Assembly (NCBI GenBank): GCA_004565275.1
Contig: SDOX01000006.1
Span: forward strand, 1,202,183 to 1,266,182
Source of the DNA: Nannochloropsis salina CCMP1776
Taxonomy: Eukaryota; Sar; Eustigmatophyceae; Eustigmatales; Monodopsidaceae
DNA: 64,000 nt
Direction of reading: 5' to 3'
Shown: positions 1-64,000 of the stretch, in pieces
Numbering within the stretch: position 1 is the stretch's first letter
How the letters are laid out: the number at the start of each line of letters is the position of its first letter
Position numbers and translations under genes: made by a program
Notes under the pieces: generated by a model
Seen by the model: only the letters and a program-made list of their open reading frames with translations
Database searches by the model: none
What the model was told of the DNA's origin: nothing

Positions 1-1344
1 GCGGAAGTGGAAGAGTCCATGGGTGGCAGTGCCGGGGGAGGTGGAGACGGAGACGAAGCCCCTCTCCTGGGCCTTCGCGGGGGAGGGGAAGGCAATGGGG
101 AAGAAAGGGTTGGAGCGGGCAGCATGGAGATGGAGCAAGGAGGACGGAACGGAGCTCGGGGAGGGGGGGCGTCTCTTCCCTTCTATTTGGTCGGTAATGT
201 GCTGCACACGTTGCTCGCACCCGTGCGATACATGGCGGGCGTGGGGGAAGGGATGGAAGGGGAGACACAGAATCCGAAGGAGGCTGCGGAGGCGTTCATC
301 AAAAACTACGAGAAAGAGTATCACTGCGCAGGGGTGGAGGGAGGGGGAGGAGGGGGGGGGGAAGAAAGGGAGGGGGCGGGGGAAATCGGCGAAGGGGGAG
401 GCTACGCGTGGACCCCGCGACCCCGTCCTCGATTTCTTCCCCTTTCGTTCCACGACGCCACCCAGCTTGCCTCCAGGGAAGGCAAGCTTCTGCTGGTCTA
501 CGTGCACGCCCCGCTCCACGAGCACACGCCCGCCTTTGTCCAACGCATCTTGAACACGGACCCGATCGTCTCCTTTCTGGACGGCAACATGTTGGTCTGG
601 GGGGGCTCGGTCCACTCCGCCGACGCCTGCCAGACCGCCCAGATCCTCGACGCCGCCGCCTTTCCCTTCATTGCTCTCGTCGCCTGTCAGCGGCACCCTC
701 ACCTGTCCGTCTTGGAACACATGGAGGGGGTGACGGCAGACACGGGAGCCGAGGTGATCCTCCAGCGGCTGACGGCGGCCATGGCCCGCCTGCAGGCGGC
801 AATGGAACAGCAGCAGGCCGTGGTGCGGGAACGGGAGGAACGATCCCGCCTTCAAGCGGAACAGAACCGCGAGTACCAAGAAGCCTTGGAGGCGGACCGG
901 CGCCGGGAAGCCGCCTTGGTGGCGGAGAAGGCACGGGCGGTCCAGGAAGCGGAGGCTGCCCAGAGAAGGGCGGAGGAGGAGAGGGAGGAAGAGGAAAAGA
1001 AACGGGTGGCCTATGCCCAGTGCATCGCCGAGAAACAATCACGGCTTCCCCCAGAGCCCGCCCCTGGCTCACCTGGCGCTTTGCGGTTGCGATTGCAGTT
1101 CCCCCATGGGAAGAAATTGGACAGAAGCTTCCGTCCCACGGATTCCATCCAGGTCGTGAGGGATTTCATCGACGTGCAGGTGGCGGAAGAGGAGAAGGGT
1201 TGGAAGGAGGAAGGGTGCAGGTTGGTGAACTATAGTCTGTCCACACCGTTTCCGAAGAGGACCTTTGCCGAGGTAGGAATGACGTTGCAAGAAGTCGGAT
1301 TGCACAGTGCCGACACAATATACATCACAGATTTGGATGCATAG
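1..1344 (+). CDS. UBX-domain protein, FAF2/UBXD8-like (5' end possibly off window)
   Basis: Likely adaptor that recruits the Cdc48/p97 ATPase to ubiquitinated substrates at the ER membrane or lipid droplets. The frame is open to the window edge; the first in-frame ATG is at 19, so an N-terminal UBA domain may lie outside. From that ATG the protein is about 441 residues: a Gly/Glu-rich start, a short hydrophobic stretch near residues 50-75 (LPFYLVGNVLHTLLAP) where UBXD8 has its membrane hairpin, a thioredoxin-like UAS domain near 135-260, a long charged coiled coil near 265-345, and a C-terminal UBX domain. The UBX part begins LRLRLQFPHG, carries the FP(K/R)R-type loop (TPFPKRTF) and ends DTIYITDLDA. 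Family assignment comes from the UAS-coiled coil-UBX order. The hydrophobic segment is weak, so a soluble FAF1-like role cannot be excluded. An AATAAA lies about 35 nt after the stop. Confidence 0.82.
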   Translation, partial: AEVEESMGGSAGGGGDGDEAPLLGLRGGGEGNGEERVGAGSMEMEQGGRNGARGGGASLPFYLVGNVLHTLLAPVRYMAGVGEGMEGETQNPKEAAEAFIKNYEKEYHCAGVEGGGGGGGEEREGAGEIGEGGGYAWTPRPRPRFLPLSFHDATQLASREGKLLLVYVHAPLHEHTPAFVQRILNTDPIVSFLDGNMLVWGGSVHSADACQTAQILDAAAFPFIALVACQRHPHLSVLEHMEGVTADTGAEVILQRLTAAMARLQAAMEQQQAVVREREERSRLQAEQNREYQEALEADRRREAALVAEKARAVQEAEAAQRRAEEEREEEEKKRVAYAQCIAEKQSRLPPEPAPGSPGALRLRLQFPHGKKLDRSFRPTDSIQVVRDFIDVQVAEEEKGWKEEGCRLVNYSLSTPFPKRTFAEVGMTLQEVGLHSADTIYITDLDA

Positions 1345-3427
1345 GACAGTAAAAGGGGACGATGGAGATGGTAGTGAATAAATCTTGACCGAAAATTAAT
1401 TTTAAGTAAACGCAAATGTATCCCATCGACCATTACGCAAGCCCTTTGGAGACTAGTTCTGCACTGTAATCACTCGCACTTTCCTTATCCTCCTCCTGGC
1501 ATTCACTTGCTTCGGGCCCCTTCACATTTATGCGGACGTATTTGTATGATGTTCGTTCGCATCCGAGATTGACACAAGAGGGTACGTTGGCATTCCACGA
1601 TCTGGCCATTTTGCAAGGTATGCAACGGGCACAACATTCCAAGCTATATGTTGCTGGCATGCTCATGACGCGATTTTCCTTATGGAAGCAAACGCGGTCA
1701 CGGCTTAGTGATTAAGCTAGGCTCTCGGTAAGGGCTGCCGCCGATGAAGGAGTCGTCACGTCAGTCACGATTTGCTCGTGACATATTCCATCGTACATAA
1801 CACGTCGCCTCATATCCGAGAATTTCAAGCCGCCAGGGGCATGCTGTCTTCTCGTTGATATCATTCCATCCTTTGTGACCGACAATGATACTTTAGAAAA
1901 TTAGTATCTGAATGGATTTTTGAAAAGATTGATTTCAACTCGTGGAGGACCACTTTTTAATCAGTGCCTACGCCCAATGGAAGGTGATGAAGAAACAGAT
2001 GGACACAACACAGGCGCGATCCGGAAAAGAGGAACATTTACTGGATCTGGGCTCGGCAAGCACAAGTGGCAGGGTTTGCCTATTTCTCTTGACATATTTG
2101 TGGCATTGTAAGAGTAGAGGGATTCATCATTCTTCTTACAAAGCTACCCACTCTTAGATATGCATGCAATCCGGACGACTGTGGAAGCTAATTTAGAGCT
2201 TCCTGAAAGGGAGAAAATGTCACAAAGGAAACTTTATAAATACTTGAAGTAACGGGGTAATTAAGTACCAAGCTCAGAGCTCAGCAGATCTTTATTAGAC
2301 AAAAAGGAATAGCATTTTTTGGGAGAAGATCGATCGCTATAAAGAGCTTACAGGCGCATAAGCTCCCGATTTGTCAAAGCCAAGTGACTACGGCGGCAGT
2401 AGGTTGAAAAGCTTCGAACGGCAAGCGTTTACACAAATAAATTAGCGCACTTATCAAGTATCTAACTGAAGGGAAGAAAGTAGAAATGATAGCAAGCACC
2501 ATTCGAAAATCGAGCTGCGAGAAAGATAAATTCTCAAACAACGAAGGACAAATGCGCTTACGCGCTCAGATCCGTGCGTGTAGGCAATGGTAGGACTGAG
2601 CTCTTTCGCTCCGTGGGCCCCGGCCCAGCCTCTCAGTCCTCGATCGCATGGTCCATACAAACATATAAAAAGCCCTCTGCCTCCTATAGCCTTGACACGC
2701 CCTAGAAACGCTTATTTTAACATAGCCAAATAGCACTTTTCCCCGCCCAAACGCCTTCCATGGGCGTAAACGCTTTAACGGGCCCATCATGGGCCCGTTC
2801 GATCGCCCAGGCACTCTTCTATCCTTTGTCATAGGAGCTCTGTGGCCCTCAAAGGTCCTTCAAATGTTTATTCTGATCGTTTTTAAAACGAATTTCCTGC
2901 ACATTGCCACATCTTCATACGCACTTTTGATGCCACTTCAATTCCAAAGTGCGATCATTTTCCAGTCATCGGTTATTCACATGGGCCCCTTCAAAGCGGC
3001 TAAACGCAACGGCTGAAAAGCGGTCTGCTGACCAGGGCCGTTACTCCTACCTGTCACCAAGCAGTGGTGACATCACATTTATAAATGGCGCTTAAGCTAT
3101 TAGGGGTGCACTGGCAGAATGTGTGAGCCTGAAAAATGAATTTTTGACGCTCTACAATGTGTTTTTGCTGGGGCTTCGCCCCAAAGGGGCGGCCCCCCAG
3201 GGCGCCCGTAGTACCCCCCCTTCGCCGTAAGCCCCCTTTAGATGCCCCTAAGTTTGGGCAGACACGCTTTTGCGGGGGAGGCGTAGTTAGCCATTCATAA
3301 TGACTAAATATTGGTAGGGGTGACGGCCCTGCTATTTAGGGTTTTTCCCGTGAAACCGGTGCTGAAAGATTACAAATGATTAATTATACATCCATGTCTA
3401 ATCAATTTAGCAGGATACTTGTATTAG
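1345..3427. other. Intergenic, no convincing gene; hairpin-rich centre
   Basis: No ORF here has recognisable domain content. The 2.1 kb is less GC-rich than its neighbours. Between 2610 and 3260 it contains several GGGCCC palindromes, an inverted repeat with 11-bp arms at 2777-2799, another with 7-bp arms at 3052-3072, and a GGGGCTTCGCCCC-type stem near 3172-3186. It may hold the promoter of the next gene and a decayed non-autonomous element. Confidence 0.5.
2777..2799. repeat. Perfect inverted repeat, 11-bp arms with 1-nt spacer
   Basis: The sequence reads AACGGGCCCAT-C-ATGGGCCCGTT, so the two arms are exact reverse complements around a single C. It could form a cruciform or be a dimeric protein-binding site. 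No terminal-repeat partner was identified. Confidence 0.7.
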
Positions 3428-4546
3428 ATGACAAAGCTAAGTCGGGAAAGGAGGCATGTGGCAGCATGGTTGGCAATGGCTAGTGCTTCCTTTGTCGGTC
3501 TAAACCTTTACATGGGGTATCAAGTCTTGAAACCCATCCGATTTCCATTCGAAGGAAATGCACAACATCCGGTCGTGAGGCAAGCTCTAAATCAAGTAAC
3601 AGATGGAAATTTGAAAGATGCTGAGGTCACTCCTCAGCGCAGTGTGGTTTCTGATGAGCTCCCGGTTTCTTTTGGAGCGTGTTGCGGAATAGGACATCGG
3701 CTATCGCGAAACCTACCCACATTGGTCTATGCGCAGGGTCAAAACCGATTCGCGCATGCAGTGTGGACTGATGTCCCCTGGGATGAAATTTTTGTCGACT
3801 CGGACATGGTGAAAGCTGGTCGTCAGGCTGAAGAACACTTTGCCAACAGTTTCCCGAAAAATTGGTCTCCCGCAGCAGAAAGCCCTGGGGCAGTCGAAAA
3901 GACGAGTACAACGCGTGATTTGTATATACCCGGTGACATGGTGCGTATGTTCGAGTCAAAAGAAATGTGGGCTGTGGTTTCTAAGCTTTCAGCTTCGCTT
4001 TCGCAACGAGTATTGCGTGTCATGGATCCGCGTCGGAAGCAGTACAAGCCTCTTCATCTATGTGCGCACTTTAGGATCGGAAACAACGAGAAAGGGGATT
4101 GGGAAGCCAAAACTTGGAGGCAAGTAAACGAATCGATAATTAAAACTCAAACTTTAGATGCAATGAAGGCTTGGGTGGCGGAAAGGAAAGATTCAAGCGA
4201 GGTCAGCGTGTTCGTGCCGTCGGACACAGCTGACCTTCCAAAGTGGTTTGCCGAGAACGTACCCCAAGGTTGGCGCGTAATAAATGCAGACATGGATTCG
4301 GCCAAACCGGAATCAGGTGTCTGGTTTGGACAGTTTGGGTCGAATACCTCCGCTGTTTTGAACCAAGAGGAAAAGAATGGCGCCATGGCTGAAGCTGTCG
4401 CTGACCTTTTCGGTTTGGGCGAATGCTCTGCCCTTTGGGTACCGACATACAGCAGCTTCTCGTTGACAGGTATCACACAGACTAAAAGAAGGCAGCAACC
4501 TGTGTTTTTCCGAAAGCTGAGGGAGGAAGGATTCGAAGAGTTGTGA
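3428..4546 (+). CDS. Type II membrane glycosyltransferase, fucosyltransferase-like
   Basis: A 372-residue single-exon protein. A short cytoplasmic basic tail (MTKLSRERRH) is followed by one hydrophobic signal anchor at about residues 11-32, the usual design of Golgi glycosyltransferases. The luminal part starts with a glycine-containing block (CGIGHRLSRNLPTLVYA, about 85-102) resembling the GxGxR nucleotide-sugar motif of GT-B fucosyltransferases. It has an HFRIGN block near 214-219 like the HxRxGD motif of protein O-/alpha-1,6-fucosyltransferase families, and ends with an SSFS-containing block (VPTYSSFSLTG) at the position of family motif III. These three spaced motifs suggest transfer of fucose or a related sugar; donor and acceptor cannot be deduced. 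The start is the first ATG of the frame. No intron is evident. Confidence 0.55.
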   Translation: MTKLSRERRHVAAWLAMASASFVGLNLYMGYQVLKPIRFPFEGNAQHPVVRQALNQVTDGNLKDAEVTPQRSVVSDELPVSFGACCGIGHRLSRNLPTLVYAQGQNRFAHAVWTDVPWDEIFVDSDMVKAGRQAEEHFANSFPKNWSPAAESPGAVEKTSTTRDLYIPGDMVRMFESKEMWAVVSKLSASLSQRVLRVMDPRRKQYKPLHLCAHFRIGNNEKGDWEAKTWRQVNESIIKTQTLDAMKAWVAERKDSSEVSVFVPSDTADLPKWFAENVPQGWRVINADMDSAKPESGVWFGQFGSNTSAVLNQEEKNGAMAEAVADLFGLGECSALWVPTYSSFSLTGITQTKRRQQPVFFRKLREEGFEEL

Positions 4547-4862
4547 GTGAAGTCAGTGCTGGCAAAAAAAGCATTCGATAAGAACTACTAACTAACTAAT
4601 TTAACCACAGCGTACATGAAGCTGCCTTAAATTTTTCGTGCGAATGATTCTATGAGTCGCTGAAATCAACTACCTGTGCCAAATGCGCAGTCTGAATTGT
4701 TACAAAAGCCTCAAGCCAATCTGTGAACATCTCCCCATGCTCTGTTCGCTATCGCCACCCTACCATACCTCCACACAACCCATTGTTCTTCCTCCCCGTA
4801 TTCTCAATTCCTATATTTTTTTCTTACACTACCGTCGCTAGGCTGCATTCTAAACCAGTGTG
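4547..4862. other. Short convergent spacer
   Basis: It separates the 3' end of the fucosyltransferase-like gene from the 3' end of the opposing low-complexity gene. It is AT-richer than both genes and contains no recognisable gene. Confidence 0.6.
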
Positions 4863-7085
4863 TCATGCCAGGCGGCCCCTTTCTCCCAACGACAACTCGA
4901 GTAGGAGTTCCCGTCTCCTTGCCACCAAGGCCTGCAAAATCGCGTCGTCCCTGTACTCGGAAACCTCCTCCCCCATGCCCTCCCCGCACGTTGCTTCGTC
5001 TTCCGTATCCCACCATAGGCTTGCTTCCCCTTCCTCTTCCAAGGCTAAGCTGTCCACACTTTCGGACGACGACGGCGCCGTGTGCCTGTAGAAATTATCC
5101 TGCTTCCCACCCCTATTGCTGGCTCCTTCGTCCTTCTCCTCTTGCCCACCCTCATCTTCGGTCATGTCTGTCTCTTTTTTCTTCTCTTCGTCCCCGCCGT
5201 CCGTCTCCATTTCCCGGAGTGTCCCCCGCACACACGGCCCTACCACATGCGGCGGGTCCGCCTGAGGGGACAAGAGGGGATGGGGACTGGCAAACAGGCG
5301 GGTGTGCACAACTTCTCCTGCCAAATGCTTGACAAGCCTCATGGCTTCGTTGGGCAGATGCTGACGATGGGAGGCGGGGAGGCAAGATGAGTGGGCTGGA
5401 TAGGAAGCGAGGTGGATCGAACCTGGCAGTCGATCGCGCCACCCAGAGGAGAAGGATGGGAAGAGGGGGGGGGAAGGGGACGAGGGAGGAGAGTAGGACA
5501 TGGGGAGGGAGGTCACGAGGGAGTCGCAGCCCTCCTTGTTGTCGCAGCAACCCCGACCTCGGCTGCGGCGGCAGCCACCCCCGCATGCCCCGCCAGGGCG
5601 GTGAGAAGTCAGGTCTTTGCCCAAGGCTGGCTGGCAGACGGTGGCGGACGGAGCGGACGCCGAAGCAAGCCACACGGTGTGCTCCGTCCCTTTCATCGGT
5701 CCGCTCCTGCTTCCATGTGGCTGTACCCTCCTCCCCATCCCAACCGCGGCGCCTCCGGCACCGGCCAGGGGCGTCCGTGACCGCCTGGCTTGTCGCAGAG
5801 CCCGCCGACATTCCAACGCGTCCATCGCCTGGACTTGCTGCCGATAAAAGGTGGGCAACGTCTCCTCCTGGATCGCCTCGATGCTGTCCATGGAGATGGA
5901 GAGGGTTGGCGGGAGAGGGGAGGGCGGCCGGACGACTTCCCCTTCCTGGACTCGAGGGGTGGTGGCGGGGAGGGGGGAGACGAGGGGCGGGGACAGAGGC
6001 CGCCCACCGACGTTCTGGGAAAGGAAGGGCAAGGCGGGAGGGGACGAGGCTTGACCGTGCTCCACCAACAGGTCGTCTTGGGCTGCAAGGCCGACGGAGG
6101 TCGACGGATCGATTTGGGCGATCGCTCCTTCCCCTCCCCGTGCCGAGGCCTCGACACCTTGTCTTCCGTAGTCCGGGTAGCCCGCCTCTCCTGCGTTGCT
6201 TTGCCAGGAGGGGAGGACCAGGTCGTCTTCCATTACCAGGGCTGCCGCCGACAGCGGGGAAGAAGAGGAGGAGGAGGAGGAAAAGGAAGGGGTACTCCCC
6301 AGCAATTCCTGACTCCGCCTCAGGAGGACGTCCGCCTCCTTTTCCAAATCCTGCACCTCCGTCGTCTGTACGCTGGATCGACCTTCAATCTTCTCAGAAA
6401 CATAGAGGCCATGCCGGGAAGATTCGACCTCCCTCAGACCTCGGCGACACACAGAGGCCGCCTGAGGCGGTCGTATCCACCAAAAATCTTCCTCCTTGGT
6501 TCCCAAAAGCTCATTATCCCCCGCGCGGCTCTTTGCCGCCAGACGTTCCTGCTGCTGTCGGTGCTCGTCTCTCTCTTGTCGCGACATGGGAGGTTGCTTC
6601 CGAAATCGACGCATGCACGCGGCTATGACGGACGGGGAGGTCACTTGAAGGTCCTCGGTCCGTGCCTGATTTACCGCCACCTTGGTATCCGTGACGTCCT
6701 CTTTGTTTTCTCCCGTACAAGGACCATTTTCCCTTTGCATCATGTGAATGGCAATGCTGGTGGGCATCTTGTTGTTTTCTGCGAGCTGCTCCGCTGTTCG
6801 ATCGGCTCTCAGGGCGGGTAACCCTCCAGGAATGTCTTGAGAGTGCCGCCTTGAGCCAACCCCATTCATCTTGATTACGTCATCTTCCATGTTATGGGAT
6901 GACAAAATTGCCTTTGCTCCGTCAGTCTCCTGACTTAGAAACCTAGACAATCCGTCGTGCTCAAGGGAGGCGTTGTTCTTGCACCGCGACGAAGAGACGG
7001 GTCCAAGAACAGGAGGCTCCCCGTGCGAACACGAGGGACGGGAGCGAAAGCACGTTGTCAAGAGTTCGACAGGCCTGTGCTGCAT
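4863..7085 (-). CDS. Hypothetical low-complexity protein, 740 aa
   Basis: An uninterrupted 740-residue frame not assigned to a family. Composition is dominated by Ser, Pro, Gly and acidic residues, with a serine run near 270, Pro/Ser-rich stretches near 345-395 and 545-575, and acidic patches near 645-700. A more ordered-looking segment at about 155-200 (RRFRKQPPMSRQERDE, then EDFWWIRPP) is the best candidate for a conserved motif; similar RFRxxPPxSR patterns occur in some centrosomal proteins, but this is too short to name a function. The C-terminus forms a Leu/Arg helix. A Cys/Gly-rich run (GGACGGGCRRSRGRGCC) near 500 is unusual. Retained introns are possible, since parts of the frame are simple sequence; only the ordered segments are safe. 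Confidence 0.5.
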   Translation of the reverse strand: MQHRPVELLTTCFRSRPSCSHGEPPVLGPVSSSRCKNNASLEHDGLSRFLSQETDGAKAILSSHNMEDDVIKMNGVGSRRHSQDIPGGLPALRADRTAEQLAENNKMPTSIAIHMMQRENGPCTGENKEDVTDTKVAVNQARTEDLQVTSPSVIAACMRRFRKQPPMSRQERDEHRQQQERLAAKSRAGDNELLGTKEEDFWWIRPPQAASVCRRGLREVESSRHGLYVSEKIEGRSSVQTTEVQDLEKEADVLLRRSQELLGSTPSFSSSSSSSSPLSAAALVMEDDLVLPSWQSNAGEAGYPDYGRQGVEASARGGEGAIAQIDPSTSVGLAAQDDLLVEHGQASSPPALPFLSQNVGGRPLSPPLVSPLPATTPRVQEGEVVRPPSPLPPTLSISMDSIEAIQEETLPTFYRQQVQAMDALECRRALRQARRSRTPLAGAGGAAVGMGRRVQPHGSRSGPMKGTEHTVWLASASAPSATVCQPALGKDLTSHRPGGACGGGCRRSRGRGCCDNKEGCDSLVTSLPMSYSPPSSPSPPLFPSFSSGWRDRLPGSIHLASYPAHSSCLPASHRQHLPNEAMRLVKHLAGEVVHTRLFASPHPLLSPQADPPHVVGPCVRGTLREMETDGGDEEKKKETDMTEDEGGQEEKDEGASNRGGKQDNFYRHTAPSSSESVDSLALEEEGEASLWWDTEDEATCGEGMGEEVSEYRDDAILQALVARRRELLLELSLGERGRLA

Positions 7086-8817
7086 CTACTACGGCAGGCG
7101 ACTGTGTGAAATTTGATAGATAAGTCTAAGAGACGTATAACCGATGTATGGAGGCGAAGTACTTTTGGCAGAAACTCCGTTCGTTCGCGGAAAGGGCTCA
7201 GGTAGAAGATACCATCATGAAAATGGGTGAGGTTGAGGTTTTCGGCGACGCTTGAACGAAAAGAACCACACCGGGAGATACCACAGAGTCTAGCACACGC
7301 CCCGGTCGAAATTTCCAAGAAAGGCGTGCTGAAAGCATACACCGCACTAAGTTGGATGACGGAGGCGTTCTCAAGCGCGCAGCGTTTAAAAAGGATTGCT
7401 ATTTTCCTTTTTGTTTTGCGGATCTTGTCCTCGACTTTCGGCTGCGGCCCATTTTCATGATGGTACTATTACTTCTCATGCCATGATTTCATTCGGAACG
7501 AATGTAAATTAATTTTTCGCGAAAAACCATTGAAATAATAATATGTCTGTTATATAATCTATAAGTCAAAAGTGGGGGCGAACTTTTTACGGTTGAGGCT
7601 GGGGAATGAATGACACATGCTCTGGCTGGCTATTTCAGGGAAAAACTTTTTAGACAACAAGGCAAAGGTACCTACCTTTTCCTGACATTTGATTTTTCAG
7701 GATTCATAGCCTTCTCTCTCGGTGTACAGCTACTGGCTCCACTGCACAACGTGGAAACACGCATGGCATCACCTTCAAAAGATTCTTTCTGCCATTTTTT
7801 TTGTAGCATGCCCTCCCGGCCAAACGTCAATTGCCCTCTCGAAGCTCCCTTCCTTGTAAGCATACTCAGACTACGCGAAGAAAGGAATTTCCAGTGATTT
7901 ATCCTGCAGCACTGAAATTTCACCGAGTTCTGGGGAACTCGTAATGGGTCCGAGGTTTCCAGGGTGCCCAAGGTTGTGTCTGGGGAAGATAAGGGGGTGT
8001 AGAATTTAGCCGATGGAGACAAGTTGCAGGCACAAGGCAAAGGAACCAGCCACAAGACGGAAACCGATTGCGATGCGTGATGCATTTTTTTTCTTTCTGC
8101 AATAACTACATTATTTCAATCGATCTGTCAAGGAACCAGGCTTGTGATCTCTCATTTACCGTGGCTTTCGACGTGAACCACCGTTCGTCTTCCTTTTTTT
8201 TAAAAAAAGGCAATCTCTCTATTTCTCTTGGCTTCGTCAAATTATCACTTTCTTAGGTTTGATTCCTTGTTATATCGTCAATACCTCTTTTGCATGTAAG
8301 GAGGAGCGTTTGTGCACCCTCACAACTTTATATTCCGATGCCGACGGGAAGTTCGGGATACCGCCACCTACCGCTTCGTCATTATCATACTGTGGGTGTG
8401 TTCAATAATTAGCGGGCCTGCACCTCTGTTTTTGATAAATTATCTTATTACCTGCCTGCATAGCTACGATACCCACCATTAATATTTAACCCTATGCCCA
8501 CGAGTACTTCTGTTCCGCTACACCATATGTATTGGAACTTAACCTCTCTGCTTAAGAGCAAATGCGCACAGTCACAAGCAGCAAGAGGCATCAGACCACG
8601 TAAAATAGCAAAAATGATGCGTTAGAAGGTCAGTGAGACGCCATCATATATCCTCAAAGTCATCCCCGTCCACCCTCCCGCCCTCTCTGTCGATTTTGAC
8701 GAACTCTGCGAGACCACTCGAGCCTCTCCGTGTCAACATAACGACGATTCGCTCTCCTTCTTTCCCTTCCTTCCCAATCCCTTCCCTCTTCCAAGACCCT
8801 CCCAGCCCCCTCCTTTC
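7086..8817. other. Intergenic, nothing recognised
   Basis: 1.7 kb of AT-rich sequence with poly-T and poly-A runs and only short unrelated frames. It should contain the promoter of the 740-aa gene on its left and the 3' end of the coiled-coil gene on its right. No RNA gene or repeat family was recognised. Confidence 0.5.
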
Positions 8818-9724
8818 TTAGAGGCTTTCGTACTCCAGGCGTTCCACCTGTTCCAGCAACCATCGCAGCTCCGTCCGTGTCCTTTGAAGCTCGGCAAGAT
8901 CGCGGTGCAATTGCACCAAGTCGGCCATCGTCTGCTCCCGTTTACGACCTTTCCCTCCTTGGGTGGCAGCGAGCGTGTCCTGCCCCTCCTCCCCTCCTCC
9001 CTCCTCCTCTTCGTCACTGCTGTCCTCCTCTTCGCCCTCTCTGCCTGCGGCCACTTTTCCTTCGCACTCGCGCCAACGCCCGGACCCGACCATCAAGGAG
9101 GGCACCGTCGTCAATGCCTTGGATGCGATTCGTCTTCCATGCTCATCATAGGCCTTCAACGCGTCGAAACCCGATTCCAAGACTTTGGGCAACGCCTGCG
9201 TCTCGTCTCCGCACCCTCCTGCCTGATTGCGGCTGTCCAGACCATGTCTTGAAAATGCTTCTTCTTCGGCCAATTTCGCGTTGTGAATTATTTGGGTGCG
9301 AAGCTCCTCTGCTTCCGCCTGCTTGCGGGCATACACAGCACTAAACATATGTATGAAGAGGCAGGGACGGGGAGAAGTGAACGACATTATGAGTAAAAGA
9401 AGCCACCATCCCGCGTGAAAATGTTGTTGTTGCACCTAGTATCACTGCAACACGAGGGCTGAATGAATGCGAAAGAAGCCGGCGCTCACATCCTCTCCTC
9501 CCCTCCGTCGTAGTAGATGCTTCTCATCCCTCTTTTCTACTCGTCCTCTACCCTTTCTTTCCCCGCACTCACGCTACAATTGCCTTAAACTTGGCCCTTG
9601 GCAATGGGCTCGTGGTGAGTGTGAACAGCTTGCCCTTGATCTTCTTCTTCTTGACTTTACGGGTCGCGTCACCCCGGCTAATGCCTGACAGACTGTCATC
9701 CGTTCTTGTGTTGCTGCCTTTCAT
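8818..9724 (-). CDS. Hypothetical coiled-coil protein, two exons
   Basis: Two exons read rightmost first: 9724-9573 and 9340-8818. The donor is GC|GTGAGTG and the acceptor TTTAG|TGCTG; the phases join exactly, giving 224 residues. The first exon ends in a basic block (KVKKKKIKGK) followed by LPRAKFKAIVA, which continues across the junction as AVYARKQAEAEELRTQ. The middle carries an acidic run (EEEDSSDEEEEGGGEE), and the C-terminus is a predicted coiled coil rich in Leu/Glu/Arg. The start is uncertain: an in-frame ATG 61 codons upstream (9907) would add a hydrophobic segment. I recognise no family. The cross-junction continuity of an alpha-helical pattern supports a real gene. Confidence 0.5.
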
Positions 9725-9907
9725 CGTTTCCCTGATGACAGAAACCAAGCTCGTGCAAATCAACCTGGTTAGCCACAAGGATACCAGGTCAGATGAGAAT
9801 TGCTGGGATGCGAACATCAATCGGAAGAAGCTGGAGTGTTGTTGCAGTGCACCGAGGAAGTGAAATAGGAGAGCATATGGCAATACCCCCGCCCGCCGTC
9901 GTAACAC

Positions 9908-10349
9908 TCATTGCTTCTCCTGAACACTACTACCACGCCGCCAAGTCAAGTACTCCTTATATGTCCAGACGTAAGGACGGGCATTCGTCCCCAAACAAGG
10001 CAGTCTTGGTGTCAGAACACGGAGACCACCGGCGCCATGAGACACCTCTGTCCGGTTTTGATTGCTTGCGCGTGCTTGGGCGAGTTGCACATGGACATGC
10101 GGTGATCAAAGCCTCGCTTAATGCAAGTCAAGACATGGCGAGGGCACTTCATCATCAGCACCACCTCGTGTGACCCTTTACAGGCTGTCGACGCTCCATG
10201 CGTCAGGGATGTGCGTTACAAGATTGCCGATTTACCAATCTAATTCGTTTCATCCGATCTCGCGGACCTTGCGAGAGACGCGACGAGCAGCTGCTCTCGC
10301 TTCTGCCTAAGCCTTTTGTAGCCCATTTTCCCCCCGGGAAGCTTGTGAA
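9908..10349. other. Divergent spacer, nothing recognised
   Basis: It lies between the divergent starts of the coiled-coil gene and the SEPSECS gene and probably carries both promoters. No TATA-like element or other motif is convincing enough to mark. Confidence 0.45.
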
Positions 10350-12243
10350 ATGGACGCAAATGATGCAACTTTAGCAGCCAACTGCGCAGGGTTGGGTGTA
10401 GCTGCGACTTATGTGACGCAAGGGTTGGAAGCAGGTGTTCGGAAACGCCACGGCTATTTTCGGCGGCTGGTCTCTCACCGGCGCTTGCCACCTGACGGCT
10501 GGGATGATGCCACCATCGAAGGCGTTCTGCACGATCTCGCCATGATGGACAGCAACAATTTTCTGGGTAACGTTGGTGTTGGTGAGAGGGAGGCACGCGT
10601 CTATTCTTCCTTGGTGCGACGACGGCATTACGGGCTCGGCCATGGGATGGGGCGGTCGGGAGATATCATGGAGCCGCAACCGAAGGCGGCGGGCTCCTCC
10701 CTCCTCGTGAAGCTCACCAACCTGCTCGCGTTGGACGCAGTGCGGGCAGCAGGGCTGACGCGCATGCAGGATTGTGTGGTGCTGCCCTTGGCCACGGGGA
10801 TGGCCGTAACCATGACGCTTTTAACCCTGCGGCACGAGAGCGCCGTTTCGACCCCACCCCCCGCCCCCGCCTCCACACTCTCCTCCATCGCATCCGCCTC
10901 CTCGGTCTCGACGAAAACGAGCGGGGCTATCCCAACGTCCACCTCTTCCCCGGGCCTCCCACGGCCAGAGCCCTTCCTCCCTCCCCTCCCTCCCCCTCTC
11001 CCTCCCTCCCTTCCTTCCTCCCTTCCTGCCAAAGTATACGTCGTTTTCCCACGAATCGACCAAAAGTCCTGTTTAAAATCTATCGCAACGGCGGGTCTCC
11101 GTCCACTTGTCCTTCCCATGCGCCAATCTTCCCTCAACGACGAGCTCGAGACAGACCTTCCCCTCCTCCATTCCCACCTTCTCCACCACCACGACCAAAT
11201 TTTAGCCGTCCTCTCCACCACCTCCTGCTTTGCCCCCCGCGCGCCCGACAACGTCGTGGGCATCGCGCGTCTCTGTGCCAACTTCCAGATCCATCACGTC
11301 GTGAACAACGCCTACGGTCTGCAATGTTCCCGCACCGCCCATGCCCTCAACGAGGCCTGTCGGGTGGGGAGAGTAGACGCAGTAGTGCACAGCACCGACA
11401 AAAATTTCCTGGTCCCGGTGGGAGGCGCGATCGTGGTGGCGCCTTCACCCGTGGGGGGAGGGAGGGAGGGAAGGAGGGAGGGAGGATGGGAGGATGGTGC
11501 GGAGCACGTCCGGGAGGCGCCGGCGGGGCGGGCACTGGGAAGACGTGAGCCGAGCCAAGGACAGAGAGAGGGAGGAGGGGGGGGAGGGAGGGAAGGCCAG
11601 GATGCGCAAAGCCAGAGGGAGGTGGAAAACGGGAGGCGGGAAGTAAGCCCGGCGAGCGGGGGGGCTGGGGAGGAGTCCTCGAGGGTCGAGTCGAGGGGCG
11701 CTAGGGAAAGCGGAGGACGAGGCGAGGGCGGTCTGGGTAGCAGGGGGGGCAGCTGTCCACGCACGGACGAGACGCAGGATGAGGGGAGCGGCACAAGCTC
11801 CTGCGCCTGGGCCGAAAGCCGCCCTCAGCGTGGCCTCCATCCCAGCACGGCTCCGGGTAGGAAGAGCCTGATCGATCGACTCGGGAAAATGTACCCCGGC
11901 CGTGCCAATGCCACCCCTCTCCACGACCTCTTCGTCACCCTCCTCTCCATGGGTCGCAACGGCTATTTGAAATTATTGCGCGAACGTAACGCCCTGATTC
12001 CCGTGATGAGAGGGGGATTGCAGGGGGTTGCGGAGAAACACCAGTGTCGATTGTTAGAGACGCCGCGAAACTCGATTTCCTTCGCTATTACCTTGAATGG
12101 ACTTTTGAGGGAAGAGGGAGACGGGCAAGAAGAAGAAGCAGGGGGAGAGGGAGGGCTTTCCTTCCTGGGCTCCATGCTCTTTGCACGCGGAGTTTCGGGG
12201 ACGCGCGTGGTCATCCCTGTTAAGGTTTCCCCTTCCTCCCCCG

Positions 12244-12274
<31 letters not shown>

Positions 12275-12620
12275 TTCCTCCTCCCCTTCCTCCTCCTCCT
12301 CCTCCGCCGCCTCTGCTCCCTATGTGCACGTCCCAACCTCCCTAGGACCTTCCAAATCCATCACGCCCCCTCCGGTCAAGATCGTCGCGGGCGTCCCTTT
12401 CTTGGGGTACGGGTCCCACACCAACGAAGCCTACCCCCCCGGCCCATATTTGACGGCGGCTTGCGCCCTGGGAATCACGAAGGACGAGGTGGAGGAATTT
12501 TTAAGGCGCTTGGATCGGACTTTGTCGGAGTTCCCAAAAAAAAGGGGGAAAAGTCGGGGCAAAGGGCTGGGAGATACCCGAGGAAAAGAAGGAACAGCAG
12601 GCGCGGAAGGGAGGAGGTGA
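10350..12620 (+). CDS. SEPSECS: O-phosphoseryl-tRNA(Sec) selenium transferase (SepSecS)
   Basis: PLP enzyme that converts O-phosphoseryl-tRNA(Sec) to selenocysteinyl-tRNA(Sec) using selenophosphate, the last step of eukaryotic selenocysteine synthesis. Conserved blocks in order: MDSNNFLGNVGVGEREARV, GIGRSGDI-like GMGRSGDIMEPQPKAAGSS, VVFPRIDQKSCLKS, STTSCFAPRAPD, VNNAYGLQCS, the PLP-lysine block STDKNFLVPVGGA (Lys about 351), KMYPGRANATP, and the C-terminal GYGSHTNEAYPPGPYL. The frame codes 756 residues, about 250 more than the animal enzyme. The excess sits in three low-complexity insertions: Pro/Ser-rich after LRHES, Gly/Glu/Arg-rich at about 370-500, and a Ser run near 625-650. The Gly/Arg-rich insert could be a retained intron (about 11451-11860), but it stays in frame. 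It implies that the alga makes selenoproteins. Confidence 0.93.
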
Positions 12621-12935
12621 TAACACGAAGGAACAGGGAAGAAACATGAAGCATGAAGATAGTTAGGGCCTGTGCAGGCTTTTGAGCGTGCGTTGGGGGG
12701 CTTCCTGCCAGTCTCGCTTGCATCCATGGCCACCATGCGAGGGAACGAGGCGGTGGCTGAGCACCCACCCACTCCCCCTGTGCCAGCCAGCCGGACCGTA
12801 AGGATGATCGCCATGGCGCCACTCTTTTTTTCGTTTTTTTGTTTTGCGCACCTGCCACCCCTCTGGCAATTCCGAGGCAACCAGAATTTAAGCCTTCCCC
12901 GCCCCTCCCAGCCCCCCCACCCACCCGCCACCCCC
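12621..12935. other. Convergent 3' spacer between SEPSECS and BMS1
   Basis: About 315 nt between two converging stop codons. It contains runs of T and of C and no gene. Confidence 0.6.
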
Positions 12936-15667
12936 CTAGACACCCTTTTGCCGCTGCCTTCTCTGCTGCGCTTTCCCTTGCTCCCTATACTTCCTTTTCT
13001 TGGCCAAACGTTCTTGGCTGGCAAACACTTCCTGTTGCTTCTGTTGCAACTCTTCCCGGGCAGCAAGTTTCTCGCTGCGTTTGGCTTGCGCCTTGGCGAC
13101 TTTCTCGTTCCGTACAGTCGCCAGGGCCTGAAGGAGGAAGTGCCGTTTCTTCTCCTCCGGTTCCATCACGACCGCCCGTTTTCTCAAATAACCTTGCGCC
13201 GTGTTTTTGCGTTTCTCTTGGAGCTTGGGCTTGGTCGCAAAGGGCAATGCGGCCTGTAGCGGTTTCGGGATGTGGAGGGGGTTGAAATGGCGGGCGGCGC
13301 GTTCGATGGGCTTGTACAGCGAATCCTTGTTGACGGGGATGGGTACCCCCTGAGCCCGCCGTAGCATGGCCGTCGTTTTCATCAGTGCCAGGCCCCCGTC
13401 TCCCCCCCGCCTCCTTCCCGCCCTCCCCCCCGCCCTCCCCCGGTGCCTTGACCAAGAGGGAAGACACAGGGTTGTAGAGGCGGGGCGGGTCCACAGGGAT
13501 CCAAGTCCGGCAAAAGACCAGGTCACTCATGAGAATTTTGTCCTCAAACGTGGCGCGAAAACTTCCTTTCCTCCCCCCTTCCCTGCCCCCCGGCCCCGCC
13601 GCTTTTTTGATCTGCCCACGCACGCCCGAGACGGTGCGAATTTTGGCCCCTGCGAGGAAGGAAAGGGGAGTGCGGGGTCCTCAAAAAGACAGGTCGCACG
13701 GGGGGGGGGAGGGGGGGAGGGGGGAGGGAGGGAGGGAGGGAGGGGAGGGGAGGGAGGGGGCGCACCTTCGAACTTGGCCACTTCTAGGTCCGAGTTGAAC
13801 ATCCCTGAGATGAAGGCGGTGTTTTTAAACACCTTGATCGGGGTGCCAATCAGCTTGAGCTTCTTCATGATGTGGAAGGAGGCGTCGAGCTCCAAGACGA
13901 CGCCCGTCAAAGCGACCCGGAAGCCGGGGGCGGTGGAGGAGAGGGATTGGAAGGCCAGGAGGCCTGGAGAGAGGGAGAGAGGGAGGGAGGGAGGGAGGGA
14001 GGGAGGGAGGGAGGAGGGCGAGGAGGGAGGAGGGACGGACGAGGAGTGGGTGGAGGGAGCGAGTGGATGGANNNNNNNNNNNNNNNNNNNNNNNNNNNNN
14101 NNNNNNNNNNNNNNNNNNNNNNNNNNNNNNNNNNNNNNNNNNNNNNNNNNNNNNNNNNNNNNNNNNNNNNNTCCCTCCCTCCCTCCCTCCCTCCCTCCCT
14201 CCCTCCCTCCCTCTTTCCCCCCACCATGCGGGATATGTAGAGTGTGATATTTCGGATTTCGCCTTTCAAGTACTTGTGGTTGATGACCCCTGACAGATAA
14301 AACATTTTCGCGCCCTGATGCGCAGGGAGGGGCGAGAGAACGAGGGGGGGGGGAAGGAAAGAGGGAAGGAGGGAGAAAAGGAAGGAAATGGAAGAAAGTG
14401 TGGCTTTGTTGAATAACCTCTTGCTCTGTGCACACGCATGTATCCCAACCACTTTTGTGAAAGGCCTCGCTGGCCCCTTTCCCTCCCTTCCTCCCTCCCT
14501 CCCTACCTACCTACCTACCTGGTAGATCTCGGTCCAAAAACGTTGCTTCAGACGCTTTTTGGTCTTGCCCAGCGCCTTGTTGTTCTTCAAGCCGTCCAAG
14601 TGGGACATCACGCCCATCACTTTGGGGAAACCGTGTGTCTGCACACAGGGAGGAAAGGAGGGAGGGAGGGAGGGAGGGAGGGAGGGAGGGTGGGTGGGAG
14701 GAGGGAACCATGCATGGCCGTCGGGAGCCAAGTGACCAGTCGATGCAATGGCAGGAGGGTACAGAGAAATCAATCCTCCATCCATCCTAAGGTACCTGCA
14801 ACATGTTTAAAAATTCAAACGTCTCCATCTCGAAGCCAAAGGAGCCATCCACCATCAGCAGCACCAGGTCAGCTGTCTTTGCCAGGTCCAGCATGGCGCA
14901 CAGATCCTCGCCCGGGCACTCAAAGAAAGTGAGCCGCTTCGCCTTTCCTGCGACTACTGTGATCGGCCCTGTGATGGGGGGGGAGCGTGCGAAAAGGGGG
15001 AAAGCGAGGGAGGGAAGGAGGGAGGGAGGGAGGGGAAAGAAGTCAACATTGAAACGTGACCACAGGATCCATCGAACCATCTCCCCGCCAACTGTCTCCT
15101 CTTTGGCCCATGCCCACGCACCGAGCACGTCGGAGAGGTTCTGCCGCGTGTAGTACTTGACGAGGGAACGGATTAGGGTCGACTTTCCACATCCCTTGGG
15201 CCCCATGACCACGACCAGGGAGGGAGGGGGCAAGGCTTCGGTGCGATCCACGAGCGGAACGTGCTCTTTTCTGTGCCGTGGTAACAACAGATTTGAGTGT
15301 TTGTACGGTCTGTGGGAAGTGTTTTTCTCTGGCATACTTACTGCTGTGCTCGGTCAAGGTTTCGCTGTGTATTGCGTTGGGTGCGTTTGATATTGGCCAC
15401 TGAGAAGGCCCTGGGGTTATGCCGCTCAGTGGACAACCCTTTTTTTTTCTTTTGGTGCGCCTCTTTCTTTTTTGCCTGTGTGTTGCAATGCGACGAGTAG
15501 GCAACGTCATTAAATAATAACATTGCTATTTACAACTCCATGGCTGCGCTTACCTCCCCCCAACCCCCACTCCCCACCCCGAGCAATACTCCATCTTTTA
15601 CCTTGGCGCCCGCTTGCCGCGGTCGATGGCCTTTGTGCACATCCTGCACTAGTGTAGAGTCTCCCAT
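12936..15667 (-). CDS. BMS1: Ribosome biogenesis GTPase BMS1 (interrupted by assembly gap)
   Basis: Nucleolar GTPase of the small-subunit processome, needed for 40S maturation with RCL1. Exons read right to left: 15667-15602, 15475-15342, 15270-15122, 14968-14796, 14638-14519, 14314-14225, then the 100-N gap, then 13963-13766 and 13649-12936. All 5' phases match. Visible: the basic N-terminus ([12 protein letters not shown]), the NPRAF block, the P-loop [51 protein letters not shown] and [13 protein letters not shown]. After the gap come [59 protein letters not shown] and [10 protein letters not shown], which are the C-terminal BMS1/TSR1 region. Roughly 700 central residues typical of the family are absent, so the gap must hide about 2 kb or more. 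The last exon changes frame by one base inside G-runs at about 13395-13440. TSR1 is less likely because it lacks an intact P-loop. Confidence 0.9.
14072..14171. other. Assembly gap of 100 N inside BMS1
   Basis: Exactly 100 N, the customary placeholder for unknown length. It is flanked on the left by GGGA-type and on the right by TCCC-type tracts, that is, by inverted simple repeats, which explains the failed assembly. Confidence 0.97.
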
Positions 15668-16257
15668 GACTGGTCCTTGCCCTCCTGACGCAGGCTGTGG
15701 GATGAATGTGCCAGGATAAGAAAAGGCATGCGGGCACGTACATTAGTATCATTTGCCAATGGCCCGCGCGCCTGGAGGGGTTTCCAACGAGACGCACGAA
15801 AGCAAACACTCGAGAGTTATATCTTGTGTGCCCAGCCCCGTTAAGTATGGCGTACTCTTTGCTCCATAGCATGGATGGACATCTTTGGCGGTGAATGAAT
15901 GGCTTCAAAGCGCTGCCTGAATGGGCAGCAGGAGAGGCATAAATAGCGAAGCACCTTCACAGGGGGAGGTCGAGGAAAGGGAAAGGGGGGAGGCAAAATG
16001 TGCCAAGTGTGCTCCACAGCGAACGAAAATTTATGACAATACACACTTTCACCACCACTACGGAGGACAATAATCGTGTTGAATCTCCTGGGGTGAAGCC
16101 ATTCTGTAGTCGTGGAGGTTTTATTCACCATATCTACTCGCAGGGCGTCAATCAAGAGACCCTCATTCCTCCTCTTATCATTCCATTTCCACTCTCCTGC
16201 TTCGATTTAGGGAAGCAGCCAGCCCGACACCGCCGCAGAGGCACGCGGTTATTGGAC
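15668..16257. other. Divergent spacer between BMS1 and SPT4
   Basis: It probably contains both promoters and the SPT4 5' leader. A pyrimidine-rich stretch ending TTCGATTTAG at about 16210 resembles a splice acceptor, so the leader may be spliced. In-frame ATGs upstream of 16258 exist, but the residues they would add look non-conserved. Confidence 0.45.
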
Positions 16258-16359
16258 ATGTATTCTTCGGCGTCCTCAGACGGTGAGGATTCCCAGTCTG
16301 AGCCTGTCGCTTCCGCCGAACCCAAAGGGGGTGAGAACAGTAGTGAGAGCAGCGATGAT

Positions 16360-16390
<31 letters not shown>

Positions 16391-16917
16391 GGGGGGGAGA
16401 GGAACGAAAGGAAAGCACTAGATCGATAGACGATAACGCTAATGGCGGCATAGCAGCCTCTAAGAAAGCCGGGATGGCGGAAGACGAGGAAAGCGAGGAG
16501 GACAGTGAAGAGAGTAGCGAGGAGGAGGAGGATTTGCCAGTACGGAGACGGGAGGAGGTGGAGGATGAGGACAGCGAGGACGAGGAAGAAGAGGAGGAGG
16601 AAAATGAGGAAGAGGAGGCGTCGAATGCGTTTGCAGAGCTGCCCCAGGCCACGAAAGGCTTACGGGCTTGCCGAAAATGCAGGTTAATCAAGGAATTTAC
16701 TCAGTTCGTGGAAAGTGGATGCGACAACTGCATGCAGTTCGAAGATCAAGAGGAGGCAGCCGAGTTCACCTCCCCCCACTACACGGGCATGATGGCGTTG
16801 GTGCATCCGGAGGATTCGTGGTCGGCGAAATGGCAAGGGGCGCGGAGGTACCGACCTGGACTCTATGCCCTGCAGGTGGAGGGGGAGGAAGAATATGACA
16901 GGGAGACAGAAGAGTAG
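16258..16917 (+). CDS. SPT4: Transcription elongation factor SPT4 with acidic N-terminal extension
   Basis: Small subunit of the DSIF (SPT4-SPT5) complex that binds RNA polymerase II and controls pausing and processivity. The last 85 or so residues match the family: LRACRKCRLIKEFTQF, then GCDNCMQFEDQEE, the two CxxC pairs of the zinc site, then FTSPHYTGMMALVHPEDSWSAKWQ and RPGLYALQV. In most organisms SPT4 is 100-120 residues; here it is preceded by about 130 residues made mainly of Glu, Asp and Ser (MYSSASSDGEDSQSEP onwards) with no break in frame. The start at 16258 is preferred because a candidate acceptor lies 48 nt upstream and the sequence before it is not acidic. The extension is open throughout and resembles acidic tails of histone chaperones or of the SPT5 N-terminus. 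Confidence 0.9.
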
Positions 16918-17229
16918 CACAAGGGAAAGGGTGGAACGAATCAGGAAAGGCCCCATGGAATGGTGTGAAAGTAAAGAATGTGAGCCGATTGTCCAGGCTA
17001 TCGCGGAGTTGTATCGGCGTCGTCTGCGTCCGAGCATGTTGATGTATGGAAGGGCAGCCGCATCAACAGTGCGCTCGGCTTTACCTCTTTTCTTGCGGAC
17101 TCACCAATTTCTTTGTTTACAAAAACCATGCCAACTGCTCGATGACATTTTAAAAATTCATTTTTTTTTGTTTTTTTTTTGGAAACCGATCAAGGACCAT
17201 CTTTCTCACAAAAGATGACAGCTGCATTC
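16918..17229. other. Convergent 3' spacer
   Basis: About 310 nt between SPT4 and the opposing Rolling-stone-like gene, with T-runs at about 17160-17180. No gene was seen. Confidence 0.55.
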
Positions 17230-18282
17230 CTACATCGACCCAGCCACTTTACCTTCTTCCTCCCTATCCACGCCTTCACCCTGACCTTCCCACCTCCTCT
17301 CCCCTACCCCTCGCTCTCCCAGGGGTAAGACATCCCGCATCGCCAACACGGCGTCGGTCAGACCTATCGCTTCCCCCTCGCTCCCTCCCGTCCCCCCCCC
17401 ATTGGTCCCTCCCCGCCCATCACAAGCATCTCCCCCATCCTGTGACTCCAAGCCCTGCTCCACCCCGTCTTCTGCTCTCTCCTCTCCCCGGCTTGACTCC
17501 CGATCCCGTCGGGCATAAGAACTGAGCAGCGGCCTTTTTCGGTTCCCCCCCCCCAGGAGGATGCGGCGTCTCCGCTCGCTCCACGCAAAACAGGCCAGTT
17601 CCCATCGCCAACACAGCAAGTGGACGATGGGAAAAATGATGGAAAAGGTGCCGACGAGGGCGGTTGCGGCCAAAAAGGGATGAGTGTAATCCAAGGGAGT
17701 GTACACCACGTTCCCGGCCGCTCGCCAATACACCCCGTTGAATACGACGTAGCACGCCATAAAGCCGCACGCAGGGAGGAAATGTTTGAGATGGTATGGG
17801 TATCGCGCAAGAGCCAGGTCCATCACCATGAGAAGGGCGTTTACCCCATGAAGATGCACGATAATGCTAGAAATGGGCGGAACGGGAAACGCCAACCAGT
17901 ACATGAGGCACACCATGATCGACAAAGGTGTGGCAATGTCGTGAAGAAACCAAGTTGCCCTGTCCAAGAAGGATGCGCGAGGAATCAAGATGGCCAGAAA
18001 TGCACCCCAGGCGTATCCACCCATCACTGCTGCCGTCCAGTTAGTCACGTAGACACACCACCAGCTTGTAGGCGGACCGTCCCCGCCCAAGGCGGAATAG
18101 AGTACCCAAAATGACCAATACAAAAGGAAAACGAGGCGATAGGTCAACGCTATGCGGTATAAGCTGAGGCCGTGTTTACCAGAGGCGACGGGAAATTTCA
18201 AATGAGTGACTGCGAATTGCGACCGAGCAGGATAGCCCCATGGCTCAAGTTTCCATAGACGTTGTGGGAGGGAGCAGGACAT
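17230..18282 (-). CDS. Multi-pass membrane protein, Rolling stone (Rost)-like
   Basis: A 350-residue single-exon frame. It has about six or seven hydrophobic segments between residues 45 and 255, then a hydrophilic Gly/Arg/Glu-rich C-terminal tail of about 100 residues. The pattern YRIALTYRLVFLLYWSFWVL, VYVTNWTAAVMGG, FLHDIATPLSIMVCLMYWL, LHGVNALLMVMDLAL, VVFNGVYWRAAG and VYTPLDYTHPFLAA follows the conserved blocks of the eukaryotic Rost/FAR-17a-like group: the TNW motif, HG-N in the mid helix, and Y-LDY near the last helices. Biochemical function is unknown for the algal members; the Drosophila protein acts in myoblast fusion. The first ATG is used. The low-complexity tail may vary between strains. 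Confidence 0.6.
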   Translation of the reverse strand: MSCSLPQRLWKLEPWGYPARSQFAVTHLKFPVASGKHGLSLYRIALTYRLVFLLYWSFWVLYSALGGDGPPTSWWCVYVTNWTAAVMGGYAWGAFLAILIPRASFLDRATWFLHDIATPLSIMVCLMYWLAFPVPPISSIIVHLHGVNALLMVMDLALARYPYHLKHFLPACGFMACYVVFNGVYWRAAGNVVYTPLDYTHPFLAATALVGTFSIIFPIVHLLCWRWELACFAWSERRRRILLGGGNRKRPLLSSYARRDRESSRGEERAEDGVEQGLESQDGGDACDGRGGTNGGGTGGSEGEAIGLTDAVLAMRDVLPLGERGVGERRWEGQGEGVDREEEGKVAGSM

Positions 18283-19310
18283 ATTTCGAGACGCTCGACT
18301 CAGTCAAGCGGCTTTTCGTCCGGCAACATGCAGAGGGAGACTGTTGTTTATGCGTAGAAAATGCTCGATTTGAAAATAATTGAAGTCAAAGACCAGGACA
18401 TAGGATTGAGGTCCGTTCAGCTTCGATCGTAATACAAAGCTTCGGACAAGCACGATGACATTCAATACACAATAATGAGTGCGTCTATTCATACACAACA
18501 AGTTATCGCATGTTAAATTCAATGAACTCTTCTTCACTCACCCTTACGCGATTAAAAATGCGCTTGATACCACATGTCGTGTCCTCTGCTTTACTTCAAA
18601 CACCCTCCCTATTGCATTCACCGCCTGCGGGTAATGCGGACGTCTTGGAACGTACGCCTATTCCCTTCCTGTCATGCACATGACCAGAATATGCTCATAC
18701 GTTGAGTATTAACATCAAAATGCTGCATGATTAATTTGGTATTGCTCCCATGATGCTGCCTTTCGAGTACACTTGGAAGACATGACCTTTGAGCTACCTA
18801 TTTTATTAAAATTAATGTAATCATACAAAAATCAAACATACATGCATCACAACAATCAATCAACTTCGTTGTATATCTTGCTTTAACATATTAACATCAC
18901 TAACCACATTCTGTTGCAGCCCAAAGACTTGCCGTGAATAATCAATTGGAAACACGTCTTTCTATTTGACGTCATCCAGCCACAAATGCTCCTGTCTGAA
19001 AGTATATTTCTGAAATACACCGAGACAGGTGCAAACGTAAGGGTCTCAAAAACATTTGAATCTGCTAGCTATCAGCTCTTGTGGCCTTTATGATAATCAC
19101 AATTGCCTCCATTAAGTCTTTGTTTCCAAGAAATCATTCGAATCGCTTCGCAAATAACCGTAACACTTATGACCTCACCTGACAACAGCTTACCTCTACT
19201 TGTATTCTAAATGCAGGACTATGAGTCGCCGAGGACGGGTCAAAATGTGTCCATTCCTACCCACCGCCATGACCCTGAAAGGTACATGTCCTTACATCAT
19301 TAAATTGATA
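18283..19310. other. AT-rich intergenic region, nothing recognised
   Basis: About 1 kb with many short A/T runs and no coding signal. It contains the promoter of the Rost-like gene and the 3' region of the oxidase-like gene. Confidence 0.5.
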
Positions 19311-20171
19311 TCACTGCTTTCCTCCTTTGTCTTCGGAAGTAAGATATTTAGCCATCCTCAACACAGGCTGGTCGCACTGGCATTCAAGGCATATTTCATT
19401 GTAAAACGAATGAAATGCATCGTCTGCGCGTATGTTGAGCAACAATTCACGAAAACGTGCACCTACTGGCAAATTGTAGAACCACGCTGCGACAGGAGGA
19501 ACCTTCATCGCTGCCACCCCAGGCATCTCGCCCTTTTCCAAAGCTGTCAAGGCGTCTGAGTAAAAATGTGTCGCGTGTGCGGCCACAAATCGCGCAATTG
19601 AAAGGGCAAGTGGTGGATAAACCAGGCAAACAAGAAAGTACACGGGCATGATCATGGCTTGGATGACTATCAGCAAAACCCGGGTGAAAATGGAGGGTTT
19701 CAACGCCTGCAGAAATGACAGCAAATGGATGCGATGGCTTTGATATTCTCCAAGCATTGGTTGGACCATTTGCAGCTCATCATGGTTAGTCAGGATGCTT
19801 CGTAGGTGGCACACATAAGCCATTGTTAAGCCGTGGATCCAATGAACGCTTTCTAGAAGTAAGGCTCGACGTAGAAAGATTGTCTCCCGGGGTCGCTCGA
19901 CGAAGGCGCTCAAATTTAATTCTGGCGTGTCCAGCACCCACAAAGGACGAAGAAGCGCCACAAGAAAAGAGCTGACTGCAATTATCTTCGTTACGAAATA
20001 TCCTCCAATATCGTAAAGAGCATCCACAGTTTGTGGATGGTCCTTGATTGACGATAAATAATTTGAGGGGTAGTGGCCTTTTCTGGCATTCGTCGAGTAA
20101 TCGAATTCTTTGAGAGGGAGGAGGTTGGTATCGAAAGCTGGGTGTGGCTTGAAGCGCGTGGCTTTAGGCAT
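19311..20171 (-). CDS. Alternative oxidase-family protein with altered di-iron ligands
   Basis: A single-exon 286-residue protein. AOX/PTOX enzymes oxidise quinol with oxygen at a di-iron centre held by four Glu and two His. The family layout is visible: LLES with hydrophobic continuation and HLRS (about 105-125), SHRIHLLSFLQ (145-155), a long membrane-surface helix pair (162-195), HFYSDAL (202-208), WFYNLP (230-235) and LNIRADDAFHS (246-255). Relative to the canonical blocks LET, NERMH, LEEEA and RADExHH, the first Glu (107) is kept. NERMH becomes SHRIH, so Glu is replaced by His146 and His149 is kept. LEEEA becomes VAAHA, with no Glu. RADE becomes RADD (Asp251), with His254 kept. The 39-residue spacing of the first two ligands matches true AOX. 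It may be a re-liganded enzyme or a non-catalytic paralogue. There is no clear presequence. Confidence 0.75.
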   Translation of the reverse strand: MPKATRFKPHPAFDTNLLPLKEFDYSTNARKGHYPSNYLSSIKDHPQTVDALYDIGGYFVTKIIAVSSFLVALLRPLWVLDTPELNLSAFVERPRETIFLRRALLLESVHWIHGLTMAYVCHLRSILTNHDELQMVQPMLGEYQSHRIHLLSFLQALKPSIFTRVLLIVIQAMIMPVYFLVCLVYPPLALSIARFVAAHATHFYSDALTALEKGEMPGVAAMKVPPVAAWFYNLPVGARFRELLLNIRADDAFHSFYNEICLECQCDQPVLRMAKYLTSEDKGGKQ

Positions 20172-21363
20172 GGCAGTGCTTGTTGTTAGAATCTAACAAC
20201 GAGGTTTCCTCCTAATGTGCGTGTTTATTTGGGTATTTAAGACTGCAAAAGGAGAATGATTGCCGCAAATAGTCGGCAACATTTTCGAATTGAGATCAAG
20301 CAAAGATGGGTTGAGGTTTGAGGAATATCTGCATTCATGAATGACACGAAGAGAAATTATACACAAAATGTGACCAACGTCGATGGATTCATTTTTCTAC
20401 TAATGGCACGTTTGTTGATTCTTTGGGAACGTGACGATGTCTCGTTGGGTTAGGGAACGTGCCTAGCAAACGCCACCAAAAAGGCGTGAATGCGGGTCAC
20501 TACGAGTGATTCAAAGTCTTGTAATTTATTCATTTATGATTATTACGAAAATTTATTGATGCGTTTCCAATGGCATTAATAAAACCTTGCAAGGAGGCGA
20601 TGGTAAGGTGTGTCGAGGTAGGAATTTACCCGGCAAAAAATACACCGCACACACCTTCCACACTGCCAGTGAAATCGCAAAAAAGACTGCTCACATGACA
20701 CACGCATCCAAAAAAGTGCAACACAAGGTATGCGTCCATGACAAGTACCCTCAGAATCATTTATCTTTGCAAAAACACAAATCCGGCGGTCACCGGAGGG
20801 GGGGGGGGGGGGGTTGGAAATATCACACATGATATGACGAGGTTCGACACACCTTTCTCATTTTGATGGAGAGACTCAAATCTAAAGGAGCACACCCCGC
20901 AGGGGTGGGCGGGACGCCTACAGTAGAAGTTTCTATCAGTGGAATTGTCGGTGAAAAGATGATACGAGTCGTTGGGTGGTGCGATTATGTTGCCGGTGGA
21001 CATGGCGGGATATGGTTCCAGAACTTGTTCTTATGCAAGGAAGCAGATGTCGTCATAATGTGGGCCGCGTGCATGCAGCATAACCCGCATGCCTGCCGGC
21101 TACGCGCGCATATGAAGCGTTTGAAATCTAACGTGGCCTTCCAGTGTGTAACCTTTATGACCTGTTCATGAAGAGACGTGCAGCGACCTAACTGTTTTCC
21201 ACGCGGGCACACACCTCGTGTGCCCCTAGTTCAACACGAAGCGAGTTGCTGCCCGTATCGATGTCTTGTTCTACACTAGGTACTCTTCCCAATCTAAGAC
21301 CATCCACTGAATGCATTGATATTTCTTCGACAGTCACAAAGAAAAAAGCCGCCAAGATTCATC
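20172..21363. other. Intergenic with a 16-G run
   Basis: About 1.2 kb without a recognisable gene. It includes an uninterrupted run of 16 G at 20798-20813 and several 8-10 nt A/T stretches. It separates the divergent oxidase-like gene and the small secreted-protein gene. Confidence 0.5.
20798..20813. repeat. Poly-G tract (16 nt)
   Basis: An uninterrupted G homopolymer on the + strand, likely length-variable and prone to sequencing error. Confidence 0.9.
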
Positions 21364-22042
21364 ATGGGTGGCCTTCGCCTTCACATGTTGGCTATGGCTG
21401 TGATGATTGCCGGGGCTGTGTTGAGTGATGCTGCAAAAGAGGCCAGCCGCGGTGATACCCAAGGTATCCACCCCCACCTTCGGTAAGTAGACATGTATCA
21501 GTTATATTGCAATAGATGGCTATATAACTTCTTGTTATGAATCCGAGACTTCTGTAAGCTGTCTCGTTCCTCCTTTGTGCTATGCCGCTTTGCATGAATC
21601 AAGTTCAACGCATTCATGTGTACATTGCCCTTCTTCCCGCAGGAAACGTGCCTTACTTCTGCCGCCTCGTGATGTGTACGCTATGACCCTTACAAACTCT
21701 TTGGCAGTGCCCGTTAACTCGACTTTCACCTTCAGCAAAGGTGTCACCAACTGGCTCATGATCGAGAAAAAACTCCTCCAACCGGGAATGTCATTTACTT
21801 CCGGTCCGTTCGAATACAAGGAGGGCAATGCCACCTTTCAGTATATCCTCCGCACGGTCAAGGCCAAGTACTGGCCGGCTGGCGCGGACTACTCGGGCCA
21901 GGAGGCACTCTGGCTCGATTCACCTTTTTCTGGTGTCACGGGCATAACTCCCCTACTGGAAGCAGAACTAACACCCAAGGAAGACGACGGCACGCGGCAG
22001 CGTATGGGCGCCCTCGTTCTCAAAATACCCACGGCCGCATAG
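21364..22042 (+). CDS. Small secreted protein, two exons, unknown function
   Basis: Exons 21364-21482 and 21643-22042, joined by a CG|GTAAGT donor and a CCGCAG acceptor with matching phase, give 172 residues. The N-terminus is a typical signal peptide: short start, hydrophobic core MLAMAVMIAGAVL, then small residues SDAA near 21-25. The mature part contains LPPRDVYAMTLTNSLAVPVNST, potential N-glycosylation sites (NST, NAT), and a patterned hydrophobic/aromatic core (FTFSKGVTNWLMIEKKLL, GPFEYKEGNATFQYILR, ALWLDSPFSGVTGI) that suggests a beta-rich fold. I recognise no family. The spliced signal peptide and its phase-matched join are strong signs of a real gene. Confidence 0.65.
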
Positions 22043-22827
22043 GAGCATCACGACGACTTTCCAAAAAGATAGGAAGCACGAGTGGTTGATGTGCACGTGT
22101 GGACTGTCTGTTTACCAAGGTCAGCGATGTCGTGCCGGGGGAAAGGATTGATGAAAGCCTGTACAAACCCAAAACCGAGGCGACGCGTCCTTGAGGATTG
22201 GAAAAGAATAGTCAGAGGACAAGAGTAAGGTTAGCAAGAACGAGAGGACGATCGGGGGAAGCAAGCTTTGCTTCCGATAGCGGAGACGAAGCGTTGTGGA
22301 ATATCAGTGCAGTAACTATACCCAGCTGTAATCGATGACATTAAATGGCGGGGAGTCGCAGAAATCGTAGAAGGGGTTTTTGATACTCGTGTTACTGTAG
22401 AATGTACAATCTGCCTCCCTTTTGCGGTGCATTGGATTTCAAAGTAAAGGCTGTATTACAGGAATAAGTAGATTTGCTGGAATTTAAAGGCTTCCCGCGT
22501 ACACATCAAGGCATTAAAGCGAATCATAGAATGGTGACGTCGTCATGGAGGCCGGGGCTCCTTATTTTCTTCGTAAAACAGGTAGCTTTACATCATATCC
22601 TCGTCGACACGAGCCGTCGTCCACATTCAGTCTCCCTTGCTTCACCGCGGACATAAAGTTTACGTATCAACATAATAACTATGGCTTTTTCTCCTTTTAT
22701 TGCCTGAACCCTCTCGTGACCAAATTTACCGGGCCATAAGAATAAGTGTCTCATCGCATTATCCGGTGCTGACCTACAAAACATCTGCAGACGACCAACG
22801 CTGATACCTTCGTACAGATTATCCAAA
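22043..22827. other. Convergent 3' spacer, nothing recognised
   Basis: About 780 nt between the stop of the small secreted gene and that of the opposing 733-residue gene. Only short unrelated frames are present. Confidence 0.5.
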
Positions 22828-25029
22828 TCACACCTCCACGTCCATCACAGCCGGCGATGCGTCCTCTCCCAACCCTCCCCCCCCCTTTTCTCTCTGTGAA
22901 AAGAAGGCCTCAGCACTTCTGAATACCTCCCTCGGTCCCCCTTCCTCTGGCCCGGCCCCGCCCTCCGCCCTCTCCTCCCCTCCCTCCTTATCCACTCCTC
23001 TATCCATATTCTTCCGAGAGGGGCTCTTACTCATGCCCTCCTGCCTCTCTCCTGCCTTCTCTCCCTCGTGCTCCGTTTCCTCGAAGGGGAAAAGGGAGGG
23101 ACAGGCCATCATGCACGGGACGGTCGGGTAAGGCAATGTGTGCGCCTCGCGTAGGAGACTGGACCTATGTGTATGCGTCGTCGGAGATGGTGACGGCGGT
23201 TGTGCAGATTTTCCCTGCGAGGATGCTGCCGCTTCGGCATCCTCTCGACGTGCTTGAAGCTCGCGGCCCAAGCGTTCGAAAACGGTGCCAAGGATGGCGT
23301 CATCCTCATCGCTGGCCAGGGGAAGGGAGGGTGAACGCGGTAGAGGAGGAGAAGGAGGGACGGGGGATGTGGTCTCTGTTGACAGGATCTTTGGCGAAGG
23401 GGGTGGAAGCGCCTGTTTGCTGTGTTTCTCGTCTTCACTTTTCTTGCTGCCGGAGACACGCTCCTGGATGGCCCGGAACGACGAGAGAGACGCAGAGGTG
23501 ATAGAAGGGCGGCGGGAGGGCGCGACGGCCGTCGCGGGCGACGCTGCAGGAGAAGAGGAAGAGCGCAAGGACAAGGCAGAGTCCGTGCTTGTGTTCCCTT
23601 GGTATAGGCGGGAAAAGACATCCGGTGCAACGACCGTGGTGCGGCGGGGAGAGCGAGGCAGGGAGGTGGGAGGGGAAGGGGACTCGGCCGTCGCCTGGGG
23701 CCTTTGGGCAGCATCCCCACCCGCTGCGGTGGAAGCCGAAGCCGCAGAAGACCGGGGCAATACAGGCGGGGCACCGGGCAAACAAGGGGCAAACGTACAT
23801 CCTTGAATCTCGAGCTCCATGTGCTCTGCTTCCCACGTTTTCACTTTCTCTTCTTTCTGCGTGGCTTCTGCGTGCAACCGGGCAAAGAGGGCCCGGGCTT
23901 CGGCCCCCCCCAACGACAGGGTGCGACGCGTGTGGGTCCCCTTATGGGAAGGAGCGGGCGAGATCACGGTGGAGGAAAGGGTGGCAGGGGCGTCTCTGGA
24001 ACTGTTGCTGACACGGGCGCTGTGCGCGTTCGAGGCAGCCGTCCCGGTTCGCGCCAAAAAATCGAAGACGGTTTCACCCGGTCCATGGCCACGCTTTATT
24101 CCTGCTTGTTCTCCCACGTCCCGCGTCGCACCTTTCCCTCCGGTGTGCACGGGGAGCGTCGGCCGGAACGAGGGCTGTTCCTGGGCGGCTTGTTCCTTCC
24201 GCAGGGCGCTCAGCTTGCTCTCCACGTGCCGTTGGTACGACTGGGCCCGTTCCACAAAAGGGACGTCGGAGGCCCGACCTCCAGGGCGTGTTCGGCTCGT
24301 GGAGGCAGCCCGGGAGACAAGCTTTGGATGGAAAGTGCATTCTGGGACTCTGGTGTCGGCGATGCGCTGGGCCAACCGTTCCCGTTGCCGCGCCGCCTCG
24401 GCGAAAAGACGATTGCTTGGTAGGGATGAGCTCGCCGGGAGGGTAGGCGGCACATGGGGGGGGGTGATCGGACCTGTCGATCTGCTTCTGCCTTCCCCCT
24501 TTATGCTGGCACGTCTTCCACTTGTCGGTGCTCGCCTGTGAGGGGTCGGACTATCGGGCGGGCCCTCGCCCGTCCTTTGAGAGGCTGGGGGGGGGGCGTG
24601 GGGGTGCTGGGACCCTGGCATTCGAGTTGCATGATTTCGGGCGTCCAAGTCCAGTTGCTCGATGCGCTTGGTCATCGTTGCCACAATATTCTTGGCGGTG
24701 GTGGTAGGAAGGGCGGAACTCTGTGCTTTAGCCCGTGTTTCCACTGTTTTTATATCGACTTTTCTTGTTGCAGTAGCCAAGGTGGGAGAAAAAGTGCATT
24801 CGGCCGGCGTGGACTTTGACAGAGTTTCACGTCGGGCTTGCTGCGCCTTGGCTTGCTCGTACAGACGGGCGCCTGGCTCGGTGGAAAGGATGACGGCGGT
24901 AGACGATGACGACGGCGACGCGTGTTGCTCCGCCTGGGGCCTTTGTATTTTTTTAGATGCTTCCATGGGAGCTGCAACCGTGGTGGCGGCAGCTGCAGAG
25001 GCAGCAGCCGAGCGGGTGACACTTGGCAT
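22828..25029 (-). CDS. Hypothetical 733-aa protein with repeated CTFxPxL motifs
   Basis: A single open frame rich in Ala, Ser, Pro and Arg. It carries spaced copies of a short motif: ECTFSPTL (about 77), ECTFHPKL (about 230), PSFRPTLP (about 290) and GCTFAPCLP (about 411). Each of the clear copies follows a charged helix such as LYEQAKAQQARRETL, RLFAEAARQRERLAQRI or RALFARLHAEATQKEEKVKTWE. This 'helix followed by (E/G)CTFxPxL' arrangement is seen in many cytoskeleton- and cilium-associated proteins of protists. The region between is disordered Ser/Pro sequence, and the C-terminus is acidic (GEDASPAVMDVEV). I would call it a putative microtubule or cytoskeletal protein with low confidence. No introns are needed. 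Confidence 0.55.
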   Translation of the reverse strand: MPSVTRSAAASAAAATTVAAPMEASKKIQRPQAEQHASPSSSSTAVILSTEPGARLYEQAKAQQARRETLSKSTPAECTFSPTLATATRKVDIKTVETRAKAQSSALPTTTAKNIVATMTKRIEQLDLDARNHATRMPGSQHPHAPPPASQRTGEGPPDSPTPHRRAPTSGRRASIKGEGRSRSTGPITPPHVPPTLPASSSLPSNRLFAEAARQRERLAQRIADTRVPECTFHPKLVSRAASTSRTRPGGRASDVPFVERAQSYQRHVESKLSALRKEQAAQEQPSFRPTLPVHTGGKGATRDVGEQAGIKRGHGPGETVFDFLARTGTAASNAHSARVSNSSRDAPATLSSTVISPAPSHKGTHTRRTLSLGGAEARALFARLHAEATQKEEKVKTWEAEHMELEIQGCTFAPCLPGAPPVLPRSSAASASTAAGGDAAQRPQATAESPSPPTSLPRSPRRTTVVAPDVFSRLYQGNTSTDSALSLRSSSSPAASPATAVAPSRRPSITSASLSSFRAIQERVSGSKKSEDEKHSKQALPPPSPKILSTETTSPVPPSPPLPRSPSLPLASDEDDAILGTVFERLGRELQARREDAEAAASSQGKSAQPPSPSPTTHTHRSSLLREAHTLPYPTVPCMMACPSLFPFEETEHEGEKAGERQEGMSKSPSRKNMDRGVDKEGGEERAEGGAGPEEGGPREVFRSAEAFFSQREKGGGGLGEDASPAVMDVEV

Positions 25030-25876
25030 ATGTATGGAGAGGTTTTATTCCTTCGCACAGGCAGAATGCGGAACTGTCGATCGACAACCTACCCGTTGAG
25101 ATGAGAAGGGTGATAAGTGCCAAGGTGAACGACCAGTCAAATCAGGGGTCACACAGTGCTGCGCACCTTTAGACTTGCCTACAAATAAATTTTATTTATA
25201 CTAGTCGAACTCGTAGGACATAGAAGAAGTGTACGGGCAATTACAGTAACACGTGAAAAAGACGCCCATGAAGTAATATAAAAGAGTCTCTCAAGTTTTG
25301 TGATCTATCCGAAGCAACAGGCCCCTCAAAGCCGTGCAGTAATGGATAAAGTCATAAGATGTAATTTTGGCTGGTTAAGCGGAGGTACTTACGCATGCAC
25401 TCCTAGCCATGGACGGGTAGACTCCGTCACTTATACGGCGTAGAATTTCGTGTGCGCTCGCAAGGCGCGAAGGTCGGAAGGGAAGAAAAGGAGGCCTGAA
25501 AATTGCGCGAAATAGGTTCCCCTCTTCTCTGAAACCTGCGCGAAACATCTCCCTTTCTCGAAAAAAAATGCGCGAAAAAGCTTCCTACGGTTTGCGAAAA
25601 GTGCGCGAAAACCTCCTCGACAGGGGGACTGACGGGCTGCGTTCAAGTGTCTACTGTCTTGCCGGCAATGGCGCAGCGTTTGGAACCGATCCATGCGGTG
25701 GTCAGGAATGTATCTCTGCTCTATCACTCATCAAAATATCAACCATTCGTTTCTGCAGGGCGTTGTCTTCTGTCCCCGATATCGGTCGACTACTTTGTTT
25801 GTTTGCCGATCGCAGCCCACCCTGGCATTGCTGCAGGGTTCAGGTTACCTCCCCTCCCCCGTGCTTTGTGACGAAA
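25030..25876. other. Divergent spacer, nothing recognised
   Basis: It separates the divergent CTFxPxL gene and the plastid-targeted gene. Around 25440-25620 the sequence GCGCGAAA(A) recurs at short intervals; this may be a local tandem-like or regulatory motif. No gene was identified. Confidence 0.45.
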
Positions 25877-28394
25877 ATGAGCAGAAGAAGAAAACACAGA
25901 AGTCAACAGATATCAGCCAAGGCTACTGTGGGGGCACTTTTAGTTTGCAACTCCGGTACGTACTTCTGCACGGACGGGCGAATTATGAAGTCAGATAGCA
26001 TAACGGGCAAGTGAACGGCTATGGCCTCGCACCCGTCAATCCCATCACATAGCCGTCACACCCTCCCTTTGTTTGTCACATCCCTATTATGTAACAGCCA
26101 ACGCCTTCTTGTGGGGTGGTAACTGTGGTTCGTTGTATTCCTCATCGCGGCGGCTGTGCATTTCCAAAGGCCATCTCAGCCGAGCACCAGTGCTGTCGCT
26201 CCCCTTTTCAATCGTTTCCGTAAAGAGAGTCCCGCGTCCTGTTTTTTTCAATATGGACAAGACAAAATTTTGTTTTCGATCTTTGACTGCTTTGGCATCC
26301 ATCAGGAATGACGACCCACGAGAAGATGAAACAGGACGAGCACCACCATCACCGCAACCACCTCAAGTGGAAGAGCATCAGTCGCAGGAGCGGGAGCAGA
26401 TCGAGCCATCCCCTGACACCTTGGATACTCAAGCTTCCTCCACTCCCCCTTCTTCCCCCTCTGAGGCAGAAACCACCGGGCGATCGAACGCACCGCCGCC
26501 TCTCACGCCGGAGGGGCCTTCTCCCTACCCGTACCCCCCTTATGGCTACCCGCCCTACCCGGCTGCTTACTACTACCCACCCCCACCTTCCTTCTATCCT
26601 CCTTCTCCCCCATCCACGGACGCGCCGCCCTCTTCCTCTCCCAGCGACTCCTCCACCGTCCCTGCGGACGCGCCATCCCCTCCCCCGTACGACCTTAACG
26701 CAGCCTCCTATTTCCTGGGAGGTTCTCCGTACTACCCACCTCCGCCCTATCCTCCAGGTGATAACGAACAAGACCCCAATCTTTCGGCCGGGACCGCACA
26801 GCTCCAGCAACAAGCAGCGCAGCAGCAAGAGTGGATGCAGTCCATGTACGGCGCGTATTACAACCAGACAAGGGGAGAAGGAGGGGGCGAAGGAAGGGAG
26901 GGGGAAAGGTGGGGAGAGGCGTATGCGCGGGCCATGTATTCGTATTATCCTCCTCCTCCTTATTACTATGACCCGTACTACGGTGCCACGGGACCGGTGG
27001 CGTGGGGAGAGGGGGAGGAGGAGGAGGACGACGAGTGGAGTGAGGACGAGTGGAGTGAGGACGAGTGGAGTGAGGACGAATGGGAGAAGGAGGAGGAGGA
27101 GGAAGAGGAATGGAGGAGACGAGGAAGGGAAGGGTGGGAGGAAGAGGATGAGGAGGAGAAGGAGGGGCTGGACGACCTGATCAGCGACGCCATCACGTCG
27201 GTGACCTTGGGGGAGGGAAAAGACGGGAGAAGGGAGGAAGAGGGGAAGGAGGAGGAGATGAGTGAGCCTCAAGAAGGGTCGATTCTTCCGTCCACGCGTG
27301 CGCAGGAAGAGGGCAGGAAGGAGGAGGAGGAGGACGGGAGGGTGAGGGGGAAGGAAGGGGTAGTGGTGGAGGAGGAGGTGGGAGGGAAGCAGGAAGGGAA
27401 AGAGGAGGCGACGGAAGGGAAGGAGAAGGAGAAGGAGAAGGAGGAGGAAGAGGAAGAGGAGGAGGCAGAGGAGGCCAACAAAGTCGTGGAGATGCCGCCA
27501 TCGTCCAACGCGGAGGAGGATAGTGGGGGGCGGGAAGAGGAAAAAGAGGAGGAGGACGAGCAGGCGGATGGGAAGGACGACGCTTCCGCTCCCTCTGTCT
27601 CTTTCTCGGCCTCTCTGGCGCGGGCAGCAGGTACTGCATCCGCCGCATTCTCCTCATCCTTGGCCAGTGCGCCCTCTCCCTCGGCCTCCTCCCCTTCCGA
27701 GGACTCGAATCCTTTCGAACCCGCCCCGTCCTCCCCCCCTCCCTCCCTCCCCCCCTCCTTTTCCTCCCCTCCTTCCGGCGCACCCAAAGCTTGGTGGGAA
27801 CAAAAATACCTACAGCTGGTCGAAGGCACATCCTTCGACCCTGCGGAGGCGGGCAAACGTCGGTCCATCTTCGGGTTCTACCAACGGGAAGGAGAAGAGG
27901 CACCGGATTTACCGTTTTTGCCCTCTGGAGACCCCCCGGAAGACGCCGAGCTTCCCGTCTTCCGCCGGGAGCAGTTTGTGAACACGACCTGGACGTTGGG
28001 GACCGTTTCGGACGGTTGGAATCCGTTGAAACGCGTGCAACGGACCCGGGTTTTCTTTCGGGAAGACGGTCGCGTCATTTGGGTCAATGGGGGAAACAAG
28101 GGGGAGTGGACGTACGACGCGCGCAGCAACGTCTTTCGCTTCGGGCGGGAATCGTTTTTGAGTTGGAGCGGCCGCCGGAGTTACCCCACTCTACTGACGG
28201 AGGAGCGCTCGTTGTACTACATGCAAGGTTTCGTGATTGGGTGGGCGCCTTTTACCCCTCTAAGCGTCTTCGGTTTGTGGCAAATGTATCGGGACGACGT
28301 GAGTGAGGAGGAAAGAGGGGTGGCACCCTGGGAGGAGGAGGAAGAGGGAGGGGAGGGAGGGGAAGGGGGGAAGAAGAGTATGTTGCGCGGGTGA
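25877..28394 (+). CDS. Plastid-targeted protein of unknown family with Pro/Tyr and acidic low-complexity regions
   Basis: Two exons, 25877-25955 and 26098-28394; donor TCCG|GTACGT, acceptor GTAACAG|CCAAC, phases match; 791 residues. The joined N-terminus (MSRRRKHRSQQ, then ATVGALLVCNSANAF) is a signal peptide ending in an A-NAF site resembling the heterokont ASAF cleavage motif, followed by an Arg/Ser/Lys-rich transit-like stretch. The mature protein has a Pro/Tyr-rich region (repeats of PPY/YPP, about 150-330), an acidic part with a 15-nt tandem repeat encoding SEDEW, Glu/Lys-rich runs, a Ser/Pro linker, and then a compact C-terminal domain from about 587 (WWEQKYLQLVEGTSF, FVNTTWTLGTVSDGWNP, VFFREDGRVIWVNGG, GEWTYDARSNVFRFGRES). 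This domain looks beta-rich and conserved-type but I cannot name it. The targeting inference is good; the function is unknown. Confidence 0.75.
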
Positions 28395-28869
28395 GACGCG
28401 AAGGAGAGGGAGGAAAAGCAGGCGAGGAATGGCTGCGACCCGTGCCTGGGAACGACAGGCATGATGGGCGGAGGGAACGATCACATCGGGAAAGGGCGCA
28501 GAGGAGGGAAATGGAGAGGAGGGAAAAGGAGAGGGGATGAGGCAACAACCAGGACTTTGGGATAGGAAGGGTCAGCGAGCCTCTGACCGAGAAAGTAGCG
28601 GAAATTCGAGAGATTGCGCGTTGATCGCATAATTGCATTTGTGGAAATTTAAAAGCCATTGCTAGGACGCGTCTTCAACATGTTCCGCCAACTCCGGGTG
28701 ACATTTGTAGGTAACACCGACCCGTCATCCTTACTCATGCGTTCCTCCCCTCGTCTAAAATCTTAGCCAACCGTTTTCCACCCTACTTGTACCTTATTTT
28801 ACTTCTCAATTCTCTTCTTGGTCACAAAATTGTCGACGCAAGTTTTTGAACCCCTGCTTACAGCTTGTC
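28395..28869. other. Convergent 3' spacer
   Basis: About 475 nt between the plastid-targeted gene and the opposing membrane-protein gene. Its first 200 nt are purine-rich on the + strand, a continuation of the low-complexity composition. No gene was seen. Confidence 0.5.
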
Positions 28870-29505
28870 TCAACGTGAGTTTTGGAGGGGGAGGACAAGG
28901 AGAAGGACAATATTGTATACTGAGTGCGCAGAGAGCAACCTCCAGAAAGAAAGATCAGAAGCCAGACGGGGCCCACAAAAGCCTGAAAATATAAACAAGA
29001 GCAAGTGGATGCGCCATCCTAGCGTCATAATCGGCATGTGTACACTGGGACGAATAGGAAGAACCCAGATGGCAAAAGCCATGTTGAGCAAGTCTACAGC
29101 TTTGACGGCAACGATGAGATAAACTACCAATAGAACAGGGAGGTCACGGCTTAATATCTTCAAGGCTTCTTCCTCTATGGGAGCACCGCTAAAGGCAGCC
29201 TGAAAACCCGGGCACAACTGCGCATGCTGGAATAGCCTGAGGGTTTGCATTAGGAAATGTATGCAGGCACCAAGATGCAAGATCCAGCGAAGCCAAAAAG
29301 ACTGCCCTTTACGGGTCCATTCAAGAGGATTGTGACTTGATACAGCATACTGCTTCGTATGTTTATCGTAGGATTCATATAAATTTTTCGCTGTCACATG
29401 TTTGACCCGTCTCCCAACGTGTGCGCGAGGAAAGCCGGAGGTGGTAGAAGGCAGCTCTGGAAAAGAAGGAGGCCGGCAGGCGCTTGTATTGATACCAGCG
29501 CTCAT
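28870..29505 (-). CDS. Hypothetical membrane protein, about four TM segments
   Basis: A 211-residue frame. The hydrophilic N-terminal third includes HVGRRVKHVTAKNLYESYDKH. The rest holds four hydrophobic stretches: SFWLRWILHLGACIHFLM, DLPVLLVVYLIVAVKAVDLLNMAFAIWVLP, GWRIHLLLFIFSGFCG and VYNIVLLLVLP. The RDLPVLLVV...AIWVLP segment loosely resembles membrane desaturases, but the histidine boxes of that family are absent, so I do not assign it. It may be a complete small protein or a remnant of a larger one. Confidence 0.4.
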   Translation of the reverse strand: MSAGINTSACRPPSFPELPSTTSGFPRAHVGRRVKHVTAKNLYESYDKHTKQYAVSSHNPLEWTRKGQSFWLRWILHLGACIHFLMQTLRLFQHAQLCPGFQAAFSGAPIEEEALKILSRDLPVLLVVYLIVAVKAVDLLNMAFAIWVLPIRPSVHMPIMTLGWRIHLLLFIFSGFCGPRLASDLSFWRLLSAHSVYNIVLLLVLPLQNSR

Positions 29506-30558
29506 AGCGCGTTAAACTATAGATTTACATGTATCAAGATTTTTTAAGCAGTCAGATGAGTCCGCAACGGGCTAAAAAGAGAGGCATAGGCGGGACAGGT
29601 GGTCAAGGCCGCAGAAGCAGGAACGAACGTGTGACAAGTTGAACTTCAACATGGGAAGGATAAATTACCTAGGACAGACTTTGATAACAGTGTGCCTGCA
29701 AACACCACACCCCACGTGAACGGCTGTAGCGTTGTTGTCTATATGCGTATGATGAGCTTGGCCGTCGAATTCTTCATGTGCCCCCATGCACTGAGGACCG
29801 CTTGGTCAAGTTACCAGTTCTCGGAAGGAGGAACGAAGGGAACTGTGACGCGGAAAAATCACGCTGCCACCATTGACCCGATTTAAACACAACCAGTGTC
29901 TCTCTGTGCACTCATTCTGGAAGCATTTATATACGATGAAAGCTATGTTAAATTCCGAGGGGCTCGCTTTTGCACACAAACAAAAAAGCGATTTCGGCTG
30001 AGCAGGCTTGCTCGCACTTGTTGCAATCGTTACGGGACGCATGAAGCTTCAAAAGCTCAAAAGCATATGAGATGGCTTTATCACTTTTAATTTGCTTCTA
30101 TGGGTAATAAAGGACAGTCCAAGCCCGATAAAAGTCTTATCCTTGAGGTATATGTAGGCTCATGGCATTGGTTTCCTGGTCTGGCCTCTCCTTTTCGAGC
30201 AGAACCAGGCTAACATGAATAAAAATTGAAGTGATGGATGAAATGGTTTAGCAAGGCTTTTCCTCAGCAAAAAAAGAAGTCTGGTATGAGCTCTGTTTGG
30301 CAGAAGTAATGAATGTGTACCTGTACAGCTTTCGGGTGTTCTATCCTCCTACTATGGTGCGCGATGCTCACGTCCCGACAGCAATACATTCTGGATCATG
30401 AATCAGATGACTTGATCGATTATGCCTATGCTTCAACCATCTCAAATTTACAATGACTTCCCTTTTTCCCCACTGTTTCACAGGGACTTTCCATGCTAGT
30501 ATCCTCCACGCATGCCTCGCCCAGCCCATGTGCACATAGTCAAGGCCACCTTGCGGGG
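29506..30558. other. Divergent spacer, nothing recognised
   Basis: About 1 kb, AT-rich, between the divergent membrane-protein and YidD genes. No repeats or RNA genes were identified. Confidence 0.5.
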
Positions 30559-31224
30559 ATGAGACCAAGAATAAGCATATTATGCCACCTTTTCCCATCT
30601 TTTTTCCTCGTGCTACTGCCATCCATGGTGCAAGGCTTTCTCCAAGTACCACACCAGCCCTTCATGGCCCAGGCGGGCCCCACTCACCCCCTCGGCCCAT
30701 CCCGCGCGCTCTCACCGGCCTTTTGCCAAGCGTGCTTTCATGAACATAATCATAAGGATGGTGGCCGCGAAACACGAAGACCAGGAATGCCCGTGCTGCA
30801 TTTTCCCGGATCGTTTGGATGTAATGCCGCCCTACAGCCCGTACTGAATGTGTTGGGTCCGTATTTCCCCCATACTGATGAAGACACGCCCGACAAAGAA
30901 GGGAGCGCGGACGTGCCTGAGGCAGTCGATGAGTCATTCGACGAAGAGGAAGAAGTTCTCGCCCCCACCGACACCACTTCTGCCATTTTGATCAATTTTT
31001 TTCGGGGGTACAAACGGTACATCTCCCCCCTTCTCCCGCAGGCCTGCCGCTTCTTCCCCACGTGCAGTGAGTACGCGATAGAGTCGGTTCAGAAGTTCGG
31101 GCCTGCGAAGGGGGCGGTGCTGACCGCCTGGCGGCTCCTGCGATGCAATCCGTTGGGGGGGAGAGGCTGGGATCCTCCACAATGGCCGCCGCCGGGGTGG
31201 AAGGCGGGAGGGACGGGGAGGTAG
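30559..31224 (+). CDS. YidD-family membrane protein insertion factor, probably plastid-targeted
   Basis: The YidD family (bacterial 'haemolytic domain' proteins) assists YidC/Alb3-type insertion of membrane proteins. The C-terminal about 75 residues are diagnostic: [19 protein letters not shown], then [35 protein letters not shown] and RGWDPPQWP, with the conserved Cys of the PTCS and RCNP blocks. The start at 30559 gives 221 residues and a signal peptide ([20 protein letters not shown]) whose likely cleavage VQG-FLQ places Phe at +1, as in heterokont plastid presequences. A spacer of about 90 residues with an acidic patch follows before the domain. An upstream in-frame ATG at 30493 would bury the signal peptide, so it is disfavoured. 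The thylakoid membrane, alongside ALB3, is the likely site of action. Confidence 0.82.
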
Positions 31225-31833
31225 GGAGGGAGGAAGGGAGGGAGGGAGGGGGGGAGAGGGTGAGTACGGCTTCCTGTGAGAAACAATGCGCGCAGATTGC
31301 GACGAAGCAAAAGACTATGCCCTCTGTACCCCTTTGGGATTTCATCAGGGGGTCTATCGGCCCAGGGTGGGGGTCCAAGGCGTCATAGCAAGCGCACGTC
31401 CACCTCCAGGACATGGTGGACATAGGGATGCCAGGTTTCGCCTGTAATAGCGCCTTTGTCCTTTCCCTTGCCGTTCGTCGGATTGCTGCTGCTATTGTAT
31501 CGTTTAAGTCACCTGAATATAAATCACGGCTGCCCGCCCTTTTCAGAAGTCTCGGTAAATTAGGCACCAAGAGCCCATGCGCATTGCCCTTGGTAGCAAA
31601 CGGGTCAAATTTTGAAAAAAGCGATACACAAGCCATCGGGCCCCACGAGGGTTGGAGAAATAAAGAAGATTGTCTTCCGTCGGTACCATCACACTTCTGC
31701 TTTGGTTCATTTACTTCGTGTCTCGCCATTGCGCGTCCCTCGGCTGCCACCCCCTCAGAGAGCGACAGCAGTCTCCTCACCCACCCCGACCTCCCTCAGT
31801 GCCTCTTCCCCTCCTTTCTGTTTCCCTCCCTCC
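31225..31833. other. Convergent 3' spacer
   Basis: About 600 nt between the converging YidD and TOM70 genes. A GGGA tract begins at 31223, immediately after the YidD stop. The frame on the opposite strand through this interval has no family similarity. Confidence 0.5.
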
Positions 31834-34800
31834 CTACCCCATCAAGTCACCCGCCGTTAACCCCAATCGTTTCGCGCCATCCAATTTCGCCATTGCCAAC
31901 ACCTTAATTTGCGCAAGTTCTTCCAGATCATCTTTTGAACGGCAAATTTGCATCCCTAATGGAACAGGAAGAAAGGAAGACAGAAGGTGATGAAGAGAAA
32001 AATAGGAGGATGAGGAAGAAAAATATGACGACGCAGAACTCTTTCTCTCTCTCTCGCTCCCTGTTTCCCTCCTTGCTCCTCTCCCTTCGTTGACCCCTTT
32101 CCTCCTCTTCATTTGCTGCCTTCACCCTTCGCTTCCTCCTTCCAGTCACCCAAGGCCTACGCCTTCAATGCGGTGACGCCATGCCCCTCCCTTGCCTCCC
32201 TGTCCCCCCTTCCTCCCCTGCCGACTCACCCTTGTCGATGATCTCAAAGGCAGGTTTGCTGTCTTCCACAGTACTCACACCTTTGAACAACAAATTTGCC
32301 AGGAAGGAGTAGGCGGGCTGGTACTGCGGGTCCATTTCTATCACGTGCTGGAGTGTTTCTCGTGCCGTCACCGCGTCCTCCCCTTGCCAAGCCACGAGCG
32401 CCTGCGGGCAGGAAGGAGGGCGGGAGGGAGGGCGGGAGGGAGGGCGGGAGGGAGGGCGGGAGGGAGACAGTAAGGAAGAATCGGACTAGGGGGTGGGCCT
32501 CGTTGGCGGGACCCACTTTAATCGCCAAATGGAGCGGACAGTACCAAACCAAGGAAGAGAAGGAGAAAGCAACAGAGGGAGGGAGGGAGGGCGTACTTTG
32601 TTGATGTGCGGCATGGGGTTGGAAGGATCGAGACGAATGCTCTTTTCCAGCTCTTTCCCGGCCTCTTCCACTTTTCCTTGCATGAGCAGAAACTCGGCGT
32701 AGGCGGCGACGACGTCCGCGTTCCGAGGTGCTGCGCGCTTAGCCTGAGAAGAGGAGGGAGGGAAGGAGCGAGGGAAGGAGAGAGGGAGGGAGGGAGGGAG
32801 GTGAGTACGTGAGTTGGGGCTGGTTCTGGAAGTGTGGGTATAGGAGCAGGCGGGGAAAGTACGAGATGACTGGCGAACGACACCCAAAACGAACTGAGTC
32901 CGGGTAGGACCGCAGGCAAGGGGAAAGGCAGGACGAGGAAAAGGAAGGAGGAGGTGGAAGGGAGGGAGGGACGGAGGGAGGGAGGGAGGCCAGTACCTTC
33001 TCGATCAACTTCTCCGCCTCTGCAGTCTCGTTGCGCTGCATTTTGATGTTCATGAGGCGAATGAGGGCCACCACATTGCCTTCGTCTAGCTCCAGGCACT
33101 TGTTGAGCTCTCGCTCTGCCTCTTGCAGGCCTGGGCGGGACGGGGAGGGAAGGAGGGAGGGAGGGAGGGAGGGNNNNNNNNNNNNNNNNNNNNNNNNNNN
33201 NNNNNNNNNNNNNNNNNNNNNNNNNNNNNNNNNNNNNNNNNNNNNNNNNNNNNNNNNNNNNNNNNNNNNNNNNTGGATGGTTATGTCAGGAGAGAGGCTG
33301 TTGGAACCACCTAAAGCGTGAGTGTCTTTGGCCTCGAGAACGACAACAGGCCCCTTGAAACATCAAAATCCGTTGTTAGTGTCCACCCCACCCTACTAAA
33401 GGACATCCCCATTCTTTCCCGTTCCTCCCTCCCTCCCTCCCTCCCTCCCTCCCTCCCTCAATCCTTTCCTCCCTTATTTCCTTCCTCCTTGGTACCTTCC
33501 TCCGTCATTTTCCCCGACATCCAGAATTGACACCTCCACAGATAGACAAAGGCACTCGTGGGCGATGTTTCCCGCGCTTTTTCCAACAAAACCTTGGCCT
33601 CCTACGGACAGGAGGAAGGAAGGGCGGGAGGGAGGGAGGGAGGAGGAAAACGGGTGGTGGATGCCCTTTAGTAGGATTGTTGCGGGCATGGGACCAGTAC
33701 AGCGAGGAGGGATAACTCAAGGTACGGAAAACAACTATCGAAGGCCGTGTCCGGGCGGCAAAAGGCGGGAAATCAAGGCGGCGGGGGGGTCCGCCTACAG
33801 AGTCTAGAGGGCGAGGGGAGAGCCTACCTCGAGCTCGCTCCGGTCCAGATGCAGACATCCCCGCTTGATGAGGAGTTCGGGAGAGTCAGGGTTCAGGTTA
33901 CTGCTATGCTCTAGTACCTAGGGAGGTGGACGGGGGGGAGGAAGTCGTGGGTGGGCCTGGGTTCTAGAAAAAGACGAGGGAAGGAGGAAGGGAGGGAAGG
34001 AGGGAGGGACGGAGGGAGGGAGGGACGGAGGGAGGGACGGGTGGAGGGACTAACTTTACGGGCTTCGTCCAAGTCATGTTTAAGGTGAAGGAAAGTCCCC
34101 GCCCACGAGAAAAGATTCGCTTGCTCCTCCTCCGTGGGGAGAGAGGCACCTGGAAAGGAGGAGGGAGGGTAGGAGGCAGGGAGAGAGGGAGGGAGGGAGG
34201 ACGAGATCAACATCCATGAATGGTTCAAGTAACGCAAGCACTTATGGAGATTGGGCTACAGAGTAGCTTTGCTGAAAAAAAGGGGGGGCACCGGAGCGAG
34301 GGTAAGAGGGAGGAAGGGAGGGAGGGAGGGAGAGAGGGAGGGAGGGAGGGAGGGAGGGAGGACGACCTTCTTCGCGCGCCAACCGAACCGCATCCATGAG
34401 GTCCTCGTTGGCCTTGGAGAATTGTTGGTGGGCGATACGGCTGAGCGCCCGTTCAAAATGAAGCGGGAGGCTGGAGGAAGGGGAGGAGGAAGGGGGGAGG
34501 GCGTTCAACTCGGCTGTGATCTGCTCGGCCTGCGATAAGAGAGGGCGTGGGAGGGAAAGGGAGGAGGATGCAAAGGTTCAAGAGATTTAGGAGACAGCCG
34601 CCGACAATGTAAAATTGGCTCACAGGTATGCCCGCTTTTCCCTTTCCCTCCACCTCTCCCTCCCTCCCTCCTTTCCTCCCTCCCACCCTCCCTTCCTACC
34701 TCCCGCAGAGAGGACAAGCGCCCTCGCAACTCCTGGTAGGAAGGAAGGAGGTTCAGGACTTGCTGAATGGTATAGGCAGAAGGAAGGGATTTGTTGGCGG

Positions 34801-37072
34801 ACAACTTGTTCCCGGCCGCCTGGAGGGAGGGAGGGAGGGAGGGAGGGGGGAAGAGGAGGGAGAAAGGGAGGGAGGGAGGGAAAGGGGAAATGTTCCAGGA
34901 GATAAACGAGGTTTGTCGAAAGTGCCAGAATGGAGGCGAGTATACAATAAAAAGCGCGACAGTCGAGTGGTAGAAGGCGAGGAAAAAGGAGAGGAAGGGA
35001 GGGAGGGCGGGAGGGAGGGAGGGGGGAAAGGAGGGGGTTAGGGAGGGAGGGAGGGGGGGAAGGAGGGGGCAAGGAAGGGAGGGAGGGGGAGAAGGAGGGG
35101 GCAAGGGAGGGAGGGAGGACACGCCACGGACCTCCATGTCCTCGATCATTTTTCGGGCTGCTTTCTTCGCCACATCGTCCAGATTTGAGGGGGGAAGGAG
35201 CTGCATGTTTTGGGCAGCAGAAGGGTTCACGCGCACCTTGCCAGGGAGAGAAGGAAGGGGGGAAGGGAGGGAGGGAGGGAGGGATGGAGGAAGGGGAGGA
35301 GAAAGATGAATGAGGCACACGCAGGCTTCGTGGGTCTGAGCAATGGCTTCATTTTCCAAACCGGTCGCTGACACTACTCCACGCGTTCTTCTATTCTTTC
35401 CCCCTTCCTTTTCCCACCTGCCATTTATAGGCCTCCATATCCAGAAGGAAGGTGACCATCAGCTCGACCAAAGCCGCATGGTACTGGCCCTTCTCCAGGA
35501 GCAGGTCCAAAATGCGCTGTGTGGAGGTGGCAAGGGAGGGCGGGAGGGAGGGCGGGAGGGAGGGAAAGACGGAAAGGTGGGCCTCGTCGGAGTGTATTTG
35601 TTCTAGCCTCCGACCTCCTTGCAAGTCTCACGTTCCGTCCCTCCTTCCCTTCCTCCCTCCCGCCCTTCCTCCCTCCCTCCCGCCCTTCCTCCCTCCCTCC
35701 CTCCTGCCCACCTTCCTCCGTTTCTGAACTTTCTCCTTGCTCTTGGACGGTCCTGCACCCAGGGCCTTGAGGATAGTGGCACAGTCATCCAGAGCTTCGG
35801 CGTACTGCCCGAGCCTGGGAGGGAAGGAGGGAAGGAGGGAGGAAGGGAGGGAGGGAGGGAGGGAGCTTCAGAGGAGACGCGAGCCAACGATTTTGACTTT
35901 TACAATGGACATTTGATCCTGAGATTCCATGAAAGCGGGGACCGACCTTCGTCTATGGGATTAGGAAAGAAAATAAAGCAAGAAGAAGGGCAGCAGGGAA
36001 GGAAGGAAGGAGGGAAGGAGGGAAGGAGGGAAGGAGGGAAGGAGGGAAGGAGGGAAGGAGGGAAGGAGGGAAGGAGGGAAGGAGGGAAGGAGGGAAGGAG
36101 GGAAGGAGGGAAGGAGGGCAGGAGCGGCTTTTTCCCCGACACGCACCGTTCGTAGCAAGCACTCCTGTTGGAAAGGAGTGTGTTTTGCTGATTGCTGACG
36201 CCAGCCAAGTTCCTCCCGAGCTCAAGGGCCTTGTTGAATCCTTGCAGAGCATCTGTGTAGTTGCCGGCTTTGAAGGCCTCCACGGCCTGGGAGAGGGGAG
36301 GGCCCGGGCAGGTCGAAGGGGGGGAAAGGAGGGGAGATCAGTAACGTCAGCACTACGACACCTTGTTTTATTCCGTCTTTTTTAAAAGGCAATGCGTGGA
36401 AGCTCTAAACCGTGGCCTCCATGGGCCTTGCCCAGTGGAACCTCCTTCCTGAGGGATCATTAATCCCCCTTCACTCCCCGTCCTCCCTCCTCCTCCATTG
36501 CTCTTCGATGCCTGCCCTCCTGCCGCCTCTCCTTGCGTCCCGCACCTCCTCTTTCAGCCTACCTTGGCCCCCCACTCCTCGTACTCTCTCTCCTCCACGC
36601 CCTTAATGTCCACGTCGCGCCCCTCGGCCGTTGCTTCTACTCCCTGTGCATCATCAGGGTTCAGGTGTGTAACGATAAGTGTGTGGGATGGACGCGGTAC
36701 AGTGTGACAGTTCTGCTGCATGGCGATAGATGTGATTTTTTAACGTAATGAAGAGCGCATTCAATGCGTGTCTGATCGTTCCCCTGCAATCATCCACCCA
36801 ACGACTCGAGTCGCGTCAGCGTGACCTCCTCACCTATCCAGCAAACGACTCCATGAACGTACCTTCGTGTCATTTTGCTCCTTTGCCGAGCGCTCCTCAT
36901 CTTTTTTCTCAGGAGGAGGGGGTGGAAGGAGATTGAAGCGGAGGGCGGGCCGGAAATACATGAGTCCGAGTAAGGCCGTCGTGGTGGCAAGCAGGAAACA
37001 AAAAAGGAGGCTTTTGACGTTCATTTTCTTCAATGGCGACGATGATAAGGCCAATGTCAAAGGAGGCGACAT
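31834..37072 (-). CDS. TOM70: Mitochondrial import receptor TOM70, 15 exons
   Basis: Outer-membrane receptor that accepts chaperone-bound carrier preproteins. Exons (right to left): 37072-36863, 36643-36563, 36286-36147, 35814-35712, 35516-35418, 35236-35132, 34819-34700, 34529-34367, 34149-34055, 33917-33828, 33601-33496, 33130-32997, 32743-32597, 32401-32230, 31955-31834. Every junction is phase-consistent; total 628 residues, normal for TOM70. There is an N-terminal membrane anchor (SLLFCFLLATTTALLGLMYF), then a clamp-type TPR (EWGAKAVEAFKAGNYTDALQGF, LLSNRSACYERLGQYAEALDD), a central LPSAYTIQQVLNLLPSY block and a C-terminal TPR array (ELLIKRGCLHLD, NADVVAAYAEFLLMQGKVEEA, NPMPHINKALVAWQGE) ending KLDGAKRLGLTAGDLMG. 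The start is the first ATG; Met17 is an alternative. Most introns carry C-rich TCCC repeats on the sense strand. The second N gap falls inside the intron before 33130 and does not disturb the frame. Confidence 0.88.
32411..32466. repeat. 12-nt repeat (GGGCGGGAGGGA)n
   Basis: About four copies of a 12-nt unit just upstream (sense direction) of the acceptor of a TOM70 exon, where it forms a C-rich tract. The same unit recurs at about 44967-45003 within threonine synthase coding sequence. Confidence 0.85.
33174..33273. other. Assembly gap of 100 N in a TOM70 intron
   Basis: Exactly 100 N following a GGGA tract. The flanking exons (33601-33496 and 33130-32997) join in phase without missing TPR sequence, so only intron length is unknown. 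Confidence 0.95.
36000..36118. repeat. 8-nt minisatellite (AAGGAGGG)n in a TOM70 intron
   Basis: About 14 near-perfect copies of an 8-nt purine unit on the + strand. On the TOM70 sense strand it is a CCCTCCTT pyrimidine tract lying after a donor. Confidence 0.9.
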
Positions 37073-38372
37073 CCTGTAAGAGTACTGACGCTATATTAAG
37101 CTCTGCAGAGACGAGAAAGGTAGGGAATGCAGTGGGTAAAGATAGCAAGTCTGGGCTTGTAGCACTTGTTCGATTCCTGCATAAATGTGCCTGAGACACC
37201 GACAATTTGCTTTGAGGAGCCGCGAGCTAGACCCCCATACCGTCCCCTCCTTGTGCACCCTCATACACAATCCACGGGCTAGAAATAGCCTGCAGTGATG
37301 CACTGAGGTCATCGCGCGACGTGTTTTGCCCTGGCATCTCAGCAATACTTGACGCGGCTGGGTAACCGTTGAGATATTTCAGACCTCCCCCACGGCCCAT
37401 ATTACGTAGGCGTGGCGCCCCGAGAAAAACACATAAATACGCCCTTTGGCGCACGAGTACGGTTTAGAGGCCCTAAAATGCACTTTTAATGGCTGGTAGT
37501 GTATATATTACCAGAAGGCATTGTCTTTGTCACTAATTATCTACCCCGTTTCGTGCTTGGAAGTCTCTACACCACGATCGCCCTATGTCCCTCACTGTTG
37601 TAACATACGAAAATAGGCCCCTCTCCGATGGCAACTTTTACCGCAGCCACCCCAGCACCAACTAGAGAATGCTTTCCATGGCGAAATTTTTTGGTGGCCA
37701 TCAGCTTTCGTGCCCGGCGACCGTCGGAAGTAGCAGCTATGGGCCTGCAAGAAAGGCACCGACACCCCCAGCGTTTTCTGCGTGAGTGGCTCGAAAAAAT
37801 GATGAAATGTTGCAGACCTTTTGAACGAATTTCTCACGTCACAACTCTGATTTCCTGTTCTTTATCACCCTCTCGCATAGCATGGTGGAATGGAAGCGAT
37901 CATGTCGGTGTAGAAAATGCGCCGCGCCGTGGAACCGAGGGGCAGCTCCGAAGCCGGGCGGAAGATGGACAGTCCGGAGTGGGAAAAGTCGGTGCGTTGA
38001 TAGAGAATCAAATCATAAAGATGACCCTTTTTCCGAACTAAAGCAGACACTAAGGTGAAAGAGAAGTGAGCCCTCGTGCGTGACCTCCAGGAGATGTGAC
38101 GCTTGCCAGTTGGGGGCTCGAATTCTCCTCCTGTCTTCTTACCCTCTCTCACAGTGGACACACCGCCCCCCCCCCCCACTCCGGCATTTTCTTTCAACTT
38201 TCACACGTCTCCTGCAGGCCGTGAGGAAACAATACGGACTCGGGCATTCGTCGAAACCGGCGCCGCGTTCCACGCTGCGATTTCCCTAACGAAAGGATCG
38301 GAATGTGGCGGTTCAGTCTGTCCTGGGGATGCCACCGTAACCCCCTTTCCGACCCCACGCACCAGGGTGATA
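37073..38372. other. Divergent spacer, nothing recognised
   Basis: About 1.3 kb between TOM70 and the F-box gene. A candidate acceptor (CTCCTGCAG) near 38217 and the continuing open frame from 38103 suggest the F-box gene may have an upstream exon here. Confidence 0.4.
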
Positions 38373-39574
38373 ATGTGGCAATTTATTTCCTCTTTCCACA
38401 TATTCAAAAAGAGCGGAGCCTGCGACGACGAAGCGACTAAGACGTGCTATCCACACCCCTCGCTCGCATCCTCCCTCGACCCCACCCCCGCGCCAACTTC
38501 TTGTCCTCTTCCCTTTCCCTCCGTCCTGCCTTCGTCCACCGTTTCCTATGTCTCGTCGCTCGCTCCTCCCCCCTTTGATTCTCCTCCCAAACCCCTTAAT
38601 TTCTGTTACCTTCCCGACGATTTATGGCGCGAAATCGCCTCCCACCTCTCCTTGCGGACCCTCCTCCTCTTCTCCCGTCTATGCCGCCGTACAGTACACA
38701 TCCGCCCCCCTCTTCTCGAACGCTGGCTCCGAGAACGGCACGGTATAGTCCTTCGAGAAGGAGAGAGGGGCGGGTTGGAAAAGGGGTCCACCCGGGCCCT
38801 GGCCGTCGTGCGCTTTGTGCAAGGAGAGGTGATCGCCTGTCGAAAAGGCATGCTCAGCGTTGCCCCACCTCCACCTGCGCTCCTCCCTCCACCACCAGCA
38901 ATATCTCCTTCCCACCCTCCGTCATTCCCTCCGGCCCCACCAAACGCGACCAATATCCCTCAAGCCTTCCACACGGACTCGAATCATCCCCCTGAATCCA
39001 GCCTCCCGCACGCCCTCCCCCAGCCCCTTCGTCTCTCTGATCTATTTGGGACCGCATTCAACAGAGGGAGGGAGCTTCAAAACGTGGCTGTCACCTGGAA
39101 AGGAATGGCCTTCAGTAGTCGGCGCCGCTTGGCGGGAAGACGGGGGACAGGGGAGGACGGGGAGGAGGAAGGGGTGAAAATATTGCCCTGGCGCTCCATC
39201 ATGGGTACGTCCCCCATAAAAATGATAGAATTTAAAAAATAGATGATCACAAGACCGACGAGAAATGGCGAACACATGAGGATGAATGTTGCCAAACGCA
39301 CGCCAGACCTTACCGGTTCCACTTCCTCCCTCCCTCCTTCCTCTTTTCGCGGTCACTCCCAGGCTGGATCACCGTTCTTCCCACCCAGACATGCCCGGGG
39401 CAAATCAAGATCGTCTCAACCCTTCCCCCAGCCTGGAACAAGAGGGGACGGACGAGAAAAGCGGCCTACATTCTACTCTCCTTGGACGCGCCGCAGTTGC
39501 TGCACAGCCGGATGATCACTTTTTGTAAGAAGAGGGAGGGAGGGAGGGAAAGAGGAGAGGGAAAGGATGGTTGA
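38373..39574 (+). CDS. F-box-like protein, two exons
   Basis: Exons 38373-39204 and 39363-39574 (donor ATGG|GTACGT, acceptor CACTCCCAG, phase match) give 347 residues. Residues about 77-107 (NFCYLPDDLWREIASHLSLR, then TLLLFSRLCRR) match the F-box consensus LPxxLWxEIxxxL, so the protein probably docks a target to an SCF ubiquitin ligase through SKP1. The rest has Pro/Ser-rich linkers and, towards the end, a more ordered segment spanning the intron (LQNVAVTWKGMAF, ILPWRSIMGWITVLPTQ, AAYILLSLDAPQLLHSRMI). Without the splice the frame stops at 39242. The start is uncertain: the frame is open to 38103, but the upstream residues look non-conserved. Confidence 0.55.
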
Positions 39575-41615
39575 TAAGCGTTGGTCGTGCTGGTGATGGT
39601 GGCCAGGGCGTGAGATGATGTTCACGGTCGTCGTGGAGAGTCATGCGAGAGGACGGAAATGGGAAGTGCAGCTACGTCTGGTTACACAACCCCTTTGAGC
39701 ACAGGGATGTCATCGAAGTGCTGTTTGTTCTAGTTTTAAAACCTCGATCGATTGTTCTAAAAGGGCTTTCATTGGTTCGCACAGGCGAGGCGCATGCTCG
39801 GAGTTATCACACAGACGGCGACTCTTGGGTTTTCATGCGGGAAGGTCTGGTGGGAGGCAACCAAAATCATGGAGGAAAATAAATTGAAACGTTACAAAGC
39901 ACAGATGTAAAGTAAATACCACCGGGCGAAGCAGGAGTACACGGCTCAGGTGAATGATCGATAAATGAAGAGTGGTTAGCAAAGTAACGGTCCCTCACCT
40001 CTGGCAAATAGACTACGAAAAGGAGAGGATGGTGTACGCTCAAGGTCTACGAAAACGCGATTTTCTCGCTCGTCGTGGTATAAAAAAGAGTAATGTTAGA
40101 ACAATCACTTCGGAAAAGCATGTAGATCTCAGGAACAAACAAACAGTCCGTCATGGGACGGGAGCGAAGGGGGGGACTAGCAGGGTTGCGGATGACGTCG
40201 AATATCACGAAGATAAAGAAAGAAAACTGTGAATCAAGCAAATATTTAGGCCTGTCAGAGACTTCACCGTGTGGGATAGATGCTGCATGGTTCATTGAGA
40301 GCATGGATAGGGGAACTAGCACTATGGCCATACATCATACAGTAGCCAAGAAGAAAAGGCACTGTGAAGTAAGGAAAAGTTGGACGAAAAATCAAAGAAT
40401 CACGCTTTTGTAAAGACAAATTTCGTAATCAGCTGTCAGACAATTGACTCTGCATTCACATTGGGGAATGCCAAGGGAATGAAAACGTGGGTGGTAGCAA
40501 CTGATGTCTCCCATGGTTCTTGGATGGATAAGTCATGTGCACAACTACCGCAAAATTTTCCTGATTACATCTGCGTACATAAAGCATAGTCAATGCAATA
40601 TTTAGCTCTGTATGCGCCTTAAAAGTACCATTGAAACAGGTCTTATGGGGTTTCATGCGCCGTCACGCGTAAGACTAAGTCCCTTACGATTGTACACCAC
40701 GTAAGGATGACATTCCTCTTACTCCCCCGGTTATGACCTCACAGTAGGCTTAACGGTTATAATTTCGTGCTCCAGTGTGAAGTTGAAACCAACGAATGTT
40801 GCGTCGACGTCGGCAAGGGCCAGGGCGAACAACATTGATCCTACCCGCAGGTAAGGAGACAACATGGTAAATTCTTCCGCCACTTTAAAACAAATTCTTC
40901 TAAATACCGCTTAAATGATAAATATATGGAAATTTATACGTCGTAAATTTTTTATATTTTTCAATCATCATTGAAATAGTCTCAGGGGACGCTAGGAGGT
41001 CGTGTCTGGAAAGGAACATTTTAAATGCCGACAACTATGGTACAGTATAATTTTGCTTTTAGGGTTTAAATCTGACTTGAAATAAGAAATTCAATCGAGG
41101 TATCGTATTGAAAGGACACAAATATAGAGAGTATGTGTATTCCATTTGATGCTCTTGGCTGAAAGGCGTGCAGGCCCTCCGGGAGAGAGCATAACTTGTA
41201 AAAAGGTTTGTTTCAACAACAACTCCACCAATTTTACGACTGATCGGTACTTTTCCCCCTTTTTATATCGTACCAATATCTTGCAGGCTTCCCCCCCAAA
41301 AAAAACACTCCCATGACTCCGCAGCAAGAATCCAAAAAGGCCCCAAAACGCAGGGGGGGGTCCGTTCAAGAAATTTCTCAGGCCCATCCCGATCGGAGAG
41401 TCTTCCCCCCAGCGATCCAGTGTTATGGTGGACAACTTAATTTTGGTGACAACTCCGTGGTAGGCACCGCGGTACTTGGCAACGGAGCATGCAAGGGTCT
41501 ATTTCCTTCTGTAGGATGTGGTGAGGAAAGTTGTGGAAGGGTTGATGGTGGTTTTAAATCGTGGTATGTGTGGTCACGGGTGCTATGGTTACGTTGAAGC
41601 CCGCAGGCTGGGGAC
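39575..41615. other. AT-rich intergenic region, nothing recognised
   Basis: 2 kb with AT-rich stretches (for example 40900-40980) and only short frames. No RNA gene, repeat family or mobile element was identified. Confidence 0.5.
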
Positions 41616-42299
41616 TTGAGGAGGACGCTAGGCCGAACTACAGTTTCGCAACTCCTCCCTTTTTATGACTTTGCGCCGGAAACACTTCTCATACATGCTT
41701 TGATACACCCTTGCATTTTGGTCCACAGAGGCCCTTACCGGCCGGGGCTTTGGCACGTCGAGCCGCTAGCCCTTCGTCCCTCCCTCTATCTCCCTTCCTC
41801 CGTCCCTCCTCCACCCCTTGCCTGTCCTATGCCGGGTCTCCTTGTGACACCAGCTCCTTCCAATCCGACGCGGTTGGGCCATGCTCCATTGCCCTCCACA
41901 CAACCGATCCCCATCGTGCGTTCCTCCACGGCCGAACAGAAACATCGCGCCCATCATGGGAGTTACCGGCACGTTTCATTTTCCGACCACTATTCTGGGT
42001 CTCCCGGGCACGGCATGGGTTCCTTGATTCGTCTAGCACAGGTGGTATTTGAGCACTGGCAGCACAAACATTCCCCGCCCGCCGTGCCCGCCGGTGCGGT
42101 TTCCATTTCTCCCGTGCGTGGCCGTCCCCGAAATAAACCACGGCCGTCTCCCATCGTGACGGGCGGGGCCGGAGGAAGCGACAAGAAGAAGAAAAGTGCG
42201 ATGGGCGAAGCGAGAGGGGAGGGACGGGGGGAAAGTAAGAAGGTGGGGACGTACGCACCTGCCCCCGGGCCCCGTCAGGGCACTCGCGCCGAGGAGTGA
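41616..42299 (+). CDS. Weak hypothetical ORF, 227 aa
   Basis: An open frame of Pro/Ser/Arg-rich sequence. The most protein-like part is near residues 105-155 (HHGSYRHVSFSDHYSG, GMGSLIRLAQVVFEHWQHKH), followed by a basic tail (RPRNKPRPSP, DKKKKSAMGEARG). A TTTTGGTCCACAG acceptor-like site at about 41728 suggests the frame may be the last exon of a longer gene. No family is recognised, and it could be non-coding. Confidence 0.3.
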   Translation: MRRTLGRTTVSQLLPFYDFAPETLLIHALIHPCILVHRGPYRPGLWHVEPLALRPSLYLPSSVPPPPLACPMPGLLVTPAPSNPTRLGHAPLPSTQPIPIVRSSTAEQKHRAHHGSYRHVSFSDHYSGSPGHGMGSLIRLAQVVFEHWQHKHSPPAVPAGAVSISPVRGRPRNKPRPSPIVTGGAGGSDKKKKSAMGEARGEGRGESKKVGTYAPAPGPRQGTRAEE

Positions 42300-43433
42300 G
42301 CCTCCTCGAAGAGGTGACGGGAAGGAAGGATCAGGACGAGTTATGACCCAAAATTTCTAAAATTTTAAATATCGTAGATGAATTATGGCGCATAACCTGA
42401 ATGACGTTGTATTACGAAAAATTCTGCTTGTATATCAGCGGCAGAAGGAGCCGTTTCGCCCTCTGAGAATGTCAGTTGTGTACTACGAGTAGCTTGCCTA
42501 CTCCTTCCACAACGGGCTCAAAGACACAAGCAATGAAGAAACTGTCTCTTACACTACAATAGAGGCATACACATGAGCTTTTGTGCAGTTGATTTGTCAT
42601 GAAGATCACGAAAGAGATTATTCTCGGAGACTTTCAACGCAAGAAACGTCGTGAACATAGGAAAAGACAACATTTAAAACTTTTGAGTACAAAGATAAAC
42701 CTGCTCAGCTGTGCATTTTTTTCTCAATTGCATGTCTACCTATCCAGTTCATAAAGACGGGGATGCACCATGTTTTATTTCTTCAATGTGTGGACGCAAA
42801 CGTTCGTCAACCGCATGTGTTTTAGGAAATTTCATGCCTCCATGACATCTCAATTGCTAGATGACACAAAAAGCATGTGTAAAGTCGTTTGTCTATAGTT
42901 CAAAAAATGTATTCCGCCTCTAGGAAATTATCTGATCGGAGACGTAAATGCATCTCATTGTACGCAAACCTGGTCCAGCCCAAACATGAGCGGGGTCGAG
43001 GAAACCAACCCGGATGTATTTACGTTCCCAGACCGCCGCGTGCACGTACTCAGGACCAAAGCAAGGCTACGCTACACCGGGCACAAGGTATCGTGTGCGA
43101 AAATGAATGGTGAGGGGCGAAAGCCTTTGGCACTGACAGTAATTTAGGAGATAAAGCACTCTAACATTTGTTTCTTGGAGCCCCGAAAGTGCTAAAACGC
43201 AGTATGGACAAGACATCACAGTGTACAATATCACATACTTTAAGGCAAACTTTACCATTCGCCTTACTTTTGCATCTTGATACAGAATAAAAAGTATTGA
43301 TATTAAGCAACTCGTGCTATCCTGTCAAGTTCTGACGAGAAATACCGCCCTCTGCTCGGCTACGTAGTCTTCGACCTGCCAATCCTCGAACCACGCCACA
43401 CCCTGCGCCCGGACATCACGCCTGTGTTCATCC
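42300..43433. other. AT-rich intergenic region, nothing recognised
   Basis: 1.1 kb upstream of threonine synthase, low in GC, with no open frame of note; it presumably includes the threonine synthase promoter near its right end. Confidence 0.5.
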
Positions 43434-45630
43434 ATGCGTTACATAAGCACACGCTACGACCCTTCCTCCTCCTCTCCCTCCTCTCGACGCTATTCCTTTC
43501 GAGAGGCCGTCCTGGCGGGGTGGGCCCCAGACGGGGGAATGTTCTTGCCCGAACGGATTCCTCACGTGTCACTGGCTCTGCTTGAATCATGGAGAGGATT
43601 GACTTATCCGGAGTTAGTGACGAAACTCCTTGCCCTCTTTATGGACGATGGCGACGCCGAGGATGCAACACAGAACGCAGAAGTGGACAAAGTGCCCTTG
43701 AGAAAGATCGTGCATGCTAGTTTTGCCTCCTTTGCCGTCCCCGAAGTGGTTCGATGGAAAGCCTTGCCGTGGCCGTACCTCTCTTCCTCCTCCACCACCG
43801 CCTCGTCCTCTGCCTCCCCCCCCCTCTCCCGCCACCCTCTTCCTTCCTTCCTAGAGAAGCAGGAACCTCCTTCCCTGTACATCGCCGAGCTCTTCCACGG
43901 TCCTTCTCTTGCCTTCAAAGACCTCGGCATGCAGGTCCTGACGAACCTTCTGGAACATTATCTGCTCCAGGAGGGACGTCGAATGACTTTCTTGGTGGGC
44001 ACCTCGGGAGATACGGGGCCCTCGGCCGCGGCCGCTGTGCAGGGCAAAGTCGCCATGCGCCTCGTCGTCCTCTACCCCTTGGGGAGGGTGAGTACCTTCC
44101 AGGAAGCTCAAATGCTCGCCGCGCACGATGGGGTGGGAGGAAGCGGGGAGAAAGCCAGTGGGGTTGCGGCCGAGGCAAAAGCTGGGACATTGGGGACCCC
44201 AAACGTGCGGGTCGTGGCTGTGGAGGGCTCAAGCGACGACCTGGACGTACCAATCGCTAGTCTCTTCGGAGATCCTGCCTACAGGTGCGACTTGTTCCGT
44301 GACCCTCCCTCCCACGACTGCCAGCCTGCGGGTTGACGTTGTGAGGGCAGTGCGCGTTTTATGGCATCTCTCGATCGGGGCATGCGCCCGTCGTCCCGTG
44401 TCTTTACCCCCTCCTTCCTTCCCTCCCTCCTTCCCTCCCTCCTTCCCTCCCTCCTTCCCTCCCTCCTTCCCTCCCTCCTTCCCTCCCTCCTTTCCTCCCT
44501 CAGAGCCAAGCATGCCCTCGGGAGTCTCAACAGCGTCAATATTGTCCGCCTGCTCGTTCAGATCTTCCACTTCTTCTACGCTTATCTGCAGCTATGCCCT
44601 GCCAGGTGCGCGAGCGATGAAGGGCCAGAGGGAAGGAAGGAGGGAGGGAGGGAGGGAGGGGAGGAAGACTTCCGCCCCCTCCTCTCCTTCGTTGTTCCGA
44701 CAGGAGCGGCCGGGCACGTCACGGCTGGTTTGTTGGCGGCAATGATGGGTTTACCGTTACGACGGTTACTGATGGCAACGAACAGTAACGGTCGGGTGTT
44801 GCGTCGACTGGTGAAGGAGGGGGTGTGGGCCCAGGAGGGAGCAGTAGGGGAGGGAGGAGGGGAGGGAGGGAGGGAGGGAGGGGGATTGGCAGCGGACGAA
44901 TTCCCCTGCCATGGACATCCAGGCTCCCTACAATGTGGAGAGGATCTTGAGCTTGGTGGCGAGAGAGGGCGGGAGGGAGGGCGGGAGGGAGGGCGGGAGG
45001 GAGGAAGGAGCCAGCTTGACGGGACGGGATATCAAAGAGGCGATGGAAACCTTCTACGCAGGGGGGCTGTGGGCCCTCCCTCCCGCCCTCCTTCGTCACC
45101 TGAAAAGCTGGGGCGTGGCCTGCGCGGAGCCCGTGGAGGCGGGAGCTGTGGAGGAGACGATTCGCGCAGTGTACGAGGGAGGGAGGGAGGGAGGGAGGGA
45201 GGGAGAAAGGGAGGGATGGGGAAAAGGGGGGTACCTCCTCGACCCCCATACGGCGGTGGGCGTGACTGTGGCAGGGCGAGAAATGGAGCGGGGGAGGGAG
45301 GGAGGGAGGGAGGGGTGGAGGAAGGGGGAGGTGGTGGTGGGCATGGGTTGTGCGCACCCGGCTAAGTTCAAGGAGACCGTTCAACAAGCGTTGCAGCTGA
45401 CGTCGCGAGGAGCAGCTGCCGAATTACTGATGATGGGAGAGGGACCTGCCTACGCAGGCGCTCAGACGGAGGTGATGAGGATGGAAGAGAGGAGGAATGG
45501 AGGTAGGGAAGGAGCAGACGGGCTTCCGTGTCCTGTCTTTCGGGCCTCAGAGAAGGGCCAGTGGAGGGCGCGATTGGAGGAGGAAATCGCCGCGCTGGAG
45601 GGGGAGGGAGGGGAAGATGGAGCGTTGTGA
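43434..45630 (+). CDS. THR4: Threonine synthase (THR4 type)
   Basis: PLP enzyme converting O-phosphohomoserine to threonine. Exons 43434-44284, 44504-44843 and 44893-45630 give 642 residues. Conserved blocks: MRYISTR, AVLAGWAPDGGMFLPE, IAELFHGPSLAFKDLGMQ (PLP Lys162), LVGTSGDTGPSAAAAV, VVLYPLGRVSTFQEAQM, VEGSSDDLDVPI, then SLNSVNIVRLLVQIFHFFYAY in exon 2, VVPTGAAGHVTAGLLAAMMGLP, NSPAMDIQAPYNVERI at the third exon, and GGYLLDPHTAVGVTVA and CAHPAKFKETV near the end. The second intron is only 49 nt; without it the frame is wrong from the NSPAMD block. The third exon includes three in-frame GGGA-derived insertions encoding (E/R)GGR repeats between conserved blocks. The first intron is a TCCC tract acting as polypyrimidine region. 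Confidence 0.93.
44411..44500 (+). repeat. 12-nt pyrimidine repeat in threonine synthase intron 1
   Basis: About seven copies of TTCCCTCCCTCC run up to the CAG acceptor at 44503, acting as an exaggerated polypyrimidine tract. Confidence 0.85.
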
Positions 45631-46658
45631 AGAGTGTCGTGGCCGTCGATGGAGGAAGGGGGGGGGGGATTCCGAGAAGAAGGGAGAGGAGAGAGGGGAG
45701 GAAAGGAGGAGATGACTAATGTACAAAGAAAAATGTGCGTTACCAGGCATCTTTGCCGTTAGATGGGTTTCTCCTCCTGTCGTTTTTTGACTTTATTCCC
45801 TTTTTTGGCCTCCATTCGTGCGTCTCCTATGTATCTTTTTATCTTTTCACGTTTGCCTTACAACAGTTGGCAGTGGGGAATTCCCAGCTTGTCGGCACCA
45901 GTATCTACTTTGTACCGCTCTCGCCCGTACCCGCCGACCGCATTCGCCGTTGGTTTTTGAATTTTGATTTTGTTTTCCTATCGCTACCAATGAAAGCTTT
46001 CAACTCTTCACGCTCCACCCAGTCCTGTCCTTGTCCCCCTCGACATCGCGCAATTTATATCCTTTTGCACAAGGCTGCCTGCTTCATCTTCTCTCTTGTC
46101 ACCCGCCCTGCCTCCTGTTCTCTTCCTCCCCACGTGGACGTCTTCCGTTCCCATCACTTTTCAGGCCTCGCTTCGACTCTAAATCTGAGGTTTTGCTCCT
46201 CCCACCGTCTTTTTCATGGCTTTTTCATGCCGCCCTCCCTCCATTCGTTTCGTGCTTGCGGATCGCCCCGTCCTCCTTTTAAGAGGAAGAGACGACGAAT
46301 CGCATTTCCAACATTTCGCGTTTTGCTTTCTTCTAGGAAGGCCAACATTTTATTTCTAGGCACACGTATGTCTCATTCGAATTGGCCTTGCCACCGACGA
46401 ATTCTCACCCTTGCCCGCCCAAGGCTGGCTCCTCCCCCTGTGAACTCTGGGGCTATTGTGCCCCCAATTCATGTTCATTGACTTCTTTTTTCCCCATGCT
46501 ACAGCTGTTTCCCATCCCATCCCTTTTCCTCCTCCCCCTACCCCCCCCAACCCTCCCTTCTAGAAGCAAACGGATAGAAGGACGGAACGTCCCCCACAGG
46601 GACCACTGCCTCCATGCAATAGAGGGAGGGAGGGAGGAGATAGGGAGAAAAGGGCGGC
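45631..46658. other. Convergent 3' spacer, pyrimidine-rich
   Basis: About 1 kb between threonine synthase and MRS2. A 248-codon open frame on the + strand exists but is Ser/Phe/Pro-rich without family similarity, and I treat it as chance. Confidence 0.5.
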
Positions 46659-49634
46659 TTAATTGACCAGCATGCCCGTGCATTGCATCCACAGCCCAAA
46701 GCAGAGGGCGGAACCGGCGATAAGGGTGAAGAGACCCGAAGAAACGCGGACAAAGGCACCGTGGGAGACGGGCGACCCGCTGTCCACGTCGAAACCGTTG
46801 TTCAAATTCATGCCTGAGGGAGGGAGGGAGGGAGGGAGGGGAAGGAGGGGGGTGAGGGGAGGATGGAATGGGGTGAAGGAGTCAAGGGAGGGAAGGAAGG
46901 AAGGACGGAGGGAGGGAGGGAGGGAGGGAGGGAGGGAGGGGGGAGGAGCGCGACCGAACATGCCCGTCACGAGGGCCCCGAACGCAAAGAGCATGTTAAT
47001 CATGGCGAAGACAGTGCCGTAGGTCAGCAACCGATTTCGCGCCAAATCCAGCTTCATCAGCACGTACTCCTCGGTGTTTTGGATGTCCTGAAAAAAGGGA
47101 GGGGGGCGAGGGAGGGAGGGAGGGAGGGAGGGAGGGAGGGAGGGAGGGAGGGCACCTGAGCGAGGAGTTTCTCTGGACACCAGGCAGTCGAGGAAGCCCC
47201 CAAAGGGCGGCAACAGAGAGGAGACGGGAGGAAGACCAGGAGGACCAGGGGCACCCGACCCCACGTTGCGCACCATCCCTCCCTCCCCCCCTTCCTCACC
47301 TCCTTGACCAGCTCCCACCGGACGATCACCGCGTACAGATCCTCCAAATAGGATTCCAAAAGTTCTTCCCCTTCGCTGTCGTCCACTCGGGCCTGTACCC
47401 AGTGCTGCTGGTGGACCGGCGTGGTCCCACACCCTTCCGCGGCACACGCCTCGCATTCCTTCTCCTTCTCCTTCTCCCCGCCCGCGCATTTCTCCTCCCG
47501 CCGCTGTTCCCAGCTGTTCTCGCGGCTTCGCCCTCCTTGAGACGGCAGCGAAGGGTGGTGCGAAAGGGAGGGAGGTTGGACGAGCCGAGTCAGGTACAAA
47601 AAGCGGAGGTCGTGTTCGTCCTCCAGGAGGGTCAGGAGGGCCTTGTGGAGGGACCGGGCTTTGCTCTGGTAGGAAGCCACCTGGGAGGATGGGAGGGAGG
47701 GAGGGAGGGAGGGAGGGTTGAATCGACAGGACCCGTCCAGCAAGACCGTTTGCTGCTTTAATTCCCCGCGTGCACTGCTTTGTCGGCCTCTGTAGTGCCT
47801 TTCTTCCTCCCTTTTCCCCCCTCCCTCCCTCTATTTCTTTCCCCTTCCTACCTTGTTCTTTAACTGCCGGAGCCGGTCCTGCTGCACCGTGTTTAAGGTG
47901 CTATTCTTTAAGAGAAGCCGGTTATTCTTGTTGATGCGCGGAAGGAGGAAATCCAATTTGGATTGCAGGTACGCCAGCATCGTCAACAGAACGGCCTGGA
48001 GGGAGCGAAGGAGGGAGGGAGGGAAGGAGGGAGGGGTAAGCATGGCAAGGCCTTGAAGTGGAGCCCCTTCCCCCCTTCCTCCCCCCCTTCCTCCCTCTCA
48101 ACGACCTACCTCCAGCGCCACGAACTCGAAACCCTCTTCCTCCTCCTCCGCCCCTCCCTCCCTCCCTCCCTCCGCCCCTCCTTCCCCCCTTTTCCCTCCC
48201 CCTTCCCCCACCGCGAACGCCTTCTTCTGCAGCCGCAGCCAGTTCAAATTCGCCTCCAGGCGACCGTGGCACTCGGGATCCGCTCCCTCCGGCACCAAGA
48301 CAATGAGCCGGTCCCAAAAGACCAAACATCTGAGCTCGTCCAGGTTCAAAATCACCGTGTGTTTCCGCACCGCGATGGACATCTCCTTCTTCCGCGCCGC
48401 CTCTGAATCCAAGCCCGTACACAACCGGCGGATGTCTCGGGCGTTCAGCATTCCTCCCGGGCCTCCCCCCCCGCCCGCCCCCCCCCCCAGGCATCCCTCC
48501 AGGCCCCATTCCCCCCCCGACGCCCACGCTCCCACAGGACGTGTACGAGGTCGGGGTACAGCGAGGGAATGGCCCCTCGGGCGGCAACCGATGCGAAGAG
48601 CGTCTCGCCCGCCCCGTGGCGGTCCGGTGCAAGCCCCCCGTGTCCATGGCATGGGAAGGATCGGAACGGTATCGCAGTTCTTCCGCACTCCGCGCGCGAG
48701 CTTCTCCGTAGGGCGGTGGAACCGTATAAGGAGCCGTATAAGGAACCGTATAAGGAACCGAGTTGCTGCTCCCACTCCCCCAAGCGGTTTTCCCAGGAGC
48801 AGGAGCAGGCTGGGCATGCTCGTGACCGTTGGAAAAGTCGTGCCCACGGGCAAAGTGAAGGGCCGGGGGGGCGGAGGAAGCGGGCGAGGTCGCGATGGAG
48901 GGGGTGCAGGTAGACGTGGAAGACGCCAGGCTCTCCCCCCGTTGCAGGGCAAACATCTCCTGTTCCTTGGCGTGCACGCTCCGCACTGCGCTTTGAATGT
49001 ACCGAAGCACGTCTTTCAAGCCCAGGTCGTCCACGCGCTTGCTCCCGTCCTTCATGTAGGTGATGGTTTGGATCGGCGTCTGTTGGATCCCACTGACTTG
49101 ACTCAACATCTCCAGGCCGTGGGGAGGACTCTTCCCGTTCATCTCGAGCGCCCCGCTCCCATCCTTGCTCCACAGGCCCAGGTGCGCGGCCAGACTGCCC
49201 ATTCTCTTCCCGCCTTGCTCCAAGTCCTTTCCCAAATAACTGCGCTTGGGGGCATGTTTCACATCCCCGCTATACAAACTCGTCTCGCGCCAGCTCCCCC
49301 TGCGACAGGGGGTGCTCAACAAGGGACGTGGGGCCTTGAGGTACGCGGCGGACGCCGCGGCCAAAGCCTTGGCTTCGTGGGCTTGCAAAGTCAATTGCGC
49401 AGCTAGGATGTCGAGGTTGGAGTCGTCTTCGGCGGATAGGCCGTAGGTCATGAAGGAATCGTTGCGGGAAGTCGGTCCCATTGTGTGCACATTGTGCTTC
49501 CTCGGTACGTGGTCGGTCTCGAAGTCGTCCGGAGTAATGTCCAAGGACAGGGGGCCTTTGTCGTCGGAGATGGAGGGGGAGACGGAGCGGGAAGTCTTTC
49601 CCTGGTTGGTTAGAAAGGAGGGCCACATGGCCAT
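46659..49634 (-). CDS. MRS2: CorA/MRS2-type magnesium transporter
   Basis: Exons right to left: 49634-48110, 47995-47852, 47680-47300, 47087-46955, 46813-46659, all phase-matched. Diagnostic features: LNARDIRRL and VILNLDELRCLVF in the N-terminal alpha/beta domain, FEFVALE joined to AVLLTMLAYLQSKLDFLL, STLNTVQQDRLRQLKNK, DEHDLRFLYLTRL, LLESYLEDLYAVI, ARNRLLTYGTVFAMINMLFAFGALVTGMFG joined to GMNLNNGF (the GMN selectivity motif between the two C-terminal TM helices), then FTLIAGSALCFGLWM. It is expected in the mitochondrial inner or another organelle membrane as a pentamer. The first exon adds about 370 poorly conserved residues, including a tandem VPYT repeat. Its frame shifts by one base within a G11/G8 homopolymer at about 48470-48490 (or a short intron is present there). 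The start is the first ATG. Confidence 0.9.
47108..47152. repeat. (GGGA)n tract in MRS2 intron
   Basis: About 11 GGGA units on the + strand, C-rich on the sense strand, shortly upstream of the acceptor of the 47087-46955 exon. Confidence 0.9.
48719..48762. repeat. 12-nt tandem repeat encoding VPYT in MRS2
   Basis: Three to four copies of CCGTATAAGGAA (+ strand). On the coding strand they read as VPYT-VPYT-APYT-VP within the variable N-terminal region. Confidence 0.85.
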
Positions 49635-51035
49635 AGCCGTGGCAGCGTAGGCGACACAACTTGAAGCTGTGTGCTTTCTCCTTCCAATGCTGTCGACGCC
49701 CCAGCAGAGGAAGGAAAAGCAAATGATGTTGTTGCTCTATGTTGTCCTGTCGTAATGGAGGGAAGAAATGGTGATTAATGTATGCAAAGACGGAACGTCA
49801 GAGGTATCCGCTTCGGCGGCGGCAGTAAAAGGCTTACCAAGCACAGCGACCAAAACGGCAAAGCCGCAGACGACGTCGGCAATGCTACGCACGCTATCCA
49901 CACTCTTGATTACACTGTGTGTTTCACACGACGTTCCACGCAGACACCCGTGCGGTCCCCGTCCATGGGCGCCAAATAATGTGTCCTGGGGCCCGGCGGC
50001 CTAAGATCATCCACCGCAACAAACAGCAGCTCGGAACGACACCAATAATTTGCGTAGGACGCGCATCCCACGCCGGACAAGGACAGCGCTTTTAGACAAG
50101 ACGGTGACCGTGTGCACGAAAGACATGCTTGGTGGTCACATGGCTCAGATTCGTGCATATTGGTACGCACGAATCTTCTCCTTGCCGCTGGGTGATAGGA
50201 CAGTGGATACGTAGGATTCCCCGGGAGACCTCTCCGAATCGACCGAGTGCCTGCCAAATGTTTGAAATGCGACCATCAAAGTTCGGCCGCAAGACGTTCG
50301 TCATTGACACGTTGCGAAGACTTTCACGACTGCAACGCAACCGGGAGCGGTTTAGCATAGCTGTCTTCCTCTCTGACTGCAGTGTAGGACATTTTGATGG
50401 TCATTCGCAACGAATGGTCGGGCGAATCTCGGAGATGAACGTGTGGCTTCGTACGACGCAACCTATTTACCTCTCAATCTGGTGTCTCGTCACCGAAAGG
50501 GAAATCGTTGGCTCGGACATATTGAGCAGGTGCCCGGCATGCTGATGGAATGTCCGTGGGACTCTGAAGTGTCAAGGCCGCAGTGCACAAATTCTGCCGC
50601 ATGCTGCTAGCGTATTTTGTTATGTGTAACCAGCGCTATGTTGTAGTGTTTCTAATCTGCACGCTCTCAGTCGCCGGATGCGCTTGAGCTTGACATCCAC
50701 GTGCCACCGGCGTCCTTTCTTGCTTCCCACTAGCCACCAGAAGGTTTGCTATCCTGTATTCATAATATCTTTCCTCCCCATGCACAGCTGCAACTAAGAT
50801 CTCCACAAGAGAGGCTTAGTCGTCTTCAATTAACAGACTGACCCCCCGCTGTATCCGGAGGCCACCGTCCAAGCCCTTTAGAAAGCTGGCAGCCTCCCTC
50901 TCCTTCGTGCCACAGCAACTCTTCGTTGTTGCTGCCATCACGCACCCACCATAGTATTACATCAATTGAGCGCCTCGATGCGCATTCTTGCCAGAGAGTC
51001 TCTTGGCCTTAACGACAAAATCAACCTTTTCAACC
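49635..51035. other. Divergent spacer, nothing recognised
   Basis: 1.4 kb between MRS2 and a small secreted-protein gene. Frames on both strands near 50100-50550 overlap each other and show no family features. It probably contains two promoters. Confidence 0.45.
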
Positions 51036-51653
51036 ATGCCTGCTTGCTGCTCCCGCGCGCGGCTTGCCTTTCTCGCAGCCGTCATCACCTTGATGTGTCT
51101 TGTTCACAAGGCTGAGGCGGTGAACACGGGCACCCTCACTCGCGACACTCCCATCGATCCTGGGCCCACGAATGGTGATGGTAAGTTGTGGCAATATCAA
51201 ATAGGCCGAATCACAACTCACAGACCAAAGTACTTGTCAAGGGAAGTGTGAAACAGACTTACTTGAAGTAGTTGTATCGTTTCTCACTAATTCGAATTTT
51301 TCTTTCATTACCACAGCGGGCATCGCCATTGATCCCATGTACGGGGCGCGGCGTTCACGCATGGGGGAGATGGCTGAGGATTTGCGAGGGAGGCAGGGAG
51401 GTGAGTGCCGCAAGTCGTGTGTAAGCCCGTGTGATGGCGGAGGCAACCAGGCCCTTCGGAATGTTCGAAGCACGATGCTTCAGACGACTTACTGATGCAG
51501 TCTTTTAATTCTCCTTGTCACGTTCTCCCAGAGACCCACGCGGGGAAAGATATTGTCGCCACAGAGGAGGACGTCGTCGAGAAGAGGGCCGAGGATGCAT
51601 CCACACCTTCTAGGCCTGAGACTCGTCGATTTCTTCGCGGAGAGCGCGCGTAA
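51036..51653 (+). CDS. Small secreted protein, three exons, C-terminal RFLR
   Basis: Exons 51036-51180, 51317-51400 and 51532-51653 join with consensus donors (GTAAGT, GTGAGT) and acceptors (CCACAG, TCCCAG) and matching phases, giving 116 residues. The N-terminus is a signal peptide (MPACCSRARLAFLAAVITLM, cleavage after KAEA). The mature 90 residues are hydrophilic and probably disordered: TRDTPIDPGPTNGD, DPMYGARRSRMGEMAEDLRG, EEDVVEKRAEDAS, ending RPETRRFLRGERA. No family is recognised. Its small size, secretion signal, charged mature part and RxLR-like tail superficially resemble secreted effectors or peptide precursors; the dibasic sites could also serve prohormone-type processing. Three phase-consistent junctions make it a credible gene. 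Confidence 0.6.
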
Positions 51654-53636
51654 GGGAAAAACTTATTATACTATAGGGTAGAAAGAGCAGAAAGGGTTAT
51701 GACTCGTTCGCCACGGTCGCTGACGATTTCGAGCATGGCTGCTGAACATCGAATGGTATCGAATTTACAGAGCTGACACTATGAAGGCTTGTGAGCTGTG
51801 AATGTAGACGCGGATAATACTAGCAGAGGAAGATATGGAAGTGAACTTATACGGTAAAAAGCAGGAAGGCTAGAAGTCAGGACCTCTGTCGACTTTCGGC
51901 AGACGTAGATTTCTCGTCATGTCGGGTATGGAATGCTTTGCGAGGCAGAATTGTTGAATACTGAGACGTCTCTTGTGTGCTGTGTGTGCGGTGTGAACGC
52001 CGTCGGTCGTCATTGAACGAATGCAGTGGGAGGGACGCATAGTATATTGGAAAAGGGTATCTTCGATAGGATGTCCCAGATTGCGAAGAAAACAATTGAG
52101 GTGCAAGTCTCTCAGCACGTAGTAGCAAAGGTAGAAGCCCGGAAGAAGGTGGCTAGTGGGCATATGGTCGTGGACGGCACGCGTTCAATCAATGTGCTTC
52201 TGAGGGAGGTCACTCGTAGTCGTTCCCGCCTTGGTCGGCAAGCCTAAAAACCTGATAACCCAAAATTACTATTGAGAAACCAAGACTCAGCAAAGAACTG
52301 TAACTAGGCGGGCTTTTTCTTTCTTCTTTCAATTTATTTTGAGGGTGGAGGACATGACCTCACGCGTCCCGAACCGCTCGTGCACACAAAACCTTTTTTT
52401 TTGTGGTTTTGAGAGGGAAGTCAACACACACACACACACGCCAATTGAAAACCACACCTTGGAACCCTTCAAAACGGATATATTATGCTGCCACCCTATT
52501 TCACGCGGAGTCACCGCGACCAAGCAAAATGAGCAGGGATCGGGGTGCCGAGACCGGAGTCTTTTCGTTCTAACAGTTTGCGCGTTCTTGCATTTGCTTT
52601 ATACTGAACGACGCCGATCCCCCGGGCGAACGTCTTTTTGTGCACAAGCTGTGTCCCTTTATCTCCGCAGTCATATAAACAATGATGAAAGACACTAGTT
52701 TGGATGTAAACGCGATAGAGGCGCGGTGTTTGGGTCGAATTAGGTGCTTTTTGGCACATGTTGCCTCGACCTTGAAGGAAAATTTGTAACGAGCTGGACC
52801 GCCGCTGGCTTGGAGTATGGCCACAATTAAAGAAAGGGCCGATACACCACGATCACAAACGGGCACCACGGCCAAGATGTTTTTTCTACATCCACGGCCA
52901 ACGATTCCTGCGCCGACGGGGTACTCACGTGGCTTTGTTTGGTTTTTCTTCCTGGGGGAGAGTCAGCAAAGGTTTGCAATTCCCAGCGCTCGGGCCGTCT
53001 ATCTGTCTCGCGACGGGAAATTCGGACGGGCGCGCTCCTGTGTCCACAATTTGTGGCACCCCCCCTTTTTCGCTCCTGCGTCAAGTGATGCCACGGATGT
53101 GCCCCTGGTGCACACAAGTGCGTCATGGCGTGGTCCGTCATGGAGGTATGTGCGGTCGAAGGGGGAGTTGGAACAGTTGTCCTCTGGGAGCTTAAGGCTT
53201 ACCTTCCTTCCTACGCCTGTGGGTGCCCGAAAGGCGGCAGCCTAAGTGGCACAGGGGAACCCACGGACCCTCGTTGCCCAGCAAGCATGTTGCACACGTG
53301 TGCAGGAACATGGTCGTGGCCTGCTGTGACGGGCGGTGTGGTGCATTTGCCATGGCGTGAAGACAGCTGCGTGTCCTCTGACACCTCGAAGGGCCCGCCT
53401 TCGGTGTCCTCGATTCACCGCACAGGCGCCCCTGACTTGTTGCAGCGGCGATCCATGCAATGCTCTCCACTCACAAATATGTTGATTGACGCTTACACTT
53501 GCCTATCCCAATCGACAGGACTTTGATTTTGTTGTCGGTTTTGGCCTCCCAGAGAATGGCAAGCATTTCGCGGCAATAGCACCTGCTCCTTTCTGAGCTC
53601 TCTGCACAATCTTGAAGCGAAGAACCGCACCAGAGC
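51654..53636. other. Intergenic with a short (CA)n tract, nothing recognised
   Basis: 2 kb without a convincing gene. A CA dinucleotide run lies at about 52424-52439. Overlapping short frames on both strands near 52800-53250 look like chance. Confidence 0.5.
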
Positions 53637-55150
53637 ATGTTCTTGGCCCTAAAACTCCTTGTTGTCCTGGGAATACTCTCCTATGGCGTCGCCACGGTCC
53701 TGACCAGCGACCACTTGACCCTCGCAGGGTTTCAGGCCCCTCTGAACCATTTTCTGCGAGGAGGACGCTTGTACCCCGCTACCGTCTCCAAACCCTCGCC
53801 TTCCACCTCGGGCACGGACCCCCACCACCTCCCTCACCACCAGCCTCCGGATGGGGGCATGAACTTGCTGCGCAGGCCGTGGCCATGGCAGGTGGACTCT
53901 TCGGTCCACACCCCACCCGGGGCCCTCAAGGCGTTGACACGACGTCGACAACCGCCCGCAGGGGCAACGACAAGTTTCTTCGAGTACTGGGGTGATTCCA
54001 AACTGATCACCACGGTGGACGCCTTGAGGACACGGCACGGGTACGTGAAGGGACGAGGATAGAAAGAGAGTTCGGGGAGGGACCTTGGAAAAACTGAAGG
54101 GGATGGATGGGATGATGGGATGCGCCCGTCGAGTTGCGGCGAATGGAAAGAATCCGACGTAGACATTCCGCACGGCCTGTGAAGATAGCACTGTGGACGG
54201 CGCTGGTCGTCGTCTTTAGCTGAAAATCACCGAAATTTACCTTCTGTCTCTCCTTTCCAGACAAGGCAGCTTTTGGGGTGACCTGAACCACGTCGAGACG
54301 CGCTACGTCTACCACCAGCTCCTGCCTCGGCACTTGCTGCAGGATGCGCAAGCTCACCCGGATGCCTTGGCCGTTGAAGACCTCGCACGTCTGGCCTCCA
54401 CTGCACGTCACGCGGCCCGCCTATACGCCCGGGAAAGAAGCTCTTTGCCGCTCCGTCTGGCAGCAGGTAAGAGAAATTTTCCTAATTTCCCTCCCTCCCT
54501 GCCGTCCTTTCTTTCTTTCGCCTCTCGCCTCTTCTTTCCCATTCTATCCCGTCCCATGCCCCGCGTCGGGCAGACGGACCCGGTCGCTCTGACCTCTGAC
54601 CCTCCCTCCTTCCCTTCCTCCCCTTGCCTCCCCTGCAGGGCTCTACGACGGTTTTCGGCATCTCTCCACCTTTGGTCGATGGTCCTGGACGGGCATGTCC
54701 TACGAAGAAGTCTGGTGCAAGTACGAATCGAAGATCAAGAAGGAGCTGACAGAGGAAGGGCGGGCGGGGCAAGTGGGTCAGGAGGAATTGAACCGGATGG
54801 TGGCTTTCCGAATATTGGAGAAGTCGTGCGAGACAAATTCTGGCTTCGACCGCTTCGCGCAAGTGGAACGTGCCCACGACATCCTCTTGGCGGCGGCGGC
54901 CCGGAAGGAAGGGAGGAAGGGGGGGAGGAAGAGGGAGGAGGCTTGGGAAGAGGAAGCTAGGAAACGGCGGAAAAAGTTAATGGCTGACTTTGCGACCGGG
55001 CAGGTCCCGGCGTGGGACGGCGCCGAGGAGAAGAAGGAGAAAGGGAAAGGGTGGAGGAAGGAGGGTCCATGGAAAGACAAGGAGAGCCCGTTGCTGCCAT
55101 TGCTGAAGCACTTCGAAAAACTTGGGGGGGCGGTACCTCCGTTGACCTGA
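53637..55150 (+). CDS. Signal-anchored protein of unknown function, three exons
   Basis: Exons 53637-54040, 54261-54466 and 54639-55150 join with phases 2 and 1 and canonical sites to give 373 residues. A hydrophobic N-terminus (MFLALKLLVVLGILSYGVAT) is a signal peptide or anchor. A Pro/His-rich linker follows, then an ordered helical region spanning the introns: TSFFEYWGDSKLITTVDALR, WGDLNHVETRYVYHQLLPRHLL, DALAVEDLARLASTARHAARLY, GLYDGFRHLSTFGRWSWTGMSYEEVW, and AFRILEKSCETNSGFDRFAQ. The C-terminal about 110 residues are Lys/Arg/Glu-rich. I do not recognise the family. Continuity of the helix pattern across both junctions supports the model. It could be an organellar membrane-anchored protein. 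Confidence 0.6.
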
Positions 55151-56455
55151 AACGGCGCAGGCAGGTGAAAAATTAAAGTAGGGCGGGAGCGTGGAGGGTA
55201 CAGAGCTCCATATACATAGGGTACTATAGATTGAAACAGACAGGGCGCTCGCTTGTCGGTGGCAGGCAAGAAGCGGAGACGCCGTAGAGTTTTGTCGGCT
55301 ACAGCTGTAGAGCAAGGGAAAGGGGGGACGGAAGAGGGCGTTTTGATACCAGCAGTTTTTCGCGCATTTTTTGGGAGGGAAGTGAGCAGAATGCTTTAAT
55401 TTGCGATGTGGCGTTCGTCGAGAAGAAAATAGTGGGAAGTCTGCGAGGGGAAGGACGTTAAATAGTGCCACCACTATTCGCGGTCTATGCCCCCCTCTTT
55501 TCCTCATGACCCGTGGCCCTTCGGTGGTACACGGCTCTCCCTCCCTGGTTCTGGGAAGAAAATCGCAACGGTGATGGTCCCTGTGCGTCGACAGGTTTTT
55601 GGCCGGCGCGACCTTGGGGAGTGGGCAAGGGGGGGGGGGGTATTTTGACAGGGGAAAAGAGCGGAGGTGAAAATTAAGGTTTTGTTCGGAGGCAAGCAAA
55701 GCAGTCTACACGAGAGTACTCGATGATATGATGATGCAATTTTATTGGAGGAGCGCACCCTCGGAAGAGGGACAATTTCCGCAGGAAGTAGAAAGGACTA
55801 TATGGAAGACAAAGAACAGGTCGAGGCGCAAAGAGGAGCATGATTGTACGGCACACCCCCACAGAAGGGGTATGCCGGAGCCGCTGCCACTGTCGCAGGG
55901 TCAGGAATATGAGCAATTAAGTTGGAAAGCACGCAAAAGCGAATGATGAAAAACATGATTTGATGCGAGGCGGGGTTTTCTGACTCGATTGAGATCAGCA
56001 GTTGAAAGGGTAGGGGGGCAGACGAGTGTGGAACATACTTTACAATAGCAATGCGTTGGAATATCTACTCAAGCGCCGCTCCTAATCCTTGGCGAGGGAA
56101 ACAATTTCTTGCTCTTTTCACGGTCCGCTGGCGTGTGTCGTCAGTGGTGCAGAAGGGAGGATGGAGTGTTTTCTTCCAGGGAGAGGAGTCGGGGGGAAAT
56201 CTTGAAGACAAGAGGAATGACCGATGAGGACCAGATATGTTCGGACGTGGGAGAAAAAAATGTAGGAAATTTTATCAGTGCGCATGACTTGAATCACGCG
56301 AACCGAGTGAAAGGAAAATATGATGGACCGTTCCGTGCGTTTCCGATAGGAGCGTGTTTGGAGGCAAATACTTATACTTTTGATGGTCTTTCGTGTGATT
56401 CTTCTCTCCCCTCTCCTCGAATCTCCTCCTTTTGTCCCCACCCCTCACGTGCCAC
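55151..56455. other. Convergent 3' spacer, nothing recognised
   Basis: 1.3 kb between two converging genes, with A-rich and G-rich short runs (G10 near 55630). No gene or repeat family was seen. Confidence 0.5.
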
Positions 56456-57630
56456 CTACTCTTTCGCAGCTTCCTTCCCTCGACCACGGCTCAAAAAGGC
56501 CGTGTGCAACGCCTCGACCCGGAGGCGCCCCAAGCCGCCCTCCCTCCCGCCCTCCCCCACGTCCTGGGGAAGGACCACCACGCTCGCATTGCGGCAGTAA
56601 CTGGGCAGGACGAATAAAGTTTCCGACGGCGGTTGAGGGGAGAAGTCACTGAAAGAGAACAACCGTACTGCCTCTCCCTCCCTTCCTCCCTCCCTTCCTC
56701 CTTCCCCCCCTTCGCCCCACCCTGGCACGGGACCTAGAAGACGAAGAGGGACGTCCACTTTCCCCCTCGTTTCCTGCGCTACCTTTCCAGGATCCTCACG
56801 CGGAGGTGACAAGAAGTATGCAACTATTCCTGGGACCGCCGTCCCTACCCCGCCCTCCGCCCCGCCCTCCCATCTCTCCACCTCCACCAAGACCTCGCTC
56901 CCATTCTGAACACTGCGCATCACGTCATACGCCCGGCCCCTGTACAAGGCTTCTCTCCCCTTCTTCTCCCCCGTCCCATGTCCGTTGAGCCAGTGGGGAG
57001 GGAGGGGCGTGAAGTCCGGCCACAGGTCCAGCAACCGGCACGAACGGTCCGTTGGGGAAAAGACGTACACTTCCTCGTGCCCCCGCCAGAGTTCCACCAG
57101 GGTTTTCTCTTTCCTCTCCAAGGCCCCTGCGCTTTCAGGACTTTCCTCATAGAAATTGTACTCCAAGCGTTGACGTTGTAGTGGCCAATGGTAGTGCCAA
57201 GTGCCTTTGTAGGAGAGGGGTAAAGGCGGCAGCCTTCCTACTGGGCTTGGGTCCTGTTGGAAAAATGTAAAGAGACAGGGAGGAGCGCAAAAGCAGGATA
57301 TATCAATGTGATCCAGTAAAATATCGCCGTTTGGATGAGGAAAGTATGGGAAACGAATGAGAGCACGGCAATGAAAGAGGAAGCGAAGTGATGAGTGAAG
57401 GTGGGGGGCGACGCCTGAGTAAAAATGACAAAAACAAGCACGAAAAGGAACACCACGACAAACGCCCCCTTTTATCGTACCGTAGCTAAATACGCCACGG
57501 AAAAGGTTGGACCCCATGAAGGTGGTGTTGGTATCGTGCTATCTCGGGTATTCCTAGCCCGGGCCATGTACAGGAAAAACAGGCACAGCAGGAAGAAAAA
57601 AGTGTGCTGTTGTCGCGTTGTCCCCACCAT
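56456..57630 (-). CDS. Secreted protein of unknown family, two exons (possibly ependymin-related)
   Basis: Exons 57630-57481 and 57253-56456 join in phase 0 (donor ACG|GTACGA, acceptor CAACAG|GACC) to give 315 residues. The first exon encodes a signal peptide (MVGTTRQQHTFFFLLCLFFL, MARA cleavage region). The mature part includes SYKGTWHYHWPLQRQRLEYN, ELWRGHEEVYVFSPTDRSCRLLDLWPDFTPLPPHW and GRAYDVMRSVQNGSEVLVEVER. The order Y-x(n)-QRxR, then V-Y-V-F and a Cys followed by F-x-P-x-P, recalls ependymin-related secreted proteins, but only loosely. A purine repeat adds an in-frame [13 protein letters not shown] loop near residues 245-258, and another GGREGG insertion precedes the C-terminus. Single-frame translation without the splice would lose the signal peptide. 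Confidence 0.55.
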
Positions 57631-58276
57631 TATCCGCGAATGCACTGTCTAAAAACGAAATAAACGAGGTGTCATGTGATCCTACACGCGAGGTATTGTT
57701 AAAATAAAAATAAAACACGGCTTTGTGGAGGGAAAAAAAAAAAGAAAGAGACTCGGGCTTTGACCTCGCGTGCTTCAACTCCCAGGAAGGAAGCAAGAAA
57801 TAATGCCATAAACACGGGGCTGGGCCACGGTGCCACGCTTTTGCAACGTCTACGCGCTCGTCATATTTCCAGCAAAAATACGAAGACATGTTGGAATAGC
57901 ATTGTTGCGCATGAGGGCAGGCAATGCCTGCCTGTCTGGTGTCCCGAGGCACGTTTGCCAACCCCGCCACACAACGCGTCAGACTGTCCGAGCACGCAAA
58001 ACGACACAATCTCATTCATAAACGCCTTCAAGCCAAGCACGACGCATGAAGCCGAGAAGCTGGTGCCTGAGGCATCGGTCGTCTTACCAGAATTCTAGGA
58101 CAAGGCTTCTGTCTATTTCTTTCACGTCCTCTAAGGACACGCGTGAGGGACTCTCCTTCGCCCATTTCTTGTGATCATAAAATTCATCAAGCGCCCTCGC
58201 TCCTTGCCTAATAAGACATGTAACCACGTCCCACCCACGCACATCCCATCCATCCCACGGTACAGGGTCATAAATC
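57631..58276. other. Divergent spacer
   Basis: It lies between the divergent secreted-protein and EAF6 genes. An A-rich run is present at about 57733-57746. No other gene was recognised. Confidence 0.45.
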
Positions 58277-58897
58277 ATGTCCTCTGGTGTTTCACTGCCC
58301 GACAAGGTGCCAACTCCGGCAGTGCATGCTGGCCACAGCACCTCGTTCCCGCTTCCCACCCTCCCTGCCTCCGCATCGCCAGCTTCGACCAGCGCCCTGC
58401 CCCCGCTCCCGCCGGGCCTAAGCAACAAAGGACTCAGTCCTGAAATGGAGGAAATCCTGCGCGAGCAAGCCCGGGTCGAACAGTTGCTGGGGCAGGTGGA
58501 GGCCGAAATTGCCAAACGTGAAGATGACTACTTCGAACGGACTGCGCACGGCAACATTGTGCGGGGGTGGGAGGGTGTTTTGGATAACAAGCCCCCACCC
58601 AAGCGTAGGTACGAAGGGAGAGAGCGTGTATTCACGTGGTCAAGCTACACGTACTGGTCCCGGCACGGGGCAGGGGCGCAATTGCAAAAGCAAGCCAGCG
58701 ACGCCTCTTTGGACGGATCGAAGGGCTTTGCGGACGGGGAAGAAGGCGTGAAGCGGAACCGTGTGTCTGTGGTGATGCCAAGCCCACGGGACCCGAAAGT
58801 GATGGCGGCAAGGAGGCGGAAGAAACGGCAGCAACAGCGTCGAAATCATGCCGGCATGGGGGAAAGCAGCGAGGACGACGAAGAGATGTTCATGTAA
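58277..58897 (+). CDS. EAF6: Chromatin modification subunit EAF6
   Basis: Small scaffold subunit of NuA4-type and MOZ/HBO1-type histone acetyltransferase complexes. The diagnostic core lies at about residues 55-125: EEILREQARVEQLLGQVEAEIAKREDDYF, then THGNIV-type HGNIVRGWEGVLD and RVFTWSSYTYW, matching the family pattern 'coiled coil, Y-GNI(I/V)RGW, F-x-SS-T'. The 206-residue protein adds a Ser/Pro/Ala-rich N-terminus of about 50 residues and a basic then acidic C-terminus (ARRRKKRQQQRRNH, SSEDDEEMFM). No introns. The start at 58277 is the first ATG of the frame. Confidence 0.85.
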   Translation: MSSGVSLPDKVPTPAVHAGHSTSFPLPTLPASASPASTSALPPLPPGLSNKGLSPEMEEILREQARVEQLLGQVEAEIAKREDDYFERTAHGNIVRGWEGVLDNKPPPKRRYEGRERVFTWSSYTYWSRHGAGAQLQKQASDASLDGSKGFADGEEGVKRNRVSVVMPSPRDPKVMAARRRKKRQQQRRNHAGMGESSEDDEEMFM

Positions 58898-59447
58898 AAA
58901 AGCAACCACAAGATAAGCCTTGCCCGGCATAAATCGACATCGATTTGCCCTCTTCGGGTGGATCTGATTCCCTCTGCTTTGTTGAATTTTCTGGAATCTT
59001 CTCGAGATTTGATCTAGCAAAGTTTCGAGGAACATGAAAAGAGAGGCTGCACAGGGTTGAGGAGGTGCTTCCACCTGACAGCTCCCGTTTGCATCGACAA
59101 AACCGAGCCCTTCTCTGCCCCGTCCCATTCTCTTTTCGAACAATCTTCCCGTGCACGTCCCGTCACGCCGTTACATATCACATTTCATGCATCATATCTT
59201 ATAAATCTATTTCATCGATCACATGGTAATACACAACGTGGATCGCTCGATCTCCCGCGACGTCCCGTCGCGCCGTTACACATCACATCTTATTGTATAT
59301 GCGCTATATACACTACACTTATTTGACGCATTGTATGTAATTTTATCTATCATTCCCCCGTAACGTCCCCATCCTCGGTCCCCTTATCCTGCACATTTCG
59401 TTTTTGAGAGCCCTCCCGCCTCGCATCCGACGTCAACCCTGCTTTCT
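58898..59447. other. 3' spacer between EAF6 and STN1
   Basis: It contains two near-copies of a segment around 59155-59200 and 59260-59300 (CGTCCCGTCGCGCCGTTACA-like, each followed by an AT-rich stretch with CATCACAT or ATCACATTT), a possible degenerate tandem duplication. It may also include the last short STN1 exon (see that entry). Confidence 0.45.
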
Positions 59448-62354
59448 CTACGCAAAACCCCCTCCCTCCCTCCCTCCTTCCCCCCCTCCCTCCTTCGCAT
59501 GCCACGCCGCACACCGTAACAATCGCTCGGCACTCACGTGGTAAAAATGCCCCTCTCGGTCCCGCCGCAGCTCCCGCAGAAGCCGCTCGTCTTCCCACCG
59601 GCCTCCGCCCTCCCGCCCCGACCGCCACGCCGCCAACTCCCTCCTTAAGAAGGCGTCCGTCAACAGCCTAACCTCCCCTCCCTCCGACCTAGCCTCCCAA
59701 TAAATCACCCCTTCGTCCCGCAACCGTTGCAGCGTCAGCTGACATAACGTCGACACCTTTTCCTGCAATGCCCATTCGGCCCGCCCGCCCTTCGGTCCCA
59801 CCCATCCCCGCTCTATCCCTCCCTCCCTCCCCCCCTCCCTCCCTCCCTCCCTTCCTCCCGACCCCTCCCTTCCTCCCGATCCCTCCCTTTCTCCTTCTTG
59901 CTGGAGCATGGCTACAGCTGTCGGTGTCAGCGCGGCTTTCAGGGCCGCGTACGGAACGGGAGGAGGGGAAGGAGGGAGGGAAGGAGGAAGGGAGAAAGGG
60001 AGGGAGGGAGGGAGTGGTGGCTGGTTTTGAAGAAGCCAGTGGAGGAGAGCCCGCTGAAAGTGAAAGGAGGGGTCCAGGGGTAGGGGGGGGGTCTTGATCC
60101 GAGGGAGGGCGGGAGGGCGGGAGGGCGGGAGGAAGGGGAGGAGGGAGGGAAGGAGGGTGGGTGCAGGCGGTCGACGACGAAGCTGCGGGACATCAACAGG
60201 GCTGAGCGACGGGCAAGGAGGCCAGGGAGGGAGGGAGGGAGGGAGGGAGGGAGGGAGGGACAGAAAGAATAATACCTGGCAGAGGCAGTGCCGAAGAGCA
60301 GCCCAGACCTCCTCGTCCTGGGAGCAGAGAGGACAGGGTGCTGAAGACGGAAGGGAGGGCGGGAGGGAGGGAGGTAAAGGGAGAGGAGGATTCCTGCTTC
60401 TCCGTGGCTGGCCAGAGGCGGAGGAGGAAAGCAATGAGGAGGAGGGAAGAGGAGAGGAGGAGGTAGGAGGAGCGTCGGATATTTGCGTAGGGCCGGGGGG
60501 GGGGCATGGTCGGCAAGGAGGATGGTGGGCGCCCCCCTCCTCTCTCCTTTCTCCAGGACCGGGGAGGCTCGCCTCGTACAGCTGACGCTTTGTGATGGGA
60601 CGGGAGGGAGGACAGGTGAGATGGGACACCGGGAGCGTGGAGGGAGGGCGTGGCCCCGGTGGGAGGGGGAGGAAGCGACAGAGGAAGAGTCAAGGGAGAG
60701 AACGGATATCTTTGAAGGTGGTATTACGGCAATCTTTAAAGGTGGTATTTCAGTATAATATATATAACGGCATTGAAAGTACTTCCCGGCCGTCGCCCAC
60801 GGCAGTCGAGGGCAGGGGTCCCGGCTGAAGCCACCGACGCCGGCCCCCACCTTCCAGAATGTTCCACAAGGTGCCGACTCACCTGGAAAGGCTTCCTATA
60901 CTCCGCCTCGTAGAGGGAGAGGGCTTGGGCCCAGTGCGCGACTTCCTCGTGGGGATCCCTCGTTTCCTTCACGTCCCCCTTCACGTTTAAGAAGATGGTG
61001 CTGGGGGAGGGAGGGGAGGAAGGGGGGGGGGGTGAGTCCGGTGAAAAGGGCTCCCGAAAGCTTCTGAACGGCAAGAAAAAAAGAGAGGCCCCGTGCCGCA
61101 CTGTCATGACGAAGTGAAAGGAGACGCCCTGATGGAGACGCCCTGATGACATCATGAGGGGCAATGAAAGGATTACCCTGAACGAATCATAAAGAGTTGA
61201 AAAAGCAGTCCCCCTCAATTCTTCCAAAAAATAAATAAAAAATAAAAAACAGGGACGAAAAAGTCGGTCCAAATCTCCCCGGCCACGAATGTTCGATCCC
61301 ATCCACGTGACCTCTGCCCTCCCTTTCCCTCCCTCCCTCCCTCCCTCCCTACCCTCGATAATACTGCAGCTCCCCCAAGACCACCAGAGCATTTCCCAGC
61401 ACGATCGATCCCAAGGCTCGGTCGTCCAGACCGCTGTCTCGGGCCCTCCGGATGCCAGTGCCCGCGCCGACCGAGGCCAGGACAAGCCCGCCCTCCTTCC
61501 CGCCCTCCTTCCCGCCCTCCCGCCATGAGCCACCGGTGTCCCCGAACACGTCGAGGTCGGGGGGCCAAAAGATGCATTGCATGAGGCCCGTTCCGTCATC
61601 CAGCCAGAAAGCGACTGGGGTGGAGCAGGGAGGGAGGGAGGGAGGGAGGGAGGGAGGAAAAAGGGGCGGGGTTGGAATACATGGAGAAGGAAAGAGGATC
61701 GGAGCGCGTAGCAAAAACGCCGGCCCATTGATGGGCGCGGAGGAGGCTTTGGCGTGATGAGTCGGGAAGGGACGTGTGATGAGTTGGGAAGGAACGTGAG
61801 ACTTGCCTTTCCCCGCCCTCTCTCCCTCCCTTCCTCCTAGACCCTCGTTTTCTCCTCCCCCTCGAGCCCCTACCTTGCCGCTTCAACGGTCGCACGGCCA
61901 CCACTGTACCCACTAACATGGCTTTGCACACAGGACGTTGGCCTGGTCCCAATAAAAAAGGACCGAAATCAAAGCCCTCGAGGTACTGCAGGTGCGGAGG
62001 AGAAAGAAGGCAAGCCAGAGCACGGATGTATGTCTGGGCGTGGTGGGATAGACGGGAGGGCGGGAGGGCGGGAGGGAGGAAGGGAGGAAGGGAGAAAGGG
62101 CGGAAGGGCGGAAGGGCAGGGTGAGAGAGGCAAACGTCGAGGCAGCGGAAACAGAAGGGTCGCCGTGTATTATGTATTTTTTGCATGCCTTCTTCACGCC
62201 TACCCTCTTTGTCGCCACCTACCCAAAAGAGGGGGTCCAGCCCCCAGGAGTGCGACGGGCTCCCGTCGGCGGCCGATGTCCCCTCTGGGAGCGGCCTGGC
62301 ATCGTCCACAGGCTTCCCCACCACCATTCCTGTGCGATCCGGCCCTGGTGCCAT
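59448..62354 (-). CDS. STN1: CST complex subunit STN1 (telomere capping), multi-exon
   Basis: STN1, with CTC1 and TEN1, binds telomeric single-stranded DNA and guides DNA polymerase alpha fill-in. Secure exons, right to left: 62354-62223, 61985-61874, 61614-61353, 61000-60883, all phase-matched. They contain SHSWGLDPLFW, then the OB fold: VCKAMLVGTVVAVRPLKRQ, VAFWLDDGTGLMQCIFWPPDLD, LGNALVVLGELQYYRG, TIFLNVKGDVKE, and ALSLYEAEYRKPFQ. The next exon starts at 60587 (RQLYEASLPG). The C-terminal winged-helix part lies at about 60330-59530: DEEVWAALRHCLC, FHFQRALLHWLLQN, LQEKVSTLCQLTLQRLRDEGVIYWE, LLTDAFLRRELAAW; its exact exons are uncertain. The 3' end is either the stop at 59448 or, using a GTGAGT donor after HFYH, a short exon ending at about 59361. 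In-frame GGGA-derived loops occur (SWREGGKEGGKEGG; EGSGGREGG). Confidence 0.82.
60224..60260. repeat. (GGGA)n tract in STN1 intron region
   Basis: About nine GGGA units on the + strand, C-rich on the STN1 sense strand. Confidence 0.85.
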
Positions 62355-63352
62355 CCACCTGGGTTGTAGGTGAGATTAAGTGATTGTGAGGTCGCCTGGA
62401 ATCGGATGGTTTGTCCTACCGAAAAATACGTCCATGGTGACGGGCACTCCACGCAGGGTAATATTCCCAGGTGCTATCTTCAAAATGTATGCAGCACGTT
62501 TTTTTGCGCGCGACGAGAAGTCATGACTTTTCAGCCTCCTCCCAGGATCATTTTCTTCAGCACCATGGCCACTTGGCTCGGCTAATTGCCTGCAACGACG
62601 CGCTAGACCCCCCAAATATATTACAGGGAAGGACAGCATTTAGCGAGGTCCCACGGCTCGAGCGATGGATGCTTGTGAGTCGATGCTCGATCACCGCCAA
62701 GGCCTGAACACAACCCTGCGGGACACTCTACCGTACAGATGTGCATCATGGCACAGGGTAGATCTACGTTCGAATGGTTGCCGGAACTGACGAGCCGGTA
62801 GCGCTACATTGTGAGGAGCGTGGCAAGCCAACGATTAAGGGCAGCGGGACTGGAAAGGGGGGAGGTGGCTGACGGCAACGACTGTATTACAGTGAGAAAG
62901 CAGTCGTCTTCATCAAGACATGCCATGTCTTGCAGTGACGTATCAGGAACCGTACATGATCCGACTTTGAGGCTGTTCCGCAGGAATCTTGTCACAAAAG
63001 GGAGAAATAACGTTATTTCTAGGGCTGACCCCAGGATACTCATTGAACGCAAACTCATCCCATGATTACTTCACATTAAAACACCACATCAGGCAATTTC
63101 CGGCGACTTCGAGGTCTTGGAGGCCGTAGAGTGCACCAGGGTGTATCTTGCGTCGTTTTTGGGGGTGCCTGGTCGCTTTTCCGAGTGCAATTGAACTCGT
63201 ACGTCACCTGCTAGCGCACGCAGCAACCTCCCCCCAAGCGCTTCCTGCCTCAGTGACAGACAGTACACATGCCTCCGCCTCACCTTGGAGAAAGATCGAC
63301 GCACATCCCACGCGCCGGTTCCAAAACCTTCTCCTGCCGCAGCGCCTTCATC
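62355..63352. other. Divergent spacer between STN1 and the ValRS gene
   Basis: About 1 kb. A pyrimidine-AG acceptor-like site directly upstream of the STN1 start (CTACAACCCAG) suggests an untranslated or upstream coding exon. No other gene was recognised. Confidence 0.45.
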
Positions 63353-64000
63353 ATGGTGGCCGTCTTATTGGCAGTCCCTCTGTCCCCATCACGTGCCTTG
63401 GCAACAGCAACATGGCAAGCCTCCCGGCATGCCCCTCGATATCGAGTCAGAGCCACAGCCAGCTTCCTCTCCTCCTTCCCTCGCCCCTCACTCCCTCTTA
63501 TCTCCAGTATGAGCACTCGTGACGCGAAGCCCCGGCATCGGCCGACGTTTTTTGTCCCGCGCGGCGCACAGAATCGAAGGCCCGGCTTGGTCGCCCGCTG
63601 GGGGGCCAGCGTCGCCACCTCCCCAGACAAGACGCTTCCTTCCAACCCCCTCCGCCCTCCCTCTGTACGTGTCCATCATCCACTTTCATCCATCGCCCAG
63701 GATGCAGGGTGCTGCGCATGCCCCCGGGTCTGCCTGCGCCATCTTCATGTCCGCTCTTGACCCCTCCCTCCCTCCCTCCCTCCCTCCCTCCCGCCCTCCC
63801 GCCCTCCCTCCCGCCCTCCCTCCTTCCCGCCCCATTCCCCTGCTGAACCCACAGGTTTTGAATGAGGAGGGCGAGATGGCGAAGCAATACGACTTTGCAG
63901 GGGTGGAGGTACCCCTGTACCAATGGTGGGAGTCCCGAGGTTTCTTCAAGCCAATCGAGGAGGTGGGAGGGAGGGAGGGAGGGAAGGAGGGAGGGAGGGA
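63353..64000 (+). CDS. Valyl-tRNA synthetase, organellar, 5' exons only (truncated by window)
   Basis: Class I synthetase that charges tRNA(Val). Exons 63353-63664 and 63855-63962 join in phase 0 (donor TCT|GTACGT, acceptor CCACAG); the next intron begins GTGGGAGGG and runs off the window. Exon 2 carries the ValRS N-terminal signature: EMAKQYDFAGVEVPLYQWWESRGFFKP, read in two pieces EMAKQYDFAGVEVPL and YQWWESRGFFKPIEE, which in plant and bacterial enzymes precedes the nucleotide-binding fold. Exon 1 gives MVAVLLAVPLSPSRALA, signal-peptide-like, then an Arg/Ser-rich stretch (RHAPRYRVRATASFLSSF), which suggests a plastid or mitochondrial form. A downstream ATG at 63509 could start a second, cytosolic or mitochondrial isoform. 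The catalytic HIGH motif lies outside the window. Confidence 0.75.
63761..63832 (+). repeat. (TCCC/GCCC)n pyrimidine tract upstream of ValRS exon 2
   Basis: A 70-nt TCCC/CGCCC repeat within the first ValRS intron; together with the GGGA tract after exon 2 it brackets the exon with opposite-strand repeats. Confidence 0.85.

Follow-up and report, generated by a model that had tools for sequence, protein, structure and literature searches.

An alternative oxidase-fold protein of Nannochloropsis salina with three of the four glutamate ligand positions changed

Alternative oxidase (AOX) is defined by a di-iron site of four glutamates and two histidines, yet a profile match alone suffices for a protein to be given the name. 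In ferritin-like di-iron proteins, the Glu residues of the ExxH motifs bridge both metals, while those of helices 2 and 5 bind one metal each. For TAO, we take the ligands to be E123, E162, H165, E213, E266, and H269. In Arabidopsis AOX1A, the ligands Glu183, Glu222, and Glu273 are separated by intervals of 39 and 51 residues, and the next interval is 51 (excerpt of PMC9243770). In wild-type M. gaditana, antimycin-insensitive, SHAM-sensitive respiration makes up 40 to 50% of dark oxygen uptake and is almost fully suppressed in AOX1 knock-outs; the excerpt of this report (PMC8185151) states that duplication of AOX1 was not observed.

The gene considered here, P0001, comes from Nannochloropsis salina CCMP1776. 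The window is the whole stretch of DNA that was analysed, 64,000 nucleotides long, and positions are counted from its first letter.

19311..20171, minus strand: AOX-superfamily ORF P0001, 286 aa, intron-free within the ORF

The 286-aa frame contains no stop, and the opposite (plus) strand over 19311 to 20171 has many stops in the frame read. Because a TAG lies in frame seven codons 5′ of the ATG (the open frame is 293 aa), an upstream spliced exon is possible and the true N terminus is unsure. Residues 96 to 259 match the Pfam AOX family PF01786 (E 4.2e-32; 112 bits, against a cut-off of 22.7 bits), and, among solved structures, P0001 matched three distinct sequences, all of them mitochondrial alternative oxidase, with T. 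brucei AOX the best at 65 bits. No ferritin-like di-iron sequence was matched in that structure search, and such proteins (bacterioferritin, COQ7) stood about 8 Z units below AOX as a match to P0001. Identity to the aligned relatives is 22 to 30%, and the predicted model is an AOX helix bundle as in TAO. An AOX fold with a stop-free frame, as a sequence-only reading of this DNA had proposed, is therefore borne out by the Pfam match and the open frame. NCBIfam gave no match for P0001 at E 0.01; three bacterial AOX proteins, one of them canonical, were likewise unmatched, so this result is uninformative about P0001.

Two of the predicted helices are hydrophobic.

19941..20036, minus strand: predicted long hydrophobic helix, residues 46-77; model mean pLDDT 47-61, GRAVY 0.99
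19620..19691, minus strand: predicted hydrophobic helix, residues 161-184; model mean pLDDT 91-94, GRAVY 2.35

The first is likely, at low model confidence, the counterpart of membrane-binding helix 1 of AOX, and the second that of membrane-binding helix 4; both of these features of canonical AOX are predicted to be present. As modelled, P0001 shows itself to be a fast-evolving, membrane-associated AOX relative that keeps the helix bundle and the hydrophobic helices.

The next long ORF downstream of P0001 (window 17230-18282, minus strand) is hydrophobic, with a likeness to Rolling stone of 10.8 bits (cut-off 26.8), and a run of about 16 C lies upstream on the minus strand, at about 20798-20813. 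Elsewhere in the window, all on the plus strand, are a UBX-domain protein (19-1344), an ORF matching the threonine synthase N terminus with a PALP domain below cut-off (43434-44336), and a large ORF (10350-12620) that matches SepSecS, of selenocysteine synthesis, in three stretches (E 4e-105); the last is consistent with selenocysteine use in the alga.

The ligand register was taken from an alignment with TAO and from an alignment of 65 relatives.

19851..19853, minus strand: Glu107 (GAA), kept helix-2 ligand position; Glu in 65/65 relatives
19734..19736, minus strand: His146 (CAT), replacing the NERMH Glu ligand; Glu in 60/65 and Gln in 5/65 relatives
19725..19727, minus strand: His149 (CAT), ligand position kept; His in 65/65 relatives
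19581..19583, minus strand: Ala197 (GCC), in the place of LEEEA's leading Glu; relatives have Glu (60/65), Ala (3/65), or Ser (2/65)
19575..19577, minus strand: His199 (CAC), two residues beyond the third-Glu ligand position
19419..19421, minus strand: Asp251 (GAT), replacing the RADE Glu ligand; Glu in 65/65 relatives
19410..19412, minus strand: His254 (CAT), ligand position kept; His in 65/65 relatives

Measured against the four-Glu/two-His set of canonical AOX, P0001 (E107, H146, H149, A197, D251, H254) is changed at three of six positions, and it likewise departs from the Glu/His set of PTOX at three. The sequence-only reading, which had seen carboxylate ligands replaced in an AOX fold, was right for three of the four: Glu107, His149, and His254 are kept, the NERMH Glu has become His146, 39 residues after Glu107, and RADE has become RADD, with Asp251 at the Glu ligand. 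For the LEEEA block, its claim that the ligand Glu is lost stands, but the residue that it offered as a stand-in, His199, is not at the ligand position, which is occupied by Ala197. Ligand spacing in P0001 is 39 (107 to 146), 51 (146 to 197), and 54 (197 to 251). Ala197 is assigned to the LEEEA position because it lies as far past His146 as Glu273 lies past Glu222 in AOX1A, and because Tyr204, seven residues further on and present in 65/65 aligned relatives, gives the same register. His199 as a replacement ligand was ruled out by the spacing, by Tyr204, and by the presence of His there in the PTOX-like genes of the genome. Other AOX-like residues, Glu142, Arg147, Arg248, and Asp250, are conserved together with Tyr204.

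The nearest Glu codon is at least two base changes from CAT, at least two from GCC, and at least one from GAT. With at least five changes over three codons in an otherwise open frame, sequencing error is unlikely and was rejected as the main cause.

The genome (26.5 Mb, 103 contigs) was searched by profile. Besides P0001, it holds a canonical AOX on contig C70, thus answering a point raised from the sequence alone, and two PTOX-like genes (C48 and C17); with P0001 itself as query, only P0001 and a weak C70 match (E 0.006) were found. The C70 gene agrees with two published target sites of M. gaditana AOX1 at 19/19 bases in one and 17/19 in the other (sites from the excerpt of PMC8185151), which suggests Microchloropsis or a close relative, other than strain CCMP526. 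An orthologue of P0001, if the M. gaditana knock-out strain carries one, would be no stand-in for AOX under those conditions, in a different strain and in an assay that is blind to a SHAM-insensitive or plastid enzyme. PTOX belongs to the same Pfam family as P0001 and has a His two residues past the third Glu ligand, as seen in both PTOX-like genes (ERHAYDTY, ESHAVDTY). Unlike P0001, these genes keep the ligand Glu where read (LET, NELHH, and ERHAYDTY or ESHAVDTY; the last C48 exon lies outside this reading), and their grouping with P0001 is not firm. Light-harvesting genes are plentiful in this genome, with 34 match places.

What could such a site hold? With Ala197, His146, and Asp251 at three Glu positions, a standard four-Glu di-iron centre is impossible, and P0001 is most likely, to judge from its residues, no canonical ubiquinol oxidase. 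Ala197, as aligned, can hold no metal and would remove the terminal carboxylate of one metal site. If metal is bound at all, Glu107, His146, His149, and Asp251, with His254, would best suit a single ion on the Glu107/His149 side, and it is plausible from these residues that P0001 has at most one metal site. We imagine a site that would be single-metal, or less likely empty, in a protein that would sit on the membrane and may bind quinone-like ligands, with the canonical AOX and the PTOX-like genes presumably serving as the oxidases of the cell. Our preferred explanation, to which we give somewhat better than even credence, is that P0001 has the AOX fold and is being maintained, but does not act as a canonical quinol oxidase. 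This claim overlaps with that of an empty site, in which P0001 would be a metal-free pseudoenzyme, either a membrane- or quinone-binding scaffold or a dimer partner tuning the canonical AOX or a PTOX. A pseudoenzyme is possible but doubtful: it would fit one ligand turned to Ala and two more changed while the fold and hydrophobic helices are intact, but five first-shell positions are still good ligands (two carboxylates and three His), needless for a pure scaffold, and an identity of 26% between the cores of P0001 and the C70 AOX makes a mixed dimer uncertain. Of the two outcomes put forward in the sequence-only reading, a different or mixed metal centre and a non-catalytic paralogue, either may apply.

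Two further histidines, which the sequence-only reading does not mention, stand where the relatives are invariant.

19842..19844, minus strand: His110 (CAT); Ala in 65/65 relatives, counterpart of the AtAOX1A cavity residue Ala186
19833..19835, minus strand: His113 (CAC); Pro in 65/65 relatives

Ala186 and Glu275 of AtAOX1A are placed in the region joining the di-iron cavity to the membrane (excerpt of PMC9243770), and their positional counterparts in P0001, His110 and His199, are both His. The second cavity region given in the same excerpt comprises Arg164, Asp168, Arg178, Leu182, Ala186, Leu272, Glu275, and Ala276; six of the eight can be mapped in P0001 (R102, L106, H110, V196, H199, A200), and three of these are identical. 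To judge from its position in the sequence, His110 would face the former quinol cavity. One can envision an oxidase with a rearranged site, in which His146 and Asp251 serve as ligands and His110 or His199 makes good the loss at Ala197. Because iron is commonly bound by Asp and His, an altered di-metal site is possible, and the five potential ligands have His110, His199, and His202 nearby in sequence. We nevertheless hold such an oxidase to be unlikely, since His199, two residues past the ligand position, would lie some 200 degrees round the helix and has a His counterpart in both PTOX-like genes; altering the six residues by mutation, moreover, could seriously affect AOX activity (excerpt of PMC8935807). 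The total of core His residues in P0001 is ordinary, at nine (mean of relatives 7.3, maximum 10).

Compared with mitochondrial AOX (PF01786; T. brucei structures 3vv9, 3w54, and 9kun), then, P0001 is alike in the bundle, the hydrophobic helices, the Glu107/His149/His254 positions, and the 39 + 51 spacing, and unlike in having His, Ala, and Asp at three of four Glu ligands and His110 and His113 at an invariant Ala and Pro.

That P0001 is maintained is suggested by its pattern of change. Of 63 columns from residue 100 onward with conservation of 90% or more, it matches 29 and differs at the other 34, with three further such columns gapped; of the less conserved columns, it matches 20/103. When neutral change was simulated at 0.1 per site, 13/400 copies stayed stop-free; at 0.3 per site none of 400 did, and amino-acid identity was still 53%. 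Since stops come far before identity falls to 22 to 30%, nearly all of the divergence from AOX arose with the frame under selection. The sequence-only reading had argued against a dead gene, and the open frame together with 29/63 against 20/103 supports it in that most of the divergence took place under coding constraint. Codon usage is weak: P0001 scores -0.043, lower than 11 of the 12 window ORFs of at least 300 aa (range -0.079 to 0.134). The score was trained on these ORFs, not every one of which is an established gene, and a null based on flank composition lies lower than P0001, at -0.123 (sd 0.026). This weak codon usage, the very long branch in the tree, as relaxed constraint would give, the 34 of 63 conserved columns that differ with three more gapped, and the failure to see an orthologue in the viral, GTDB, plasmid, and phage collections searched would all suit a gene from which selection was lifted lately, its active-site changes being random decay. 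Recent decay is quite unlikely, however, as so few simulated copies remain open at 0.1 changes per site that nearly all the divergence must predate it, and P0001 agrees with the family more often at conserved than at variable columns.

Among AOX relatives, canonical ligands are the rule. A viral scan by alignment gave 430 relatives, and in the best 80 of these, kept for ligand reading, all six ligands are present in 79/80 (the 80 loci reduce to 19 at 80% identity). The exception, L061 on a viral contig, carries Ala in place of the last Glu (REDAAGH) and keeps the remaining five ligands. The GTDB scan gave at least 550 stretches encoding relatives; the best 80, ranked by likeness to the bacterial locus L013, were combined with five plasmid and phage loci (ligands read in 5/22, from 21 plasmid records and one phage, each below 60% identity). 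The standard ligands are present in 77 of these 85 loci, and the other 8 have Gln for the NERMH Glu, accompanied at the LEEEA Glu by Ala in six and Ser in two; the share of 8/85 is biased upward because L013 is itself ligand-poor. In draws of bacterial genomes, AOX was present in 9/297, 19/398, and 14/293, and the 41 loci fetched from them comprise 35 standard ones, three of the Gln/Ala kind (one of which, L225, is the same gene as L111), two from one split AOX, and one partial. The draw spread evenly over the phylum had the Gln/Ala kind in 3/19 AOX-bearing genomes, of which one was the genome at the centre of the draw, selected on that ground. The split AOX (L226 and L227, G287:C5:54609-55198) runs over two frames and is either a broken gene or a sequencing error. 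No close relative of P0001 was found in the viral contigs or GTDB genomes searched, and 29 viral stretches with a DNA pattern for VHWIHGL held none, with four weak tblastn matches (E 0.80-0.93).

The ligand-poor bacterial proteins form a branch (L013 (166-822), L109-L115, L224, and L244) from Chelatococcus, Bradyrhizobium, and related genomes. They have Gln at the first ExxH Glu and Ala or Ser at the third Glu, and keep the helix-2 Glu, the first ExxH His, and the last Glu; the two lost positions presumably correspond to Glu162 and Glu213 in TAO numbering. L224 (G294:C17:157596-158174) has lost the last His as well (EDEAIQ versus EDEAIH). Branch support is 100/100, and the enclosing forks, among ordinary bacterial AOX, have 94/77 and 89/88. 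Six members are 58 to 90% identical to L013, so the two Glu have stayed lost as the members diverged widely, which argues that ligand-poor AOX-fold proteins can persist. In 5/5 branch genomes tested, this gene is the single AOX match in the assembly, whatever its completeness.

ORFs were listed at seven branch loci, and ten neighbours were picked by eye from the four loci scanned, with no control set. NnrS lies near 2/4 loci (L112, L115), a Crp-type regulator near 2/4 (L111, L115), and a plastocyanin/azurin-type protein near 1/4 (L109), with a pseudoazurin annotated by L013; the others are two U32-peptidase proteins and a DGC domain (L111), a COX1-family oxidase (L112), and an FGE-sulfatase domain (L115). 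These ten eye-picked genes point to nitric-oxide or denitrification settings. Such a context is not peculiar to the ligand-poor branch, because an ordinary AOX of Sphingomonas has a globin gene after it and the NsrR regulon of V. fischeri includes an AOX homologue (excerpt of PMC1274295). Our literature search found no published name for the branch, and among titles and abstract starts, mostly of the open literature, we recognised no paper dedicated to ligand-poor AOX proteins, which does not prove absence; on ligand numbering, the excerpt of PMC8569227 added nothing further, and the residue names had no match in PMC12406258.

P0001 resembles this branch in that the same two positions are lost and the helix-2 Glu and first ExxH His are kept. 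It differs in having His rather than Gln at the first and Asp rather than Glu at the last, so that of the branch residues (Gln, Ala or Ser, last Glu) only Ala197 agrees; the branch, moreover, sits among ordinary bacterial AOX. The shared pair was rejected as a signal of convergence, since three positions drawn at random from the six would include any given pair in 4/20 cases, which is not significant.

The terminal branch of P0001 is extreme, at 10 changes per column. In AU tests on a 30-row tree with ligand columns left in, no single clade of P0001 with the bacterial ligand-poor branch (p 0.219), eukaryotic AOX (0.202), or PTOX (0.257) was rejected. Acquisition of the gene from a ligand-poor AOX of the Chelatococcus/Bradyrhizobium type, followed by fast divergence, would be in keeping with that first result, with the two positions lost in common, and with an ORF that is intron-free where the matches to the genome's C70 AOX and to its C17 PTOX-like gene are each broken into several pieces. 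We consider it very unlikely: the best tree places P0001 outside the branch, it is no closer in identity to five branch members (22 to 25%) than to the other relatives, and the AU test equally allows eukaryotic AOX or PTOX.

A broader proposal is that, both in the alga (His/Ala/Asp, with an added His facing the quinol cavity) and in the bacterial branch (Gln, with Ala or Ser), the AOX fold no longer serves as a di-iron quinol oxidase and would now hold a one-metal membrane centre with new chemistry. In both lineages, the second metal site would lose its own carboxylate, with the helix-2 Glu and the first ExxH His staying in place. We regard this proposal as rather unlikely.

P0001 is, we suggest, a divergent form of the AOX fold and probably no AOX enzyme. 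Its maintenance without a di-iron site would mean that this fold has other uses, a question that can be tested beyond one genome because two of the same positions are also gone in the diverged bacterial branch. If true, our explanation would call for caution in counting AOX genes by profile, and would amount to an experiment of nature on the ligand requirements of the enzyme.
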